DNA from: an uncultured Hyphomicrobiales bacterium
Lineage (GTDB): Bacteria > Pseudomonadota > Alphaproteobacteria > Rhizobiales > Beijerinckiaceae
Length of the DNA: 64,000 nucleotides
Direction of reading: 5' to 3'
Assembly: GCA_903847605.1 (NCBI GenBank)
Contig: CAINED010000021.1
Location: 1 to 64,000, forward strand
This document shows, one piece after another, positions 1 through 64,000 of this stretch. The position numbers were made by a program, and so were the translations under genes. The notes under the pieces were generated by a model. The model saw only the letters and a program-made list of their open reading frames with translations, made no database searches and was not told the DNA's origin. Numbering within the stretch: position 1 is the stretch's first letter; each line of letters opens with the position of its first letter.

Positions 1-63
1 GCTGGCGCTCCTCAAGGCTCCACGTCCGCCGCGTCCCGCCAATGCCGTCCTTCGCCGCCATCT

Positions 64-91
64 GGTGTCCACCTCTTCGCTGGTGGACACC
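64..91. repeat. perfect 10-bp inverted repeat near the left edge; stretch 1-372 otherwise without a supported gene
   Basis: The arms GGTGTCCACC (64-73) and GGTGGACACC (82-91) are perfect complements separated by 8 bases. The 372 bases before the first recombinase contain no ORF I can support. A short reading frame on the minus strand (12-209) looks like debris. The stretch could be the terminus or control region of a mobile element, but no transposase is visible to prove that. Confidence 0.45.
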
Positions 92-372
92 TAACCAACT
101 CCATATGCAGAGCGGTAGGCGGTCGTCCGATCACGCTTACGCATGATCGCCGATGGGCGCCTTCGATGTTCACGGGTCGGGCGCAGCGTCCGGGTGAGTA
201 AGGCAGCATTGCTGGCGAGACTGGGTATGGGGATTATGGAGGGTCTCAAAGATGTATAACTTACTGAAACTGTTCAAGTAGTGATTACATTGTCATAGTA
301 TTGACCTGCAAGTCTGTGTTGCTGTTATCACGACTTTCCGCTACTGTCCGCTCCTGTCGTCACGAGGTTCAA

Positions 373-2055
373 ATGCCAGCTCAGTTCCCCGAGATCACCA
401 CCCTCCAGGGCCTTTTGGAGTTCATCCAGGCCGCCCAAGATCGTACCGAGCTGCAAAAGCGCGACGAAGTGAGCGCCATTCGCACCGTCGCCAAAGCCCT
501 GGGCGCAGAGCCGTCCAGCCTGCCTTTGAACGTCAAACTGCTTCGCCGCCGTCTGGAAGGGATATCGCACGAGGCACTCAGTACGAGTTCACGGCGCTGG
601 AATAATGTCCGGTCCTTGTTCAGCCGGGCACTGCAATCGGCGACCACGATCAAGCGCACCCGCCGCGGGGTCCGGATCTCCTCGGCATGGCAGGAATTGC
701 GCCAGAAACTGTCGAGGTCCGACGCTTTGCGGTTGGGAGCGCTCTGTCGATTTTTATCTGCAAGGGGCGTAGCGCCGGCGCAGGTTACACTCGCAGACCT
801 GGAGGCCTTTCGGGACGAGATCATCAACGACCGGCTCCGAGCGGGGCCGGAGAAGACCTGGGACGGCATCGTCTGGACCTGGAACAAGGCCGTCGAGAGC
901 ATGGCAGATTGGCCAAGGATTGTGATCCCCCGGGAGGATCGTCGGATAGTCTATGTCCAGCCCTGGAGTGCTTTTCCTGCGAGCCTGAAGGCAGACGTCG
1001 ACGCCTACCTTAAGATGCTGTCCGGAGATGTGGTGGACGAAGATGCGCCGCCGCGAGCGCTGCGTCCCATCACGCTCAGAAATCGCGAGTATCAAGCCCG
1101 CGTCGCTGCCTCGGCCCTGGTCGCAGAAGGGGTGCCGATTGAAACTATCCAGGGTCTCAAGGACATTGCCCGGCTGGACCCAATCAAGACCGTCTTGAAG
1201 CACGTGCGAGCGCGCGGCGATAAAGTCCATCAGGCCAATGCCTTCAACATGGCCAATTTCCTGAAGGCGGCGGCGCGGTATTGGGTCAAGGTCGAAGATA
1301 GGGAGCTCGACAAAATCCGAAAGATCACGGCCCAGCTTTCCCCCAAACAGAAGGGACTGACGACCAAGAACCGAAATCGATTGCTTCCCTTCAATGATCC
1401 CGACGTCATCAGCCGCTTCCTCGATATACCCGACCGAATATTTGCGGAGGTCCGTTCGGAGCCCCGTAAGACAATGGTCAGTGCCGTGAAAGCGCAGATC
1501 GCGGTCGCCATTGCCATTCTTCAGGCTGCGCCCATTCGGATCCAGAACCTTGCTGCCCTCGACCTGATCGAGAACTTCAGCTCGCAAGGTGGTCGCCTGT
1601 ATTTGCGTATCGAAGGGACCGCCATGAAAAATGGGCGGGATTTCCTTGCGGAGTTCCCAGACCATGTCGCAAATCTCATCGCCTGGTACTGCCGGGAGTA
1701 TCGGCCGCTGCTCTTTAGTACACCCACAGACGCGCTGTTTCCCGGCGAAGGCGGTCGCGCAAAACTACCGAACACGCTCGGGCGGCAGATCGACGGACGC
1801 GTTCGCGCCTACATGGGGTTTCCCGTGAACCCGCATTTATTTCGGCACATCGCAGCTAAGCTTTATCTTGATCAGCGCCCGGGCGAATATGGGCTTGTCA
1901 GCCGCCTGCTCAATCACAAGAGCGTTGCGACCACGATGGCGGCATATACCGGCGCCGAGACGATCAGCGCGGTTCGTCATTATCAGGAGATCATCGCGCG
2001 CGAGCGTCATGTGCCGCCCAAAACCTCTCCTTCCCCCAGGCAGGCACGCAAATGA
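373..2055 (+). CDS. tyrosine recombinase/integrase (560 aa), first gene of a recombinase module
   Basis: This is a site-specific DNA recombinase of the phage-integrase (lambda Int) family. The C-terminal catalytic set is visible: Arg389 in the box-I context PIRIQNL, His488-x-x-Arg491 in NPHLFRH, His515 in LLNHKS, and the nucleophile Tyr525 in TTMAAYTG. The long N-terminal half (about 360 residues) would hold the core-binding domains. An upstream TTG at 301 is in frame, but I chose ATG 373 because GAGG lies six bases before it. The stop overlaps the ATG of the next recombinase (ATGA), so the two are translationally coupled. It probably mobilises the element whose right end abuts tRNA-Arg at 5.8 kb. 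Confidence 0.9.
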   Translation: MPAQFPEITTLQGLLEFIQAAQDRTELQKRDEVSAIRTVAKALGAEPSSLPLNVKLLRRRLEGISHEALSTSSRRWNNVRSLFSRALQSATTIKRTRRGVRISSAWQELRQKLSRSDALRLGALCRFLSARGVAPAQVTLADLEAFRDEIINDRLRAGPEKTWDGIVWTWNKAVESMADWPRIVIPREDRRIVYVQPWSAFPASLKADVDAYLKMLSGDVVDEDAPPRALRPITLRNREYQARVAASALVAEGVPIETIQGLKDIARLDPIKTVLKHVRARGDKVHQANAFNMANFLKAAARYWVKVEDRELDKIRKITAQLSPKQKGLTTKNRNRLLPFNDPDVISRFLDIPDRIFAEVRSEPRKTMVSAVKAQIAVAIAILQAAPIRIQNLAALDLIENFSSQGGRLYLRIEGTAMKNGRDFLAEFPDHVANLIAWYCREYRPLLFSTPTDALFPGEGGRAKLPNTLGRQIDGRVRAYMGFPVNPHLFRHIAAKLYLDQRPGEYGLVSRLLNHKSVATTMAAYTGAETISAVRHYQEIIARERHVPPKTSPSPRQARK

Positions 2056-3104
2056 TCCGCCCTGACGTCCACCCCGATAATCGTTTGTGCTGGCCAAGAG
2101 CCAACTGGCCGATGGAAGACCAGAAACGCTGGGATCTTGCATGCACGCCCAGGTCGCCCTTCGAGGATGATCAAGGCGGCGAACTTGCTGACCGTTCGCC
2201 CGCTACACGTACCAAATACGAGAAGGGCTGGGGACGGTGGCTGGCATTTCGGGCTCAGGATGAGTTGCTCTCCCCTCAGCATCAGGGCCGAACCGATAAA
2301 AGCCAAATCCAAGCTTACGTCGATTGTTTGCAGGCTAGCGGCAATTCCTGGGGCACGATCACAAACCGTCTGCAGGAATTAGTGGTCATGCTGAAAATCA
2401 TGGGCCACGATTTTAACGAGCGGGCGCTGGATCGTTTCATCGCTACGGCTCGATCGCGGATCATTCCCGTGCGTTCCAAGGCGCATGTGAAGCCCGCGAA
2501 CGAATTGGTAAATCTTGGGTTTCGCCTCATGTCGAGTGCCCGCGACATGAATGAACCGGACCATCTGCTCGCCTTTCGCGATGGACTGATCATTGCGTTT
2601 CTGGCCCTTCATCCAGTGCGCCGCCGCAACCTTGCAGCGTTCGAATTGGGTCGCAACCTCGTGCGGCAAAGTAACGGATACATGGTGCTTTTCCCGGAAA
2701 CCAAAACAGGCGTGCCTTATGAAGCGCGGCTGGCGGATGATCTTGTCGAGTGCATGGACAAATATCTGAAAGAAGTTCGTCCTGTCCTCATGACCAGATC
2801 AGGCCGCTGGAAGGCAGACGTCGGCAATGCTGTCTGGGTGTCGGCTGACGGATCACCTATGAAACAGCAAGGGCTTGCGGGCCGCATCGAATTGCGGACC
2901 AAGGTCGCCTTTGGCAAGGCGATCAGCCCGCATCGATTCAGGGATGCCGCTGCAACGACGCTGGCGACCGCCGATCCCGCACGGATCCGTATAGCGGCGC
3001 CAGTGCTCGGCCATCGCTCGCTGAGCACAACCGAGAAGCATTATATTCAGGCTAGCGGGCTGGAAGCGCAAAGATCCTATCTCCAAGTCATCAGAAAGAG
3101 GTGA
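2052..3104 (+). CDS. second tyrosine recombinase (350 aa)
   Basis: This is a shorter phage-integrase family protein starting in a 4-base ATGA overlap with the preceding recombinase. The catalytic residues are Arg190 (HPVRRRNL), His294-x-x-Arg297 (SPHRFRD), His321 (VLGHRS) and Tyr331 (EKHYIQ), so it appears active. Two different tyrosine recombinases translated from one message suggest a heteromeric recombinase, as in XerCD or multi-recombinase transposons such as the Tn554 type. That is inference. The next gene follows after 4 bases and very likely belongs to the same transcript. Confidence 0.9.
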   Translation: MIRPDVHPDNRLCWPRANWPMEDQKRWDLACTPRSPFEDDQGGELADRSPATRTKYEKGWGRWLAFRAQDELLSPQHQGRTDKSQIQAYVDCLQASGNSWGTITNRLQELVVMLKIMGHDFNERALDRFIATARSRIIPVRSKAHVKPANELVNLGFRLMSSARDMNEPDHLLAFRDGLIIAFLALHPVRRRNLAAFELGRNLVRQSNGYMVLFPETKTGVPYEARLADDLVECMDKYLKEVRPVLMTRSGRWKADVGNAVWVSADGSPMKQQGLAGRIELRTKVAFGKAISPHRFRDAAATTLATADPARIRIAAPVLGHRSLSTTEKHYIQASGLEAQRSYLQVIRKR

Positions 3105-3108
3105 GACC

Positions 3109-3840
3109 ATGAAGGATCGAAAAGCCTTTTTGCGCAAAATGTCCTTCGGGCCGGTTACTCGTGATCGCATTGTAAAAATCTGCAACAATATCGAGCTGCA
3201 AGATCGAGTGGCCATGAACGAACTGGAAATAAGCCTGCTACACATCGAGGCGGACTTGGCGACGTATCGTCGGCTTGCTTACCTGCCAGCCGAACGCAAG
3301 AGCATCATTTCAAAAAGGAAAAAGCTCCAGTCGGCGCTCGCCAAGTTGGACAAAGTGCTGGAGGACGAAATGGATGTCCTCCTCGAGGTTCTCCCGAAGA
3401 AAGCGCTTCAGGAAATAGGACTGCTTCTGGCGCGCGAAACGATTGAGGATGTGCTGGGAGAGCATGCGCCCGATTATCTTCGCGGATATGATAGAAAAAG
3501 TGAACACGAAGCTGCTGGTATCGAATACGGCCACCTTTTCATCCGGCACATCGTAAGCCGCATCCTTGGACCGATCCGGGATTGGACGGAGGAGAACAGA
3601 CAGAATGTCGGCGGAACGCCGCCGGATTACCGCCGGCGCTTCATTATTCGAGAACTTGCCAAAGAAGCACTCGGTATAATTGGGACAAATCCAACAGGTT
3701 CGACGAATTCGCCCTTCGTACAGCTTTGCATTGCTGTCTTTCAGGAATTCGAATTGCCAGATGATGGCATCGAGGACGCCATCGAAAGGGAATTGCAGCA
3801 TTTGGAGGCCGAAGCTGCATCGCAAGACGATGCCAAATGA
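3109..3840 (+). CDS. unknown helical protein, third gene of the recombinase module (243 aa)
   Basis: I recognise no family. The ATG at 3109 sits 4 bases after the second recombinase stop, with GAGGTGAGACC just upstream, so it is the third member of the recombinase operon. The sequence is predicted mostly helical and charged, with a coiled-coil-like stretch rich in Lys, Leu and Glu at about residues 60-95. There is no signal peptide or membrane segment. By position it could be a recombinase accessory or directionality factor, or a DNA-binding protein like the third gene of other recombinase trios. The function is unproven. Confidence 0.75.
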   Translation: MKDRKAFLRKMSFGPVTRDRIVKICNNIELQDRVAMNELEISLLHIEADLATYRRLAYLPAERKSIISKRKKLQSALAKLDKVLEDEMDVLLEVLPKKALQEIGLLLARETIEDVLGEHAPDYLRGYDRKSEHEAAGIEYGHLFIRHIVSRILGPIRDWTEENRQNVGGTPPDYRRRFIIRELAKEALGIIGTNPTGSTNSPFVQLCIAVFQEFELPDDGIEDAIERELQHLEAEAASQDDAK

Positions 3841-3921
3841 ATTCTGCCAGGGCAAAACCTCGTCCAATTTTGGATCGGTTATGCGGACGAGCCGATCGTC
3901 TGATCCCGTCACTCTCGCAGA

Positions 3922-4146
3922 ATGTCGGGACGCGATTCGCTTCAGAAAAACAGGGTACCGGGAGGACTGCGGGTTGAAGCCGTACGCCCCAATGGGCGCC
4001 CATTGGTCCGCCAATCAACTCGGCCTGAACCTGAATTTGAACTTACCAGCGATATCACCCCGCAATGGCAAGTTACGACGGATGAGCTGGCGGCCATCGA
4101 GCGGCTGCTCGGACCTTCCCTCGACAAATTCCTTTCCAAACCCTGA
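3922..4146 (+). CDS. small hypothetical protein between recombinases (74 aa)
   Basis: This is a short ORF of 74 codons between the recombinase trio and the serine recombinase. The N-terminal half is basic (several Arg in the first 35 residues) and the C-terminal half is acidic and helical, ending LLGPSLDKFLSKP. No known domain is recognised. It could be a small regulator or excisionase-like protein of the element. Only its position, codon use and compact size support it. Confidence 0.45.
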   Translation: MSGRDSLQKNRVPGGLRVEAVRPNGRPLVRQSTRPEPEFELTSDITPQWQVTTDELAAIERLLGPSLDKFLSKP

Positions 4147-4204
4147 GAGGTTAACCCATGATGCGGGAGCCTGCTCATTCCTTCCCTCATTGGATTGACC
4201 TGCC

Positions 4205-5854
4205 ATGCCGTTCCAGCCTCAACCCATCCTACCCTCTCCAAGACGTGCCGCGCTTTATCTGCGTGTCAGCACCGGTCGGCAGGCGGCCGGAGAAGTATCT
4301 CTCCCTTCGCAACGCGAACTGACCCGCCGCTATTGTGAGGCACAGGGATGGGTTGTGACCGAAGAGTTCGTAGAACCCGGCGCATCGGCGACCGATGACC
4401 GTCGCCCCGTTTTTCAGCGCATGCTGGAGGAAGCTTCTTCACCCGAACGTCGGTTCGATGTGATTTGCGTACACGCATTCTCCCGCTTTTACCGCAACGG
4501 TGCCGAGATGGAATTGACCATCCGTCGGCTGCGCAAACAGGGCGTCGAGGTGGTGTCCGTCACCCAGCCGACCGGCGATGACCCATCCCAGGAATTGATG
4601 CGCCAGATCATCGGCGTGTTTGACGAGTACACATCTCGGGAGAATGGCAAGAACGTGACGCGCGCCATGCGCGAATCCGCCAAGCAAGGGTTTTGGAACG
4701 GCGCACGCGCGCCGCTCGGCTATCGTATCGTTGAAGCTGAACGGCGGGGTTCAAAGATCAAGAAGCGCCTCGATATCGATCCTGTGGAAGCCGAGACCGT
4801 CCGCCTCATCTTTAAGCTCTACGTCTCCGGCGACGGTAAGTCCGGTCCACTGGGGATCAAGGACACCTGCAAATGGCTCAACAGCCACGGCTATCGCACC
4901 CGTCTTGGTGCTGCATTCGGTGTCGGGCCGACCCACGTCATTCTGACCAACGCCGGATATGCCACGGGACAGTGGCCTTATGGGCGGCGCAATGCCCGTA
5001 CTGGACAGGCGGCAGATCCGTCCCAGATTGTTTATATTCCGGTGCCGGCAATCGTCCCGATCGACCTCTTTGAGCAAGTGCAGGCTCGCCTGGCTGCGCA
5101 TAATCCAAAAGTCACCCCGCCCCGAATCGTGAACGGTCCCACCCTCCTCACCGGGCTCGCAGTGTGCGCGAGCTGCGGAGCGGGCATGACCCGCACTGGC
5201 ACGAAGCGCGGCCACAGGGCCTACACCTACTACAGTTGTGCGGGTTGCCATCAGAAGGGAAAGGCAGTCTGCAAAGGGCGGCACGTGCCGCTGCCCAAAC
5301 TCGACGAACTCGTGCTTCGCAATGTGACCGAACACCTACTCGTTCCGGATCGCCTCGTTGCGATTCTCGAAGCCCTCGTCGCGCATCGCTCGCAACAGGA
5401 CCAGGCTGTCGCCTCCCGCCGCCATACGCTCGAAACAGAAATCGTCCGGGCGAAAGAGAAGCTGGCCCGCCTCTACCGGGCAATCGAGGACGGCGTTATC
5501 GAGCTCGACACCGATCTCAGAGAACGCATCCAAAAGGTCAGGAACGAGCGTGATATTGCTCAGGCTAGCCTCGAGCGGATTGGGGAGCAGTCCCGCAACG
5601 CTGCCGCCATAACGCCAGAGCGAATCGAAGCCTTCTCCGCACTCCTGCGCGAGAAACTCGAAACTGGCGATACGCAGGCGCGCAAAGCCTACCTGCGTTC
5701 GATCATCTCGCGCATTGAGGTCGACGATCACAAGATCAGAATAATCGGGGAAAAAGCGTCCCTTGCCAGCGTCATAGCCGGACAACAGACCCAATCGGGA
5801 AATGTTCGTGGTTTTGTACGCAAATGGCGCGCCCGAAAGGATTCGAACCTCTGA
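4205..5854 (+). CDS. large serine recombinase whose C-terminus reads into tRNA-Arg (549 aa)
   Basis: This is a large serine recombinase/integrase. The N-terminal resolvase domain starts YLRVSTGRQ with nucleophile Ser22, followed by a recombinase domain (about residues 170-280). A zinc-ribbon follows with Cys321 and Cys324 (CASCGAG) and a later CAGC pair, then a coiled-coil segment (about 390-480). The final codons lie inside the tRNA-Arg gene on the opposite strand, and the stop is at 5852-5854. The gene therefore sits exactly at the element/chromosome junction, and its last about 10 residues are encoded by target-site sequence. This is the expected layout if its attachment site is the tRNA 3' end. 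The start ATG 4205 has only a weak ribosome-binding site. Confidence 0.9.
   Translation: MPFQPQPILPSPRRAALYLRVSTGRQAAGEVSLPSQRELTRRYCEAQGWVVTEEFVEPGASATDDRRPVFQRMLEEASSPERRFDVICVHAFSRFYRNGAEMELTIRRLRKQGVEVVSVTQPTGDDPSQELMRQIIGVFDEYTSRENGKNVTRAMRESAKQGFWNGARAPLGYRIVEAERRGSKIKKRLDIDPVEAETVRLIFKLYVSGDGKSGPLGIKDTCKWLNSHGYRTRLGAAFGVGPTHVILTNAGYATGQWPYGRRNARTGQAADPSQIVYIPVPAIVPIDLFEQVQARLAAHNPKVTPPRIVNGPTLLTGLAVCASCGAGMTRTGTKRGHRAYTYYSCAGCHQKGKAVCKGRHVPLPKLDELVLRNVTEHLLVPDRLVAILEALVAHRSQQDQAVASRRHTLETEIVRAKEKLARLYRAIEDGVIELDTDLRERIQKVRNERDIAQASLERIGEQSRNAAAITPERIEAFSALLREKLETGDTQARKAYLRSIISRIEVDDHKIRIIGEKASLASVIAGQQTQSGNVRGFVRKWRARKDSNL
5825..5854. other. candidate attachment site (element/chromosome junction) in the tRNA-Arg 3' half
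   Basis: The last 30 bases of the serine recombinase gene coincide with the 3' acceptor and T-arm of tRNA-Arg. The tRNA is whole and all recombination genes lie on its 3' side, so the crossover is inferred to fall within or next to this stretch. A second copy of the tRNA 3' end should lie at the other end of the element. It is not within the first 5.8 kb, so it must be outside the window. Confidence 0.55.
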
Positions 5855-5901
5855 CCCTCAGATTCGTAGTCTGATGCTCTATCCAGCTGAGCTACGGGCG
5901 C
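5825..5901 (-). tRNA. tRNA-Arg (anticodon ACG), CCA encoded
   Basis: Read on the minus strand, this gives a complete 77-nt cloverleaf. The acceptor GCGCCCG pairs with CGGGCGC, the D-arm is GCTC/GAGC, the anticodon stem TCAGA/TCTGA encloses loop CTACGAA (anticodon ACG), and the T-loop is TTCGAAT. The discriminator is G, followed by an encoded CCA. The 3' end points left, toward the mobile element, as is typical of a tRNA used as an integration site. The tRNA is intact after integration. Confidence 0.95.
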
Positions 5902-6035
5902 GCTTTCACAGGTCCGGTGGACGCGTGACGTGAGCGCGCGTTGAGCGCGTCACGGGCGCTTCGTGTACCGGCTTGCGCAGGGCATTGCAAGTCTCGATTT
6001 CCCGAATTTTCCGCATCTGCGAAACCCGCGCGCTG

Positions 6036-7496
6036 TCACGCCACGGCGACCGCGCGCTTGTCCGGCAGTCTGATGACGAAAGTCGCCCCAGCTTCCTGTC
6101 TGGCATCGGCGAGGGCGATTTCGCCGCCATGCGCGCGCACGAGTTCGGCCGCGATGGCGAGGCCGAGGCCGGAGCCGCCGGGCCGGGTCGAACCCTGAAA
6201 CGCCTCGAACAGCTTGTCGCGCGCCGCGGGCGGAATGCCGGGCCCTGTGTCGGAAACTTCGATGGCGATATGGCCGGCCTCGCGGCGCGCGGAGACCCGC
6301 ACTTCCGCGAGCAGGCCCGGCTGCGGCCCCGCGCTTTCGAGCGCCTCGATGGCGTTGCGGAAGAGATTAACCAGCACCCGCAGGATGTGTTCGGAATCGG
6401 CGTTCACCTCGAATTCCCGCGGCACGCCATTGACGATGGGCACGCGGCCAGCATCGGCCGGCGAAACGATTTCGGCGGCTTCCGCCACGGTGAAATGCAA
6501 TTTCATGCGCGCAGGCTGCGGCGCGCGCTCGGCGGCGCGGCCATAGGTCAGCGTGGACTGGCAGAAGGCTATGGCGCGGTCGAGCGTCGCGACGAGTTTC
6601 GGCGCAAGGCGGCGGGTCAGCGGATCGGACCCGTTGGCGAGACGGTCCGAAATCAACTGCGCCGACGCCAGTATGTTGCGCAGGTCGTGATTGATCTTCG
6701 CGACGGCGAGGCCCAGCGCCGCCAGGTGCTTCTTTTGCGTCAACTCGTCGGCGAGCGTCTTCTGCATTTCAGCCAGAGCATTTTCGGCAAGACCCAATTC
6801 GTCGCGCGCCCCCGAAGGCACGATGCGCCGCGATGCGTCTTCCGGATTCGCGCCGAATTCCGTCAGGCTGGTCGTCAGCCGGCGCACCGGCTTCAGCACC
6901 ATCAGATGGATCGCGCCCATGGCGAGGCCGGCGACCATCAGCGAGATGATCAGGGACACCAGCAGAATGTTCCCGGAATAACGGAACATGGCCTGACGCA
7001 GCGGATCTTCATGCAGGGTGATTTCGACGAATTGCGCGCCCATCGGCGCCTCGCCGACGACGCTGACGACGCGATCGCGTCCGGCGGTCAGCGTGCGCCA
7101 GGCGGCGGCAACGGATTCAATCGGCGAAGCATCCCGCAGATCGTAGCGATCCTCCACCATCGGCGGCATATCGCTCACGGCCAGCAGACGGCGCGTGTCG
7201 CCGCGCTTGATCGCGATGGACTGTGCGCCGACGCTCGACAGCAATTCCTCGCGCAGTCCGTCGGGCACCATGTCGCCGGGCGCGGCATCGAGCACCAGTG
7301 CGGCGGTATAGGCGGCGCTGAGCCGGTCGCGCAGCCAGGTGTTGCGATAGTTCGCGATCGAGGGCACGAAAACCGCAATTTCCGCCACCATGACGAAGGC
7401 GATGGTCAGCAACAGGACGCGCGAGGCAAGGCCGAAGCGCGAGCGCCCCGGCGCTTTCCCACTTGCCTCTGCCATCTTGTCGTCGCCCTGTGACAT
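6036..7496 (-). CDS. membrane sensor histidine kinase with HAMP domain (486 aa)
   Basis: This is a two-component sensor kinase of the inner membrane. Membrane segments lie at about residues 24-46 and 175-200 around a periplasmic sensor region, followed by a HAMP linker (about 201-254). The phospho-acceptor is His270 in the motif INHDLRN. The ATP-binding domain shows the N-box Asn381 (NLFRNAIEAL), DTGPG at 416-420 and GSGLGL at 441-446, so it should be catalytically competent. There is no response regulator beside it. The next gene on the same strand lies 18 bases upstream (a flavoprotein), so it may be the last gene of that operon. The signal sensed is unknown. Confidence 0.9.
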   Translation of the reverse strand: MSQGDDKMAEASGKAPGRSRFGLASRVLLLTIAFVMVAEIAVFVPSIANYRNTWLRDRLSAAYTAALVLDAAPGDMVPDGLREELLSSVGAQSIAIKRGDTRRLLAVSDMPPMVEDRYDLRDASPIESVAAAWRTLTAGRDRVVSVVGEAPMGAQFVEITLHEDPLRQAMFRYSGNILLVSLIISLMVAGLAMGAIHLMVLKPVRRLTTSLTEFGANPEDASRRIVPSGARDELGLAENALAEMQKTLADELTQKKHLAALGLAVAKINHDLRNILASAQLISDRLANGSDPLTRRLAPKLVATLDRAIAFCQSTLTYGRAAERAPQPARMKLHFTVAEAAEIVSPADAGRVPIVNGVPREFEVNADSEHILRVLVNLFRNAIEALESAGPQPGLLAEVRVSARREAGHIAIEVSDTGPGIPPAARDKLFEAFQGSTRPGGSGLGLAIAAELVRAHGGEIALADARQEAGATFVIRLPDKRAVAVA

Positions 7497-7514
7497 GCTT
7501 CGCTCGTGTTCTCC

Positions 7515-8939
7515 TCAACCGAACCGGCGCAAGAATCGCAACAGCCCGCCGAGGCGGGGATTGCCCAGTTGCTTCTGATAATGCGTCACCGCAGCCCGTT
7601 TCGAAACTTCCGAAAGCGTCGGATAGGGCAGTACCAGATTGGCAATGTCCTTCACTTTCATCCCCTTCGAAATCGCAAGCTGCCATGGCGCTATCAGTTC
7701 GCCTGCGTTCTTGCCTGCAATTCCCGCACCCAGAATGTCATCCTTGGCCGAAGCGATGACTTTTATGTGACCAAGTGTGGCGTGGGCGGCCTGGGCGCGA
7801 TCGTTCTCCGCAAAAGGCCAGCGATAGATGTTAAGTGTCTTATGCGTTTCGCGCGCCTGCGCTTCGGTGAGCCCGGCTACGGCGATTTCCGGGTCGGTAT
7901 AGGTGACGCGCGGAACAAGATGCGGCTCGACTTTCACAGGCAGGCGAAACAGGGTGGCGCGCAACACCAGGCCCGCGTGATAATTCGCGGCATGGGTAAA
8001 GGCCGCCTCGCCCGTCACATCGCCGATGGCATAGATGCGCCGGTTCGAGGTTCGCAGATTCTTACCGACGGTGATGCCCTTGCGCTCGTAGTTTACGCCG
8101 GCCTGCTCGAGGCCGAGATTTTGCACATTGGGCGCGCGTCCCGCTGCCACGAGCAGGTGCGAGCCGTCGATCGCGTCTTCGCAGCCATCGCTTTCGAGAA
8201 CGATTCGGACGCCTGATGTCAGCGCTTCCACGCGAACAATCTTCGCCCCTTCGCGGATAACGACGCCTTCGCCGCGCAGCGCTGCAATCGCAACAGCGGC
8301 GAGTTCGGGATCTTCGCGCGAGAGTGCGCGCGCCGCCTCGATAACGGTGACTTCGGATCCAAGCCGGCGAAAGGCCTGCGACAATTCCATGCCGATCGGG
8401 CCGCCGCCGATGACGACGAGATGGCGCGGCAATTCATCCAGATCGAAAATCGTCTCGTTGGTGAAAAAACGGATCTGATCCAGACCAGGCAAAGGCGGCG
8501 GCGCCGGGGACGAACCTGTCGCGATCACGAAACGGCGCGCCTTGACGCGCTGGCCGCCGGCTTCGAGCGTATCCTTTGCGACGAATTTGCCCGCCGCGCG
8601 AATGACCTTGACGCCCATCGCCGTGAAGCGGGCCTCGCTGTCGTTCGGCGCGATCGCCCCGATCACGCCACGCACATGATCGCGCACGCGCTTCATGTCG
8701 ACCAGTGGCTCTGCGGCGGCGACGCCGAATTTTTCCGCACCACGCATCGCCTGCGCGGCCTTGCCAGCCTCGATTAGCGCTTTCGAGGGTACGCAGCCGT
8801 AGTTCAGACAATCGCCCCCCATCTCGCCCTTTTCGACGAGAACCACCGGCACGCCCATGGCGGCGGCGGCAGCGGCGACGCTGAGTCCGCCTGAGCCTGC
8901 GCCGATTACACAGAGGTCGGGAGTCAGAACGTCGGTCAT
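7515..8939 (-). CDS. FAD-dependent pyridine-nucleotide disulfide oxidoreductase, mercuric-reductase/Lpd-like (474 aa)
   Basis: This is a class-I flavoprotein disulfide reductase. The FAD-binding GAGSGG is at the N-terminus, the redox-active pair is Cys44 and Cys49 in GGDCLNYGCVPSK, and an NAD-binding IGGGPIGME motif follows. The dimerisation domain ends PYPTLSE, where true lipoamide dehydrogenases have HPTxxE. The usual catalytic His is replaced by Tyr, as in MerA-like proteins, and no MerA C-terminal Cys-Cys pair is seen. The start at 8939 is chosen because it overlaps the TVP38 gene stop (ATGA). Flavoproteins of this type often occur beside TVP38 proteins. The substrate is unknown. Confidence 0.85.
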   Translation of the reverse strand: MTDVLTPDLCVIGAGSGGLSVAAAAAAMGVPVVLVEKGEMGGDCLNYGCVPSKALIEAGKAAQAMRGAEKFGVAAAEPLVDMKRVRDHVRGVIGAIAPNDSEARFTAMGVKVIRAAGKFVAKDTLEAGGQRVKARRFVIATGSSPAPPPLPGLDQIRFFTNETIFDLDELPRHLVVIGGGPIGMELSQAFRRLGSEVTVIEAARALSREDPELAAVAIAALRGEGVVIREGAKIVRVEALTSGVRIVLESDGCEDAIDGSHLLVAAGRAPNVQNLGLEQAGVNYERKGITVGKNLRTSNRRIYAIGDVTGEAAFTHAANYHAGLVLRATLFRLPVKVEPHLVPRVTYTDPEIAVAGLTEAQARETHKTLNIYRWPFAENDRAQAAHATLGHIKVIASAKDDILGAGIAGKNAGELIAPWQLAISKGMKVKDIANLVLPYPTLSEVSKRAAVTHYQKQLGNPRLGGLLRFLRRFG

Positions 8940-9760
8940 TCCTGCATTCCGTGCGTTTTCGTTGACGGGCGGCGGGCGCGCCATTTCTTCAATAGCACGG
9001 GGATCAGGGCCGCAAAGCCAATGGCGGCGAAGCCAAGGACAAGTTCCTTCGTCACCAGTTTCGACGGCGACAGATCGAATTTGCACGCAGCCCCCCCTGC
9101 GGCAATGCAAGCGTCATAGGCCTGTTTCTGGGCAGCCACGAGCGAATCGAGGCCCGCGCCTGCCAGCGCATAGGCGAAGGTGCCGGGGATAACCCCCAAA
9201 AAGGTCGTCCAGATGAAAGTCGCCAGCGGCACGCCCAGGAGGGCAGGCGCAAGATTGACCAGCCAGAACGGAAAGATCGGCACAAGACGCAGGAAAAGCA
9301 TGTAGGAGGCCGCGTCCTCGCGGAAACCGTCGCGCATTTTGGCAAGCCATGCCCCGGTTCGCCGTTCTGCCGCGCCTGCGAGGACGAAACGCGCGATCAG
9401 AAACAGGAAAGTGGCGCCAACGGTCGCGGCGACGACCGCCGCCGCGCCGCCAATCCAGCCGCCAAAGAGAAAGCCGCCGGTGATCGTCAGCAAGAGCGCG
9501 CCAGGAATGGAAAGGGCGACCGCAGCCGTGTAGCAGGCGATGTAGATCAGGAGCGCGACCGGCAGATTCGCCTGCGTGTATTCGGCAAGCCGGGCGCGGC
9601 TCTGCAGAAGTGCCTCAAAATTCAGGTGTTTCGCCCCGCCGAACAAAAAAAACGCCGCAAGCGCAGCCAGAAGCAGGCCGACTGGCAGCAGCCGAAGCAA
9701 CGTCGAACGCCCCGCCGGACGCGCCTGCTCTGCTTCGCTGGGTGAAATTCCGGCATTCAT
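8936..9760 (-). CDS. TVP38/TMEM64 (SNARE-associated/DedA-like) membrane protein (274 aa)
   Basis: This is a polytopic inner-membrane protein of the TVP38/TMEM64 family. It has an N-terminal hydrophobic segment (about 24-42), then the conserved core containing ALSIPGALLLTITGGFLFG and a re-entrant/loop region, FLRLVPIFPFWLVN, and a C-terminal hydrophobic segment. The family is related to DedA proteins implicated in lipid scrambling or transport. The role here is unproven. Its stop overlaps the start of the flavoprotein gene by 4 bases, indicating coupled translation. Confidence 0.85.
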   Translation of the reverse strand: MNAGISPSEAEQARPAGRSTLLRLLPVGLLLAALAAFFLFGGAKHLNFEALLQSRARLAEYTQANLPVALLIYIACYTAAVALSIPGALLLTITGGFLFGGWIGGAAAVVAATVGATFLFLIARFVLAGAAERRTGAWLAKMRDGFREDAASYMLFLRLVPIFPFWLVNLAPALLGVPLATFIWTTFLGVIPGTFAYALAGAGLDSLVAAQKQAYDACIAAGGAACKFDLSPSKLVTKELVLGFAAIGFAALIPVLLKKWRARRPSTKTHGMQE

Positions 9761-9883
9761 GTCGCCAGCATAGCGGGAAAATCCGCTGGCGGCGCGAAAG
9801 CCGCTCTAACTTTTGCGAGAGCAGCGCGTCAGCGCAGGCAGGCACGATTTGCCTCAACTGCTCCAGATTCAGGCCTCACAGAA

Positions 9884-9913
9884 TTGACTTTCGGCCAGCC
9901 TTGCACCTATAAG
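9884..9913 (+). promoter_or_regulatory. predicted sigma-70 promoter of rpmH-rnpA-yidC; the rest of 9761-10083 carries nothing else I recognise
   Basis: TTGACT (9884-9889) and TATAAG (9908-9913) are separated by 18 bases, a good housekeeping promoter match. It lies in the 323-bp gap between the divergent TVP38 and rpmH genes. It would give a leader of roughly 165 nt before the rpmH start, in which I recognise no riboswitch. Confidence 0.55.
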
Positions 9914-10083
9914 CGCCGCACAATTTGAGGGGCGCGCTCCTCTTTCCGGTCTGACCGGTCCAAACACCCATCCGCGAATTTTTCGAATTTGCGAGCTGGA
10001 TTTGGCGCGGGCAGGCCGTATGGTCGTTGAATTCTCGATAATTGGGCGAGGCCGCAGGCTCAGCCCCAGCCGGAGTAAGAACA

Positions 10084-10218
10084 GTGAAACGCACCTATCA
10101 GCCGAGCAAGATCGTGCGCAAGCGCCGGCACGGCTTCCGCGCCCGCATGGCGACCGCCGGCGGCCGCAAGGTCGTTGCCGCTCGTCGCGCGCGCGGCCGC
10201 AAGACCCTTTCCGCCTGA
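10084..10218 (+). CDS. rpmH: 50S ribosomal protein L34 (44 aa)
   Basis: This is the small basic large-subunit ribosomal protein L34. The 44-residue product begins [18 protein letters not shown] after a GTG start and ends GRKTLSA, matching the family over its whole length. GGAG lies 9 bases upstream of GTG 10084. It heads the conserved alphaproteobacterial cluster rpmH-rnpA-yidC-engB, and rnpA starts 37 bases after its stop. Confidence 0.98.
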
Positions 10219-10255
10219 GGCTGGCTTTCAGGCCAGCGGCACGGGAGACCGTCCG

Positions 10256-10663
10256 ATGGTCGGCAACGGCAATCAGGCTACCGGCGTAGAAGCGCCGGGG
10301 CGGCTTCGTAAACGACCGGAATTCATCCGGGTCTCGAAAGGCCGGCGCCATTTCACGCCGGCCTTTGCCTTGCAGGCATCCCGCCGGGCAGGAGCGCCGG
10401 ATGATCTCGAACCGGCCCGATTCGGTCTCACGATCACGAAAAAGACAGGAACAGCTGTCGAGCGTAACCGCATGCGCAGGCGGCTTCGCGAAGCGATAAA
10501 GATGGCGCGCGGCATGGACGCGCGGCCCGGATGCGACTATGTGATCGTCGCCCAGCGGGAAGCCCTGGCGCGCCCTTTCGCGGCACTCGTGGCCGACATC
10601 GAGCGGGCAGTCGCGGACATCAACGCGAAACTGGATAAACAACGGCCGCGCGCGCGGCCGTGA
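10256..10663 (+). CDS. rnpA: ribonuclease P protein component (135 aa)
   Basis: This is the protein subunit of RNase P, which matures tRNA 5' ends together with the RnpB RNA. Conserved features are RLRKRPEFIRVSKG near the N-terminus, FGLTITKKTGTAVERNR in the middle and the RNR signature (RNRMRRRLREA). The start ATG 10256 is preceded by GGGAG at 10243-10247. A longer frame is open upstream but overlaps rpmH and lacks family similarity. yidC follows after 38 bases. Confidence 0.93.
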   Translation: MVGNGNQATGVEAPGRLRKRPEFIRVSKGRRHFTPAFALQASRRAGAPDDLEPARFGLTITKKTGTAVERNRMRRRLREAIKMARGMDARPGCDYVIVAQREALARPFAALVADIERAVADINAKLDKQRPRARP

Positions 10664-10701
10664 GCATGGCGACGCGGCAACGCGGGACAGGTTAGAGGAC
10701 G

Positions 10702-12543
10702 ATGAGAGAAGACCAGAAAAATCTTTTCCTTGCGATGGGCCTCTCGCTCCTCGTCATCGTCGGCTGGCAATATTTCTTTTCGCCGCCGCCGAAGCCGCCC
10801 GCGCCCGCCACAACGACGCAACAACAGGCGCAGCCCGCCACACCCGGCCAGCCCGCGCAAACCGGGGCGCCGTCCGCGCCTTCGGCCCCCGGCGCTCCGC
10901 CCTCCGTGCCCGGCGCATCGGCGCCTGCCACGGCTCCTTCAGCCCCTGTCGTTCTCGACCGCAAGGCCGCGCTCGCCGCCAGCCCACGCATTCGCATCGA
11001 TACGCCGGCGATAGCGGGTACGATTTCGCTGCGTGGCGGCAAGATCGACGACGTCAGCCTCAAGGCCTATCGCGAGACGCTGAAGCCCGACAGCGACATC
11101 GTTCACGTCCTGTCGCCGTTGGGATCGGCGGAGCCCTATTACACAGAGACCGGGTTCGTTTCGCCGGATACCAAGCTCGCCCTGCCGAAGCAGGATACGC
11201 TCTGGACGCACGAAGGCGGCGAACTTTCGCCGGGCAAACCGGTCGTCCTCACTTGGGACAATGGTCAGGGCCTGACCTTCCGCCGCGAGTTTTCCGTCGA
11301 CGACAAGTTCCTGTTCACGGTGAAAGATAGTGTCGAAAACAAGAGCGGCAATCCGGTCGTGCTGCATCCCTATGCGCTCGTACATCGCATCGGCAAGCCG
11401 AAGACCGATGGTTTCTACGTTCTGCACGAAGGCCTGATCGGCATCGTCGGCGAATCCAAGATTCAGGAGATTTCCTACGACGGCATCGCCAAGGAAAAGG
11501 ACGGCGCGCGCGTGCTGAAAGGCACGGGCGGCTGGGTCGGCATCACCGACAAGTACTGGGCCGCGACCGTCATTCCCGCGCAGAATGTCCCATTCGATGG
11601 TCGCTTCTCGGCAACTGCTACCAATACGCCCAAGCCCAGTTATCAAACCGATATTCTCGGCGGCGCGCAGACGGTCGCGCCCGGCGCGACGACCGAATCG
11701 ACGCATATGATCTTCGCCGGCGCGAAGGAAAGCCAGATCATTGACGGCTATCAGAAGACACACGGCATCAAGAATTTCGAACTGATGATCGACTGGGGAT
11801 GGTTCTACTTCATCACCAAGCCGCTCTTCGTCGCGATCGACTGGATCTACAAATATGTCGGCAATTTCGGCGTCGCGATCCTGCTGATCACCGTACTGAT
11901 CAAGCTGGCCTTCTTCCCGCTCGCCAACCGCAGCTACGAATCGATGGCGAAGATGAAAGCCGTGCAGCCCGAGATGAAGGCGCTGCAGGAACGGTACGCC
12001 AGCGACAAAGCGAAGATGCAGCAGGAATTGATGGCGCTCTACAAGCGCGAGAAAATCAATCCCATCGCGGGCTGCTGGCCGATCCTGATTCAAATTCCCG
12101 TCTTTTTCGCGCTCTACAAGGTGATCTTCATCACCATCGAGATGCGGCACGCGCCGTTCTTCGGCTGGATTCGCGACCTCTCCGCGGCCGATCCGACGAA
12201 CCTGTTCAATCTCTTCGGCCTCATCCCCTTCGATCCCACGCAGATCCCGGTTCTCGGCCAGTTCCTGCATATCGGAGTCTGGCCGCTGATCATGGGCGTG
12301 TCGATGTTCGTCCAGATGAAGATGAACCCGGAGCCCACCGACCCCGTGCAGAAGAGCATGTTCGCATGGATGCCGGTGATCTTCACATTCATGCTCGGCA
12401 CGTTCCCGGCCGGCCTCGTGATCTACTGGACGTGGAACAACCTGCTCTCGGTGGCGCAGCAGTATTACATCATGAAGAAGCAGGGCGTTAAGGTGGAATT
12501 GTGGGACAATCTGTCGGGCATGTTCAAGAAGAAGGCGGCCTGA
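10702..12543 (+). CDS. yidC: membrane protein insertase YidC (613 aa)
   Basis: YidC/Oxa1 family insertase that places proteins into the inner membrane with or without SecYEG. The order is an N-terminal membrane segment (about 8-25), a Pro/Ala-rich linker (about 27-85), the large periplasmic P1 beta domain (to about 350), and the 60KD insertase core. The core has the segments [35 protein letters not shown] and [12 protein letters not shown]. Length is normal for alphaproteobacteria with a Pro-rich linker. The downstream engB start lies within its 3' end. Confidence 0.97.
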
Positions 12544-13187
12544 CGCCGGGTGAATTCGAAGACGGACGCCTGCTGTTCGCGGGCGTTTGCGAATTCTTCT
12601 GGGCGTCGTCCGCCGCGTCGAATCTGCCGCCGGAAAGCGTGCCGGAATTTGCCTTTGCGGGCCGCTCGAACGTCGGAAAATCCTCACTCCTGAACGCGCT
12701 CACCGGCCGCAAGGCGCTCGCACGCACCTCGCACACGCCCGGCCGCACGCAGCAACTCAATTTCTTCGCCATCGGCGGCGAGCCCGGCAGCGAAAAGCTG
12801 CGCATCGTCGACATGCCCGGCTATGGCTATGCGGCCGTTTCCAAGGAGAAGATTTCGACCTGGACAAAGCTGATGAAGGCCTATCTGCGCGGCCGCACAA
12901 CGCTGTCGCGCGTCTATGTCCTCGTCGACGGGCGGCACGGGCTGAAGGACAGCGATCACGAGATGATGACGCTGCTCGACAAGTCCGCGCAGTCCTATCA
13001 GGTCATCCTCACCAAGAAGGACGAAGTGAAGAAGCGCGACGTCGAGGAGATGGTCGCCAAAACGCTTGCCGGCCTGCAAAAGCACCCCGCGGCATTTCCG
13101 GACGTCATCTTCACGTCGTCGGAGACAGGCGAGGGCATTGCCGAACTCAGGGCAGCAGTGCTGCGCCGGCTATCGGGCCGGGGATAA
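12501..13187 (+). CDS. engB: ribosome-biogenesis GTP-binding protein EngB/YsxC (228 aa)
   Basis: This is a P-loop GTPase needed for assembly of the 50S subunit. The G1 motif is GRSNVGKSS (54-62), G3 is DMPGYG and G4 is TKKDE. Family members in this class begin with a motif like LTPEEIEAGRxLFA. Here [15 protein letters not shown] matches it but has no ATG upstream, so the start is taken as GTG 12501. This puts the first 43 bases inside yidC in another frame. A shorter product beginning at a CTG near 12540 cannot be excluded. Confidence 0.93.
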
Positions 13188-13279
13188 TCGCGGCAAGCAC
13201 TGAGCAAGGATTGAGCGAGGATTGAGATTGTCGCATCGGGCGATTAGAAACTGTCGAAACCATTCCGGAAGAACCTGAA

Positions 13280-14176
13280 ATGACCGACAAGCCATCAGCC
13301 ACGCCGCAGGAACGCGCCGAAATTCTCATGCAGGCGCTGCCGCACATGCTGCGCTATGACGAGGCGACTATCGTCGTGAAATACGGCGGCCATGCCATGG
13401 GCGACGAGCACGTGGCGCGCCAGTTCGCGCGCGACATGGTTCTGCTCGAACAGTCGGGCGTGAACCCGGTCGTCGTGCATGGCGGCGGGCCGCAGATCGG
13501 CGACATGCTGAAGAAGCTCAACATCAAGTCGGAATTCGCGGCGGGCCTGCGCGTCACCGACAAGGCAACCGTCGAAATCGTCGAAATGGTCCTTTGCGGC
13601 TCCATCAACAAGCAGATCGTCGGCTTCATCAATAACGAAGGCGGGCGCGCCATCGGCCTGTGCGGCAAGGATGGCAATATGGTCATTGCCGAGAAGGTGA
13701 CGCGCACTGTCACCGACCCCGATTCCCATATCGAGAAGATCGTCGATCTCGGCTTTGTCGGCGAACCCGCGAAAGTCGATACGACAGTGCTGGATCAGGT
13801 GCTTGGACGCGAACTCATTCCCGTGCTCGCGCCTGTCGCCGCCGGCGCGAATGGGGAAACCTATAATGTCAACGCCGACACGTTTGCCGGCGCGATCGCC
13901 GGCGCGCTGAAGGCCAAGCGCCTTCTGTTCCTCACCGATGTTCCCGGCGTGCTCGACAAGAACAAGCAACTCATCAAGGAATTGAGCGTTCGCCAAATCC
14001 GCGACCTCATCGCCGACGGAACGATTACCGGCGGCATGATTCCGAAAGTTGAAACCTGCATCTACGCCATCGAGCAGGGCGTCGAGGGCGTCGTCATTCT
14101 CGACGGCAAGTCACCGCATGCCGTGCTGGTCGAACTCCTGACCGACCACGGCGCAGGAACGCTGATCACGCGATGA
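13280..14176 (+). CDS. argB: acetylglutamate kinase (298 aa)
   Basis: Second step of arginine biosynthesis: phosphorylation of N-acetylglutamate. Amino-acid-kinase fold motifs are [10 protein letters not shown] near residue 35, [20 protein letters not shown], the substrate region [15 protein letters not shown], and [10 protein letters not shown] toward the C-terminus. The N-terminal helix before the kinase core is the type found in arginine-inhibited hexameric enzymes, so feedback control is likely. It overlaps the following HAD gene by 4 bases (ATGA). Confidence 0.97.
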
Positions 14177-14913
14177 AGGACAGCGCAGGCGCAACGGCTG
14201 GCGATACCGAACAGCACCCTGCGCTGCGCGAACGTTTCGCCAGAATCGACACATGGGTGTTCGATCTCGACAACACGCTGTATCCGCCGCACAGCGACCT
14301 GTGGCCGCGCATCGACATGCGCATCACGCAATATATGTGCGACATGTTCGGCCTCGATGGCATGTCATGCCGGGCGCTGCAGAAATATTACTACAGGCAA
14401 TATGGCACGACGATGCACGGGCTGATTGCCGAGCACGGCATATCGCCCGACGCCTATCTCGAATTCGTGCATGACATCGACCGCAGCGATATCGCGCGGG
14501 ATATTGCTCTCGCGGACGCCATTGCGGCTCTGCCGGGCCGCCGTCTCATTCTCACCAATGGCTCTCGCGACCATGCGCTGAAGACGGCCGAACAACTCGG
14601 ACTCTCGGGCCTCTTCGAAGAAGTCTTTGACATTGTCGCGGCCAATCTCGTGCCGAAGCCCGAGCCGCAAGCCTATATGTCCTTCTTCGAGAAACATGGC
14701 GTCGATCCCACACGCGCCGTCCTCTTCGAGGATATCGAGCGCAATCTTCTGGTGCCGCACCGGCATGGCATGGCGACAGTGCTCGTTGTGCCGAAGCATG
14801 GCGACAGGGATCACCGGGAGGACTGGGAGATTTTACGCGAACGTCCCGATCACATCGATTTCGTCACCGACGATCTCGCGGGATTCTTGGCGCGGATTTC
14901 CGAGCGATCATAA
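14173..14913 (+). CDS. HAD-superfamily pyrimidine 5'-nucleotidase-like phosphatase (246 aa)
   Basis: This is a haloacid-dehalogenase phosphatase of the pyrimidine 5'-nucleotidase (SDT1/PhoE-like) subgroup. Motif I is DLDNTLYP, with Asp31 as nucleophile and Asp33. Motif II is the LTNGS region, and Lys in VPKPEPQAY plus the acidic FEDIERN give motifs III and IV. It is translationally coupled to argB through ATGA. This argB-HAD pairing is common in Rhizobiales. The exact nucleotide substrate cannot be told from sequence. Confidence 0.88.
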
Positions 14914-14924
14914 CGAAGGTGTCA

Positions 14925-14956
14925 TCCCGGAAAAATGCGCAGCATTTTCTCCGGGA
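14925..14956. repeat. short palindromic intergenic repeat
   Basis: A near-perfect palindrome: TCCCGGAAAAATGC followed by GCATTTTCTCCGGGA with a 3-base centre. It lies between the convergent HAD and metZ genes and is followed by further CCGGGATCGC/GCGATCCCGG inverted sequence to about 15000. The pattern resembles REP-like elements common between Rhizobiales genes. It could also act as a bidirectional terminator. Confidence 0.65.
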
Positions 14957-15022
14957 TCGCTCGGCAGCCGATCTCGCAGCGATCCCGGATCGCCTTCGGC
15001 GTCCAGGACGACAATCCTGCAA

Positions 15023-16228
15023 CTACCCCAGCACCTTCAGCGCCTGCGCCAAATCTTCCTTGATGTCCTCGACATCTTCGAGACCCACGCTGAGCCGCAG
15101 CATGCCTTCGCCGATACCCATTTCAAGACGCCCGGCCATGGGTATGCGTTGATGCGTCGTTGTCGAGGGGTGCGTGAGGATCGACTTGGCGTCGCCGAGA
15201 TTGTTTGAAATCTTGATGATCTCCAGCGCATTGCCGAACTTGAACGCCGCTGCCTTGTCTTCGAGATCGAAGACGACGACCTGGCCGCCGCCCTTCATCT
15301 GGCGTTTCGCGAGTTCGTAATTCGGATGATCCTTGCGGAATGGATAAAGCACGCGCTTCACGGCTTTCTGTTCGGCGAGGAAGTCGGCCACCTGGACTGC
15401 GTTGGCAACCTGCTGATGCACGCGCAGCGGCATCGTTTCGAGCGATTTCACCATCACCCACGCATTGAACGGCGACAGCGCCGGGCCGGTCTGGCGCAGG
15501 TAATTGTGAACGTTGTCGTTGATGAACTTCTCCGAACCGAGGATGCACCCGGCGAGGCAGCGGCCCTGCCCGTCGACGTGCTTTGTCGCGGAGTAAACGA
15601 CGCAATCGGCGCCGAAATCGAACGGGCTCTGCAGCAGCGCCGTCGCAAAGACATTGTCGACGACCAGCGTCGCGCCATGTGCATGGGCGATGTCGGCGAT
15701 GGCTCGGATGTCGAGCACGTCGAGCTGCGGGTTAGTCGGTGTTTCGATGAAGGTCGTCTTGGTGTTCGGCCGCATCGCGGCTTTCCACTGGTCGAGATCG
15801 TTGCCGTCGACCAGCGTGCATTCGACGCCGAAACGCGGCGCGAGCTCCTCGACGATGAAGCGGCAGGAGCCGAACAGCGCCTTGGCCGCGACGATATGAT
15901 CGCCCGCCTTCACCTGCCCCATGACCGAGGCCGTCACGGCGGCCATGCCGCTCGCCGTCGCGCGCGCGGCTTCCGCGCCTTCCAGCAACGCCATGCGCTG
16001 CTCGAACATCGTCACGGTCGGGTTGGAAAAGCGCGCATACTGATAGCCGGGCTCCTCGCCGGTGAAGCGCTTCTCGGCGGTCTCCATGCTTTCGTAGGCG
16101 AAGCCCTGGGTCAGGAAGATCGCTTCCGACATCTCGCCGAATTGCGAGCGCAGCGTGCCGCCGTGCACGAGCCGGGTCGCTTGTCGCAGGCTTCTGGGGT
16201 CGCGCGTGCCGGTGGGAGATTTCGTCAT
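15023..16228 (-). CDS. metZ: O-succinylhomoserine sulfhydrylase (401 aa)
   Basis: PLP-dependent Cys/Met-metabolism enzyme that makes homocysteine from O-succinylhomoserine and sulfide. Visible features are the YQYARFSNPT substrate region, TASGMAA, FIETPTNP, the PLP-aspartate region LVVDNVFAT, and the Schiff-base Lys in SATKHVDG. Length is normal. It differs from cystathionine synthases in family-level sequence, and metZ next to dcd is a known Rhizobiales arrangement. Its leader carries a SAM-II riboswitch and a terminator-like hairpin, so methionine/SAM should repress it. Confidence 0.93.
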   Translation of the reverse strand: MTKSPTGTRDPRSLRQATRLVHGGTLRSQFGEMSEAIFLTQGFAYESMETAEKRFTGEEPGYQYARFSNPTVTMFEQRMALLEGAEAARATASGMAAVTASVMGQVKAGDHIVAAKALFGSCRFIVEELAPRFGVECTLVDGNDLDQWKAAMRPNTKTTFIETPTNPQLDVLDIRAIADIAHAHGATLVVDNVFATALLQSPFDFGADCVVYSATKHVDGQGRCLAGCILGSEKFINDNVHNYLRQTGPALSPFNAWVMVKSLETMPLRVHQQVANAVQVADFLAEQKAVKRVLYPFRKDHPNYELAKRQMKGGGQVVVFDLEDKAAAFKFGNALEIIKISNNLGDAKSILTHPSTTTHQRIPMAGRLEMGIGEGMLRLSVGLEDVEDIKEDLAQALKVLG

Positions 16229-16274
16229 CTTTTCGCTCCGTATTACGGGCCCCGCCCGCGGTGCTCAACTCAAC

Positions 16275-16306
16275 AAAAAGCCCGGACAGGAACATCCCGC
16301 CGGGCT
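16275..16306 (-). terminator. intrinsic-terminator-like hairpin in the metZ leader
   Basis: On the minus strand AGCCCGG pairs with CCGGGCT around a roughly 14-nt loop, immediately followed by TTTTTG. It lies about 30 nt downstream of the SAM-II aptamer and about 45 nt before the metZ start. An upstream GACAGG (minus strand, 16318-16323) can pair with CCTGTC in the terminator's loop/3' side (16285-16290). That would be a plausible antiterminator. Confidence 0.7.
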
Positions 16307-16334
16307 GAAAATCCGTACCTGTCGATCAGGTCAC

Positions 16335-16393
16335 GGCCTTTTAGCCCCTTGTTTAGCGTGGCGGCAAGCCGGCCGGCCCAAATGACCACGTAG
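16335..16393 (-). promoter_or_regulatory. SAM-II riboswitch upstream of metZ
   Basis: The minus strand shows the SAM-II (metA motif) layout. Stem P1 is CGTGG (16386-16390) with CCACG (16357-16361), a loop TCATTTG lies inside P1, and the conserved 3' string CTAAACAAGGGGCTAAAAGG supplies the pseudoknot. The class is found mainly in alphaproteobacteria before methionine genes and binds S-adenosylmethionine. It lies 107 nt before the metZ start codon. Confidence 0.88.
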
Positions 16394-16616
16394 TCCCGAT
16401 TTATAGCCGCCCTGCGGCGGCGGTCAATCGCAGGCGTTGCGCTTTCCGGCCGGATGGAACATCCGGTCGAACAGAATTCGCACCAGATCATAAAGTGCAG
16501 AACTGTTCTGTGGACAGCGGGCATGCGCGACGCGGCAAGGCAGATTTTGCGCCCTCGCCTGCCCGCCTCGCGCTATATGTAGAAGCCCGCCTTCCCGGCG
16601 GAAACCGGATACTGCG

Positions 16617-17804
16617 ATGAGCGCCTTGCCGAGGGATCACGAACCAGAACTTTTCGCCGCGCCGGACGGACCCGTGGCGGACAGCGATTTCGGCCATCGT
16701 TTCGGTCTGCTGGCGCGCCAGAAAATCAAGCTGATGCTTCATCGCGAGATGATCCGCGCCTCCGAGCCGGTCATCGAAAGCCAGATCCAGCCGGCGAGCC
16801 TCGACCTGCGGCTCGGCAGCCGCGCATGGCGCGTGCGCGCCAGCTTCCTGCCCGGCAAGGCGCGCAGCGTCTCGCAGCAACTCGCCGAATTGAAATACGA
16901 CGAGATTTCGCTGGAAGAGGGCGCGGTGCTCGAGCGCGGCTGCGTATACGTGGTGCCGCTGCTTGAGTTCCTGAACCTGCCGGACAGTTTTACCGCCGTC
17001 GCCAATCCCAAGAGTTCCACCGGGCGGCTCGATATTTTCACGCGCCTCATCACCGATCACTGCGAAGCCTTCGATCAGGTGAGCGCAGGCTACAAGGGGC
17101 CTCTCTTTGCCGAGATTTCGCCGCGCTCCTTCAGCGTGCGCGTGCGCAAGGGTACGCGCCTCAATCAAATTCGCTTCCGCCGCCGCCATTCCGCGCAGTT
17201 GCGCCTCACCGACTTCACTTTGTCCGACAAGGCGCTGCGCGAATGGCACGACACGCGCAGCAAGCTCGTCGAGGGCGAACCGCATATCCGCAACGGCCTC
17301 AACCTGCGCGTGGCGCTGTCGCGCGAAATGCTCGGCGATCAGGTCGGCTATCGCGCACAAAAGCATACCGATGTGATCGATGTCGATCGGGTCGGCGCCT
17401 ACGAGATCCGCGATTTCTGGGAGCCGATCTTCGCACGCGACGATTGCCGCCTGATCCTCGATCCCGACGAATTCTATATTCTCGCCTCGCACGAAAAGCT
17501 GCAGATACCGCCGGAACTCGCGGCGGAAATGGTGCCGATCGACCCGTCCATGGGCGAGTTCCGCGTGCATTATGCCGGCTTCTTCGATCCCGGCTTCGGC
17601 ATGACGGCAAACGGTATCCCCGGCAGCCGTGGCGTGCTGGAAGTACGTAGCCACGAAGTGCCTTTCGTGCTGGAGGACGGACAAATCATCGGCCGTCTCG
17701 TCTATGAGGAAATGGCCGACCAGCCCGAGCAACTTTACGGCGCGACCACCGTTTCAAACTATCAGGGCCAGAGCCTGAAACTTTCGAAGCACTTTCGCAT
17801 GTGA
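16617..17804 (+). CDS. dcd: 2'-deoxycytidine 5'-triphosphate deaminase, long two-domain form (395 aa)
   Basis: Deaminates dCTP to dUTP for thymidylate synthesis. The protein is about twice the length of E. coli Dcd and contains two dUTPase-like beta domains. The N-terminal one includes IQPASLDLRLG and the nucleotide-binding NPKSSTGRLD followed by GYKGPLFAEI. The second (after about residue 240) includes the HYAGFFDPGFG and RGVLEVRSHEVPF segments. The long form is characteristic of Rhizobiales and relatives. It is divergent from metZ, and its promoter must lie in the 16394-16616 gap. Confidence 0.88.
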   Translation: MSALPRDHEPELFAAPDGPVADSDFGHRFGLLARQKIKLMLHREMIRASEPVIESQIQPASLDLRLGSRAWRVRASFLPGKARSVSQQLAELKYDEISLEEGAVLERGCVYVVPLLEFLNLPDSFTAVANPKSSTGRLDIFTRLITDHCEAFDQVSAGYKGPLFAEISPRSFSVRVRKGTRLNQIRFRRRHSAQLRLTDFTLSDKALREWHDTRSKLVEGEPHIRNGLNLRVALSREMLGDQVGYRAQKHTDVIDVDRVGAYEIRDFWEPIFARDDCRLILDPDEFYILASHEKLQIPPELAAEMVPIDPSMGEFRVHYAGFFDPGFGMTANGIPGSRGVLEVRSHEVPFVLEDGQIIGRLVYEEMADQPEQLYGATTVSNYQGQSLKLSKHFRM

Positions 17805-17870
17805 ATCAGGTGCACGCGCTGCATTCTCTGCGTTACTCTCGGGACAGATAAATTCGCGGGAGCGCACAAC

Positions 17871-18305
17871 ATGGGCAGCGACGAAAACACTGATGCCCCG
17901 CAGGGCGAAAGCTGCGATCTACGTCCGCGCGCGGAAATCGCGCACAACATCGCCCAGGCGAAGGCGCTGAAGCCTCAGGCAGCGAAGGGCGGGCTCGCCT
18001 TCGAGGCATGGCTGCCGCCTCAGCAGGCCCTTTTTCTGCTCGGCCTCGTAGAAAGCGGAAAATTCGCCGATCCGCACGAAGCGCTCTTCAACCTGATCGG
18101 CGAAGCGCAGGATCTTGCGCCGCACGAAGACCTGCGCAAGGAATTGCTGAAGCGCTCGCTCGACGCAGCACTAATGCCCGGCGAGCGCGTCCCCATCGAG
18201 GATTGCGTGCTCGATATGCGCGAGCGCATCGAGGGACCGCGGCCGGAGCCGGCGGTGTGGAAGGAATGGAGCCCGCAGGAAGCTGGCGAAGATAATTCCG
18301 GCTAA
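17871..18305 (+). CDS. hypothetical acidic cytoplasmic protein (144 aa)
   Basis: I recognise no named family. The soluble protein has a central helical stretch (GLAFEAWLPPQQALFLLGLVES at about 44-65, shown here only as landmarks) that resembles short addiction-module or ribbon-helix-type helices, and an acidic C-terminus. It follows dcd on the same strand after 66 bases and could be cotranscribed. The reading frame has good Rhizobiales codon use throughout. Confidence 0.65.
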   Translation: MGSDENTDAPQGESCDLRPRAEIAHNIAQAKALKPQAAKGGLAFEAWLPPQQALFLLGLVESGKFADPHEALFNLIGEAQDLAPHEDLRKELLKRSLDAALMPGERVPIEDCVLDMRERIEGPRPEPAVWKEWSPQEAGEDNSG

Positions 18306-18317
18306 CTGAAAAGGCCT

Positions 18318-19031
18318 TCAGACGCCCAGCACTTTCTTCAATGCCGCCGCATTGGGATGCACGCCGTAGCCGGCCGTGCCCATTGAGAAATCGGCGGCGC
18401 GCGCAAGCGGCCCCGCCATCACCGGCTCGAAGCCCGCATCGCGTACGAGCCGTGCGACGATGTCCGCCGCCGCCACATCATCGCTCGCAATGGGTATCGG
18501 AAGCCTGTCGCCGGCGCGATGGGCCTGTTCCTGAAGGATGCGTGCGCCGATGGAATTGAAGCCGCGCACCATGCGCGCGCCGGGGAAGAAGCTCGCGGTC
18601 GCAAGGCCGATGCCCTTCTGTTTCGTCAGCGCGACAAGTTCTTCGCCATCGCGAGCGGCGGTCGCATTGCAGGTGTCGATGATGATCTTGCCCTTCAGCG
18701 CCTCGGCAAATTCCTTGGCGACGGACGGAATGGCGCGATAGGGCACGGCGAGGAGGATGATGTCGCCGTTCGGTATGGCCTGCGCCGTCGTGCCGGCGCG
18801 CGCCTTCGGGCCGAGGGCATCGACCATCGGCTTCAACTCGGCGGGATTGAGCGAGGAAAAGAAAACCTCATGACCCGCTTTGACCCAGAGCGAGCCGACG
18901 CCGCCGCCGATATTGCCTGCGCCAATGGTCGCGATTTTCAACGGCGCAGACTGGGCAAGGGCGGGGAAATGCGCGCCGGCTGCGAGAGCGCCGGAAGCAA
19001 CAAGGAAACGGCGACGGTTGATCAATGTCAT
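18318..19031 (-). CDS. Tat-exported NADP-dependent F420-reductase-like (CoF420-binding/NAD-binding) protein (237 aa)
   Basis: An N-terminal twin-arginine signal (NRRRFLVASGAL) precedes a Rossmann fold of the NADPH:F420 oxidoreductase-like family (IGAGNIGGGVG, then LAVPYRAIPSVA and GARMVRGFNSIG). The start ATG 19031 is preferred over one 30 bases upstream because GGGAG lies 7 bases before it and the signal peptide then starts properly. A Tat signal fits a protein folded around a nucleotide cofactor before export. Substrate and cofactor are unknown. It is convergent with the preceding hypothetical gene. Confidence 0.82.
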   Translation of the reverse strand: MTLINRRRFLVASGALAAGAHFPALAQSAPLKIATIGAGNIGGGVGSLWVKAGHEVFFSSLNPAELKPMVDALGPKARAGTTAQAIPNGDIILLAVPYRAIPSVAKEFAEALKGKIIIDTCNATAARDGEELVALTKQKGIGLATASFFPGARMVRGFNSIGARILQEQAHRAGDRLPIPIASDDVAAADIVARLVRDAGFEPVMAGPLARAADFSMGTAGYGVHPNAAALKKVLGV

Positions 19032-19191
19032 GATAGGACTCCCGAATATAATAGAGAGCATAAGCTGCTTGCCAAACGGCGGGAAATCACGAAGCCGTCA
19101 CCGTATAGAAAGTCGCCTGCGCCATCGTCGTCGCTGGCGCTTCGACCTGTATGTCTTGTGAAATTTGCAGGCAAAGGCGAATGTGAATCAG

Positions 19192-19503
19192 ATGAATGGG
19201 ATGGAGCGGATGCATATACACTTCGATCCGCACGACCTCAGACTCGTGGAGGAAACGACGGCGCAAACATTCGTCGAACCGCTTCTGCAAATGCTCGGCC
19301 CGAGTTTCCTGACCGCCGATATTGTTGACCGCATCCGCGCCCAACCTAAAGACGTGATCGCACCTTTGCTCGATGCTTTCGAAGCAGAGGATGGCTTGTG
19401 GTTCTGCGAAAGTGAAAGGATCGGCCCGCTCTACGGTCACAAGGGCATCGCCCTGGTCCGCAATGGACGGCCTGTCATCTATTTGCGCATCATCACCTAC
19501 TAA
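19192..19503 (+). CDS. hypothetical protein (about 103 aa)
   Basis: Small soluble protein of unknown family. It has an N-terminal HIHFDPHDLRLVEET and a C-terminal sheet-like GIALVRNGRPVIYLRI. Several starts are possible (TTG 19165, ATG 19192, ATG 19201), and none has a strong ribosome-binding site. It lies 134 bases before the methylmalonyl-CoA mutase small-subunit gene on the same strand. The frame is well conserved in composition but no function can be given. Confidence 0.5.
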   Translation: MNGMERMHIHFDPHDLRLVEETTAQTFVEPLLQMLGPSFLTADIVDRIRAQPKDVIAPLLDAFEAEDGLWFCESERIGPLYGHKGIALVRNGRPVIYLRIITY

Positions 19504-19637
19504 TTCTTCGGTCTGCCCGGCAGCTGTGGGTAGACCCGCAACGGGCTCGCGCCTCGAAAGTCCTCCGACCAAGGGACAGTGGCCGGCCCCGCCAGTTCGT
19601 GGCATGAGACGGCCTATCGCGCCTCCGGACACCCGCC

Positions 19638-21464
19638 ATGACCGCCTCCACCGACATACCTGCTTTCGCCAGCGCCTTTCCGGCCGTGGACGAAGCGCAG
19701 TGGCGCGGCCTCGTCGACAAGGTGCTGAAGGGCGGAAAGTTCGAGCGGCTGGTCGGCCGGACGGCAGACGGGATCGCAATTCAGCCGCTTTACCCGCGCG
19801 CCGCAGCAGCGGGCCCCCGCGCCTTCGCTCAACAGCGGGGCGGATGGACCGCTTTGGCGCGGATCGATCATGCAGATCCTGCCGGGGCGAATGCTCAGGC
19901 AAAGGCCGACCTCGCCGATGGCGCGAGGGGTCTGCAACTCGTATTTGCAGGTGCTGCCGGCGCCAATGGTTTCGGCCTGCCGCCCACGTCCGCGGCTCTT
20001 CGCCAGGTTCTTGATGGCATCGACCCTGCGAGCATGGCCTTTGAACTCGATCTTTCTGCTTCGGCCATGGACGTGCCGGAAGCTCTGGCCGATTTCATCC
20101 TTGAGACCGGACTTAATCCGGCGAGCGCGAATGTCTCCTTCGGATTCGATCCGCTTGGCGCGATGACGACAACAGGCGACGACCGTGCGGGTTGGAGCGC
20201 CGGCGCGCCGCAATTCGCGCAGAAGATTGCAGAGCTAGCGCGGCTCGGATTCAGCGGGCCTTTCTGCGTGGCAGACGGGCGCATCGTGCATGCTGCTGGC
20301 GGCAGCGAGGCGCAGGAACTTGCCTTCGCCCTTTCGACAGCCGTTGCCTATTGGCGCGCGCTTGAAGCTGGCGGCGACACGCACGCTACGGCGCGCGAAA
20401 AAATTTCGTTCCGTCTGGCGGCCGATGCCGACCAGTTTCTCACCATCGCAAAATTCCGCGCGCTGCGCCGTCTCTGGGCGCGCATCGAAGAGGCGAGCGG
20501 CCTCGATCCCAAGCCCATCCGCATTCACGCGGAGACGGCGTGGCGCATGATGTCGCGCCGCGATCCCAACGTGAATCTTCTGCGTGCAACGGTTGCGGTG
20601 TTTTCAGCGGCTGTCGGGGGCGCGGACTCCATCTCCGTGCTACCGTTCACGCAGGCGCTCGGCCTGCCCGATGCTTTCGCACGCAGGCTCGCACGCAATA
20701 CGCAGCTTGTTCTGCTCGAGGAAGCGAATATCGCGCGTGTCGCCGATCCCGCCGCGGGCTCCGGCGGCATCGAGGTTTTGACAGAAGAACTTGCAAAGGA
20801 AGCATGGTCTCTCTTTCAGTCCATCGAGGCCGGGGGCGGCATCGCATCGCCTGCCGTGCGCGCCAAGTTTGCGGCGAAAATCGCCTCGGTTCACGCGACA
20901 CGGCTCAAGAACATTGCAACGCGGCGCGAACCGCTCACGGGCGTCAGCGAATTTCCCGACATTCACGAACCAACCCCGGATGTGCTTGCGCCGACACCAA
21001 CGGCGAGCATGCGCGGGGTTTTCGCGCCCGTGCGCCATGCCGAGATTTTCGAACAATTGCGCGATCGCGCCGACAAGGCCGCCGCTCGCCCGCAAGTCTT
21101 CCTTGCGAATTACGGATCGATCGCCGCCTTCAATGCCCGCGCCACTTTTGCGCGCAATCTCTTTGAGGCCGGCGGCATCGAGGCGATTGGCAATGACGGC
21201 TTCACGGATGCCCTATCCATGGCCGCCGCATTCAGCGCGTCCGGCGCGCGCATCGCCTGTATCTGTTCGTCCGACGCCTTGTATGCCGAGGCAGCCGCCG
21301 ATTGCGCTCGTGCGCTGCGCGAAGCGGGCGCATTGATGATCTATCTGGCCGGCCGGCCCGCCGACAACGAAGTGGCGCTGCGTGAGGCGGGTATCGGGCG
21401 TTTCGCCCATGCCGGTTGCGACGCCGTCGGCCTGCTCGACGAAGCGCTCACGATCGCGTCATAG
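19638..21464 (+). CDS. mutA: methylmalonyl-CoA mutase small (beta) subunit (608 aa)
   Basis: Non-catalytic partner of the B12-dependent methylmalonyl-CoA mutase that interconverts succinyl-CoA and methylmalonyl-CoA. The TIM-barrel mutase domain includes RIHAETAWRMMSRRDPNVNLLR (landmark at about 295-315) and AARNTQ-like segment RLARNTQLVLLEEANI. The C-terminal flavodoxin-like domain lacks the DxHxxG cobalamin motif, as expected for the small subunit. The catalytic subunit gene is 2.6 kb downstream rather than adjacent. Confidence 0.92.
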   Translation: MTASTDIPAFASAFPAVDEAQWRGLVDKVLKGGKFERLVGRTADGIAIQPLYPRAAAAGPRAFAQQRGGWTALARIDHADPAGANAQAKADLADGARGLQLVFAGAAGANGFGLPPTSAALRQVLDGIDPASMAFELDLSASAMDVPEALADFILETGLNPASANVSFGFDPLGAMTTTGDDRAGWSAGAPQFAQKIAELARLGFSGPFCVADGRIVHAAGGSEAQELAFALSTAVAYWRALEAGGDTHATAREKISFRLAADADQFLTIAKFRALRRLWARIEEASGLDPKPIRIHAETAWRMMSRRDPNVNLLRATVAVFSAAVGGADSISVLPFTQALGLPDAFARRLARNTQLVLLEEANIARVADPAAGSGGIEVLTEELAKEAWSLFQSIEAGGGIASPAVRAKFAAKIASVHATRLKNIATRREPLTGVSEFPDIHEPTPDVLAPTPTASMRGVFAPVRHAEIFEQLRDRADKAAARPQVFLANYGSIAAFNARATFARNLFEAGGIEAIGNDGFTDALSMAAAFSASGARIACICSSDALYAEAAADCARALREAGALMIYLAGRPADNEVALREAGIGRFAHAGCDAVGLLDEALTIAS

Positions 21465-21539
21465 ACTCGCAACCCGATTGCGATTCACGGGTCGTGCGGG
21501 CATAAGCGCGGCGCTGGCGTCGTAAGGAATTGGTTTGGA

Positions 21540-21905
21540 ATGTCGCTCACTCATATTGCCGTTGCGGTCGCGGTAATGGCTACAACATCGGTTGCATCGT
21601 CATCGGCGCTCGCGAAAAAATTCGACGGGCGCTGGACTTTCGTGCTGACGACCGAGGTCGGCAAATGCGAACCGGCGATCTCCGGCGCCTTCGTCGTGAA
21701 AGCAGATGACATCGCGCCCGATGCGGATTCGCCCTTGAAAGCCGATGGGGCGGTCGAGCCCAGCGGCGCCATGTGGGTGCGCTTTTCGGCGGGCGATGAC
21801 CAGTACCGGGCGCAGGGCCGTCTCTCGGCCTCGGGCGGTTCCGGGGCGTGGTCCTCGGGCTCGCGCTATTGCGGCGGCAAGTGGCGGGCGACACGAGCGC
21901 GTTGA
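21540..21905 (+). CDS. small secreted protein, first of a tandem paralogous pair (121 aa)
   Basis: Signal peptide of about 25 residues with cleavage after SSALA, then a mature domain of about 96 residues starting KKFDGRWTF. A Cys follows (VGKCEPAISG), and the C-terminus is YCGGKWRATRAR. The DGRW...C...SGxW/F...C.G.W pattern is shared with the next gene, so the two are likely tandem duplicates. It is predicted periplasmic, with a beta-rich fold probably stapled by one disulfide. The function is unknown. Confidence 0.72.
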   Translation: MSLTHIAVAVAVMATTSVASSSALAKKFDGRWTFVLTTEVGKCEPAISGAFVVKADDIAPDADSPLKADGAVEPSGAMWVRFSAGDDQYRAQGRLSASGGSGAWSSGSRYCGGKWRATRAR

Positions 21906-21962
21906 TACTTTTCAACCCGCGAACATTTGATAGGATGTGTCCTCAGCGGCGAGGTGTATCCC

Positions 21963-22340
21963 ATGAATTCGCTTCTGAAAGTTCTCTCATTTTTGCCCCT
22001 GACATTTGTCGGCGCGGAAGGCGCGCCTGCATTCGCCTCGGAGAAACTGCCGGACGGGCGCTGGCACATCACCTTGCGCGGACAGGGGCCGAACATTCTC
22101 TGCTACGGTCAGCTGTCCCATGTCGGCGAAGTGCGCGGCGGCCGCCCGGTCTATAACGGCCAGGCGCGTTACCGCTTTCATCTGGCGCGCAACGGCCACG
22201 TCACCGCGTCAGGCACCCGCCGCAACGATCACGCCAGCCTGCGCGGCCAGATTCGCAACAAGCGGCAGGGCTCCGGCACTTTCACGATTCCGACGCGCAA
22301 TTGCAGCGGCACGTGGCATGTCGTGAAAGTCGGCGACTGA
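21963..22340 (+). CDS. small secreted protein, second of the tandem pair (125 aa)
   Basis: Signal peptide of about 24 residues (cleavage near PAFAS), then a mature beta-rich domain with LPDGRWHITLRG, a Cys in ILCYGQ and a C-terminal NCSGTWHVVK. It shares the spacing of DGRW, two Cys and G-x-W with the upstream gene. ATG 21963 is chosen over one at 21927 because it begins a clean signal peptide and has GAGG 11 bases upstream. Its stop abuts the stop of the convergent DUF817 gene with no gap. Confidence 0.72.
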   Translation: MNSLLKVLSFLPLTFVGAEGAPAFASEKLPDGRWHITLRGQGPNILCYGQLSHVGEVRGGRPVYNGQARYRFHLARNGHVTASGTRRNDHASLRGQIRNKRQGSGTFTIPTRNCSGTWHVVKVGD

Positions 22341-23273
22341 TTATTTTTCGATCTCGTCCCGCTCGCCCTGCGTCATGTTGCGCGGCTGCGCGACCATGGC
22401 GACGAGCGCATAGCTGACGATCAGCAGCATGAACCACGACGACAGTTTCGAGAAACTGACGAGCGACCACGCCTGCATCTGCGTGGAATAGACCCATGCC
22501 CGCGCGTATGTGCCGATATTTTCAGCAAACCAGATGAAGAGGGTCGTCAGGCCGCACGCGACGATCAGCGGCATGCGCCGGTAGACGCGCCAGACCTTGA
22601 ACCAGATCCACGCACGCGAGAACAGGAGACATGCGCCGGCGATCAGCGGCCAGCGGAAATCAACGATGTAATGATGCGTGAAGAAGTTGATGTAGATGAG
22701 CGCAGCCAGTGCCATAACGCTCCAGAGCGGCGGATGGCCTGTAAACCGGAAATCGCAAAGCCGCCAGCAGCGCGCGATGAAACTGCCGACAGACGCATAC
22801 ATGAACCCAGTGAAAAGCGGTACGCCGCCGATGCGAAAGAATGCAGCCTCCGGATAAATCCACGATCCCATCGCGGTCTTGAAAATCTCCATCGCCGTGC
22901 CGACGAGGTGATAGATGAAAATGACCTTTGCCTCCTCGAGCGTTTCGAGGCGAAAGGCCAGCATCAGACTCTGAACCGCAAGCGCAGCGAGAAAGAGAAA
23001 ATCATAGCGCGCGAGGGCCGCCTCCTTCGGATACCAGAGGTGCGTCGCCAGCAGCAGCGCCAGCATGATTGCGCCGAAGAGGCAGGCCCAGGCCTGCTTC
23101 ATGCCGAAGCGGATGAATTCATACAAAAAAGCCGTGGCCGGCCGTTGCGCCGCCCAACTGCCGACACGCGCTTCCATGGCAATGAACGGCCGCAGCGGGC
23201 CCCAAAGGGAGGCCGCGCTTTCGCGTGCGTCGTTGCCTGCTTGTTGTGAGGGTGAGCTGGATCGATCGAACAT
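22341..23273 (-). CDS. DUF817 family membrane protein (310 aa)
   Basis: Polytopic inner-membrane protein of the DUF817 family, with about eight hydrophobic segments. Landmarks are FIRFGMKQAWACLFG near the N-terminus, GTAMEIFKTAMGSWIYPE, THHYIVDFRWP, and IWFAENIGTYARAWVY toward the C-terminus, all typical of the family. The start at 23273 is preferred to 23300 because a GCGGA box precedes it. No function is established for the family. Confidence 0.82.
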   Translation of the reverse strand: MFDRSSSPSQQAGNDARESAASLWGPLRPFIAMEARVGSWAAQRPATAFLYEFIRFGMKQAWACLFGAIMLALLLATHLWYPKEAALARYDFLFLAALAVQSLMLAFRLETLEEAKVIFIYHLVGTAMEIFKTAMGSWIYPEAAFFRIGGVPLFTGFMYASVGSFIARCWRLCDFRFTGHPPLWSVMALAALIYINFFTHHYIVDFRWPLIAGACLLFSRAWIWFKVWRVYRRMPLIVACGLTTLFIWFAENIGTYARAWVYSTQMQAWSLVSFSKLSSWFMLLIVSYALVAMVAQPRNMTQGERDEIEK

Positions 23274-23740
23274 TCTTTTTCCGCAATGAATCGTCGTCAA
23301 CGCAATTGTAGATTACCGCGGAGCGCTTTGGCGAATTCGCGGCGGGATTCAGGCATAATCAACCGATCTTGCCGAAGCGTGTCTCTGGAACTGAGTTTGG
23401 CGGTGCGCGCGCAAACGGCTCTTCAACCATCCTGCCACCGGCGACGAAAGCCGCTTCGTTCCGTTCGCTTGCCGACGTTCATATCCGGCCGCCGGAAAAA
23501 TCTTCACTGCCCCATGGGTTTGTCCGAAAGGCCGGATCGCTGCACTCCCGAGGCGTTAACAGCGCCGCTCAATTGCGCTCATTGCCCTCCATCTCCGTTT
23601 AACTGTGGTTAAGACGCAAAGCTCCGCCGACCTTGCACGTTAACCAATCGGCAGAGGTTCGCAAGCATCCTGCCTCTCGTCAAAAGCGCGCTTTTTCTCG
23701 CATACCCTTGAACCAAATGCAGTCACCTGGAGCACATCAT
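23274..23740. other. 467-bp intergenic region upstream of the pilin gene
   Basis: No ORF here is supported. It must hold the divergent promoters of the DUF817 and pilin genes. Several TTAA-containing strings cluster toward the pilin (for example 23599-23612 and 23640-23643). They do not match the CtrA consensus spacing well enough to call. Confidence 0.5.
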
Positions 23741-23911
23741 ATGAAACACTTTCTTCGATTCCTCGACGACAAATCCGGCAGCGTCCACGTCGAATACAGC
23801 ACCATTGCCCTTCTGATCGGCGTCGCGCTGATCGCTTCGTTCTCGCTCATCGGCGGCCAGATGGGCGCCAGTTATGGCGCGATCGCGACTGCCTTCACTT
23901 CGATCCAGTGA
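23741..23911 (+). CDS. Flp/Fap-type (class IVb) pilin (56 aa)
   Basis: Small prepilin of the Flp family. The leader MKHFLRFLDDKSG ends in Gly and would be cut by a TadV-type prepilin peptidase. The mature N-terminus SVHVEYSTIALLIGVAL carries the conserved Glu at +5 and a hydrophobic helix. ATG 23741 is chosen because GGAG lies 9-12 bases upstream and the product has the family's size. No tad/cpa assembly genes are in the window, so this is an isolated pilin gene. Confidence 0.85.
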   Translation: MKHFLRFLDDKSGSVHVEYSTIALLIGVALIASFSLIGGQMGASYGAIATAFTSIQ

Positions 23912-24035
23912 TACCGGATTGCGTGCGGTTCGCCGACGTGCGGAAGCCGCCGATTTTCGCCGTGACCAAAGGATAGTTCGCGTGGCCCCGCCGCTCTGCT
24001 AAAATGGAGCCAAAGCAGAGTTCAGGCCACGCGAC

Positions 24036-26192
<2,157 letters not shown>

Positions 26193-26222
26193 CCAGTTTC
26201 ATCCGGAAGCGCTAGCACAATT

Positions 26223-26630
26223 TCAAAACAGCGCCGTGAACATCTTCTGGTCCCACTGAAATGGCGGGCAGGATGCAACGCGTGAAATGTGTTTCGAGAG
26301 GGTCGCCGATTGCGCGTCGTAGGCCAGCGCGCGTATCTGCGTGATGCAGCTCTTTTCGCCGCGGGAGGGATCCGGAACGGACGTTTCAATCAGCACGACC
26401 GAGCGATTCCCGTCGCGATAGACGCGCAGCTCGCCCTTGAGTGTCTTGTGAATGGCGCAGGGCGCGGGAATGCCGGTATTGATCTCCTGCCGTCCCGACG
26501 CGCCGGTCCAGACGACGATGCATTCGTTGACGCCACTTCTGACCTCGACGGTCTCTGCCTTCGCCGCCGAAACGCTCATCGCAACGGCCAATGCCGCGGG
26601 ACCAATAAAGCAGCGCCTATCCTTCTTCAC
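26223..26630 (-). CDS. secreted protein, putative immunity protein for the Tae4-like amidase (135 aa)
   Basis: Begins with GTG 26630 in a GTGA overlap with the amidase gene stop. A signal peptide (hydrophobic stretch AALAVAMSVSAAKA) is followed by a mature beta-rich domain with several Cys (NECIVVW, APCAIH, SCITQI, VASCPPF). A periplasmic product translated directly behind a peptidoglycan amidase effector is what an immunity protein would look like. The sequence does not obviously match the helical Tai4 family, so the immunity role is inference from position and export. Confidence 0.65.
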   Translation of the reverse strand: MKKDRRCFIGPAALAVAMSVSAAKAETVEVRSGVNECIVVWTGASGRQEINTGIPAPCAIHKTLKGELRVYRDGNRSVVLIETSVPDPSRGEKSCITQIRALAYDAQSATLSKHISRVASCPPFQWDQKMFTALF

Positions 26631-27058
26631 GAGAGCTCCCAAAACCAGACCTGTTTCGCGCGATTGCCGGGATCGTCGTAGGATTTGGCGATGCCCCGGT
26701 TCCAAACGTCGATATGATCGCCGACCTGTGTTTTCTGGCCGGTGCGCGTGAAGCAATCCTTGAAGAAGATGATGCCGGTCTTGCCCGCAACAGCTTCCTT
26801 GGCCTTGGCGCCGTCGGTATAGATTTTCGGCCTACCGATTTTTTGATAGAGCCAGTTGGCTAGGGATTCCGCCCCGCGCGCATGGCCGTGCGAACATTTC
26901 GGCTCGGTATATGTGTTCTTGCTAACGGTCAGCGTGCTTTCGGCATTCAGCGTAATGCTCATGCGGATCGCGCATTCGTTATCCCAGCCGTCGCCGCATT
27001 GCTTGACGGTATGATCGGGATAATTGTTCCAGAGAGCGAGAAACTGCGGCTTCGGCAT
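26627..27058 (-). CDS. type VI secretion amidase effector, Tae4 family (143 aa)
   Basis: Peptidoglycan amidase toxin of the Tae4 family (NlpC/P60-like), which in characterised members cleaves the gamma-D-glutamyl-mDAP bond. The catalytic Cys29 lies in NECAIRMSITLN. The family motif HGHARGAESLANWL follows, and the catalytic His115 lies in GDHIDVWN. There is no signal peptide, consistent with delivery by another apparatus. The gene has a GGGAGAG ribosome-binding site and heads a two-gene operon with the putative immunity gene. No T6SS structural gene, Hcp or VgrG is in the window, so it is an orphan effector. Confidence 0.85.
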   Translation of the reverse strand: MPKPQFLALWNNYPDHTVKQCGDGWDNECAIRMSITLNAESTLTVSKNTYTEPKCSHGHARGAESLANWLYQKIGRPKIYTDGAKAKEAVAGKTGIIFFKDCFTRTGQKTQVGDHIDVWNRGIAKSYDDPGNRAKQVWFWELS

Positions 27059-27413
27059 TTTTCTCTCCCTAAAATATCAATGACTGCGATAGCAATTCCG
27101 GATGTCATGCTCCCGTCAAACCGCTTCGACGTCAATCGGAATATTTTCTCCAGGGCCCAACATCGCCGAAGCAGCGGTGCGGCTGCACGAAGGACGCAAT
27201 CGGCATCTAGGCTCCCGCGGCGGCGTGATCGTCCCCGGCAGCCAGATAGGATTGCACGCCTAGTTTTTGGTCGAAAAGATCAGATTCCAAGCATGACGAT
27301 TGAATTGCATGCCTTTTGCAGAGATACTCCGAACGATCACACATTCCTGAAGCGACGCGTGTTGTGCAGCCTTGCTGATGCTGCAACATTGGCGTCAGCA
27401 GTCAAGGATCGTC
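27059..27413. other. 355-bp intergenic gap
   Basis: Between the Tae4 gene (leftward) and the HIU hydrolase gene (rightward). It contains the Tae4 ribosome-binding site and presumably two divergent promoters. The sequence is more AT-rich than its surroundings. I see no convincing ORF, tRNA or repeat. Confidence 0.5.
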
Positions 27414-27767
27414 ATGCCCGGTGTTTCCATACATGTGGTCGATGTCGCGCGCGGCATTGTCGCGCGCGGCATGAAAGTCGAGTTTTACAGGTGCTCCGCG
27501 CAAGGCAGCGAATGTATTGCTGCCGGACTGGTTTCTGCGGGAGGCCTGCTTGAAGCGAAGGCTCTCGACGCGCGCTTCTCACCCGGAACTTACGAAGCCC
27601 GCTTTCACGTCATGGATTATTATCTCGGCGAAGGCATACCGCTTCCGTCTCCTGCTTTCCTCGACGTCGTCGCTTACCGCTTTGGCATAGCCGATGCAGA
27701 GGCTCACTATCATCTGCCGATGAAGCTTACCCCATGGGGATATTCCTGCTTTCGCGGGGGCGCTTAA
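27414..27767 (+). CDS. uraH: 5-hydroxyisourate hydrolase, transthyretin-like (117 aa)
   Basis: Hydrolyses 5-hydroxyisourate in urate breakdown. The family signature is clear: SIHVVDVARG at the N-terminus (with the catalytic His), FSPGTYEARFHVMDYY in the middle, and AHYHLPMKLTPWGYSCFRGGA near the C-terminus, where the family ends YRGS. AAGGA lies just upstream of ATG 27414. There is no OHCU decarboxylase, urate oxidase or allantoinase next to it, so it is separated from the rest of the pathway. The following tct genes lie 24 bases downstream and may share a transcript. Confidence 0.88.
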   Translation: MPGVSIHVVDVARGIVARGMKVEFYRCSAQGSECIAAGLVSAGGLLEAKALDARFSPGTYEARFHVMDYYLGEGIPLPSPAFLDVVAYRFGIADAEAHYHLPMKLTPWGYSCFRGGA

Positions 27768-27791
27768 CGGAAGATTGGAGCAAGAGGGGGA

Positions 27792-28778
27792 ATGACAATG
27801 CTGCAAAATAAACGACCGGTTTCGGTCGCCGGACTTGTTGCCGCTGCCATGATTGCAGCTTTCGGCGCCAGCGCCCAGGACTAACCGACAAAGGCCGTCC
27901 GCCTTGTCGTGACCTTTGCGCCGGGCGGTTCAAGCGATGTTGTCGCGCGGGCATTGTCCGTTCCCTTGCAGAAGCAGCTTGGGCAACCGGTCGTGGTCGA
28001 AAACAAACCGGGCGGCGGAGGCACCATCGCCGCCTCGGAAATCGCCCGTGCTGCGCCCGATGGCTACAATCTCCTGATGTCGAATACGACGCCGATCTCC
28101 CTGTCGCCGCAGATGCTCGATCCCGCGCCCTATAATTCGATCACGGATTTCACGCATGTCAGCCTCGTCGCCACTGTGCCCGATGTGGTGATGGTGCATC
28201 CTTCCGTGCCCGCGAACTCGCTGGCGGAACTTGTTGCCTGGGTGAAGTCGCAGAACAAGAAGATCTTCTTCGGCTCGGGCGGCATCGGTTCAATCGGGCA
28301 TATCCTCGGCGAGACCCTGAAAAAGGAACTCAGTCTCAACACCGAGCATGTCGGCTACAAGGGCAGCGCGCCCATGATTACAGATCTGATCGCTGGCCGT
28401 CTCAGCTTCTCCGTGGATACGCTTCCGCAAAACGTGCCGCATATCAAGGCAGGCAAACTTCGTCCGATCGCCGTGACTTCGCGTTCGCGGTCGCATGTCG
28501 CGCAGGATATTCCCACGGTTGTCGAAGCGAACATGCCTTTCCTGATTGCGGAGAATTTCATCGGCGTTTCTGCGCCGGCGAAGCTGCCCGATGCAGTTAC
28601 GAAGAAGCTGCATGCGGCTATCCAGGCATCAATGGATGACCCCGCTTTCGCCACGCGCCTGAACGAACTTGGACTGACGGTGCGCAAGATGCCGCAAGGC
28701 GAATTTGTGGAATTCGTCGCTGCGCAGGTGAAAGGCTGGGCTGAACCAGTCAAGGCCTCGGGAGCCAAGCTCAACTAA
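27792..28778 (+). pseudogene. tctC: TctC-type (Bug) solute receptor interrupted by an in-frame stop
   Basis: Periplasmic receptor of a tripartite tricarboxylate transporter. Translation from ATG 27792 (preceded by GAGGGGG) gives a signal peptide ending GASAQD, then TAA at 27882-27884 (codon 31). The frame then continues as PTKAVRLVVTFAPGGSSD..., the normal mature start of the family. In intact relatives the position of the stop is Tyr (..YPTK), so a TAC/TAT to TAA change is the likely lesion. The rest (to 28778) is full length and otherwise normal. It is either a pseudogene or a base-call error. A reinitiated product would lack the signal peptide. Confidence 0.85.
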
Positions 28779-28805
28779 GGCATCTTGATCGACAAGGCGA
28801 ACGCC

Positions 28806-29258
28806 ATGCGCAATCCGCGGGATTTCTGGGCCGGGGCCATTTACCTGGCCCTTGGGGTAGCCGTGCTTTGGATCGGGCGCAATTATCCGCTGGGAAGCAG
28901 CGCACGGATGGGACCCGGTTATTTTCCAGCCGTGCTCGGCTATCTGATGGCGGGTTTTGGGCTTATTTCGCTTGGCAGGTCTTTCATCGTCCCCGGAGAA
29001 ACCATCTCCCAGATTGCATGGAAACCCCTGGCGCTCATCCTCGGCTCAGTCGTGCTGTTCGCTTTGCTGCTTGAACCTGCAGGTGTCGTCATCGCGCTTG
29101 CTGCCTTGATCGGCGTGAGTTCGCTGGCAAGCAGCAAGACCCGTTACGATCTGCGAAGCCTGGCGGCCATGGCAGGCATGATCGCCTTTTGCGTCCTTGT
29201 CTTCGTGAAGGGGCTGGGCCTTCCCCTGCCTGTTCTTGGCCGCTGGTTCACAGGCTAG
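28806..29258 (+). CDS. tctB: TctB-like small membrane subunit of a tripartite tricarboxylate transporter (150 aa)
   Basis: Four-helix membrane protein of the TctB family: FWAGAIYLALGVAVLWIGR, the conserved MGPGYFP motif, then three more hydrophobic segments. ATG 28806 is preferred to TTG 28785. It lies between the interrupted tctC and the N-terminally shifted tctA, in the usual tctCBA order, and is itself intact. Confidence 0.85.
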   Translation: MRNPRDFWAGAIYLALGVAVLWIGRNYPLGSSARMGPGYFPAVLGYLMAGFGLISLGRSFIVPGETISQIAWKPLALILGSVVLFALLLEPAGVVIALAALIGVSSLASSKTRYDLRSLAAMAGMIAFCVLVFVKGLGLPLPVLGRWFTG

Positions 29259-29356
29259 CGCCTTTTTACGTCGCGTATCGGTGCGAGAAATCTTGAGGAG
29301 CTCCTTCTTCGAACGGTTATCGACCTTTCGACAAGCGTGCTCCGGGAGCAGCCAGC

Positions 29357-30861
29357 ATGGAAGTTTTTCTAATCTCTGGCTAGGCCTGCAAACGGCCGTG
29401 ACCTTCGCCAACTTGCTGTATTGCCTGATCGGCGTATTCCTCGGCACCGCCGTCGGCGTTCTTCCTGGTATCGGCCCCATCGCCACTATCGCCATGCTGC
29501 TGCCGGTAACATTCGGCCTGCCGCCGGTGTCGGCGCTCATCATGCTGTCGGGCATCTATTACGGCGCGCAATACGGCGGCTCCACTACGGCCATTCTCAT
29601 CAACCTGCCGGGCGAGTCCTCGTCGGTCGTGACGGCGCTCGATGGTTATCGCATGGCGCGCAACGGGCAGGCCGGACTTGCACTTGCTGTCGCAGCCATC
29701 GGATCGTTTATTGCAGGAACGTTTTCGACTTTTCTCGTCGCCTTGTTCGCGCCGCCGCTGGCCGATGTTGCACTGAAGTTCGGCCCGGCCGATTATTTCT
29801 CGCTGATGGTCCTCGGCCTCGTTGCATCGGTCGTCCTCGCGAGCGGATCACTGCTGCATGCGCTGGCGATGATCGTTGTCGGCCTCGTGCTCGGCCTTGT
29901 CGGCACCGATGTGAACACCGGAGTGTCGCGCTATGCCTTCGGAATGCCGCAACTCTCTGATGGTATCGGCTTTGTCGTTGTCGCCATGGGCGTCTTTGGC
30001 CTTTGCGAGATCGTCGCCAATCTCGAAAACGAGAACGAGCGTTCCAGCGACATCACGACACTGTCGGGCATGCTGCCGACACGCGAACAATGGAAGCGTA
30101 TCACCGGCCCCATCGTGCGGGGCACCGCCCTCGGCTCGCTGCTTGGCATATTGCCTGGCGGCGGGGCGCTGCTTGCATCCTTCGCTTCCTATTCCATGGA
30201 AAAGAAACTCTCCAAAACGCCAGAGGCTTTCGGCCGCGGGGCCATAGAAGGCGTTGCGGGGCCTGAATCCGCCAATAATGCGGGAGCGCAGACCTCATTT
30301 ATTCCAATGCTGACACTGGGCATTCCGGCCAATCCCGTCATGGCCCTGATGATCGGCGCATTGATGCTGCAGGGCATCCAGCCGGGACCGGCTATCGTCA
30401 CGGAACAGCCGGGCCTGTTCTGGGGCGTCATCGTTTCGATGTGGATCGGCAATGTCTTCCTGCTCATCCTCAACCTGCCGCTGATCGGGCTATGGGTGCG
30501 AATGATCATGGTGCCCTATCACATCCTCTATCCGGCCATCCTCGTCTTCTGCTGCATCGGCGTCTTCTCGCTGAGCAACACGACATTCGATGTTTATCTC
30601 ATGGCCCTGTTCGGCCTGCTTGGTTATGTCTTCCACAAACTCGGCTGCGAGCCAACGCCGATGCTGCTGGGCTTCATCCTCGGGCCGATGATGGAGGAAT
30701 TCCTGCGCCGTGCGCTGGTTCTATCCGAAGGCCGCGCAGATGTTCTTGTTCGAGAGCCTCTGAGCTGTTTCCTGCTTGTCGTCTCCGCGCTCGTGCTGGC
30801 AACAGTTTTCGTGCCGGCTATCCGCAAGAAACGCGAGGAGACCTTTGTCGCGGAGGGGTAA
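29357..30861 (+). CDS. tctA: TctA-like large membrane subunit, with an apparent frameshift at codon 4-5
   Basis: Large subunit with about 12 membrane segments. Conserved motifs include GVLPGIGPIATIAMLLP near the N-terminus and GLLGYVFHKLGCEPTPMLLGFILGP at the C-terminus. The expected start is ATG 29357 with GGGAG upstream. Reading from it gives MEVF and then leaves the family frame at a run of five T (29364-29368). One more T would give MEVFSNLWLGLQTA, the family N-terminus. Without it the frame stops at TAG 29381. Starting elsewhere in the long frame gives an atypical non-hydrophobic leader. It could be a real frameshift, an assembly error, or -1 slippage on the T run. Confidence 0.75.
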
Positions 30862-30920
30862 TAGATCAACGGCCTGTCGCGAAACGATGACGTCAGACGA
30901 TGGCAAGTCGGCGCGCCAAC

Positions 30921-32126
30921 TTACGGCGTCGGCCCCGATGGCGCTGCTGGCGCCGTTGCCCCTGCATCCGGCAATTCCCTTGTCTCCACTGGCCCTGGCA
31001 TAACAGGCGCATCGGGCGTTCTCGTCACGCCCGCGTCGATGACAGCGGTGCGGTTGCGTTCGCTTTCCGGCGCGCGTGTCAGTTCGGCCCCGATGGTGCG
31101 GATGACGGCAGGCGCATCGGCATAGACGCCGTGACGCAGGAGGCCGCCTGAAAATTGCGAGAGATCGTAGAGGCGCACGCCCATGCGTTGCAGTTCCGCG
31201 CGATCTGCCGCCTTGGCAGGATCGATGGCGCCGACGCGGGGGCGCTGGCCGGCAAGGCGGCTCGAAAGATTCAACGCGCGATCGTCGGGCGTTGAGAAGA
31301 CCGAGACGCGCGCGCCCTGCAACCGCGACATCTGCTGCCGGAAGACGCCGAGGTCGATGTCCGGCGCGGCGAGCATGATTTCGCCGAGGCGGCCGCCGAG
31401 ATTGCCGTTGCCGGCGAGCGCCTGCTCGCGCAGCGTTTCCATGGCCAGCCAGCCGCCCATGGAGTGTGCGAGGACATGCACGCGCCCGACGCCGGGCGTC
31501 TTGCCGAGATTGTTCAGGAGATTGCCGAGCGCATCGCGCGAGACGGTCGCCGCCTGCTTGTCGGACTCGTAGCCGAAGACGCTGTTGGTGGACGCCCATG
31601 TGAACAGCACGGGCACGCCGCCGAAACGCCCGTCGGCGACGATCTGCGCCAGGCGCAATCGCGCCTCGTCGAGATTCGTGTTGAAGCCGTGGACGAAGAT
31701 CAGCACGTCCCGATCGGCGCCGACGCGGCCGGACACATGGCTCGACAACTCGGCCATGAAATCGCCTTCGCCCATGCCGCGCTGGTAGGTGACGACGAAG
31801 TGGCTTTTCGGGCTGGGCTTGCCCCAGGCCGGCAGTTCGATCTGCCCGGGGCGGTGTCCCGGAGGGATGCTGACCATATTGAGTGCGTAGCGCGCCGTGC
31901 CGTCGGCGGAGGCGGCGCGCGCACCGGGCGCAGGCCGGGTCGAAGTCACGAATATGCTGAGCTGCAGGGGCTCAGCCGCCGGGCGCGAAGAGCCCAGCAG
32001 GCTGCCGGTCGGGGCGATGTCGGCCATGGTCGCAGGCACGCAGGCGGCCAGAAGCAGCGACGCGGCTGCCGGCGCGAAGAGACCAATGCCCTGAAATCTT
32101 TGCCCAAACAGCATCCGAAAATCCAT
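30921..32126 (-). CDS. lipoprotein alpha/beta hydrolase, DUF900 family (401 aa)
   Basis: Begins with a lipoprotein signal (SLLLAAC lipobox), so it is probably anchored in the envelope. A DUF900-type alpha/beta-hydrolase domain follows, with LIFVHGFNTNLDEARLR, FTWAS, the nucleophile motif AHSMGG (Ser in the elbow), AAPDIDLGVF and later SGGLLRHGVY. The C-terminal 50 residues are Pro/Ala-rich and low-complexity. The start ATG 32126 fits the signal peptide. The substrate is unknown. It is convergent with tctA. Confidence 0.82.
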   Translation of the reverse strand: MDFRMLFGQRFQGIGLFAPAAASLLLAACVPATMADIAPTGSLLGSSRPAAEPLQLSIFVTSTRPAPGARAASADGTARYALNMVSIPPGHRPGQIELPAWGKPSPKSHFVVTYQRGMGEGDFMAELSSHVSGRVGADRDVLIFVHGFNTNLDEARLRLAQIVADGRFGGVPVLFTWASTNSVFGYESDKQAATVSRDALGNLLNNLGKTPGVGRVHVLAHSMGGWLAMETLREQALAGNGNLGGRLGEIMLAAPDIDLGVFRQQMSRLQGARVSVFSTPDDRALNLSSRLAGQRPRVGAIDPAKAADRAELQRMGVRLYDLSQFSGGLLRHGVYADAPAVIRTIGAELTRAPESERNRTAVIDAGVTRTPDAPVMPGPVETRELPDAGATAPAAPSGPTP

Positions 32127-32284
32127 TACCCCGGTAGGCGGCACGAAAGGCGCAGAGCGCCGTGGGAGAAGCGCGGCTTATTGCATTGCAATATTGGCGG
32201 CAATGGGACCGTCGGGGACGATAGATATCCCCCGCGGCTCCCGGCGCAATCTGCCCGGCGCGGGTTAACGCATGTTATAGATTG

Positions 32285-32563
32285 ATGGATTTTCGGGATT
32301 CGCGGAGCAACGGCGTGGCAGGCAAACAGCAGGACGAAACGGCAAACCTTCCCTTCGAGGAGGCGCTGAAGCGGCTGGAAGAGATCGTCTCGCGGCTCGA
32401 GAGCGGGCAGGTCGGCCTCGACGAGAGCATCAAGCTCTACGAGAGCGGCGAGAAGCTGAAAGCGCGCTGCGAGGCGCTATTAAAGGACGCCGAAGCGCGC
32501 ATCGAGAAGATCAGGCTGTCGGCCGAGGGCAAGCCGGTGGGTGTTGAGAAGCTGGATGAGTAG
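32285..32563 (+). CDS. xseB: exodeoxyribonuclease VII small subunit (92 aa)
   Basis: Small helical subunit that binds XseA and helps form exonuclease VII. The core matches the family: [20 protein letters not shown], then [19 protein letters not shown], then the heptad-rich C-terminus. The start at 32285 has a weak ribosome-binding site. The large subunit gene is not adjacent, as is usual in alphaproteobacteria. Confidence 0.93.
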
Positions 32564-32784
32564 TATTTTCACTCCGGCATTTCTGCGCGGGAGTGGCGCA
32601 GAAACACACTGACGTTTTTGTAAAGGCCAAGACACAGCCAACCATCGATTATGCATCATTTGATTCTTGGGAATGCGCTGTCACACCTTTGACGCTCCGT
32701 TAAGCCTTGAACCCGAAGCTGTAGCCTCGTTGTCTTCGCGCTTGCCTGCAATTTCCGGGGCGCAATCCTTTCGGGGGACGGTGA

Positions 32785-34011
32785 ATGTTGAATGATTTTC
32801 TTGCCAAGGCCGAAAATGGCTCGCCGGAAGCCGTCAGGCTCGCCCTGGAATCCATCAGGAAACATTTGGGTATGGAGGTCGCTTACATTTCCGAATTTGT
32901 CGACGACCGTTCCGTGTTCCGCGAGGTCGATGCACCCGGCCTTGAGGCCCTGATCAAACCCGGCGATTCGCAACTGCTCGATGATGTGTATTGCAGACAT
33001 ATTCTCGCGGGGCGACTGCCCGAAATAATGTCCGATACAGCCGACTTCCCACTGGCCCAGTCCATGCCTATCACCCACGCGGTTCCGATCGGCGCACATA
33101 TGAGCGTGCCGATCCGGCGCAAGGATGGCAGTGCTTTCGGAATGTTCTGCTGCCTCAGTCCTCGTGCCAACAAATCCTTGAACGAGCGCGATATTCAGGT
33201 GATGAAAGTTTTTGCCGACATGGCTGCCGGCCAGATGATCGCACGGCTGGACGCCGAACGGGAAGTCATGGAGAAGCGGATAGCCGTCGAACGGATCATT
33301 CAGGCGCGCGACTTCTCCTTCGTCTATCAGCCAATCTGGGATTTCCATTCGCAGCAACCAACTGGCTATGAAGCGCTTTGCAGATTCAGCAGCCAACCCT
33401 ATCGTACTCCGGACAAATGGTTCGCGGACGCATTTCAATCCGGTTGCGGGATCAGCCTTGAACTCGCAGTTCTGGAAAATGCACTGGAAGCCTTTCGTCA
33501 ATTCCGTGATGACCTGTATCTGTCGGTCAATGCATCGCCAGCGACAATTCTAAGCGGTGAACTGAACAATTTGTTTCGTGACATTCCATTGCACAGAATT
33601 GTCTTGGAAATAACAGAACATGCGCCCATCGACGATTACGCGACTCTGACCCAGGCGCTTGCGCCTTTGCGCGACGGTGGCGTGCGCATAGCAATTGACG
33701 ATGCAGGCGCCGGATACGCGAGTCTGCAGCACATCGTCAGGGTCAAGCCCGACATTATCAAGCTCGACATGAGCCTGACCCGTTGCGTCGATACGGATCC
33801 CGCGTTGCGAGCGCTGGCGTCGGCCCTCATTTACTTCGCAAGGGAAACCGATTGCACGATCATCGCCGAGGGGATCGAGACCGAGGCGGAAATGGAAATA
33901 CTGCGGCTGCTTGGCGTGCCAAGAGGACAAGGATATTTTCTGGGCAGGCCGGTCGAACTGGCCGGCGTTTTGGCCCTATCTGGCGCGCCGACCCTGCGCG
34001 GCACGGGATAA
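32785..34011 (+). CDS. GAF-EAL domain cyclic-di-GMP phosphodiesterase (408 aa)
   Basis: Cytoplasmic protein with an N-terminal GAF sensor (about 20-155) and a C-terminal EAL phosphodiesterase (about 165-400). The catalytic set appears complete: YEALCRF, SVNAS, EITEH, DDAGAG, IKLDMSL, EGIETE and GYFLGRP. It should therefore hydrolyse c-di-GMP when activated by a GAF ligand. There is no GGDEF domain. ATG 32785 is preceded by GGGGGACGGTG. The gene stands alone and runs convergently to the next. Confidence 0.9.
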   Translation: MLNDFLAKAENGSPEAVRLALESIRKHLGMEVAYISEFVDDRSVFREVDAPGLEALIKPGDSQLLDDVYCRHILAGRLPEIMSDTADFPLAQSMPITHAVPIGAHMSVPIRRKDGSAFGMFCCLSPRANKSLNERDIQVMKVFADMAAGQMIARLDAEREVMEKRIAVERIIQARDFSFVYQPIWDFHSQQPTGYEALCRFSSQPYRTPDKWFADAFQSGCGISLELAVLENALEAFRQFRDDLYLSVNASPATILSGELNNLFRDIPLHRIVLEITEHAPIDDYATLTQALAPLRDGGVRIAIDDAGAGYASLQHIVRVKPDIIKLDMSLTRCVDTDPALRALASALIYFARETDCTIIAEGIETEAEMEILRLLGVPRGQGYFLGRPVELAGVLALSGAPTLRGTG

Positions 34012-34019
34012 GAAAACGG

Positions 34020-34235
34020 TCAAGAGGCGTTTGCCGGGACGCCTGCCGGGCGTTCTGCCAACGCAATCGCCTCCTTCAGCACCTCTATGTCGCCGATGTG
34101 ATTGGCGAGGATCAGTACAAGGCGCGTGTTGAGCACTGCGCTGTCTTCGTCCGGCAGGCCGCGATGGGCGTCGATCAGCGCACGATAGGCGCTGTCGGGA
34201 TCGGCGAGACGGTTTTCGGTGACGAGGGCAGCCAT
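34020..34235 (-). CDS. DUF2783 family small protein (71 aa)
   Basis: Matches the short DUF2783 family: LADPDSAYRALIDAHRGL, then LNTRLVLILANHIGD and a helical end. It is cytoplasmic and of unknown function. Relatives often lie beside flavoprotein monooxygenase genes, but not here. It is convergent with the EAL gene, with 8 bases between stops. Confidence 0.8.
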   Translation of the reverse strand: MAALVTENRLADPDSAYRALIDAHRGLPDEDSAVLNTRLVLILANHIGDIEVLKEAIALAERPAGVPANAS

Positions 34236-34291
34236 GATCTTCTCCGGTGTTGCAGCGAGTCTAACCGCACACCGCCATCAAGTCAGTGCGA

Positions 34292-36688
34292 TCATTCGTC
34301 CGCATCGAACAGGCGCTCGCGCAATTCGGCGATGGCGCCGCTGACAGGGTTGAATTCGAAGACGAGGCGATGGCGGCCGGGATCGACCTGCACCGCTCGG
34401 AACAGCACGTTGGCCTGCAGGATTTCGCCGGACGCGCCATCGACGCTCACCGACCACCAGGGATGCCAGATATCGTTGAGCACGACGAAGCCGGGCCGCG
34501 TCGCGAAGACGTCGACCTCGATGCGCGTATTTTCGTAAGTCACGATCTGCGCGCTATCCACGCCCTTCAGCGGTTCGCGCCCGGGCTTCGGGTTGGGCTC
34601 GCTGTCGAGCAGCACCGTCTTGCGCGGATCGAATTTGGGCCACTGGCCGCTTTCAATGAGATCGTCGAAATCGGCAAGCTGCCAGTCGGCGGCGAACATC
34701 ACGCGCGGCAGCGCGCGCGGATTTTCGTAGATGAAGGCTTCGGACGTTTTCGCGACGAGATGGAGATCGCCCGGTTTCAGCTTGCCGTCGATCCGCTCGA
34801 TGGGCACGCCTGACACAATCAGCCGAAGCCCCAGCATATCCGCGAGCAGCGATTTATAGGAGGGGAAGAGCGGACTGAAATTGCGCTGGTCCCAGCCCGC
34901 CACCTGATCGCGCGCGCCTGTCGCGAGGCTATAATTGTCGAGGCGCAGCGGATTGTAGCCGAGGATGTTTTCGAGCCGATGCACGAGGCCGGCATTGGGC
35001 CAGTGAAATCCGACGCCGACGAGTTCGATGCGGTCGCGCCGCTGCGGCGCTTCCATCACAGTCAGCAGCCTTTTCACCTCGCAGATCGTCGGATTGGCGC
35101 TGTTCTTGCGTAGCACTTCAAAGTTTGCCGGCGGCAGCGCCGTCGATTCGTTAGGACCGTTGTTGGCCCAGAGATCGGCGACCATCAGCGAAGCGAGCGC
35201 GAGGGCGCTGGCGCTTCCCGCCGCGACACCGCGCAAGCGCACGAAAGCCGCGAGCGAAGCGGCCAGCGCGCACCACAGCACGGCCATGCCGAGTTTCGGC
35301 AGCGCGAATTGCAGCTTGCCGGCCGACCATGCGAGCGCGAGCGCACAGAAGATGACCATTGCGCCCGCTACGATCGCAGCGATTTTCCGACGCTCGGTGA
35401 GAACATACGCACCTTCTCCGGCCAGCAGCAGTTGATTGACGAGATAGCCAGCGAGCAATGCGCCGTATGCGCCCAGAAGAAAAGTCGCATCCGCCGGACG
35501 CCGGAAGCCAGACACGCCCGGCAGGAAATCATATGCCAGCTTGAAGAAGGGCGTATGCGCGCCGAGCGCATAAAGCAGCATCAGCAAGGTCGCGAGCGAA
35601 TAGAATCTTATATCCCTGTCGAAGGCGCGCGCGCGGAACAGGCCGATACCGAGGATTGCGAGCGCAGGCAGAGCGCCGATGTAGATGTGACCCATGTTCT
35701 GCGTCAGCGCTTCGCTGTTGCCGCCCCATGTCGCGCTGAACGGTCCCCAATAATCGATGCCTGCGTCGATGGCGCCGAAAAGATCTGCGATGAGCGCCGT
35801 CAGCAACGACGCGGGATGCAGCGAGCCCTTCGTTGCTTCCTCGAAAGGAATTTCAGCGCGTGTCGTCGCTTCGACGAAAAGAAATATCAGCAACAGCGGA
35901 ATGCCTGCGAGCGCAATTGTGACGACTCCTGCAACCGTCATCGGCAAGGCAAGACGGCGAAGTTCTGCAATCACATTGGCGCGCGTCAGAAGATGCCAGA
36001 GCGCTTGAAGCGCGAGCATGTATGCGCCGAGCAGCGCAACCTGGTTCGGCTCGACGAGCACCATCGCCACGGCGATGCCGAGCACCACGCCATCGTGCCA
36101 GCGCGCCTTGCGCAACGTGCGCAACAGCAGCCATTGCGCGATCATCAGGAAGGCGAGGCTTTGTACCTGCCCGACATGCTGCACGCGCAAGGCGGCGGAG
36201 GCTCCAAAAGAAAAAGCAAAAGCCGCGACCAGCGCGCCCGCAACCGGCCAGCGCATTTCGCGAAATGTCAGCATGACCGCGACACCGCCCGCTGCCAGCA
36301 ATGTCAGCACATAGGCATCGACGACGCGAAAGCTCGGCGCGGGATTGAAATAGGCCAGCAGGATCGCCGGCGAGAAAATCAGCGATTGCGGATCGGCGAC
36401 ATGCGGCTGGCCGGCGAAGGCGTTCGGATTCCAGAACGGCGATTGCCCTGAGGATATCGCATTGGCGAGGAACTGGATCTGCGCTTGAAAATGCGCCTTG
36501 GCGTCGTAGGGAATGGTGACGCTGCCTGAGAGCCAGGGCGAGGACAGAATCGCCCAGCCGATCGCGAACAGCACGACGCCATAGGCATAGGGGTGGGATT
36601 CGATCACGCCACCGGCTCGAAGCCGCCAGCGCGTTATTGCAGCAGCGCCGCCCCCCGCGGCGCGCCTGCCCGAATACGCAGTTGTCAC
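34292..36688 (-). CDS. YfhO-like large membrane protein, putative envelope glycosyl-transfer related (798 aa)
   Basis: Multi-spanning inner-membrane protein with about 12-13 hydrophobic segments in the first about 540 residues, then a soluble beta-rich C-terminal domain (about 550-798). The first loop contains the acidic motif IPYDAKAHFQAQIQFLA, as in GT-C-like enzymes, and FWNPNAFAGQPH, typical of YfhO proteins. YfhO of Bacillus/Listeria is linked to glycosylation of envelope polymers. The substrate here is unknown. The gene is monocistronic, and 190 bases upstream separate it from the antitoxin gene. Confidence 0.8.
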   Translation of the reverse strand: MTTAYSGRRAAGGGAAAITRWRLRAGGVIESHPYAYGVVLFAIGWAILSSPWLSGSVTIPYDAKAHFQAQIQFLANAISSGQSPFWNPNAFAGQPHVADPQSLIFSPAILLAYFNPAPSFRVVDAYVLTLLAAGGVAVMLTFREMRWPVAGALVAAFAFSFGASAALRVQHVGQVQSLAFLMIAQWLLLRTLRKARWHDGVVLGIAVAMVLVEPNQVALLGAYMLALQALWHLLTRANVIAELRRLALPMTVAGVVTIALAGIPLLLIFLFVEATTRAEIPFEEATKGSLHPASLLTALIADLFGAIDAGIDYWGPFSATWGGNSEALTQNMGHIYIGALPALAILGIGLFRARAFDRDIRFYSLATLLMLLYALGAHTPFFKLAYDFLPGVSGFRRPADATFLLGAYGALLAGYLVNQLLLAGEGAYVLTERRKIAAIVAGAMVIFCALALAWSAGKLQFALPKLGMAVLWCALAASLAAFVRLRGVAAGSASALALASLMVADLWANNGPNESTALPPANFEVLRKNSANPTICEVKRLLTVMEAPQRRDRIELVGVGFHWPNAGLVHRLENILGYNPLRLDNYSLATGARDQVAGWDQRNFSPLFPSYKSLLADMLGLRLIVSGVPIERIDGKLKPGDLHLVAKTSEAFIYENPRALPRVMFAADWQLADFDDLIESGQWPKFDPRKTVLLDSEPNPKPGREPLKGVDSAQIVTYENTRIEVDVFATRPGFVVLNDIWHPWWSVSVDGASGEILQANVLFRAVQVDPGRHRLVFEFNPVSGAIAELRERLFDADE

Positions 36689-36880
36689 TCTCGCCCGGCG
36701 CGTCTCCCGCGCGCCGCCCCCAATCGCCGGTCGCCCTCCCAGACGGCCCAGCTAAAATCGAAGCTATTCCACAAGCTTGAGCTACCGCAAGCGGAAACCG
36801 CGGTACGCCACCTTGGCCCGAGATTTATTTGAAAACATTTTAGATTGAAATGCAGGTTGATCGTGATGCGATGAACTCGC

Positions 36881-37228
36881 TCAGATAATCGCTTCAATTC
36901 CCTTCCGCCGGATCACATTCAGCATGGCCAGAACGGCCCCTGTAGGCCGCACCGCGCCCCGTTCGAGCTTCGAGACGTGATCGACTGTCAGATTGAGATA
37001 TTTCGCCAGAACCGACTGGCTGACGTGGGCGCGTTCCCGCAAGGTGCGAATGTCTTCGGCCGTCAGGGGGACAATCATATCCCCGCCGCCTTCGCGATTG
37101 AGATCGCGCATCGTGGTTTTGTAGCTCGCGTCATCGATCATGCCGAGCTGGCGCAGGCCGCCGAAGCTTTCCGCCATTTCGTCGGCAAAGCGGTTCTTTT
37201 CGCGCGCCGTGGTCTTTTTCGTGGTCAT
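36881..37228 (-). CDS. XRE-type HTH antitoxin/regulator (115 aa)
   Basis: C-terminal helix-turn-helix of the Cro/CI type (LRERAHVSQSVLAKYLNLTV followed by VSKLERG), preceded by a helical arm. It overlaps the upstream toxin gene by 4 bases (ATGA) and is second in the operon, the order seen in higBA-like modules. It is expected to neutralise the toxin and, with it, to repress the operon at the palindrome at 37606-37627. Confidence 0.88.
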   Translation of the reverse strand: MTTKKTTAREKNRFADEMAESFGGLRQLGMIDDASYKTTMRDLNREGGGDMIVPLTAEDIRTLRERAHVSQSVLAKYLNLTVDHVSKLERGAVRPTGAVLAMLNVIRRKGIEAII

Positions 37229-37593
37229 TCCCGCACCTCTTCCAGTTCCTTGGCTTCCAGAGCCCGTTTGATTTCCTCGGGGCTGGCGTTCAGCCAGTAC
37301 CCCGCGAGCTGATGCACGATGCGCAATTCCCGGGGATCGAGGTTTTCCCGCTGGCTTTTGGCGAAGCCGTAGAGAAACACCGAAAAATCAGCCCCGTGAA
37401 AGGCGATCAGCACCCGATAGCCGCCACGCCGCCCCTGTCCTTGGCGGGCGACACGCTGCTTGATGAGGCCGCCGCCGAGATCGGCATCAAGAAGCCCTTC
37501 AGCAGCCCGCTTGATGGCTTCGGTCAGGCTGGCATCGTCGATCCGCTCATTCCGCGCGAAACGGGCGAAGGTTTTGAGTTTGTAGATCGGCAC
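37225..37593 (-). CDS. RelE/HigB-type toxin (122 aa)
   Basis: RelE/HigB-2-like (PF06296-type) mRNA-interferase family. The typical N-terminus is [15 protein letters not shown], followed by [19 protein letters not shown] and the core [15 protein letters not shown]. The chosen start is GTG 37593, with GGGGG 7-11 bases upstream. A longer frame exists but would run through the operator. It is translated before the HTH antitoxin with an ATGA overlap. The operon promoter must overlap the 22-bp palindrome 13 bases upstream. Confidence 0.88.
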
Positions 37594-37605
37594 TTCGCCC
37601 CCAGT

Positions 37606-37627
37606 CGTAATAACTATAGTTATTACG
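37606..37627. promoter_or_regulatory. 22-bp perfect palindrome, likely operator of the toxin-antitoxin operon
   Basis: CGTAATAACTA and TAGTTATTACG are exact reverse complements with no spacer. It lies 12 bases upstream of the toxin start and within the gap shared with aroC. Its centre contains TATAGT/ACTATA, a possible -10 element. Perfect palindromes of this size before HTH antitoxin operons usually bind the antitoxin. Confidence 0.8.
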
Positions 37628-37762
37628 ATGGCATTTTGCAATAGCTCTTCACGCAAGGCTATCGCGGCGCTTCATCCCTCGCTTGCGCGTTGCTTTTCGC
37701 CAGAAACCGGGTCCACTTTTCCGCACGATGCGATAGAAGGCGTCGTATTCTCCGGGGCCTCC

Positions 37763-38887
37763 ATGTCGCACAACACTTTTGGTCATCTTTTCCGGGTCAC
37801 GACCTTCGGCGAGAGCCACGGTCCGCTGATCGGCTGCGTCGTCGACGGCTGCCCGCCGCTGATCGAACTGACGGAAGCGGACCTGCAAGGCTTTCTCGAC
37901 CGCCGCCGGCCCGGACAGTCGCGCTTCACGACGCAACGTCAGGAACCCGACCAGGTGCGCATTGCCTCGGGCGTAATGGTGGACGAGGCGACGGGCAGGC
38001 AGGTGACCACCGGCACGCCCATTGGCCTCATCATCGATAACGTGGACCAGCGCTCGAAGGACTATGGCGAGATCCGCCACCAGTACCGGCCGGGCCATGC
38101 CGATTTCACCTACGACGCGAAATACGGCATTCGCGACTATCGCGGCGGCGGGCGTTCTTCAGCGCGCGAGACGGCGATGCGCGTTGCGGCAGGCGGCGTC
38201 GCCCGCAAGGCGATCTCTGGCGTCACGATCCGCGGCGCGCTGGTGCAGATGGGGCCGCACAAGATCGACCGCGCGAACTGGGACTGGAACGAGGTCGACA
38301 ACAATCCTTTCTTCTGTCCGGACGCCAAGGCAGCCGCGCAGTGGGAGGCCTATCTCGACGGCGTTCGCAAGGCGGGCTCGTCCTGCGGCGCAGTCATCGA
38401 GGTTGTCGCCGAAGGCGTTCCGCCAGGCTGGGGCTCGCCCATCTATGCCAAGCTCGATTCCGAAATCGCTTCGGCTTTCATGTCGATCAACGCCGTGAAG
38501 GGCGTCGAAATCGGCGAGGGCATGGCGGCGGCGGCCCTGTCGGGCGAAGACAATGCCGACGAAATGCGCGGCGCGAACGGGCCTATCCCGCATTTCCTCA
38601 ACAATCACGCCGGCGGCATTCTCGGCGGCATTTCGACCGGGCAACCCATCGTGGCGCGTTTCGCCGTGAAGCCGACATCTTCCATCCTGACGCCGCGCCA
38701 GTCCGTCGACCGCTACGGGCGGGAAATCGAAATCCGTACCAAGGGCCGGCACGATCCCTGCGTCGGCATCCGCGCTGTGCCCGTTGGCGAAGCGATGATG
38801 GCCATCGTGCTCGCGGACGCCTATTTGCGTCATCGCGGGCAAACGGGCGGGACAGTTCCCGCGTGGCCGTTTGCCAAACCTGCGTAA
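37763..38887 (+). CDS. aroC: chorismate synthase (374 aa)
   Basis: Last step of the shikimate pathway: EPSP to chorismate with reduced FMN. Conserved strings are [38 protein letters not shown] and [20 protein letters not shown] 37763 is chosen because it starts MSHNTFG, the family N-terminus. The longer frame upstream crosses the toxin promoter. folP follows after 6 bases, so aroC and the folate genes may form one operon, which fits chorismate feeding p-aminobenzoate and folate. Confidence 0.97.
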
Positions 38888-38893
38888 CCAAGA

Positions 38894-39913
38894 ATGGCCG
38901 GCTTCGACAAATATCTCTATGCCATCGGGCGCGGCGTGCGCGGCGCGAAAAAAGCCTATGACGCGGCGCGTGCCGGCGATGCGCCCGATCCCGCGCGCGA
39001 GGCGAAGGACGTGACGCCGGCCGAGCCCGAAATCGTGCCGCCGCCCCCTGCCCCGCGCACCCACGCGCCCGATCCTCACGAGGTCGACGCCATTCTCGCG
39101 CGCATTCCGCTCGTTCTGGGCCAACGCCCCCTCGTCATGGGCGTCGTCAACGTCACGCCGGATTCCTTCTCCGACGGCGGGAGTTATCTCGACGCGGAAA
39201 AGGCCGTCGCACATGGAATAGAGCTTGTGCGCGACGGCGCGGATATTCTCGATGTCGGCGGGGAATCGACGCGACCGAACGCCAGTCCGGTTTCCGAGGA
39301 CGAAGAGATCGCGCGCGTCATTCCCGTCGTGCGCGGGCTTTCGTCGCGCGTGTCGCAGCCCATTTCCATCGACACCATGAAGGCCAGGGTGGCGGAAAAA
39401 GCCATCCTTTCAGGCGCCACCATCATCAACGATGTCTGGGGTTTCCAGCGCGACGCCGACATGGCGCGCGTTGCGGCGGAACATGGCGTTCACTGCGTGC
39501 TGATGCATAATCGCTACAGCGACGATCCCGCCGCCGACATGTTTTCCGAAGTGCGCGATTTTCTTGCGCTCTCCATCGACATGGCGCTCAAGGCGGGGGT
39601 TGCGCGCGACAGGATCATCGTCGATCCGGGCATCGGCTTCGGCAAGACGGCGGCGCAAGGTTTCGAACTTGTGCGGCGGCTTGCGGAGTTGAAGGCCGCG
39701 CTTGGATTTCCCATGCTTTTAGGCGTGTCGCGCAAGCGCCTGATCGGAACGGCGACGGGCAAGAGCGTGCCCGCGGATCGCGACGCCGGCTCGGCAGCGG
39801 CGGGACTTTATGGCGCGCTGCACGGCGCAGATATCGTGCGCGTGCATGACGTGGCGGCGCAAGCGGACGCCTTCCGCGTGCTTGCAGCCATTCAGGGAAA
39901 GATGCAGAACTGA
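38894..39913 (+). CDS. folP: dihydropteroate synthase with N-terminal extension (339 aa)
   Basis: Joins p-aminobenzoate to dihydropterin pyrophosphate. The core has NVTPDSFSDGG, DVGGESTRP, GIGFGKT and LGVSRKRLIG. The first about 65 residues before the core are acidic, Pro-rich (EIVPPPPAPRTHAPD) and longer than in E. coli. They may be a real leader or an over-long start, because the ribosome-binding site before ATG 38894 is weak and an in-frame GTG exists at 39035. folB follows after 4 bases. Confidence 0.92.
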   Translation: MAGFDKYLYAIGRGVRGAKKAYDAARAGDAPDPAREAKDVTPAEPEIVPPPPAPRTHAPDPHEVDAILARIPLVLGQRPLVMGVVNVTPDSFSDGGSYLDAEKAVAHGIELVRDGADILDVGGESTRPNASPVSEDEEIARVIPVVRGLSSRVSQPISIDTMKARVAEKAILSGATIINDVWGFQRDADMARVAAEHGVHCVLMHNRYSDDPAADMFSEVRDFLALSIDMALKAGVARDRIIVDPGIGFGKTAAQGFELVRRLAELKAALGFPMLLGVSRKRLIGTATGKSVPADRDAGSAAAGLYGALHGADIVRVHDVAAQADAFRVLAAIQGKMQN

Positions 39914-39917
39914 TTTC

Positions 39918-40310
39918 ATGAGCATGATGGCGAAGGTGCTGGTGCACGAGCTCGACGTGCACGCCTATCACGGCTGGCATGCCTATGAGGGCGAATTCGG
40001 GCAGGCTTTCAGCGTCGATATCGAACTTGAAGTCGATATCGAAAAAGCAGCCACGACGGATCATCTCCAGCATGCGGTCGACTACGGCAAGGTTGTCGCC
40101 GAGACACGGCGACTCTTTGTCGAACGTCGCTACAAACTCGTCGAAGCCGCGGCAGCCGGGCTCGCCGACGATCTCCTGCGCGAGTTTCCCGCTGCCGACG
40201 CGGTGTTCGTGCGCGTGCGCAAGTTGAGGCCGCCGATCCCCGAACGGCTCACGGCCGTCGGCGTCGAGTTGCGCATCGAGCGCAACGCCTCACATGCCCG
40301 CAAGAGCTGA
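39918..40310 (+). CDS. folB: dihydroneopterin aldolase (130 aa)
   Basis: Dihydroneopterin aldolase of folate synthesis. It starts MSMMAKVLVHELDVHAYHGW, a typical FolB N-terminus, with the usual EAAAAGLADDLL and VRVRKLRPPIPE segments. ATG 39918 is 4 bases after the folP stop. Its end overlaps folK by 17 bases in another frame. Confidence 0.92.
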   Translation: MSMMAKVLVHELDVHAYHGWHAYEGEFGQAFSVDIELEVDIEKAATTDHLQHAVDYGKVVAETRRLFVERRYKLVEAAAAGLADDLLREFPAADAVFVRVRKLRPPIPERLTAVGVELRIERNASHARKS

Positions 40311-40815
40311 AATTCACCGGGCGACGCTCTCGCTCGGCGGCAATGTTGGCGATGTCGTCGCGGCGTTTTGCGGCGCGCTCCGCGCGCTCGAAAACAACGA
40401 TGACGTGAAGATCATAAAACATTCCAGCTTCTGGCGAACGCCGCCCTGGGGCAAGACCGACCAGCCGGATTTTCTCAATATGGCGGCGCTCGTCGAAACC
40501 GCGCTGACGCCGCACGCATTGCTGGCAGCGTGTCTGGATGTGGAGAAGCAGGCCGGGCGCGACCGGCGCGAGCGCTGGGGCCCGCGCACCCTCGACATCG
40601 ACATCATCACTTACGACGATCTCGTTCTCGATGACGACGTGTTGCAACTGCCGCATCCGCGCGCGCGCGATCGCGCCTTCGTTCTCGTGCCGCTGGCGGA
40701 GATCGCCGGGGATGTGACGATTGGCGGCAGATCAGTCGCGGACCTCGCCGCCGATGCAGATCGCAGCGGCATGACGCGCGACGACGCGGCAACGCAAGCG
40801 CTTCGCGGGATGTGA
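40294..40815 (+). CDS. folK: 6-hydroxymethyl-dihydropterin pyrophosphokinase (173 aa)
   Basis: Pyrophosphorylates 6-hydroxymethyl-dihydropterin. Motifs are LSLGGNVGD, TPPWGKTDQPDFLN, RWGPRTLDIDII and the HPRARDRAFVLVPL signature. Length is normal. It closes the aroC-folP-folB-folK operon. Confidence 0.95.
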   Translation: MPARAEIHRATLSLGGNVGDVVAAFCGALRALENNDDVKIIKHSSFWRTPPWGKTDQPDFLNMAALVETALTPHALLAACLDVEKQAGRDRRERWGPRTLDIDIITYDDLVLDDDVLQLPHPRARDRAFVLVPLAEIAGDVTIGGRSVADLAADADRSGMTRDDAATQALRGM

Positions 40816-40894
40816 TCGCGCGCACATTTGCGTTTTCGCTATTTCGGTAGTTACGCCTCGACATCCGGCATCTCGCCCGATTATGGAACATGCT

Positions 40895-41467
40895 ATGCTC
40901 AAACGAACCCTTCGTTTCGTCATCGCAGCGTCGTGCCTCGCGCAGGCTGCGATTGCACCCGCGCTAGCCGCGGACGTGAAAAGATTCATGGAGCCTTGCG
41001 AAGGCAGTAGGCTCTGTCCGTGGTTTCTTGCCGATGTCGCCCCGCCCGCCGGCTGGGTCAGCGACGAGAATTTCGGCCGCGCCAACAAATTGCTGGCGCT
41101 GGTTCCCAAAAAGGAAAATCTCGGCCCCGCCGATCCGCTGATTTACGTCCGCACGACCCATAACAACGATAATCGTTCGCTCGATACGCAAGCGACGAAT
41201 TCCAACAACAGATGGAAACACGCTGCTGGACGGGTCGATGTCGAGCGGCTGCCCGACGTGGCGCGCAGCGGCGACAAGGGCGTCTGGCAGGTTTATCGCT
41301 ACCGCAATTACGACCGGCCGAGGCAGGCGCATGAACTGCTTGCCTTCGGCGAACATATCGAAACCAGCGGCCAGAAGTTCTTCTACATGGTCGCCCTCTC
41401 GGGCGCGCAACGCGACATCGTCGACAAGGCCGAACATGTCTGGCGGGAGGTTTTGGGCAACCTCTGA
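40895..41467 (+). CDS. exported protein, first of a tandem pair (190 aa)
   Basis: Signal peptide (cleavage after APALAA) and a mature domain with PCEGSRLCPWFLADVAPPAGW at its start (two Cys), then the family-like stretch LLALVPKKENLGPADPLIYVRT and VWQVYRYRN. The following gene repeats this plan. ATG 40895 is chosen over 40883 because it starts the signal peptide. It is predicted periplasmic, and the function is unknown. Confidence 0.7.
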   Translation: MLKRTLRFVIAASCLAQAAIAPALAADVKRFMEPCEGSRLCPWFLADVAPPAGWVSDENFGRANKLLALVPKKENLGPADPLIYVRTTHNNDNRSLDTQATNSNNRWKHAAGRVDVERLPDVARSGDKGVWQVYRYRNYDRPRQAHELLAFGEHIETSGQKFFYMVALSGAQRDIVDKAEHVWREVLGNL

Positions 41468-41614
41468 ATTCCGCCTCCGATCCCCCAAACCCGCCTTTTG
41501 AAAGCGCCGCGCTACCGCGTGCCGCTGCGCACATTGTTGCGCGCGAAAGCATGATTAATGGACCTCATGGACGCCTCCGGATGGGCGGGGGCATTTAGGT
41601 TTCAGGAGGTCGCC

Positions 41615-42193
41615 ATGTTCAAGCGCATGATCAGCATTCTTGCAGGTGTGGCATGCCTCGCGCAGGCCGCCACTTTCGCGCAGGCCGGTGAAGTCCGCCG
41701 CTTCGCAGACCGTTGTGCAGCAGGCTCCTGCGCCTGGCATCTCGCCGAGGTGAAGGCGCCGCAGGGTTGGATGATCGACCAGCAGTTCAGTCTCAACACC
41801 CGTGCTCTGATGCTTCTGCCGAAAAAGGAAAAGCTGTCGGCTTCCGATCCGCTCATTTCCGTCCGAACGCAAGGCAACGGAGCGCTGGCCGATCCCGCAG
41901 GGCGCACTGGCGCTACCTACGAACGTCTTGCGGATATCATGCAGGCGAACGGCAAGGGCTCATGGCAGGTCTTCCGTGTGTTCGATCCTTCCCACGCCGG
42001 CGAGGAGCACGAACTCCTGGCGCTGGGCAAAGTCGAAACGGGGAACGGGCGTTTCACGGTCTCGCTCGTGCTGAACGCAGATAGCCGCGCGACGGTCGAA
42101 AAGAACGAAGACGCGTTCCGCCAGGTGCTCGCGCAGATCGATCTGCTCGGCGCGCAGAGCGCCCGTCCGGTTCAGGTTGCCCTCAACCACTGA
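41615..42193 (+). CDS. exported protein, second of the tandem pair (192 aa)
   Basis: Signal peptide MFKRMISILAGVACLAQA with cleavage near AQAG, then a mature domain with RCAAGSCAWHLAEVKAPQGW, LLPKKEKLSASDPLISVRT and SWQVFRVFD. These align with the upstream gene (LVPKKENLGPADPLIYVRT and VWQVYRY), which shows tandem duplication. AGGAGG precedes ATG 41615. The function is unknown. Confidence 0.75.
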   Translation: MFKRMISILAGVACLAQAATFAQAGEVRRFADRCAAGSCAWHLAEVKAPQGWMIDQQFSLNTRALMLLPKKEKLSASDPLISVRTQGNGALADPAGRTGATYERLADIMQANGKGSWQVFRVFDPSHAGEEHELLALGKVETGNGRFTVSLVLNADSRATVEKNEDAFRQVLAQIDLLGAQSARPVQVALNH

Positions 42194-42235
42194 CGAATTT
42201 TCCAGCGCATTGTTTAGCGCGGCCGAAATGCCGCG

Positions 42236-42994
42236 CTATTTTTTTGTCTTCTCGACCACGCCGACGATGGGGCCCATGGGACGCCAGCCATCGGACCGGT
42301 TCAGCTGTTTTGAATAAAGCGCGGATATCGATCCATCGAGAAAGAGAGCATTCGCGCATTTGTAGCGATCCCTGAACAATCGCGCGAATTCGTGGAACGT
42401 CACGGGATTGTCGGAAATGGCGAAAACCGCCTGCGCATTTGCGCAAACTCCGACGCCATTCCTGATCTTGCGGGAATCGCTGTCGACGCTGAATTTCGGG
42501 TGTATCGCGCCGTTGATGACGAGCATTGGACCGGACTGCGTGGCAAATGTCGCCGGCGGCTTCTGGCGCAGAAAAGCGCGCGTTTCCATTACGCCCGCGC
42601 CGTTGCGGCCGACGAAAAATACGCCGTTCGGCTGGAGATGGAAATTTCCGGGTCCGCGCGCCGTCGAAACTTTCGCGCGCTCGACGCTGTTCTCGACGTA
42701 AAGCCCGACGGGCCGATAATCCGCATGATACATACCCCCGTTCATCGCGAAGGCCAGCGTCTCCCCCCTCTTTTCAAGATCGCGATTCAGATTGGAGAAG
42801 GAGCCATAGTACTCGCCTGCGCCATCGCGAAGAAAGACGCGAATGTCGCCGCGCGCGGAAGCCACGCACACCGTGTATTTGTTGTTCTCGAATGAAGTCA
42901 CTTCGCATTGGGCGCGCGCGGCGGTGGCCATCAACAAAAGGGAAACTGCGGCGACGCTGAAAAAGATCGCGCGCTTGAAGGACTGCTTTAGCAT
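42236..42994 (-). CDS. phosphodiester glycosidase (NAGPA/DUF2233) exported protein (252 aa)
   Basis: Signal peptide (cleavage near AARAQ) and a phosphodiester-glycosidase-like domain: FAMNGGMYHADYRPVGLYV, SGPMLVINGAIHPKF, and the C-terminal LFLDGSISALY. Family members act on GlcNAc-1-phosphodiester-type or uronic glycosyl linkages. The substrate here is not known. The start ATG 42994 overlaps by one base the stop of the deacetylase-family gene (TGATG), so the two are cotranslated. Confidence 0.82.
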   Translation of the reverse strand: MLKQSFKRAIFFSVAAVSLLLMATAARAQCEVTSFENNKYTVCVASARGDIRVFLRDGAGEYYGSFSNLNRDLEKRGETLAFAMNGGMYHADYRPVGLYVENSVERAKVSTARGPGNFHLQPNGVFFVGRNGAGVMETRAFLRQKPPATFATQSGPMLVINGAIHPKFSVDSDSRKIRNGVGVCANAQAVFAISDNPVTFHEFARLFRDRYKCANALFLDGSISALYSKQLNRSDGWRPMGPIVGVVEKTKK

Positions 42995-43935
42995 CAGGCC
43001 TCCATCAGTTTTGCGACATGCGCCGCAGCGGATTGTGAGAGCCCCTGCAAATCGTAGCCGCCCTCGAGCAGCGAAACCAGCCGCCCGCCGCATTTGCGGC
43101 TGGCGATCGCCATCAGCATTTCTGTCGCCCAGGCGAAATCCGCCTCGACGAGATTGAGATTGGCGAGCGGATCGCGGCGATGTGCATCGAAACCGGCAGA
43201 GATCAAAATCAGGTCCGGATGGAATTCCTCGATGCGCGTCAGCACGACGGACATCATCGCGTCGCGGAAGGTATCTCCCCCATCGCCCGCGCGCAGTGGC
43301 GCATTGACGATGTTCTCATGCTCGCCGCGCTCGTTCAGCGAGCCGGTGCCGGGATAGAGCGGCATCTGGTGCGTCGAGGAATACATGACCGACTTGTCGG
43401 CCCAGAAGATTTCCTGCGTGCCGTTGCCGTGATGCACGTCGAAATCCATGATCGCGACGCGCTCGGCGCCATGCACCTTTTGCGCATGGCGGGCGGCAAC
43501 GGCGACGTTGTTGAAAAAGCAGAAGCCCATCGGCGTCGAGGTCTCGGCGTGATGGCCGGGCGGGCGCATGGCGACGAAGGCATTGGCGGCCTTGCCGGTC
43601 ATCACTTCGTCGACGGCCTGGCAGGCGCCTCCGGCGGCATGGAGCGTCGCCTCCCAGGTGCCGGGGTTCATGGTGGTGTCGCTGTCGAGCTGGACGAGAC
43701 CGGTCTTCGGCGCGGCGGCCTCGATCGCCTCGAAATACGCGGCGGGATGGACCCGAACAATTTCGTCCTTCGTGCCGCGCCGGGCGCGATCGCGGTGGAG
43801 ACTCTGGAACCTTTCGGCTTCCAGCGCCCGCTCGATGGCCCGCAGCCGGTCGGGCCGCTCCGGATGGCCGAGGCCCATATCGTGTTCGAGGGCGCAGGGA
43901 TGGGTGATCAGCAGGGTATTCAAAAGGGCCTCCAC
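42994..43935 (-). CDS. histone deacetylase/acetoin utilisation (AcuC-like) family hydrolase (313 aa)
   Basis: Zinc-dependent deacetylase fold with the catalytic motifs RPPGHHAE, DFDVHHGNGTQ and SAGFDAHRRDP. Bacterial members are polyamine or acetoin/acetyl-lysine deacetylase-like enzymes. The substrate cannot be assigned. It is the first gene of a two-gene unit with the phosphodiester glycosidase. Normal length. Confidence 0.9.
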   Translation of the reverse strand: MEALLNTLLITHPCALEHDMGLGHPERPDRLRAIERALEAERFQSLHRDRARRGTKDEIVRVHPAAYFEAIEAAAPKTGLVQLDSDTTMNPGTWEATLHAAGGACQAVDEVMTGKAANAFVAMRPPGHHAETSTPMGFCFFNNVAVAARHAQKVHGAERVAIMDFDVHHGNGTQEIFWADKSVMYSSTHQMPLYPGTGSLNERGEHENIVNAPLRAGDGGDTFRDAMMSVVLTRIEEFHPDLILISAGFDAHRRDPLANLNLVEADFAWATEMLMAIASRKCGGRLVSLLEGGYDLQGLSQSAAAHVAKLMEA

Positions 43936-44152
43936 AGTCGCATTCCGCGCTTTTCGCGGACGCCCGGCCGGCAGAACTCCCTACATAGCGATGGACGGGC
44001 CTTTGCGCGACCCGGCGAATGGTTGAATTACAGTTGCATAAGCGCAACAGTCGGGCGACTTTTTCCCGCTACGGTCCCGCAACGATAATCTTATGGTAAG
44101 GACGGGGTTAATAACGTGCCGCTTCAACGAAGGGCGCGAATCGGGGCTTGCT

Positions 44153-44758
44153 ATGAAATTGCGTACTATTGCTCTTGCCGGATTGGCTGCGTTCCTGCTG
44201 GCCGGCTGCACGTTCAAGTCGATTCCGGACCCCTCCGTCTCCGAGCGGGACGCCAAATGGATGGCGAAAGTCCCGAACGTCGAACTGGAGATGAACTACA
44301 ACCGCTACGAGGTGGACGACACCACCGGCGAAGCGCCCGGAACCATCGTCGTCGATACCAAGCAGAATTTCGTCTTTTTCGTCCTGCCCGGCAAAAAGGC
44401 CATCCGTTATGGCGCAGCCACGGGCGCGGAAGCCTATGGCTGGACCGGCAACGCGACCGTTCAGCGCGTCGCGGAATGGCCCCGCTGGGTGCCGCCGGCC
44501 GAAATGGTTCAGCGCTGGCCCCACCTTGCGCCGACGCTCGCAGCGGGCGGCCTGAACGGCGGTCCCGATAATCCGCTCGGCGCGCGCGCCCTGTACCTCT
44601 ATCAGGGCAACAAGGACACGCTCTACCGCATCCACGGCACGAACGAGCCGCATCTCATCGGCCAGAACGCCTCTTCCGGCTGCATCCGCATGCGCAATAT
44701 CGACGTGATCGATCTCGCCAACCGCGTGAAGGTCGGCGCCAAGGTCATCGTGCGCTGA
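44153..44758 (+). CDS. L,D-transpeptidase family lipoprotein (201 aa)
   Basis: Lipoprotein signal with lipobox LLAGC, then a YkuD catalytic domain. The active-site motif is HGTNEPHLIGQNASSGCIRM with the Cys nucleophile, preceded by FVFFVLPGKKAIRYG. Such enzymes make 3-3 crosslinks or anchor lipoproteins to peptidoglycan. ATG 44153 starts the signal peptide. A strong terminator follows. Confidence 0.92.
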   Translation: MKLRTIALAGLAAFLLAGCTFKSIPDPSVSERDAKWMAKVPNVELEMNYNRYEVDDTTGEAPGTIVVDTKQNFVFFVLPGKKAIRYGAATGAEAYGWTGNATVQRVAEWPRWVPPAEMVQRWPHLAPTLAAGGLNGGPDNPLGARALYLYQGNKDTLYRIHGTNEPHLIGQNASSGCIRMRNIDVIDLANRVKVGAKVIVR

Positions 44759-44794
44759 ACCCGAATATTTGACCTGAATATAATGGGGGAACGG

Positions 44795-44832
44795 ACCCCG
44801 CATCCTCTTCTGAGGGTGCGGGGTTCTTCTTT
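44795..44832 (+). terminator. intrinsic terminator of the L,D-transpeptidase gene
   Basis: ACCCCGCATCCTC and GAGGGTGCGGGGT form a 13-bp stem (one G-U) with a 4-base loop, followed by TCTTCTTTT. It lies 37 bases after the stop and just before the convergent phosphoesterase end. Confidence 0.85.
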
Positions 44833-44839
44833 TCGGCCC

Positions 44840-45751
44840 TCACACCAGCGCCGGGCTGCCGAGCTTGATGTCGACGATCTCAGGCGGGCGCATGAACCGC
44901 ACCGGAAATATCGAAGTGCCCAGCCCCGCTGAGACGATCATATGGCGGTTGTTGTCGACGACGTGGCCATAGATCCAGTCGGCCCTTACGCGGCGCGCCG
45001 CGGGCGAGGCCATGAATGGGATCTGCACCTGCCCGCCATGGGTATGGCCGCAGAGGGTCAGTGCGATCCGATCCGGCACGCGGTCGAAAATGAAGGGTTC
45101 GTGCGCGAGCAGGATGGCGGGCGAATCGTCCGAGACCTGCCGCATGGCCGCGTCGAGATCATGCAGACCCCGAAAATGGCCGCGCTTGATGCGATAGGCC
45201 ATCTGGTCTGCGAGGCCGACGAGCCAAAAGGACCGACCATCCTTTGAAAGGCGTACCGCGTCGTTTTCCATCACGTTGACGTGGGCAGCCTTCAGCGCCT
45301 TGCGCACGCTTTCGGCCTCGTCGCCCTTCATGCGCGGCAGCGGCCCGTGCCACCAGTCGTGATTGCCGAGCACTGCGTGTACGCCGAGCGGTGCGCGCAG
45401 AACCGAAAGCGCCTCGCCCCAGTCGTCGGGCATGACCGGGCCACTGACCATGTTATGTCCGCCCGTGAAGTCGCCCAGCAAGACGGTGAGATCGGGCTTC
45501 AGGGCGTTCGTCGCCAGGCAGATATCGCGGATGCGGCTGGCGGACATCCATGGCTCGCAGGCGTGAATGTCGGCGAGAACGGCAATGCGCAGGGCAAGAC
45601 CCGCGGGCCATTTCGGCAGCTTTGGCTCATAGGGCGTGACGTCGAGCATGAGGCCGGGCTCGACGCCCATGGCATAGCCGCCAAGGCCGCCGACGCTGAG
45701 CGCGCCGGCAGCGCCGCTACCTAGAAATGTTCTTCGGGTGATCAGGGGCAT
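44840..45751 (-). CDS. Tat-exported metallophosphoesterase (303 aa)
   Basis: Twin-arginine signal (ITRRTFLGSG) and a calcineurin-like metallophosphoesterase domain: DIHACEPW, LLGDFTGG, GNHDWWHG, LLAHEP and CGHTHGGQ. The metal-binding motifs are complete. The family (YaeI-like) includes lipid-phosphate hydrolases. The substrate is unknown. ATG 45751 is chosen because it begins the Tat signal. Confidence 0.88.
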   Translation of the reverse strand: MPLITRRTFLGSGAAGALSVGGLGGYAMGVEPGLMLDVTPYEPKLPKWPAGLALRIAVLADIHACEPWMSASRIRDICLATNALKPDLTVLLGDFTGGHNMVSGPVMPDDWGEALSVLRAPLGVHAVLGNHDWWHGPLPRMKGDEAESVRKALKAAHVNVMENDAVRLSKDGRSFWLVGLADQMAYRIKRGHFRGLHDLDAAMRQVSDDSPAILLAHEPFIFDRVPDRIALTLCGHTHGGQVQIPFMASPAARRVRADWIYGHVVDNNRHMIVSAGLGTSIFPVRFMRPPEIVDIKLGSPALV

Positions 45752-45864
45752 GGGGCGGGTTTCATTCGGGATCGCGCAATCCAAGGCCACGATTCAGGCG
45801 AATTTCCGATTGCCCCCGGAGAGCCCCTGCTCCGGACGCGCGGATCACGCCACCTCCGTGCGCG

Positions 45865-46077
45865 TCAGGCAGCGCGATCGTGCTGATCGGATGGCTGCTG
45901 GAGGACTGCCGCGGGAGGCCGCGCGATGTGCTGCTTGTCCTTGCCGACTTCCAGGGCTGCCGCGACGGCGGAAATACCGATCTCTCGATAAAGCCTCGTC
46001 AGGAGATCGCGCGCATCGCGGATTTGTTCGACGGCGGGACGGCGGTCTTCGAACTCTTGGTGCAATTCGCTATTCAT
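45865..46077 (-). CDS. small hypothetical protein (70 aa)
   Basis: Short soluble protein with an acidic N-terminal helix (LHQEFEDRRPAVEQIRDARD) followed by LLTRLYREIGISAVAAAL and a Pro-rich tail. No domain is recognised. Length and composition look coding, and the reverse-strand frames do not. The function is unknown. Confidence 0.55.
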   Translation of the reverse strand: MNSELHQEFEDRRPAVEQIRDARDLLTRLYREIGISAVAAALEVGKDKQHIARPPAAVLQQPSDQHDRAA

Positions 46078-46205
46078 GGCTGCGGACTCGTGGTTACGCG
46101 ACTGTGAACCGGACGATCACGATTTCAAACCGGAGTTAAGACCGCATTAAGGCTCAATTGGCGTGGAGCGATGGCAAGGCTGCGGCGAAAAATTTGTAGC
46201 TTCTC

Positions 46206-46646
46206 TCAGTTCTGCGTGGCGGCGCGCACGGCATCGCGTGCGGCGACGAGCAGCGTGTCGAAATCTTTCAACTGCTGCTCGGACATGCGCCCCAGAGTCT
46301 CGGCGACAAAAGCCTTTTGCGCGGCGATTCCCGCTTCCGCGGCCGCCCGCCCTCCTTCGGTCAGAAAAATCGCATGCGAGCGCCGGTCGCCGCCGAGGCG
46401 GCGGCGTTCGACCATGCCGGCCGCCGCGAGGCGGTCGATCAGGCCGGAAATATTTCCCTTGGTGACATAGAGCCGCTCGGCGAGTTCCTGCTGGCTGACG
46501 CCTTCGCGCTCGGTCAAAGTCGTGAGGATGTCGCATTGCGGCACGGAGAGGCCGACGGTCTTCAATCGATCCGTAATGTGCGCATGGAGACGGGTATCGA
46601 GCCGCAGCAGGCGAAACCAGACGCGTTCTGCAGCTGTTTGCGACAT
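46206..46646 (-). CDS. MarR family transcriptional regulator (146 aa)
   Basis: Winged-helix dimeric regulator. Recognition region VSQQELAERLYVTKGNISGLI, wing GMVERRRLGGDRRSHAIFLTEGG (landmarks at about 50-95), then the C-terminal dimerisation helices. ATG 46646 begins MSQTAAERVWF. It stands alone, and a possible target is the divergent membrane gene downstream of the gap at 46647-46970. Confidence 0.85.
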   Translation of the reverse strand: MSQTAAERVWFRLLRLDTRLHAHITDRLKTVGLSVPQCDILTTLTEREGVSQQELAERLYVTKGNISGLIDRLAAAGMVERRRLGGDRRSHAIFLTEGGRAAAEAGIAAQKAFVAETLGRMSEQQLKDFDTLLVAARDAVRAATQN

Positions 46647-46970
46647 CGATCCTCCGGAATCACTCAGCGGACAGTATCTGGAATTGCCGTGCAACAAAAC
46701 GCTGCAAATCTGCAATTGCGCGCTTTTGTAGCCTTTTCCCGGCCAACGCGCGTCTTGCGAATCCCCTGTTCAAGGCGGATTGTGTCCAAAGGATTTGAAG
46801 TCCCCCTGCGCGACCGCCGGGCGGACCTCCAAGGTTGCCGCTTATGCCATTTCGAAACGCGTTTTCAGGCTTGCCGGCTTTTTGCTTGTGCGGAGCGGCA
46901 CATCCCCAAGCTTTCATCCCATCCATAGCAGGCGTGACGCCCGTCTGCCCGCATTTCAAAGGGGCTTGCG
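46647..46970. other. 324-bp divergent intergenic region
   Basis: Divergent promoters for the marR-like gene and the DUF898 gene must lie here. I see no convincing operator palindrome, ORF or RNA. The AAAGGGG ribosome-binding site for the DUF898 gene is at its right end. Confidence 0.5.
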
Positions 46971-48245
46971 ATGGAGACTGACATGGATGGATCGAATTTT
47001 AGCGGCGGCTCGCGGCCGTGGGACGGACAGCCGGTCGCAGGCCCTTCGCTCAGGCCTGTCGAATTCGTCTCGGAAGGCAAGAAGTTCCTGCATCTGCTGG
47101 CGCGCGGCGCGGGGCTGCAATTCGTCACCTTCGGCTTTTACCGCTTCTGGCTGGCGACGGACATTCGCCGGCATCTGTGGTCGCACACGCTCGTGGATGG
47201 CGAGAACGCTGAATATACCGGCACCGGGCGCGAACTGCTGATCGGCTTTCTCTTCGCGCTTGCTATCCTGCTGCCTGTCTATCTCGCCTATTTCCTCATC
47301 GGCATCGAAGCCGAGCGCATGCAGGCCTTCGCATCGGTCCCGCTTGGCCTCTTTCTCGTGCTCTTCGGTTATTTCGCCGTCTATCGTGCGCGGCGCTATC
47401 GCCTGACGCGGACGATCTGGCGCGGCGTGCGCTTCTGGATGCAGGGCTCCGGCTGGAAATATGCGTTTCTGGCTTTTGGCTGGGGCATCCTCGTCGTGCT
47501 CTCGCTCGGCGCCGCCTATCCGTGGCGCGCGGCAGCGCTCGAACGCTACAAGATGCGCAATACTTATTACGGCGATATGCAGGGCACATTCGACGCAAAG
47601 CCCGGCGACTTCTTTCGCCAGGGACTGGCCATGTGGCTCGGTGTGGTGCTCGTCATCGTGGGTATCGCTGGCGGCGCAGCGATGGCGGCGACATCCTTTT
47701 CCGGCCTCAAGGTGCTCGGCACGGGGCTGATCGTCATCGGCGTGATCGGGCTTATCGCACTGCCCTTCATGTATCCCTATTTCAAGGCTCTGGAATGGCG
47801 CTGGTGGGCGAGCGGCGTTAATTTCGGCGGCACTCGCCTGAACTGCGAACTGCAGGGCGGCGCATTGCTCGGGATATTTCTGAAGTATCTCGCGATCGTC
47901 AGTCTTGTGACCATGGTCGCTTCGACGCTGATCCTCGCCATCGGCGCGGTCGTGCTCGAAACGATGGGCATAGACTTCGAAAAATTCAATCCGAAGACGC
48001 TGAATGACTTCATGAGCGCCAATTCGGTGATCGTCATCGGCGGCGTCGTTGTCGGCTATATCGCCGTGATTCTGGCGGCTGGCGTCGTGCAGAATTTCTT
48101 CCTGCAGCATCAGTACTGGAAACTCGTCACGAGTTCGCTCACGGTCATCAAGCCGGAAGCGATGGAAGGCGTTGCCGCCAAGGGTGATCTCGCCCATTCT
48201 CTCGGCGAGGGTCTGGCAGACGGCTTCGACGTGGCAGGGTTCTGA
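46971..48245 (+). CDS. DUF898 family (YjgN-like) membrane protein (424 aa)
   Basis: Polytopic membrane protein of the DUF898/YjgN family. The conserved N-terminal motif is FVTFGFYRFW, repeated later as ALERYKMRNTYYGD and RWWASGVNFGGTRLNCEL. About 7 hydrophobic segments. ATG 46971 has AAAGGGG upstream. The following M48 metalloprotease gene begins 2 bases after its stop, an arrangement seen in other proteobacteria. The function of the family is unknown. Confidence 0.85.
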   Translation: METDMDGSNFSGGSRPWDGQPVAGPSLRPVEFVSEGKKFLHLLARGAGLQFVTFGFYRFWLATDIRRHLWSHTLVDGENAEYTGTGRELLIGFLFALAILLPVYLAYFLIGIEAERMQAFASVPLGLFLVLFGYFAVYRARRYRLTRTIWRGVRFWMQGSGWKYAFLAFGWGILVVLSLGAAYPWRAAALERYKMRNTYYGDMQGTFDAKPGDFFRQGLAMWLGVVLVIVGIAGGAAMAATSFSGLKVLGTGLIVIGVIGLIALPFMYPYFKALEWRWWASGVNFGGTRLNCELQGGALLGIFLKYLAIVSLVTMVASTLILAIGAVVLETMGIDFEKFNPKTLNDFMSANSVIVIGGVVVGYIAVILAAGVVQNFFLQHQYWKLVTSSLTVIKPEAMEGVAAKGDLAHSLGEGLADGFDVAGF

Positions 48246-48247
48246 AG

Positions 48248-49378
48248 ATGCAGGAACGCTTGGATTACGCCACTTTCTACGATGGCAAGAGCAACAGGAG
48301 GCGCAGCGTCGAGCTGCGCCTCGGCCCCGTTCTGGAAATCCGCGAAGGCGACAAGATCGTCGCGAGCTGGGCCTGGGAGTGGATACGCCGCGCGGATTCT
48401 CCCAAGGCCCAGTTGCGGCTGCGCTGCGCCAACGGCGAGGATCTCGCGCGCCTCGACATCACGGACGAAGACCTTGCACGGCGTATCGAAGCGCGTTGCA
48501 CACGGCTCGACGTCGACGATGCAAGCGGGCGTAGCGGCACGGCGCGGATCGTCGGCTGGTCGCTTGCTGCAGCCGCGTCGATCATCGGCATTGGCATCTG
48601 GGGCGTGCCCTACGCCGCCGACCGCATTGCGCCGCTCGTGCCGCATTCGGCGGAAGCGCGCCTTGGCGACATGGTCGACAATCAGGTGAAGCTGATCTTC
48701 GGCGACAAGACTTGTACCGGCGCAGCCGGACAGCGGGCCTTCGACAAGCTGGTCGGTCAGTTGCAGACGGCCAGCGAGTTCCGCGCGCCGCTGCGCGCTG
48801 CCGTGCTCGACTCCTCCGTCAAGAACGCCATCGCCCTGCCGGGCGGCAAGGTCTATCTGTTCCGCGGCCTGCTGAACGAAGCCAAGAGCCCGGACGAAGT
48901 CGCCGGCGTTCTCGGCCACGAACTCGGCCACGTCCATCATCGCGACGGCATGCGCCGCCTGCTTCAAACCGGCGGAACCTCGTTCCTGCTCGGGCTGCTT
49001 TTCGGCGATGTAAGCGGCGCCGGCGCGATCATCGTCGCGACGCGCACGCTGCTCGAAGCTTCCTACTCGCGCGAGGCCGAAACGCGCGCCGACGGTTTCG
49101 CCATCGACACGATGCACAAGCTCGGCCGCCCGGCTGCGCCGATGGCGGAGCTTCTGGTGCGCATCACCGGGCCGCAACGCGGCAAGGGAATCGATATCCT
49201 CGCCTCGCATCCATTTTCCGAAGATCGCCTCACGCGCATGAAGAAGATCGAGCTGGAAAAGCCGGGCGAACCGATCCTGACGGATGAGGAGTGGAAAGCG
49301 CTGAAAGGCATCTGCGCCGGTTCCATCAAGACCGACGATATCGGCAAGGGAACACCGGAAGGCGAGCGCAAGACTTGA
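48248..49378 (+). CDS. M48 family zinc metallopeptidase with membrane segment (376 aa)
   Basis: Beta-rich N-terminal domain (about 1-95), one membrane segment (about 98-120) and an M48/HtpX-like peptidase domain. Zinc ligands are in GHELGHVHHRDGM, with the downstream Glu in EAETRADGFAID. It is likely anchored in the inner membrane with the active site outside. It starts directly behind the DUF898 gene and is probably cotranslated. Substrates are unknown, and quality control of membrane proteins is plausible. Confidence 0.88.
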   Translation: MQERLDYATFYDGKSNRRRSVELRLGPVLEIREGDKIVASWAWEWIRRADSPKAQLRLRCANGEDLARLDITDEDLARRIEARCTRLDVDDASGRSGTARIVGWSLAAAASIIGIGIWGVPYAADRIAPLVPHSAEARLGDMVDNQVKLIFGDKTCTGAAGQRAFDKLVGQLQTASEFRAPLRAAVLDSSVKNAIALPGGKVYLFRGLLNEAKSPDEVAGVLGHELGHVHHRDGMRRLLQTGGTSFLLGLLFGDVSGAGAIIVATRTLLEASYSREAETRADGFAIDTMHKLGRPAAPMAELLVRITGPQRGKGIDILASHPFSEDRLTRMKKIELEKPGEPILTDEEWKALKGICAGSIKTDDIGKGTPEGERKT

Positions 49379-49409
49379 AGCGGCGGACATTTCTGCGCAT
49401 GAAGCGCGG

Positions 49410-49949
49410 ATGACGGATACAAGCTCCAGCCAAATCGAGCCTGCGGCGGGCCGCGCCTGCGGTTCCTGCACCATGTGCTGCAAGGTGCTGCTCGTCGGCG
49501 AATTGCAGAAGCCGCCGGGCGTCTGGTGCAAGCACGCAAAACCGGGACAGGGCTGCGGCATCTACGAAACCCGGCCCGGCTCCTGCCGCGAATTTTTCTG
49601 CGAGTGGATGCTCGATGGGAAATTCGGCCCGGAATGGAAGCCGGATGTCGCCAAATTCGTCGTCAGCCCTTTGACGGGCGAGAGCAATCTTCTCATCGCG
49701 GTCGATCCCAATTTCCCCAACGCATGGCGGCGCGATCCCTATCACCAGCAGATCCGCCAGTGGGTGAAGACATGCGAGAGCATGGGCCGTTTCGTGCTGT
49801 TGCGGATCGGCGGTCGCTGCATCGCGCTGTTGCCCGACAAGGAAGTCGATCTCGGCGCCGTCGGCCCTGAGGACGACGTGTTCGTCTCGCGCGAGATGGG
49901 GCCGGCGGGCTTCGTTTATTCCGCGCAGGTGCGGCGCAAGGCCGTTTGA
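49410..49949 (+). CDS. YkgJ-like cysteine-cluster protein (179 aa)
   Basis: Cysteine-rich metal-binding protein: CGSCTMCCKVLL, then CKHAKPGQGCGIYETRPGSCR and FFCEWM, the pattern of the YkgJ/Zn- or Fe-S-binding family. The remaining half is soluble and of unknown fold. It lies between the M48 gene and a DUF1499 gene on the same strand with short gaps. Confidence 0.82.
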   Translation: MTDTSSSQIEPAAGRACGSCTMCCKVLLVGELQKPPGVWCKHAKPGQGCGIYETRPGSCREFFCEWMLDGKFGPEWKPDVAKFVVSPLTGESNLLIAVDPNFPNAWRRDPYHQQIRQWVKTCESMGRFVLLRIGGRCIALLPDKEVDLGAVGPEDDVFVSREMGPAGFVYSAQVRRKAV

Positions 49950-49993
49950 TGTTATGAAGCGCGGGTAACGCTGGAAATTTTGTCGCTCCCCTC

Positions 49994-50881
49994 ATGCGCC
50001 GCCTGATCCTCGAAGAGCCTTTTTCGCAAGCGGCCGTCTGGAGCCGGCGGCTCGGCGTGTTCGCGCTGCTGGTGGCGGCGATCGGCGCGCTGATCATTCG
50101 CTCGGGGATTGTCGAGGTGGTCGCGGGTCTCGCCGTTTTCGGTGCGGCGATCTTTCTCGCCTGCGCGGCGGTGCTGCTGGCCGGCGCGGGCATGGCCATC
50201 ATCTGGCGCACCGGCCGCAAGGGGATGGGCCATGTCGTGACCGGCGTGTTGCTGTCGCTGGCGTTGCTCGCCTATCCGACCTGGCTGGCGTACGTCGCCA
50301 TTCGCCTGCCGCCGATCAATGACGTCACGACCGATGTCAACGATCCCCCGGCCTTCTCGAAATCGGAGACGGCTCTCGCCGCGCGCGCACGGCGTACACC
50401 GTCCGACATGAACGAGGCGCGGCGTTTCGAGCAGCAGCGCGCCTATCCGGAAGTACAGCCCATCGTCATCGACGTCGAAGCGAAAGAGGGATATGGACTT
50501 GTGCGCGAGGCGGTGCGCGCGCTCGGCTGGCGCATCGTCGAGGAAGCCGATCCCGTGACGAAAGAGGAAGCGTCGGCGCCTGCCGCAAGACCCGCGCCAC
50601 CGCTCCCTGCAGTGCTCCGCCGCGGCGCCCCGCCCGTCCCGCCGCAAAGGCCCGTGCAGGCACGGCGCGAGCCGCGGGACGGGCGCATCGACGCCATTGC
50701 GCGCAGCCTCATCATGGGGTTTCCCGACGACATCGCCATTCGCATCAAGGCGCTACCCGACCAGACGCGGATCGACATCCGTTCGGCGTCTCGCTACGGG
50801 CGGCACGATTTCGGCGTGAACGCGCAACGCATCCGCCGTTTTGCGAGAGAATTGCAGGCGCAACTCGACGCGGCGCAGTAA
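49994..50881 (+). CDS. DUF1499 family protein with N-terminal membrane segments (295 aa)
   Basis: Three hydrophobic segments (about 20-105) and then a DUF1499 domain: PPINDVTTDVNDPP, AYPEVQPIVID, the RSASRYGRHDFGVNAQRIR C-terminus. A Pro/Ala-rich linker (about 190-225) interrupts the domain. The family has no established function. The stop is 1 base from the stop of the convergent MBL-fold gene. Confidence 0.8.
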   Translation: MRRLILEEPFSQAAVWSRRLGVFALLVAAIGALIIRSGIVEVVAGLAVFGAAIFLACAAVLLAGAGMAIIWRTGRKGMGHVVTGVLLSLALLAYPTWLAYVAIRLPPINDVTTDVNDPPAFSKSETALAARARRTPSDMNEARRFEQQRAYPEVQPIVIDVEAKEGYGLVREAVRALGWRIVEEADPVTKEEASAPAARPAPPLPAVLRRGAPPVPPQRPVQARREPRDGRIDAIARSLIMGFPDDIAIRIKALPDQTRIDIRSASRYGRHDFGVNAQRIRRFARELQAQLDAAQ

Positions 50882-50882
50882 A

Positions 50883-51788
50883 TCAGCGCGAATTGTAGAT
50901 CGCTTCCATCGTCGCAGGGCCGCCGGCATCGACAAGGTCGCGCGCGACAAGATCTTCCATATGCGCGAGGACGGACAGCGCCGCGGCCTTCTTGAGCCGC
51001 TCGTCGAGCCCGACATAGATGCGATCGACGAGTGCGGGAATGGCCAGCGCGTTGCGTCCGATTTCGCGCAGGATCGCCTGTTCGCGCATGCGCCTGTGAT
51101 GGGCGAGCGCGCGCATGTAGCGGCGCGGCTCTTTCAGAGGCGCGCCGTGACCGGGGTAGTAAAGCGCTTCCTGCCGCGCGATCAGCCGTTCCAGCGAAGC
51201 CATGTATTCGCTCATCACGCCATCGGGCGGCGCGACGATGGTGGTCGACCACGACATGACGTGATCACCGCAGAGCATGGCGTTTTCCTCGCGCAGGGCG
51301 AAGCAGAGATGGTTCGAGGCGTGGCCTGGCGTATGCACGGCTTCGAGTGTGAAATCGTGTCCGGCGTGAACATCGCCGTCGCGCATGACGGCGTCGGGCG
51401 CATAATCCATGTCGTGGCTGGCGTCGAGACGGCCGGAGGCGTCGTTGCGGATTTCGACATGCGGCGCGCAGCCGATGAGCTTCGCACCGGTCTTTTCTTT
51501 CAGCGCGCGCGCGCCAGGCGAATGGTCGCGATGGGTATGCGTGACGAGAATGGTTTCGAGCGTCTCGCCCTCGATGGCTTTGAGCATGGCCGCCAGATGC
51601 TCTTCATTCTCCGGGCCGGGATCGACGATGGCGAGTTTGCCACGCCCGACGATATAGGTGCAGGTTCCCGTGAAGGTGAAGGGCGAGGGATTGGGCGCGA
51701 TGAGGCGGCGCACGCGCGGCGAGAGTTCGTCGGGCTGGCCGGTTGCCTTCAGCAAGGTGCGATCGTGGACGAGGTCTGTATCGGACAT
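50883..51788 (-). CDS. MBL-fold metallo-hydrolase (301 aa)
   Basis: Metallo-beta-lactamase fold hydrolase of the LACTB2/RNase-Z-like group. Metal ligands THTHRDHSPGA, the HTPGHASNHL loop, GDHVMSWS and the C-terminal RRYMRALAHHRRMREQAIL helix region. The fold and motifs are complete. The substrate is unknown. It lies 41 bases downstream of dnaE2 on the same strand. Confidence 0.88.
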   Translation of the reverse strand: MSDTDLVHDRTLLKATGQPDELSPRVRRLIAPNPSPFTFTGTCTYIVGRGKLAIVDPGPENEEHLAAMLKAIEGETLETILVTHTHRDHSPGARALKEKTGAKLIGCAPHVEIRNDASGRLDASHDMDYAPDAVMRDGDVHAGHDFTLEAVHTPGHASNHLCFALREENAMLCGDHVMSWSTTIVAPPDGVMSEYMASLERLIARQEALYYPGHGAPLKEPRRYMRALAHHRRMREQAILREIGRNALAIPALVDRIYVGLDERLKKAAALSVLAHMEDLVARDLVDAGGPATMEAIYNSR

Positions 51789-51828
51789 GAGCGTTTCCCG
51801 TTTCGATCTCTATAGCGTGTGCAACGAA

Positions 51829-54800
51829 TTAATGAAAATTGCGTCCCTTGGGCATGGCGCGCGCAGTTTCGCGGGCGAGAGTAACGGAAGGCGGCAGCTT
51901 ATCGGGCCTTTCAAGCGGCAGCAGCGGGGTCGCGTCGACCTTGATCTTGTCTCGTTCGTTGGGACGCTTGATCTCGTCCGCACGGGCAAGCGCAGAGACC
52001 TCGGCGCCCTGCGAAGACAGCTTGCCGAGCAATGGCGTGAGATCTTCTATCTTTTCCGCGATGACGTGAATGACGCACTGCTCGTTCTGCACGCGGCCCG
52101 TGACGGCGACAAACCGCGCGCCTATGACGACGGGCCGGAACGTCTCGAACACTTTCGGCCAGACGATGACATTCGCCGATCCGCTCTCGTCCTCCAGCGT
52201 CATGAAGATGACGCCCTTCGCCGTGCCCGGCCTCTGCCGCACGATGACAAGGCCGGCGATGGTGAGGCGTGGGGAATAGGTGCGTGATATTGGGTTACCC
52301 TTCTCTCTGGAAGTTTTGTTTTCGTGAGGAACAAGCCTCCCCAAATCCCCGCACTTTACCGCTCTCTTCTTATCGAGATCGCCACGTAAAAAGCTCACGG
52401 GGTGTGCTTTCAACGACAACGACATCTGCCTGTAGTCCTCGACAACATGTTCGCCGAGCGGCATCGGCGGAAGATGGGCGTCGGGCTCGAGTTCGCGCAG
52501 ATTCACATGGCGGAAAAGTTCGAGATCGTCCTTGTCGCCGGAACGATTGAGGCCGCGCACGGCCCAGAGCGCCTCGCGACGATCAAGGCCGATGGAGCGG
52601 AAGGCGTCGGCGACTGCAAGACGTTCGAGCACCGCGGGCGAAAGGCCGGTGCGCAGCCAGAGATCGCGCACGCTGTCGTAGCCGCGCACGCGTTTTTCCA
52701 TGATGCGGCGCATGTCGTCCTCGCGCACGCCCTTCACGATGCGCAAGCCGAGACGGATTCCCCTCCCCGCTTGCGGGGAGGGGTCAGGGGTGGGGGAAGT
52801 CTGCAGTAACGCGACCACAGGCCCCACCCCCTGCCCCTCCCCGCTTTGGCGGGGAGGGGAGATCTCCTCCAGCCCGCAATCCCAATCGGAAAAATTCACA
52901 TCGACTTCGCGTACCTCGACGCCGTGATTGCGCGCGTCGCGCACGATCTGCGCCGGCGCGTAAAAGCCCATGGGCTGCGAATTGATCAGCGCTGCCGCGA
53001 AAATCTCGGGATAAAAGCACTTGAACCATGCGGAGGCATAGACGAGCAGCGCAAACGACGCAGCATGGCTTTCGGGAAAACCGTAGGAGCCGAAACCCTC
53101 GATCTGCTTGAAGCAGCGCGAAGCGAAGTCGCGATCGTAACCGCGCGCGACCATCCCTTCGACCATCTTGTCGTGAAAGGTGTGCAACGTGCCGACGCGC
53201 TTGAATGTCGCCATGGCGCGGCGCAGCTTGTCGGCTTCCGAAGGCGTGAAGCCCGCAGCGACGATGGCGATCTTCATCGCCTGCTCCTGAAACAGCGGCA
53301 CGCCGAGCGTCTTGCCGAGTACGCTTTCCAGTTCCTGTGAGGGATATTCGACGGGCTCGATGCCCTGCCTGCGGCGCAGATAGGGATGCACCATGTCGCC
53401 CTGAATGGGGCCGGGCCGCACGATGGCGACCTCGATGACGAGATCGTAAAACTTGTTGGGCCTGAGGCGCGGCAGCATGGACATCTGCGCGCGGCTTTCG
53501 ATCTGGAAGACGCCGATCGTATCGGCTTTCGAGATCATGTCGTAAACCGGCTTTTCTTCGGCGGGAATCGTCGCCAGCGTCAGCGCGCGTCCGTAATGTT
53601 TTTCCAGAAACTCAAACGAACGGCGCAGACACGAGAGCATGCCGAGCGCGAGAATATCTATCTTGAGAATGCCGAGCGCGTCGAGGTCGTCCTTGTCCCA
53701 TTCGACGGTGGTGCGATTTTCCATCGCGGCGTTGGCAATGGGCACGACTTCGTCAAGCCGCGTATGGGTGATGACGAAACCGCCGGTGTGCTGCGAGAGA
53801 TGGCGTGGAAAACCGGCAATCTCCTGCGCGAGCTTTAACGCCATTGCAAGACGCGGCTCGTGCGGATCGACGCCGACACGCATCGCCTCCTTTTCCTCGA
53901 CGCCTTCGGCATGGCGCCCCCAGACGGCGCGCGACAGCGCATCGAGCGTGTCTTCGCTCACGCCAAACACTTTTCCCATGTCGCGCAGGGACGAACGCGA
54001 ACGATAGGAAATCACTGTCGCCGTGAGACCGGCGCGATCGCGTCCATAGCGGTTGTAGATATATTGCATCACCTCCTCGCGCCGCTCATGCTCGAAATCG
54101 ACGTCGATATCCGGCGGTTCGCGGCGTTCGGCTGAAATGAAACGCTCGAAGAGAAGATCGTGTTTCGTCGGATCGACTTCGGTGATGCCAAGGCAGAAGC
54201 AGATGGAAGAATTCGCTGCAGAGCCCCTGCCCTGACAGAGAATTTTTCTTTCGCGCGCATAGCGCACGATATCGTGCACGGTGAGAAAGTAGGCGGCATA
54301 GCGAAGCTCGGCGACGATGGCGAGTTCGTAGCGGATCGCCTGTATCACCTTGGACGGGACGCCTTGGGGGTAGCGCTGCTTCGCGCCTTCATAGGTAAAA
54401 TGTTCGAGCGCTTCCTGTTCGTTCGCAAAACCCTGACGCAATTCTTCGGGATAATCGTAGCGCAACTGGTCGAGCGAGAAATTGATACCGTTCAGAAAGC
54501 GCATCGTCTCGGCGATGGCCTGCGGGGCCTCGGCGAATAAACGCGCCATTTCCTGCGGTTCCTTGAGATGACGTTCGGCATTGGCTGCGAGAATTTTCTT
54601 TCCGGCCTCTTCGATCGTCGCGCCTTCGCGAATACAGGCCACGGCATCCGCCAGCGGGCGGCGCGATGTCCCGTGCATGATGACATCGTTGACAGCGATC
54701 AGAGGCAGGCGATGCGCATGCGCCAGCGCAATACGGCCCGCAAAATCCTCGCGCGTGTGCATATCGTAGGAAAAGCGCGCGGCGATCCAGACGCGGCCCG

Positions 54801-55344
54801 GCGCGAGAGCGGAGAGTTTCTTGAAAACTCTATCTTCCCCGCAATCCTCATCCTGAGTAGCGCGCGTATCGAAGGATGCGTGCGGGCAACTCCCCCTCTT
54901 CCTTCGAGACGAAGCCTTCGGCTTCTCCTCAGGATGAGGGGGAGCGGTGCATGCCTCCATCACGATGAACTGCAGGCCTTCGTGAAATGGCAGCAAGTCC
55001 TCGAAGAAAAGCGTGCACTCGCCTTTCTTCGCGCGCAGATTGCCTTGCGTGAGCAATCGGCAGAGGCGGCCCCATGCCGCGCGATCCCTGGGATAGGCGA
55101 GAATGTCGGGCGCGCCATCGGCAAAGACGAGACGCGCGCCGCTGATCACCCGCAAGCCTTTACTTGCAGCATCATGCTCGCGCGCAAAAACATGCGCGCG
55201 CACGACGCCTGCAACGGAATTGCGGTCTGCAATGCCGATGCCGGCAAGACCGAGCGCCATCGCCTGCGCCACCATTTCCTCGGGATGCGACGCGCCGCGC
55301 AGGAAAGAGAAATTCGTCGTGCAGGCGAGTTCGGCGTAGGTCAT
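51829..55344 (-). CDS. dnaE2: error-prone DNA polymerase III alpha subunit, DnaE2/ImuC (1171 aa)
   Basis: Polymerase of the ImuA-ImuB-DnaE2 mutasome, for translesion synthesis and SOS mutagenesis. N-terminal PHP domain (FLRGASHPEEMV), the catalytic acidic stretch DIDVDFEHERREEV, GRGSAANS, the finger regions and a C-terminal OB fold. Two stretches are not family sequence but translated palindromic repeats: about residues 136-167 and 827-864. Both are in frame, so the protein is open throughout. The start ATG 55344 lies 15 bases from an intergenic repeat. Confidence 0.95.
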   Translation of the reverse strand: MTYAELACTTNFSFLRGASHPEEMVAQAMALGLAGIGIADRNSVAGVVRAHVFAREHDAASKGLRVISGARLVFADGAPDILAYPRDRAAWGRLCRLLTQGNLRAKKGECTLFFEDLLPFHEGLQFIVMEACTAPPHPEEKPKASSRRKRGSCPHASFDTRATQDEDCGEDRVFKKLSALAPGRVWIAARFSYDMHTREDFAGRIALAHAHRLPLIAVNDVIMHGTSRRPLADAVACIREGATIEEAGKKILAANAERHLKEPQEMARLFAEAPQAIAETMRFLNGINFSLDQLRYDYPEELRQGFANEQEALEHFTYEGAKQRYPQGVPSKVIQAIRYELAIVAELRYAAYFLTVHDIVRYARERKILCQGRGSAANSSICFCLGITEVDPTKHDLLFERFISAERREPPDIDVDFEHERREEVMQYIYNRYGRDRAGLTATVISYRSRSSLRDMGKVFGVSEDTLDALSRAVWGRHAEGVEEKEAMRVGVDPHEPRLAMALKLAQEIAGFPRHLSQHTGGFVITHTRLDEVVPIANAAMENRTTVEWDKDDLDALGILKIDILALGMLSCLRRSFEFLEKHYGRALTLATIPAEEKPVYDMISKADTIGVFQIESRAQMSMLPRLRPNKFYDLVIEVAIVRPGPIQGDMVHPYLRRRQGIEPVEYPSQELESVLGKTLGVPLFQEQAMKIAIVAAGFTPSEADKLRRAMATFKRVGTLHTFHDKMVEGMVARGYDRDFASRCFKQIEGFGSYGFPESHAASFALLVYASAWFKCFYPEIFAAALINSQPMGFYAPAQIVRDARNHGVEVREVDVNFSDWDCGLEEISPPRQSGEGQGVGPVVALLQTSPTPDPSPQAGRGIRLGLRIVKGVREDDMRRIMEKRVRGYDSVRDLWLRTGLSPAVLERLAVADAFRSIGLDRREALWAVRGLNRSGDKDDLELFRHVNLRELEPDAHLPPMPLGEHVVEDYRQMSLSLKAHPVSFLRGDLDKKRAVKCGDLGRLVPHENKTSREKGNPISRTYSPRLTIAGLVIVRQRPGTAKGVIFMTLEDESGSANVIVWPKVFETFRPVVIGARFVAVTGRVQNEQCVIHVIAEKIEDLTPLLGKLSSQGAEVSALARADEIKRPNERDKIKVDATPLLPLERPDKLPPSVTLARETARAMPKGRNFH
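52760..52859. repeat. palindromic repeat inside dnaE2 (two identical hairpins)
   Basis: The hairpin CCCCTCCCCGC/GCGGGGAGGGG occurs twice, at 52760-52783 and 52834-52859, separated by 50 bases with a GGGGTGGGGG-like strand. It is in frame in dnaE2 and encodes an extra Pro/Gly/Arg-rich segment (about residues 827-864) between the SDWDC and RLGLRIVKG segments. Confidence 0.9.
54846..54939. repeat. 94-bp palindromic repeat inside dnaE2 (CCTCATCCTGAG family)
   Basis: Terminal arms CCTCATCCTGAG (54846-54857) and CTCAGGATGAGG (54928-54939) are perfect inverted repeats. The interior includes a second hairpin (GAAGCCTTCGGCTTC). It is in frame in dnaE2 and encodes about residues 136-167 (EEKPKASSRRKRGS...). 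Confidence 0.9.
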
Positions 55345-55359
55345 ACGCCACCACCTTTA

Positions 55360-55456
55360 CCCTCCCCCTTGCGGGGCGGGTCGACGCTGCGAAGCAGCGG
55401 CGGGGTGGGGGGTGCGCGACCCCCACCCCTAACCCCTCCCCACAAGGGGGAGGGGA
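55360..55456. repeat. palindromic repeat in the dnaE2/imuB gap
   Basis: CCTCCCCCTTGCGGGGCGGG at the left and CCCCTCCCCACAAGGGGGAGGGG near the right (55434-55456), with inner GCTGCGAAGCAGC. It belongs to the same CCCTCCCC/GGGGAGGG family as the repeat in dnaE2 at 52760. It occupies most of the 142-bp gap. Confidence 0.88.
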
Positions 55457-55486
55457 ATTTCGCATGCGCTTCTCTTGCAGCATTGT

Positions 55487-56974
55487 TCATCCGAACACCC
55501 CATGCATGAACCAGCGCGGACGTTGCGTTTCGCGCTCGTAGAGGCCCTCGCGATAGAGCCAGAAGCGGCGGCCGTTCGTGTCTTCCACCCGAAAATAATC
55601 GCGCGTCAGCGCATCCTCGTGTCCCTTCCACCATTCCGGCGAGATGCGCTCCGGCCCGTCATAGGCGGCGACTTCATGCATGGCGCGCCGCCAGCGGAAT
55701 CGCAGCGGCGGCCCATCCGGCACGAGCGCCAGCGCTTCGACAGGTTCTGCTTTTTCAAAGAGGCGAATGGGGCGGGTTTCCTTCTCCCCGTGCAACGGGG
55801 AGAAGGTGGCGCGAAGCGCCGGATGAGGGGCAGCGCCCATACTGTAAAGGTCGCGGAGCCCCTCTCCCGGGTTCGAAGTCGGCTGTCGCTGGCTTCGACT
55901 TTGGGAATCAGCACGTCGGGGAGAGGCCGTGCGTCCCTGAACGGGGAGAAGGACATGCTCCGGCACATGCGTGTCGTTCTCGACGAATTGCAGTACGCTA
56001 TGGGCGCCAAATCTTGCGCGCATGCGGTCGAGAAAATCGGCGAGCGCATGAGGATCGCAGGACGGCGCAGCATCGTCCGACATTTTTTCCTGTGCCGGCG
56101 TCAGCTTTTCCGCCTGCATCACCCCGAGACGAATGAGATCGAAGCCATAACCGGCGTCGAGCGGATCGTGTTCGTTCTTCTGCGCGAGCGCCTCGATCTG
56201 CTCGCGGAAAAGGCGCGCGATGACCTTGGCGTCGCGTTGCGGGCGGCTCGTCGCGCATTCGACATGCATGACCTTGCCGTCGACGCGAAACAGCGCCGCC
56301 ATCAACTTGCGCGCGCCTTCGCCATGACGTTCCAGCATGTGCGAGAGATCGCGGGCCAGCGCCGCAACGGTGTCCTCGATATGCTCGCGCGCGACGACGC
56401 CATCGAGAAAGCGGCGTTCGGCGATATAGACGGGCGCTTCGAAACGCGGGGATATCGCGCTTTTCGTGCGGCCCATCATGGCGTCGAGCGTTGCGAACAA
56501 TTCCTTACCGAAGCGCGCGGCGAGCGGGGCGCGCGGGCGCAGCCAGATATCGCCGATGCGTTTCAGCCCGCTTTGCGACAATGCGGTTGCGACGTCCTCC
56601 ACAAGCCGCAACGCCTGAACCGGAAGATTGGACACGGCGCGAAAGATGGCGCGCTCATCCGCGCCTTCCGCAATCATGCGCCGCGCCGGTGCAGCCTCGC
56701 CGAAGCGCGCGAGCGCATTCGCGGCCTCGGGTGTCGGCGCAATTGCGCCGCGCGCGGGAATGTTGCGGCGCGCGAGTTCGCTTTCGACATGCGCAAGCAT
56801 TTCAGCTTCGCCGCCGAAGAGATGGGCGGCGCCGGCGACATCGAGCATCACGCCATCGGGCGCATCCACGGCGGCGAGCGGCGTGAAGCGGCGATGCCAG
56901 TCGGCGATGGCTTCGAGCTTGCGCGGCGCGCCGTCCTCACGCGGCGGCAGATAGATCGAAAGGTAACGCGACAC
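55487..56974 (-). CDS. imuB: ImuB, Y-family polymerase-like mutasome protein (495 aa)
   Basis: Mutasome hub of the Y-family polymerase fold that lacks an active site, bridging DnaE2, the sliding clamp and ImuA. N-terminus MSRYLSIYLPP, GVMLDVAGAAHLFGGE, and the C-terminal RPIRLFEKAEPVEALA, then PLRFRWRR. Between VPEHV and RPIRLFEK lies an insertion of about 57 residues encoded by palindromic repeat (about 341-399). It is in frame. It starts 13 bases after imuA and has 142 bases to dnaE2. Confidence 0.92.
   Translation of the reverse strand: MSRYLSIYLPPREDGAPRKLEAIADWHRRFTPLAAVDAPDGVMLDVAGAAHLFGGEAEMLAHVESELARRNIPARGAIAPTPEAANALARFGEAAPARRMIAEGADERAIFRAVSNLPVQALRLVEDVATALSQSGLKRIGDIWLRPRAPLAARFGKELFATLDAMMGRTKSAISPRFEAPVYIAERRFLDGVVAREHIEDTVAALARDLSHMLERHGEGARKLMAALFRVDGKVMHVECATSRPQRDAKVIARLFREQIEALAQKNEHDPLDAGYGFDLIRLGVMQAEKLTPAQEKMSDDAAPSCDPHALADFLDRMRARFGAHSVLQFVENDTHVPEHVLLPVQGRTASPRRADSQSRSQRQPTSNPGEGLRDLYSMGAAPHPALRATFSPLHGEKETRPIRLFEKAEPVEALALVPDGPPLRFRWRRAMHEVAAYDGPERISPEWWKGHEDALTRDYFRVEDTNGRRFWLYREGLYERETQRPRWFMHGVFG
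55780..55952. repeat. palindromic repeat inside imuB
   Basis: Begins CCTTCTCCCCG-tgcaa-CGGGGAGAAGG (55780-55806), then GCGCGAAGCGCC and GGATGAGGGG. It ends with another CGGGGAGAAGG at 55942-55952. The middle is a diverged version (GGTTCGAAGTCGG..., CTTCGACTTTGGG). It encodes about residues 341-399 of ImuB without breaking the frame. Confidence 0.88.
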
Positions 56975-56987
56975 GGGTAAACGCCTT

Positions 56988-57872
56988 TCACCCTTCTCCC
57001 CGCCTGCGGGGAGAAGGTGCCCCGAAGGGGCGGATGAGGGGCTGCGGAAATCTTTCGAAGTCGGTGCTGCCCCTCACCCCAACCCTCTCCCCGCAAGCAG
57101 GGAGAGGGAGTTCGAAGCCCGCCGCATAGACCGTCTCCGGCTGCAGACCCGGCAGGCTGCCGGGCGCGCCGCGATGGCGAAGGCTCCAGGCGGGCGGACC
57201 GGGCAGCGGACGGGAAAGGCCCACATCGCGCGGGGCGGGCCGCGCGGCGATTTCGAACCGCATCGGCGTCGGCGCGAGAAAAGGCGCGCGCGAAGGCGGA
57301 CGCAGGAGGATGGCATGGCCCCCATGCGTGCGCGCGCAGAGCGCGAGGCGGCGCACGAGGGCGGGCAAATCCTCGCCCGTCAGCGCGGCGGGCTCTGCGA
57401 TGACGGCGGAAAAGACTTTGGCCTTCACTGCCTCTTCCATGGCGCGCCAGAGATCGAGCGGCTGGCGCAGGCGCATCAGCACGAAAGCCTCGAGCGGCAC
57501 GCCATAGGCGGCGAGGCCCGGCCCGTAGGGCAGGCCCTGCTCGAGAATCGCGAAATCATGGGCAATCCAGAGCATTGGCCTGCCTGTCTCGCGCAGATAG
57601 CGGCCGGCCAGCATGAGCGCGAAGCCCGTGGCCGCGCCCATGTCCCCGCCTGCGGCGGGGGCGATTTCGCAGAAGGCGTCGTGGCGGGGGACCGCGAGGG
57701 GAGCGCCCGCGCCTGCCTGCCCGCCGCCCTGCCCCGCCTCAATCCCGGCGATGCGGCTGCGCAGGGCGGAAAGATCAGTCTTTTCAAGGCGCAGGTACGT
57801 CTCCGCAGGGCCCGACGGCCTTGCGGGGGTATAGCCAAAAGATATCGCTTCCGCTCTGCCGGGCTGCGGCAT
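56988..57872 (-). CDS. imuA: ImuA, SOS mutasome RecA-like protein (294 aa)
   Basis: First gene of the SOS mutagenesis cassette. RecA-related fold of the ImuA/SulA family: LSALRSRIAGIE, RPMLWIAHDFAILEQGLPYGPGL, then RLALCARTHGGHAILLR. The last about 40 residues (from ELPLPACGERVGVRG) are encoded by palindromic repeat sequence, so the native C-terminus has been replaced. The stop is 2 bases before the repeat arm. ATG 57872 is 22 bases from a LexA box. Confidence 0.9.
   Translation of the reverse strand: MPQPGRAEAISFGYTPARPSGPAETYLRLEKTDLSALRSRIAGIEAGQGGGQAGAGAPLAVPRHDAFCEIAPAAGGDMGAATGFALMLAGRYLRETGRPMLWIAHDFAILEQGLPYGPGLAAYGVPLEAFVLMRLRQPLDLWRAMEEAVKAKVFSAVIAEPAALTGEDLPALVRRLALCARTHGGHAILLRPPSRAPFLAPTPMRFEIAARPAPRDVGLSRPLPGPPAWSLRHRGAPGSLPGLQPETVYAAGFELPLPACGERVGVRGSTDFERFPQPLIRPFGAPSPRRRGEG
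56992..57108. repeat. palindromic repeat forming the imuA C-terminus
   Basis: CCTTCTCCCCGC-ct-GCGGGGAGAAGG (56992-57017), then CCCCGAAGGGG and, after 65 bases, CCCTCTCCC-cgcaagca-GGGAGAGGG (57083-57108). Same family as the imuB repeat. It is translated as the last about 40 residues of ImuA. Confidence 0.9.
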
Positions 57873-57894
57873 CGGTCTGCTCCACGAGGAGTTA

Positions 57895-57909
57895 GTTCTT
57901 GATTTGTTC
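57895..57909. promoter_or_regulatory. LexA (SOS) box of the imuA-imuB-dnaE2 operon
   Basis: GTTC-TTGATTT-GTTC matches exactly the alphaproteobacterial LexA consensus GTTC-N7-GTTC. It lies 22 bases upstream of the imuA start, within the presumed promoter. DNA damage should therefore induce the operon through RecA-LexA. Confidence 0.88.
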
Positions 57910-58004
57910 TATACAACGCGCGGGCGGGACAAGAGTCAAGACGATCTGCGATCAGCAGAAGAGTGCCGTCTTGGAGAGCTCCCACAAAATTTTACCACAG
58001 GGGT

Positions 58005-58691
58005 TCACCCGCAAGCAGGCCGGTCGCACTTCCGCATCTCGGCCACCATCCTCGCCAGCGCCTTGGGGCCGGGATAGCCGAGCATGCCCGTCGAGCCGAT
58101 GATGAAGGACGGCGTCGCGTTGAAGGCGAGCGCATCGGCAAGCGCGCGATGGTGCCTGACGACGGAATTGACGATATTGCCATCGGCTTCGGCCTCGACC
58201 TTCGCGCGGTCGAGCTTCATGTCCTGCACGATCTGCAAGGCAGCAAGCCCGTCGTTCATGCCGCGGCGCGCGAACAGCTTGCGATGGAATTCATAGGCGC
58301 GCACCGGGCCATAGTGTTTCAGCACGGCCTGTTCGACCTTGGCCGCCTGCACGGAGCCGACCGACAGCGAGGCGACATTGACCAGCGCGAGACGCAGGTT
58401 CCTGTCGCGACGCAGGAGCGCGTCGATATCCGCCGCGGCGCGGCGACAATAGGGGCAGTTGAAATCGGTAAATTCTACGATCAGGACATCGCCGCTGCGC
58501 GCGCCCGCATAGATGACGCCGGGCAAGCCATCGATGGAAAGCTGCGAGGGCACGCGCATGTTCGGCACAGGCTTGCCATCGTCGCCGACGATCGGAAATT
58601 GATTGTCCTGCGCACGCGTTCCGGCCCCCACGAACTGTACGAGGCTGCCGGCAAGCATTGCCCGGAGCACGTTCCGGCGGTCGATCCTCAT
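58005..58691 (-). CDS. DsbA-family thiol:disulfide oxidoreductase, exported (228 aa)
   Basis: Twin-arginine-like signal (IDRRNVLRAML) and a thioredoxin-fold DsbA/DsbG-type domain with active site DFNCPYCRRA and the cis-Pro loop FNATPSFIIG. It is likely a periplasmic disulfide oxidase or isomerase. ATG 58691 is preferred because AAGGA is correctly spaced 5' of it. It lies upstream of the LexA-controlled operon on the same strand. Confidence 0.85.
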   Translation of the reverse strand: MRIDRRNVLRAMLAGSLVQFVGAGTRAQDNQFPIVGDDGKPVPNMRVPSQLSIDGLPGVIYAGARSGDVLIVEFTDFNCPYCRRAAADIDALLRRDRNLRLALVNVASLSVGSVQAAKVEQAVLKHYGPVRAYEFHRKLFARRGMNDGLAALQIVQDMKLDRAKVEAEADGNIVNSVVRHHRALADALAFNATPSFIIGSTGMLGYPGPKALARMVAEMRKCDRPACG

Positions 58692-58815
58692 GCGCATTCC
58701 TTTCGCAATCTTGGTATGCAGATGCGATACCCATGCGCGGATCACAGCGAAAGCGCAAAACTCAGCGATCACGCAAAAATCATCGACGCCTCACAAATAT
58801 CCTTGCTGAAACGAG

Positions 58816-58843
58816 CGAAGCCCGGCGCAAGCGCCGGGCTTCG
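58816..58843 (-). terminator. 13-bp perfect hairpin after the small secreted gene
   Basis: CGAAGCCCGGCGC and GCGCCGGGCTTCG are perfect complements with a 2-base loop, 21 bases beyond the stop at 58865. On the minus strand it is followed by CTCGTTTC, a weak T-tract. A repeat or factor-dependent role is also possible. Confidence 0.6.
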
Positions 58844-58864
58844 ACAAATCAACCGTCAGCAGGA

Positions 58865-59116
58865 TCAGTTGAAGATGTAGCCTTGGCCGTCGCTCGACTG
58901 CGAGGAGCCGTTGTAACGGTTCTTGATATCGTCGCGGCGGCCCTGCTGCGCGGCGGAGATCGTCGCGCGCCATTCGCCGGCGCTCTGCGACGCGATTGCC
59001 TGCGTCTCCTGCTGATAGACCGCGGGCGCATTGGCGAGGTAGTCGGCCTGGGCCGGCGCAGAGAACGCAAAACCCGCGAATGCGGCCGCAGCAAAAGTCT
59101 TGGCGATGATGTTCAT
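58865..59116 (-). CDS. small secreted protein (83 aa)
   Basis: Signal peptide (MNIIAKTFAAAAFAGFAFSA, cleavage near PAQAD) and a mature peptide of about 58 residues with Gln/Ser/Asn-rich helical sequence. AGGAG precedes ATG 59116. No family is recognised. It is flanked by a strong hairpin downstream. Confidence 0.75.
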   Translation of the reverse strand: MNIIAKTFAAAAFAGFAFSAPAQADYLANAPAVYQQETQAIASQSAGEWRATISAAQQGRRDDIKNRYNGSSQSSDGQGYIFN

Positions 59117-59385
59117 GACATGCTCCTTCTGGTTCGTCTGCCGGTCATTCCGGCAAGTGGCGCTGCATGCGCCGCTGACGAAAGAGATACACATGATGGA
59201 CGATCAAGAGCCAATGACGACGGCGTGACTCCGATCACGACGATGCGACTGCGATTTCACAGACATACACACACGCGTGATAGACAGGAAAGTTTTCGCG
59301 CATCCATATTGAAACCTGAAGTGTAATGCATAAGCGCCAAGTGTTTCACATTTCCGCCCGAGTTCGAACAGAATCCAAATCGACT

Positions 59386-60297
59386 TCACGAACTCCATCC
59401 GCGCATCGCATTCGCTGCGATCACCAGGATCGAATAAATAACAATGAGAATCAGGATCGGCCACGACAGCGCCAGACGTCCGTCGAATTGCTCGAGCGCG
59501 AAGACGAAGACGGGACCGAGCGAACGGATGACATGCGCCGTGAGTTGCGGCGTACGCGCAACCCCGATTTGCAGAATGTAAAGCGGCAGAGCGATGAGCA
59601 GCGCCGCGGCAAGACCGAGGATCGCGCCGTCTATGAAACCTTCGACGCCCGTGGGCTTGCCTTTCCAGAACAGCGCGATGGCAGCGCCGATCATGATAAA
59701 GCCGTAACGCACCGCCGTGATCGTATCCGCGCCGAAACCTGCTTCAGCCATGCGGCGGGAATAAAGATGGCTGACGGTGATCGACGCGCCGCTCAGCACG
59801 AGCAGAGCCAGCGCCGGCCATGCATAGGCGCCGGCGGAACCCAGGCCCGACCAGCCGGCGATGACGACGAACCAGATCGCAACCAATGTCAGCGCAACGC
59901 CGATCTGGCAGGCCGCTTCGAGCCGGCCCATCGCGACCTTTCCCGCGAGCGAAAAGCCCGCAAGTCCCAGCGCGATCACGGTCAGCGGACCGATGCCCGA
60001 ATGCAGCGTATTGACGGCGGCGGGTTCCAGATGCGTGAGGCCGAAGAAATAGGATGTCCAGGCAAGGCCGGTCGTGACGTTCATGGCAAGGATGGTATGC
60101 GCCTGCGTGCCGATGCGCTTCCAGTCCTGCGGCGTACGCCACCACGACAGCGCTGCGAAGAAAGCGGTCGAGGGTACGAAGGCCAGCAAAATGACGGCGA
60201 GAAAGTCGACGCGCTGGAAGGCGTTGCCGAGATAGACATCGCGAAACGCCTGCGACAGGCAAAACAACACGACCATGAAAGGTCCGAACAGGCGCAC
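59386..60297 (-). CDS. EamA/DMT-family transporter (303 aa)
   Basis: Drug/metabolite-transporter superfamily membrane protein with ten hydrophobic segments in two EamA repeats (about 1-150 and 160-300). Typical landmarks are MNVTTGLAWTSYFFGLTHLEPAAVN and the second-half SLGPVFVFALEQFDG. Probably an exporter of small metabolites or amino acids. The substrate is unknown. Confidence 0.85.
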   Translation of the reverse strand: MRLFGPFMVVLFCLSQAFRDVYLGNAFQRVDFLAVILLAFVPSTAFFAALSWWRTPQDWKRIGTQAHTILAMNVTTGLAWTSYFFGLTHLEPAAVNTLHSGIGPLTVIALGLAGFSLAGKVAMGRLEAACQIGVALTLVAIWFVVIAGWSGLGSAGAYAWPALALLVLSGASITVSHLYSRRMAEAGFGADTITAVRYGFIMIGAAIALFWKGKPTGVEGFIDGAILGLAAALLIALPLYILQIGVARTPQLTAHVIRSLGPVFVFALEQFDGRLALSWPILILIVIYSILVIAANAMRGWSS

Positions 60298-60566
60298 GAA
60301 TCTCGTCTCCGCAGAAGTGAGGAATGTCGAGCGCTATCTTGCCGGGGCTGCGCTCGCCACCCGATTCCGACGATTGACGTCGGCCGTGCACATGCTTTGC
60401 AGAACGACGACATCCTCCCGAACAGCCCCTCTAAAACATCATATCTATCTGAATTTATTATGTCTTTTTTCCATGTGCGGATTCGCACATTTTTCCGGGC
60501 GTCCCTGCGGCATTGTCCGCTCATCGAGATCGAGGGGTTCGATCAAACACACGCAGGGGATCTACG

Positions 60567-60842
60567 ATGAACACGAACGAAGACTTCAATCCGCTTCTCG
60601 CCCGCCGCAGCCGCTCGCGCGGTCTTCTCGTTTCGGCGATTGCCGTGATCGGCATTCTCGCGGCCGGCACCATCGCCGTGAGCGCTTCGCAATCGCAGGG
60701 TCAGAGCCAGCAGAAGCCCCAGACTGTCGCCGCTGCGCAGACCGAAATTCGCACCGCTTCCGCCGAGCAGGGCACGCAGACGCGCCGCCAGGTTCGCGTG
60801 ATCCCGCTGTTCAACACGCCGGGCAATCAGACGGGCAAGTAA
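60567..60842 (+). CDS. small membrane-anchored hypothetical protein (91 aa)
   Basis: One N-terminal membrane segment (GLLVSAIAVIGILAAGTIAVSAS, residues 19-41) after a short basic region, then a Gln/Ser/Arg-rich tail likely outside the membrane. ATG 60567 has GGGG upstream. No family is recognised. Confidence 0.65.
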   Translation: MNTNEDFNPLLARRSRSRGLLVSAIAVIGILAAGTIAVSASQSQGQSQQKPQTVAAAQTEIRTASAEQGTQTRRQVRVIPLFNTPGNQTGK

Positions 60843-60875
60843 TCAAATTGGAATGTGACCCGGAAGCCCGTCCGC

Positions 60876-61067
60876 TCAGTAAACGAACAAGTAAAACGCA
60901 ACCCCTGCAAACGCCAAAAAAGCCATCGAAATCACGAGAACCCTCATATTGAGCTTCTGGCGCGTGCCCTGCCTCGCGTCGGTCTTGTCGAGCACCGCGG
61001 GATGCGCGCTGGTGTGATGGTGGTTTTCAGTGGCTCGAACTTCGCCGGTTTCGATCGGGTCCGCCAT
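60876..61067 (-). CDS. small tail-anchored hypothetical protein (63 aa)
   Basis: Short protein with a soluble His-rich N-terminus (ATENHHHTSAHP) and a C-terminal membrane segment (VLVISMAFLAFAGVAFYLFVY). The start ATG 61067 is chosen because GGAG precedes it by 8 bases. It is convergent with the preceding gene. The function is unknown. Confidence 0.55.
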   Translation of the reverse strand: MADPIETGEVRATENHHHTSAHPAVLDKTDARQGTRQKLNMRVLVISMAFLAFAGVAFYLFVY

Positions 61068-61245
61068 TTGATCTGCTCCATGATTCAGACGGGCCAATAC
61101 GGCCAAGGTCTGCTCAGAGCTAAACGCTCCTCATTTTCGAGGGTTCCTTTCTCCCCCACCTGTTGGCAGTTCCATCGGCCCCTTGCCTAATCTTGTGTCT
61201 GCGGATTAGCCTGCTCAATCGAAATCCGGACAACGGAACAAAAAG

Positions 61246-62292
61246 ATGGGCAGGAACACATTCGCAAGGAGGGCCGCAGCACTTGCATTGGCTGCGCTGG
61301 CGGGCCTGATTGCAGCGCCGCTGCCTGCCCAGTCCGAAACCCCGCAGGACTTCTACAAGGGCAAACTCGTGCGTCTCGTGAACGGCGGCGCAGCCGGCTC
61401 GGGATACGATCTCTATTCACGCATGCTGGCGCCTTATTTCGAGCAGAAGCTCGGCGCAAAGGTCATCGTCGAGGCGCGGCCGGGCGCAGGCATGATGACG
61501 GCTATGAACCATGTCTGGACGCAGCCGCCGGACGGACTCACGCTGATGCTGGCGCCGGGCGAAGGCGCGCTTCTCGGCCAGCTCGTCGGCAATACCGGCA
61601 TCCGGTTCAAGCTTTCGGAATTTCCGATCCTCGCGCGGGTCAACACCGCGCCACGGCTTCTCATCATCAATCCGCAACTGCCCTACAAGACCATGGCCGA
61701 TATCGTCGCCTCCGGCCGGCCCTTCCAGTTCGGCTCGAACGGCAAGACAGACGGTACATCGGACACGGCGGTCTTTATCTGTCACGCGCTGAACATCCCC
61801 TGTAAGATCACCATCGGCTACAAATCGTCGGTGGATTTCGCCCTTGCCGCGGTGCGCGGCGAAGTGGACGGAACGATCCTCGTCGAGGATTCCTCCGAGC
61901 GTTACGCGCAGGGCGGCCAGTTGCGCGCCATCGCAACCATGTCGCGCGAACGCTCGAAACTGTTCAAGGATGTCACAAGCATCTTCGAGCAATTGCCGCT
62001 GACGAAAGAACAGCAGGACTGGATCGATTTCCGCGACGACATCAGAAAGATCGGGCGGTTGCTGATCGCGCCGCCGAACATGGATGCCGGCAAGCTCGCC
62101 TTCCTGCGCCGTGTGTCCAGGGAAATTCTCACCGATCCGGAAGCGCTGGCGAATTTCGAAAAGATCAGGCAGCCAGCGCTCTACGGGACGCCCGAGGAGA
62201 TCACCGCGATCATCGAGCGCCATGCGGTCGAAAAGATATCCGAGGCGCGGCGCAAGCAGATCCAGCACATCATCATGGATAAATACTATTAG
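61246..62292 (+). CDS. Bug/TctC-type periplasmic solute receptor (348 aa)
   Basis: Solute-binding receptor of the Bug family used by tripartite tricarboxylate transporters. Signal peptide (about 1-29, AAPLPAQS) then the typical KLVRLVNGGAAGSGYDLYSRM and ARPGAGMMTAMNHVWTQPPDG motifs. A second Bug gene follows on the same strand after a 39-bp gap. No TctA/TctB genes accompany them, so they may serve a transporter encoded elsewhere. The ligand is unknown. Confidence 0.88.
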   Translation: MGRNTFARRAAALALAALAGLIAAPLPAQSETPQDFYKGKLVRLVNGGAAGSGYDLYSRMLAPYFEQKLGAKVIVEARPGAGMMTAMNHVWTQPPDGLTLMLAPGEGALLGQLVGNTGIRFKLSEFPILARVNTAPRLLIINPQLPYKTMADIVASGRPFQFGSNGKTDGTSDTAVFICHALNIPCKITIGYKSSVDFALAAVRGEVDGTILVEDSSERYAQGGQLRAIATMSRERSKLFKDVTSIFEQLPLTKEQQDWIDFRDDIRKIGRLLIAPPNMDAGKLAFLRRVSREILTDPEALANFEKIRQPALYGTPEEITAIIERHAVEKISEARRKQIQHIIMDKYY

Positions 62293-62331
62293 CGCGCACG
62301 TTAGCGCCGCCAATCTCGGGAGGACTGCGGC

Positions 62332-63408
62332 ATGAAGAATTCCTTGTTGAAGCTTTCGGTACTGCTTGCGATGGTGTCCGCACCGGCGCTGGCCAACGAC
62401 TTCTATCGCGACAAGCGTGTCACCATCCTCGTGAACTATGCGGCAGGCGGCCCAACGGACATCGAGGCGCGCGTGCTCATGCGCCACTTGCCAAACCATC
62501 TGCCGGGCGTGCGATCCGTCGTCGTGCAGAACATGGATGGCGCGGGCGGCATCACCGGAACCAACTATCTCGGCGAGGTCGCGCCGAAAGACGGCACGGT
62601 TGTCGGCTATCTCACCGGCACGGCGTTCCAATACGCCATGAAACCGCAAAGCCGGCGCGTCGACTATCTCACCTATAATTTCGTCGCCTATCAGCCGGGC
62701 ACCAGCATCTATTTCATGCGCGCGGACATCAAGCCCGGCCTGAAATCCGCCGAAGATATCGTGAAGTCGCAGAACCTCATCTCCGGCGGCCTCGGCGTGG
62801 ACAATGCGAAGGACATTCTCCTGCGTCTCACGCTCGACATGCTCGGCGTCAAATTCGGCTATGTCACGGCCTACAAGGGGTCGGCCGGGGCGCGCATCGC
62901 TTTCCAGAACGGCGAGGTGAACTTTTATTCGGAATCGCCGCCGAGCTACCGTTCCGTGATCAAACCGCAACTTGTCGACAAGGGCGAAGCCATCGGCGTC
63001 TTCTACGATCCGAATTACGACGGCGAAACCTTTTCCAGTACATCGCAGACCGCCGGCCTCGGCCTGCTGCCGTTCCATGAGCTCTACAGAAAGATCAACG
63101 GCAGATTGCCGGAAGGCGAGTTGTGGGAAGTTTACAAGACGATCGTTACACTCAACGGCGCCATGCAGCGGCTGATCGTTCTGCCGCCCGGCGTGCCGAA
63201 AGAGGCGCATGAAGCCATGCAAGCCGCGATCGACAAGCTGAACGCAGACAAGGCCTATGGCGAGGACTCCTTGAAGACTTTCGGTTTCGTGCCGGAATGG
63301 ACTTCCAATCCGAAGGTGCAGGAAACGGTGCGCAAGAATCTCGTTCTGCCGGAAAAGGCGCGCATCTTTCTCGATAAATACGTCGCCAATCCGCCGAAGA
63401 ACCGCTAA
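62332..63408 (+). CDS. second Bug/TctC-type periplasmic receptor (358 aa)
   Basis: Signal peptide (MKNSLLKLSVLLAMVSAPALA) then the Bug core: VTILVNYAAGGPTDIEARVL, NMDGAGGITGTNYLG and the C-terminal EAMQAAIDKLNADKAYG. GGGAGG lies upstream of ATG 62332. It is only distantly related to its neighbour. The pair is probably cotranscribed with the following phosphoesterase gene. The ligand is unknown. Confidence 0.88.
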   Translation: MKNSLLKLSVLLAMVSAPALANDFYRDKRVTILVNYAAGGPTDIEARVLMRHLPNHLPGVRSVVVQNMDGAGGITGTNYLGEVAPKDGTVVGYLTGTAFQYAMKPQSRRVDYLTYNFVAYQPGTSIYFMRADIKPGLKSAEDIVKSQNLISGGLGVDNAKDILLRLTLDMLGVKFGYVTAYKGSAGARIAFQNGEVNFYSESPPSYRSVIKPQLVDKGEAIGVFYDPNYDGETFSSTSQTAGLGLLPFHELYRKINGRLPEGELWEVYKTIVTLNGAMQRLIVLPPGVPKEAHEAMQAAIDKLNADKAYGEDSLKTFGFVPEWTSNPKVQETVRKNLVLPEKARIFLDKYVANPPKNR

Positions 63409-63443
63409 GCCGGCCAACGAAAGACAAAGAAAAGAGCCCTACG

Positions 63444-64000
63444 TGAAAGAAGCAGCGGGCGGCCCGAAGAGCCGCGAAATTCTGGTTGCGCATACGTCCG
63501 ACGTTCATGTCGATCACGACTATACGGCGCGGCTCTTTGGCGGCGACGGCGCCGGAGGCTTGCGCGCGGTACTGACGGCGGCGACGCAGGCGCAGGCCGA
63601 TGTCGTTCTTCTGGCCGGCGATACGTTCGATTGTCACAGACTGCCGGATGCGCTGCTCGTTCATACGGCGACGGTGATCCGCTCGTTCAACATTCCCGTC
63701 GTATTGCTTCCGGGCAATCACGACCCCGCCATCGACGAGGCGGTGTTTCATCACCCCGCTTTTGCAAAGGCCGACAACCTGCACATCCTCGGCGTGACGC
63801 ATGAAGACGCCGTGCATTTTCCCCGACTCGATCTCGAAGTCTGGGGCCGCGCCCATCGCGACTATTCGGACATGGATCCACTGGAGCGCGCGCGCGAGCG
63901 TACGACGCCGTGGCAGATCGCGATGGCGCATGGGCATTACACGCCTGCGCCCGACCGCTCGACGAAACTGCGGCCATCATGGCTCATCGGCGATGATGAG
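63444..64000 (+). CDS. metallophosphoesterase, SbcD-like, truncated by the window end
   Basis: GTG start at 63444 gives HTSDVHVDHDYTARLFGG, then LLAGDTFDCHRLPD, LPGNHDPAI and MAHGHYTP, the metal-binding motifs of calcineurin-like phosphoesterases. The GDTFD form is common in DNA-repair exonuclease SbcD and related enzymes. The frame is open to the last base, so the 3' end lies beyond the window. It starts 35 bases after the second Bug gene. Confidence 0.82.

Follow-up and report, generated by a model that had tools for sequence, protein, structure and literature searches.

Palindromic repeats read in frame in an imuA-imuB-dnaE2 cassette are probably tolerated filler

The imuA-imuB-dnaE2 cassette of a Beijerinckiaceae-type genome contains four palindromic repeats in coding sequence and a fifth in an intergenic gap, all within 6 kb (Table 1; positions refer to the window, the whole 64,000-nucleotide stretch analyzed). 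They are insertions of dispersed elements that recur at the same sites in related genomes and differ in family between genomes on a resolved tree. Because repeats of the same kind occupy fixed spots in a few other genes, we regard the cassette as a striking example and not as a special target, and the repeats within the mutasome genes are probably tolerated filler.

Repeats in the mutasome cassette

The three genes stand in the order imuA-imuB-dnaE2, and the dnaE2 product matches NCBIfam NF004225 at 1384 bits (cutoff, 939). ImuB matches Pfam IMS_C and DUF6504, each barely over cutoff, and ImuA matches the NCBIfam ImuA model weakly (37 bits, under the curated cutoff of 150); relatives were also used to identify both. 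As is general for its family, ImuB is taken to be an inactive Y-family polymerase. A pattern search placed GTTC-N7-GTTC, the alphaproteobacterial LexA-box pattern, ahead of imuA.

Table 1. Features of the cassette, in window coordinates
Feature	Position	Strand	Description
dnaE2	51829..55344	minus	Error-prone DNA polymerase, 1171 aa, two repeat-encoded inserts; open ORF
G/A-type hairpin repeat in dnaE2	52760..52859	none	DnaE2 residues ~829-862; gap in Pol III alpha alignment
B-type repeat in dnaE2	54846..54939	none	DnaE2 residues ~136-167
G-type repeat, imuB/dnaE2 gap	55360..55456	none	Missing from nearest relative G012
imuB	55487..56974	minus	Y-family polymerase, 495 aa, one repeat-encoded insert; open ORF
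U-type repeat in imuB	55780..55952	none	ImuB residues ~342-399, between two conserved C-terminal regions
Ancestral ImuA tail	56937..56987	minus	16 codons + stop, in frame behind new stop, overlapping imuB start
imuA	56988..57872	minus	294 aa, final ~39 residues repeat-encoded; open ORF
U-type repeat, imuA 3' end	56992..57108	none	Missing from G012
GTTC-N7-GTTC	57895..57909	plus	Upstream of imuA; pattern search

The original prediction, that repeats sit in all three genes and are read through in frame, holds at every position claimed, with all three ORFs open. Aligning 103 DnaE2 and 95 ImuB sequences showed no counterpart of the inserts in most relatives. The expected match between insert and repeat borders was borne out for the repeat cores, which coincide with columns occupied by <25% of rows (32 and 24 residues of DnaE2, 29 of ImuB); beyond the cores the agreement is approximate only, since the remainder of each repeat-encoded stretch shows a loose alignment to variable loops. 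Alignments of ImuB relatives typically run to about residue 341 and resume at around 392-400, and Escherichia coli Pol III alpha aligns with DnaE2 up to residue 817 to 822 and weakly again from 864. Another low-occupancy stretch of 17 residues, at position 980 of the same DnaE2, matches none of the repeats.

For ImuA, the claim that the genes were left unbroken fails. The repeat itself is in frame, and a TGA at its edge terminates the protein and removes a 16-residue tail: KAFTRVALPFDLSAAA follows in frame behind the stop, and its G012 counterpart, SFTQEAFASAALPFDLFAAA, lies within ImuA. Because the tail overlaps the imuB start, its conservation may be owed to imuB.

Dispersal and clustering across the genome

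Three dispersed families, B, U, and G, account for the repeats; we found them at 75 places, of which 64 do not lie in called genes. Outside the cassette, only 7 of 70 places are flagged in called genes (4 of the 7 clearly interior), so the genome-wide in-gene rate is not as high as that of the cassette. Other genes of this genome with the same families are ileS (one copy), glyS (two), and uvrB. Clustering was assessed on 55 places, hand-merged from repeat searches and biased by the use of cassette copies as queries: 20 pairs lie <5 kb apart, compared with an expected 2.7 (maximum, 9), and as many as 5 places share 6.05 kb. None of 2,000 uniform simulations gave 5 and three gave 4, and the local excess seen at the cassette thus stands above every one of them.

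Inner stems of the B family comprise 28 different sequences in 30 units, with a mean pairing of 0.98 versus 0.60 for recombined halves. A simple perfect-arm hairpin score ranks only 15 of 31 library-matching inserts within the highest 10% of windows from the same gene, which implies that many coding copies are imperfect or partly cut out; the DnaE2-136 and ImuB inserts of the study genome are unremarkable (0.75 and 0.73). An unbiased palindrome scan gave 30 in-gene hairpins in 1.16 Mb and recovered three cassette hairpins; it missed the IleS and GlyS copies and was rejected as a discovery tool. We also rejected the idea that the elements are built stop-free: across 52 copies of at least 75 nt, taken from elsewhere than the cassette, IleS, and GlyS and including three flagged in genes, the open fraction of the six frames is 0.397, compared with 0.41 for shuffles and 0.412 for other intergenic sequence. 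Rfam returned five matches up to E 0.1, all microRNA and far under the gathering score, and these too were set aside.

With copy ends imprecisely placed, GTAG occurs no more than 20 nt from an end in 18 of 67 copies (U, 8; G, 6; B, 4), an enrichment over the 5.2 expected although most copies lack it, and CGTC lies near an end in 15 of 67 versus 26.7 expected. Matches to Y1_Tnp (PF01797) number one in the study genome, two in G012, and one, partial, in G019; none was found in nine other genomes searched, several of which carry such inserts. Near the Y1_Tnp gene, repeat matches are weak and only 15 to 20 nt long.

The same sites are hit in relatives

A small set of proteins is repeatedly hit, while comparable proteins are nearly clean. 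Counting only inserts that match dispersed copies of the study genome, we found repeat-matching inserts in 5/39 DnaE2, 4/41 ImuB, 5/30 IleS (three of the 30 loci do not cover the site), and 10/49 GlyS loci, against 1/30 for DnaE1 and 0/30 each for PolA, AddA, and UvrA. Fisher tests against the pooled controls (1/120), which treat related genomes as independent, gave P values of 0.0035 for DnaE2, 0.015 for ImuB, 0.0012 for IleS, and 1.8e-5 for GlyS. These rates carry some bias, because each list of loci consists of the 30 top matches and, for GlyS, 19 of the 49 loci were chosen afterwards, in part for their long or broken frames. One of the DnaE2 loci, L051, is counted on a 26-nt match. The repeat library came from the study genome only and still included the uvrB copy, and unmatched inserts were not counted as repeat derived; inserts in L051, L058, and L294 match its families only in part or not at all. 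No AddA insert of at least 15 aa occurs in the 30 loci examined. No repeat is matched by the 15- to 22-aa inserts of three UvrA loci or by one insert each in DnaE1 (L235) and PolA (L270), and the loop that eight loci have at DnaE2 position 60 is likewise not a repeat.

Family differences between sister genomes

At the same sites, the IleS, GlyS, DnaE2, ImuB, and UvrB of relatives carry different families. The relationship (study genome,(G012,G019)) has a support of 1.000 in trees of DnaE1 DNA, DnaE1 protein, and AddA protein, and the families can be read against it (Table 2).

Table 2. Repeat family at shared sites in three genomes
Site	Study genome	G012	G019	Remark
GlyS-303	B	U	B	
GlyS-613	G	U	G	
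IleS site	G	G	U	
DnaE2-820	G	U	none	
UvrB site	B	U-like	U-like	G012 and G019 judged by eye

The shared copies at GlyS-303 are 90% identical to each other versus 83 and 81% to their best-scoring dispersed matches, and those at the IleS site 86% versus 80 and 82%, with matches drawn from the library of the study genome. At one GlyS site and one IleS site, the sister genomes look as if one family had been exchanged for another in place, and we infer exchange rather than loss followed by new insertion. At GlyS-613 (71%) and DnaE2-136 (75%), the shared-type copies are no nearer each other than dispersed copies, and independent insertion is possible at both.

Probably tolerated elements and competing explanations

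We consider it likely that the inserts are non-autonomous palindromic elements that the proteins tolerate in loops of variable length and that sometimes replace one another in place. Families B, U, and G would be short REP/MITE-like palindromes scattered mostly between genes, and an in-gene copy would persist only if it kept the frame and fell in a loop or linker already variable in length. Such permissive sites would recur in few proteins (DnaE2, ImuB, GlyS, IleS, and UvrB). The peptide would be filler, with the element preserving its DNA and not its amino acid sequence, and at an occupied site one repeat could be exchanged for that of another family. Permissive linkers, together with a general clustering tendency of the repeats, may have made the cassette the densest cluster of the genome. 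The inserts would then lie at the protein surface and do the proteins no harm, and some machinery would mobilize the elements. A bolder version, which we entertain only tentatively, leaning slightly against it, makes a few loops in IleRS, GlyRS-beta, DnaE2, ImuB, and UvrB standing docking sites at which unrelated palindromes interchange via their hairpins, perfect palindromes being regenerated at the DNA level even in coding sequence.

That every copy inserted independently, recurrence reflecting a few insert-tolerant loops without any in-place exchange, is a real contender that we nevertheless find rather doubtful. It accords with sites in length-variable loops, with the two pairs of shared-type copies no closer than dispersed ones, and with the empty DnaE2-820 site of G019; yet at GlyS-303 and IleS one of the two sister genomes has another family in place of what appears to be an orthologous repeat, and independent insertion would then need a loss plus a second hit in the same spot. 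One ancient insertion per site, since diverged into unlike repeats, would explain the sharing of sites across many genomes, but it is very unlikely given that inserts match distinct dispersed families (best-scoring family, 72 to 97% identity over 26 to 130 nt) and that loops at these sites are short in many relatives.

The original prediction also raised insertion during SOS activity. In a wider form, insertion would be tied to SOS or to the mutasome itself, and the genes would be hit because they are expressed or acting during DNA damage. The five copies in 6 kb, the motif before imuA, and the hit in uvrB, a repair gene, point that way, but we judge this highly improbable, and targeting of the mutasome alone is rejected: ileS, glyS, and uvrB carry the same families, and in ileS and glyS the sites are hit again in relatives. 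Housekeeping IleS and GlyS are hit no less often among the loci examined (DnaE2 versus IleS plus GlyS, P = 0.45), and AddA is not hit at all in its 30. GTTC-N7-GTTC is absent from the fetched stretches of ileS, glyS, and uvrB, and the uvrA locus of the study genome has one, yet its UvrA has no repeat-matching insert; with 37 occurrences in 1.16 Mb, the motif is weak evidence either way. Selection for added peptides that modify mutasome function deserves almost no credence: the inserts are kept in frame, and ImuB sites flank a conserved C-terminal region that by our own mapping may be the RecA-NT motif, but changes within shared inserts show little or no third-position bias (34/87 in four shared-family inserts versus 0.60 to 0.73 outside inserts, leaving out the poorly aligned ImuB inserts of the study genome and G012, at 34% nucleotide identity), and related genomes hold different peptides at the same site.

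Comparison with known systems

In-frame repeats are of an already known kind, represented by the RPE of Rickettsia, the WPE of Wolbachia, and REPs in DnaE2; new here are that a whole cassette is hit, that the host group is free-living, and that families appear to be exchanged on a resolved tree. Known from Rickettsiales and as scattered REPs, in-frame palindromic repeats now extend to another order, which is free-living, with a resolved case resembling repeat swaps at fixed coding sites. The old question of tolerated junk versus a source of new protein parts becomes testable by strain comparison and insert removal, and annotators are warned against treating repeat-derived peptides as domains.

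Enterobacterial RU/ERIC elements and other MITEs are described in PMC2229807 as small mobile repeats fused in frame to ORFs, a likeness by description. PMC3733652 places GTAG/CGTC REPs within ORFs, many in replication and repair genes (DnaE2, uvrA, uvrB, recB, and tRNA synthetases), at the same site for recB and at different sites for other genes. Our repeats likewise lie inside DnaE2, uvrB, and tRNA synthetase ORFs, but neither tag is consistent: GTAG, though enriched near the imprecisely placed ends, is missing from most copies. WPE-like in-frame palindromic inserts in the repair genes addA, addB, and priA (PMC4224334) are similar, except that the 30 AddA loci examined here have no insert of 15 aa or more.

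The likeness to Rickettsia RPEs that the original prediction drew is supported: the repeats are palindromic, dispersed in many copies, similar in size, and read in frame within otherwise conserved genes, as described in PMC3767692, and, as with RPE and WPE, missing from most relatives. That paper reports different RPE groups at the same orthologue site in Pol III alpha, a RecB-family exonuclease, UvrC, and others, and an RPE in IleRS, of one group in the species where typed; for RPE-4/6/7 it favors a single ancient insertion followed by divergence. In contrast, the host here is a GC-rich member of the Hyphomicrobiales, and a single site can have different matched dispersed families, favoring exchange over one diverged ancestor.

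The imuA-imuB-dnaE2 cassette and its inserts

The cassette, an error-prone repair mutasome, lies on a 220,664-base contig of which the window forms the first 64 kb, in a genome of 5.34 Mb, and carries five short hairpin-forming palindromic repeats. Methylocapsa and Methylocella appear among the best 80 named loci of a DnaE2 scan, together with Beijerinckiaceae MAGs (at most 79% identity). When 103 DnaE2 and 95 ImuB sequences were aligned, the repeat-encoded cores fell in columns filled by fewer than one-quarter of rows, which agrees approximately with the original prediction that insert borders match repeat borders. ImuB relatives typically stop aligning near residue 341 and restart at 392 to 400, and the insert is flanked by a conserved stretch (311 to 335) and a C-terminal domain starting RPIRLF. 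Passages of PMC11791113 give the mycobacterial ImuB layout as RecA-NT, linker, and ImuB-C; we infer that the insert is located in the linker between RecA-NT and ImuB-C.

The claim that repeats invade the cassette genes without breaking them is wrong for ImuA, where the repeat is read in frame but a TGA at its edge ends the protein early. The ancestral tail, KAFTRVALPFDLSAAA, is still in frame behind this single TGA, and the nearest relative (G012) has its counterpart, SFTQEAFASAALPFDLFAAA, inside the protein. At its other end, our ImuA has an additional stretch, GYTPARPSGPAETYLRLEKTDLSA, that is missing from aligned relatives and, compared by eye, resembles none of the repeats. In Rhodoblastus sp. 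SSC7, a single open frame spans the ImuB and DnaE2 matches, a possible fusion.

Coordinates of cassette features and related loci (window positions, or fetched loci where an L-number is given)
Feature	Position	Strand	Remark
imuA	57872-56988	minus
imuB	56974-55487	minus
dnaE2	55344-51829	minus	1384 bits against error-prone polymerase model (cut-off 939)
GTTC-N7-GTTC pattern	57895		37 in 1.16 Mb
Former ImuA tail	56937-56987		overlaps imuB start
ImuA N-terminal extra stretch	57730-57872		region holding ~24 additional residues
Rhodoblastus ImuB-DnaE2 frame	L130:2459-8672		~2,070 codons
Further B and U copy cluster	L179:12525-15080		around uvrB end and following kilobases
Dispersed B-family copies (examples)	L179:12525-12651; L230:11178-11313

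Repeat families across the genome

Three cassette repeats used as whole-genome queries gave 18, 25, and 37 matches. A two-round search covering 1.16 Mb (matched places, stretches of the rest, and the window) found at least 75 distinct repeat places, five of them in the cassette, a lower bound because only cassette-seeded families were sought. The families follow the patterns CCTCATCCTGAGG...CTTCGA (B), CTTCTCCCC...GGATGAGGGG (U), and CCCTCCCC...CACCCC (G); our library of dispersed copies holds 25 U, 23 B, and 19 G, with cassette, IleS, and GlyS copies taken out. Only 7 of the 70 places beyond the cassette are flagged inside called genes, a lower in-gene rate than in the cassette: one in the IleRS gene, two in the GlyRS-beta gene, one in uvrB close to the UvrB C-terminus, one close to the start of an ORF without a Pfam match, and one each in a GNAT and a TctC gene, the last two judged to lie upstream of the real gene start. 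In our genome, contigs C12, C24, C56, C69, C72, C78, and C91 have copies no more than about 330 bases from their ends, and the repeats therefore probably interrupt the assembly.

The tag GTAG marks the ends of RAYT-mobilised REPs; only 18 of 67 repeat copies have it near an end, yet it is enriched. Y1_Tnp transposase matches occur in our genome, G012, and a second relative, G019 (none in nine further genomes searched), with no clear flanking by B-, U-, or G-type repeats.

Apparent exchange of repeat families at fixed coding sites

The IleS loop after IAMDK holds a G-type repeat in our genome and G012, a U-type in the relatives G006 and G019, a B-type in G010, and an untyped repeat-like insert in G003; inserts in the remaining covering loci are short or absent. 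Families also differ across genomes at two GlyS sites, and sequences at one UvrB site differ among our genome, G012, G019, and G001 (type assigned by eye in all but ours). Wider alignments contain unrelated inserts at DnaE2 136, 814-820, and 976-980 and at ImuB 297 and 354, part of them non-repeat, family typing being limited to the matched set.

G012 and G019 are sisters with our genome outside (three trees, support 1.000 each), a pairing supported by DnaE1 DNA identity (85% versus 79%). At GlyS position 303, our genome and G019 have a common B copy (90% identity, against 83% and 81% to the best-scoring dispersed matches) and G012 has U; in IleS, our genome and G012 have a common G copy (86%, against 80% and 82%) and G019 has U. 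The simplest reading of these sequences is at least two replacements, each putting one family in the place of another at a fixed coding site. The old repeat could also have been lost and a new one inserted at the same site. Misassembly is an unlikely source of the family differences, since both flanks remain within a single open gene. Also consistent with exchange, though more weakly, are GlyS 613 (G, U, and G in our genome, G012, and G019, the G copies being only 71% identical) and DnaE2 820 (G, U, and none).

GlyRS-beta is the most frequently inserted protein examined (glyS at L176 and L411), with two sites that hold different repeats in several genomes of the genus. Several genomes also carry non-repeat insertions of ~15-50 residues at GlyS 542-557 (e.g., L411, L412, L414, L415, L427), that of our genome being AT-rich. 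The G001 DnaE2 (L034) has a near-identical pair of repeat-encoded peptides at two separate sites.

Peptide sequence and possible palindrome upkeep

Across four inserts whose family is common to two genomes, 34 of 87 differences are at third positions (29 expected for one-third), compared with a proportion of 0.60 to 0.73 outside the inserts in the same genes; the ImuB pair (34% aligned identity; 39/105) was kept out of this sum. The repeats are not exceptionally stop-free. The inserts are probably filler, with the peptide sequence itself not kept.

Among 30 library B units fitting the flank pattern, inner stems have 28 distinct sequences, are perfectly self-complementary in 27, and pair at 0.98 versus 0.60 for recombined halves, as if a hairpin-templated process had restored the B palindromes. 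The DnaE2 B inserts of our genome and G012 have inner stems AAGCCGAAGGCTT and CCGCCAAAGGCGG, differing yet self-complementary by eye. Counting against such upkeep, of 31 coding inserts that match the library, a perfect-arm hairpin score distinguished only 15 from same-gene windows.

Is the cassette a special target?

The cassette is the densest repeat cluster of our genome: five repeats in 6.05 kb were reached in none of 2,000 simulations, with queries taken from the cassette biasing the result in its favour. Among 55 hand-merged places, 20 pairs lie at most 5 kb apart versus 2.7 expected; by subtraction, 10 of these are outside the cassette, and the repeats therefore cluster generally. The cassette stands out by density in this genome but not across 61 genomes, where the DnaE2 insert rate does not differ from that of IleS plus GlyS (P = 0.45).

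Loci with library-matching inserts in the 61-genome set (P versus pooled controls, treating related genomes as independent)
Protein	Loci	P	Remark
DnaE2	5/39	0.0035	one genome contributes two loci
ImuB	4/41	0.015	one genome contributes two loci
IleS	5/30	0.0012	3/30 loci without coverage of insert site
GlyS	10/49	1.8e-5	19 loci picked later, partly for long or broken frames
DnaE1	1/30		control
PolA, AddA, UvrA	0/30 each		controls

Locus lists show the 30 top-ranking matches, a limit that works against broken hits. The genes ileS and glyS are essential. Because IleS and GlyS are inserted like DnaE2 and the controls have almost no inserts, being a repair or non-essential gene is neither required nor sufficient for insertion.

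Comparison with known systems

In the open-access literature, we found no report of an entire mutasome cassette carrying such repeats, of such repeats in this host group, or of in-place repeat exchange on a resolved tree. PMC3767692 describes different Rickettsia palindromic element (RPE) groups at the same orthologue sites (e.g., Pol III alpha, a RecB-family exonuclease, and UvrC), interpreted mainly as one diverged ancestor, and an RPE of one group in IleRS. A 2013 paper (PMC3733652) described intragenic REPs in DnaE2, uvrA, uvrB, recB, and tRNA synthetases. As here, palindromic repeats are read in frame in Rickettsia and Wolbachia; given the RPE, Wolbachia palindromic element (WPE), and intragenic REP precedents, the cassette repeats are not new in kind and are a further example of an already known phenomenon.
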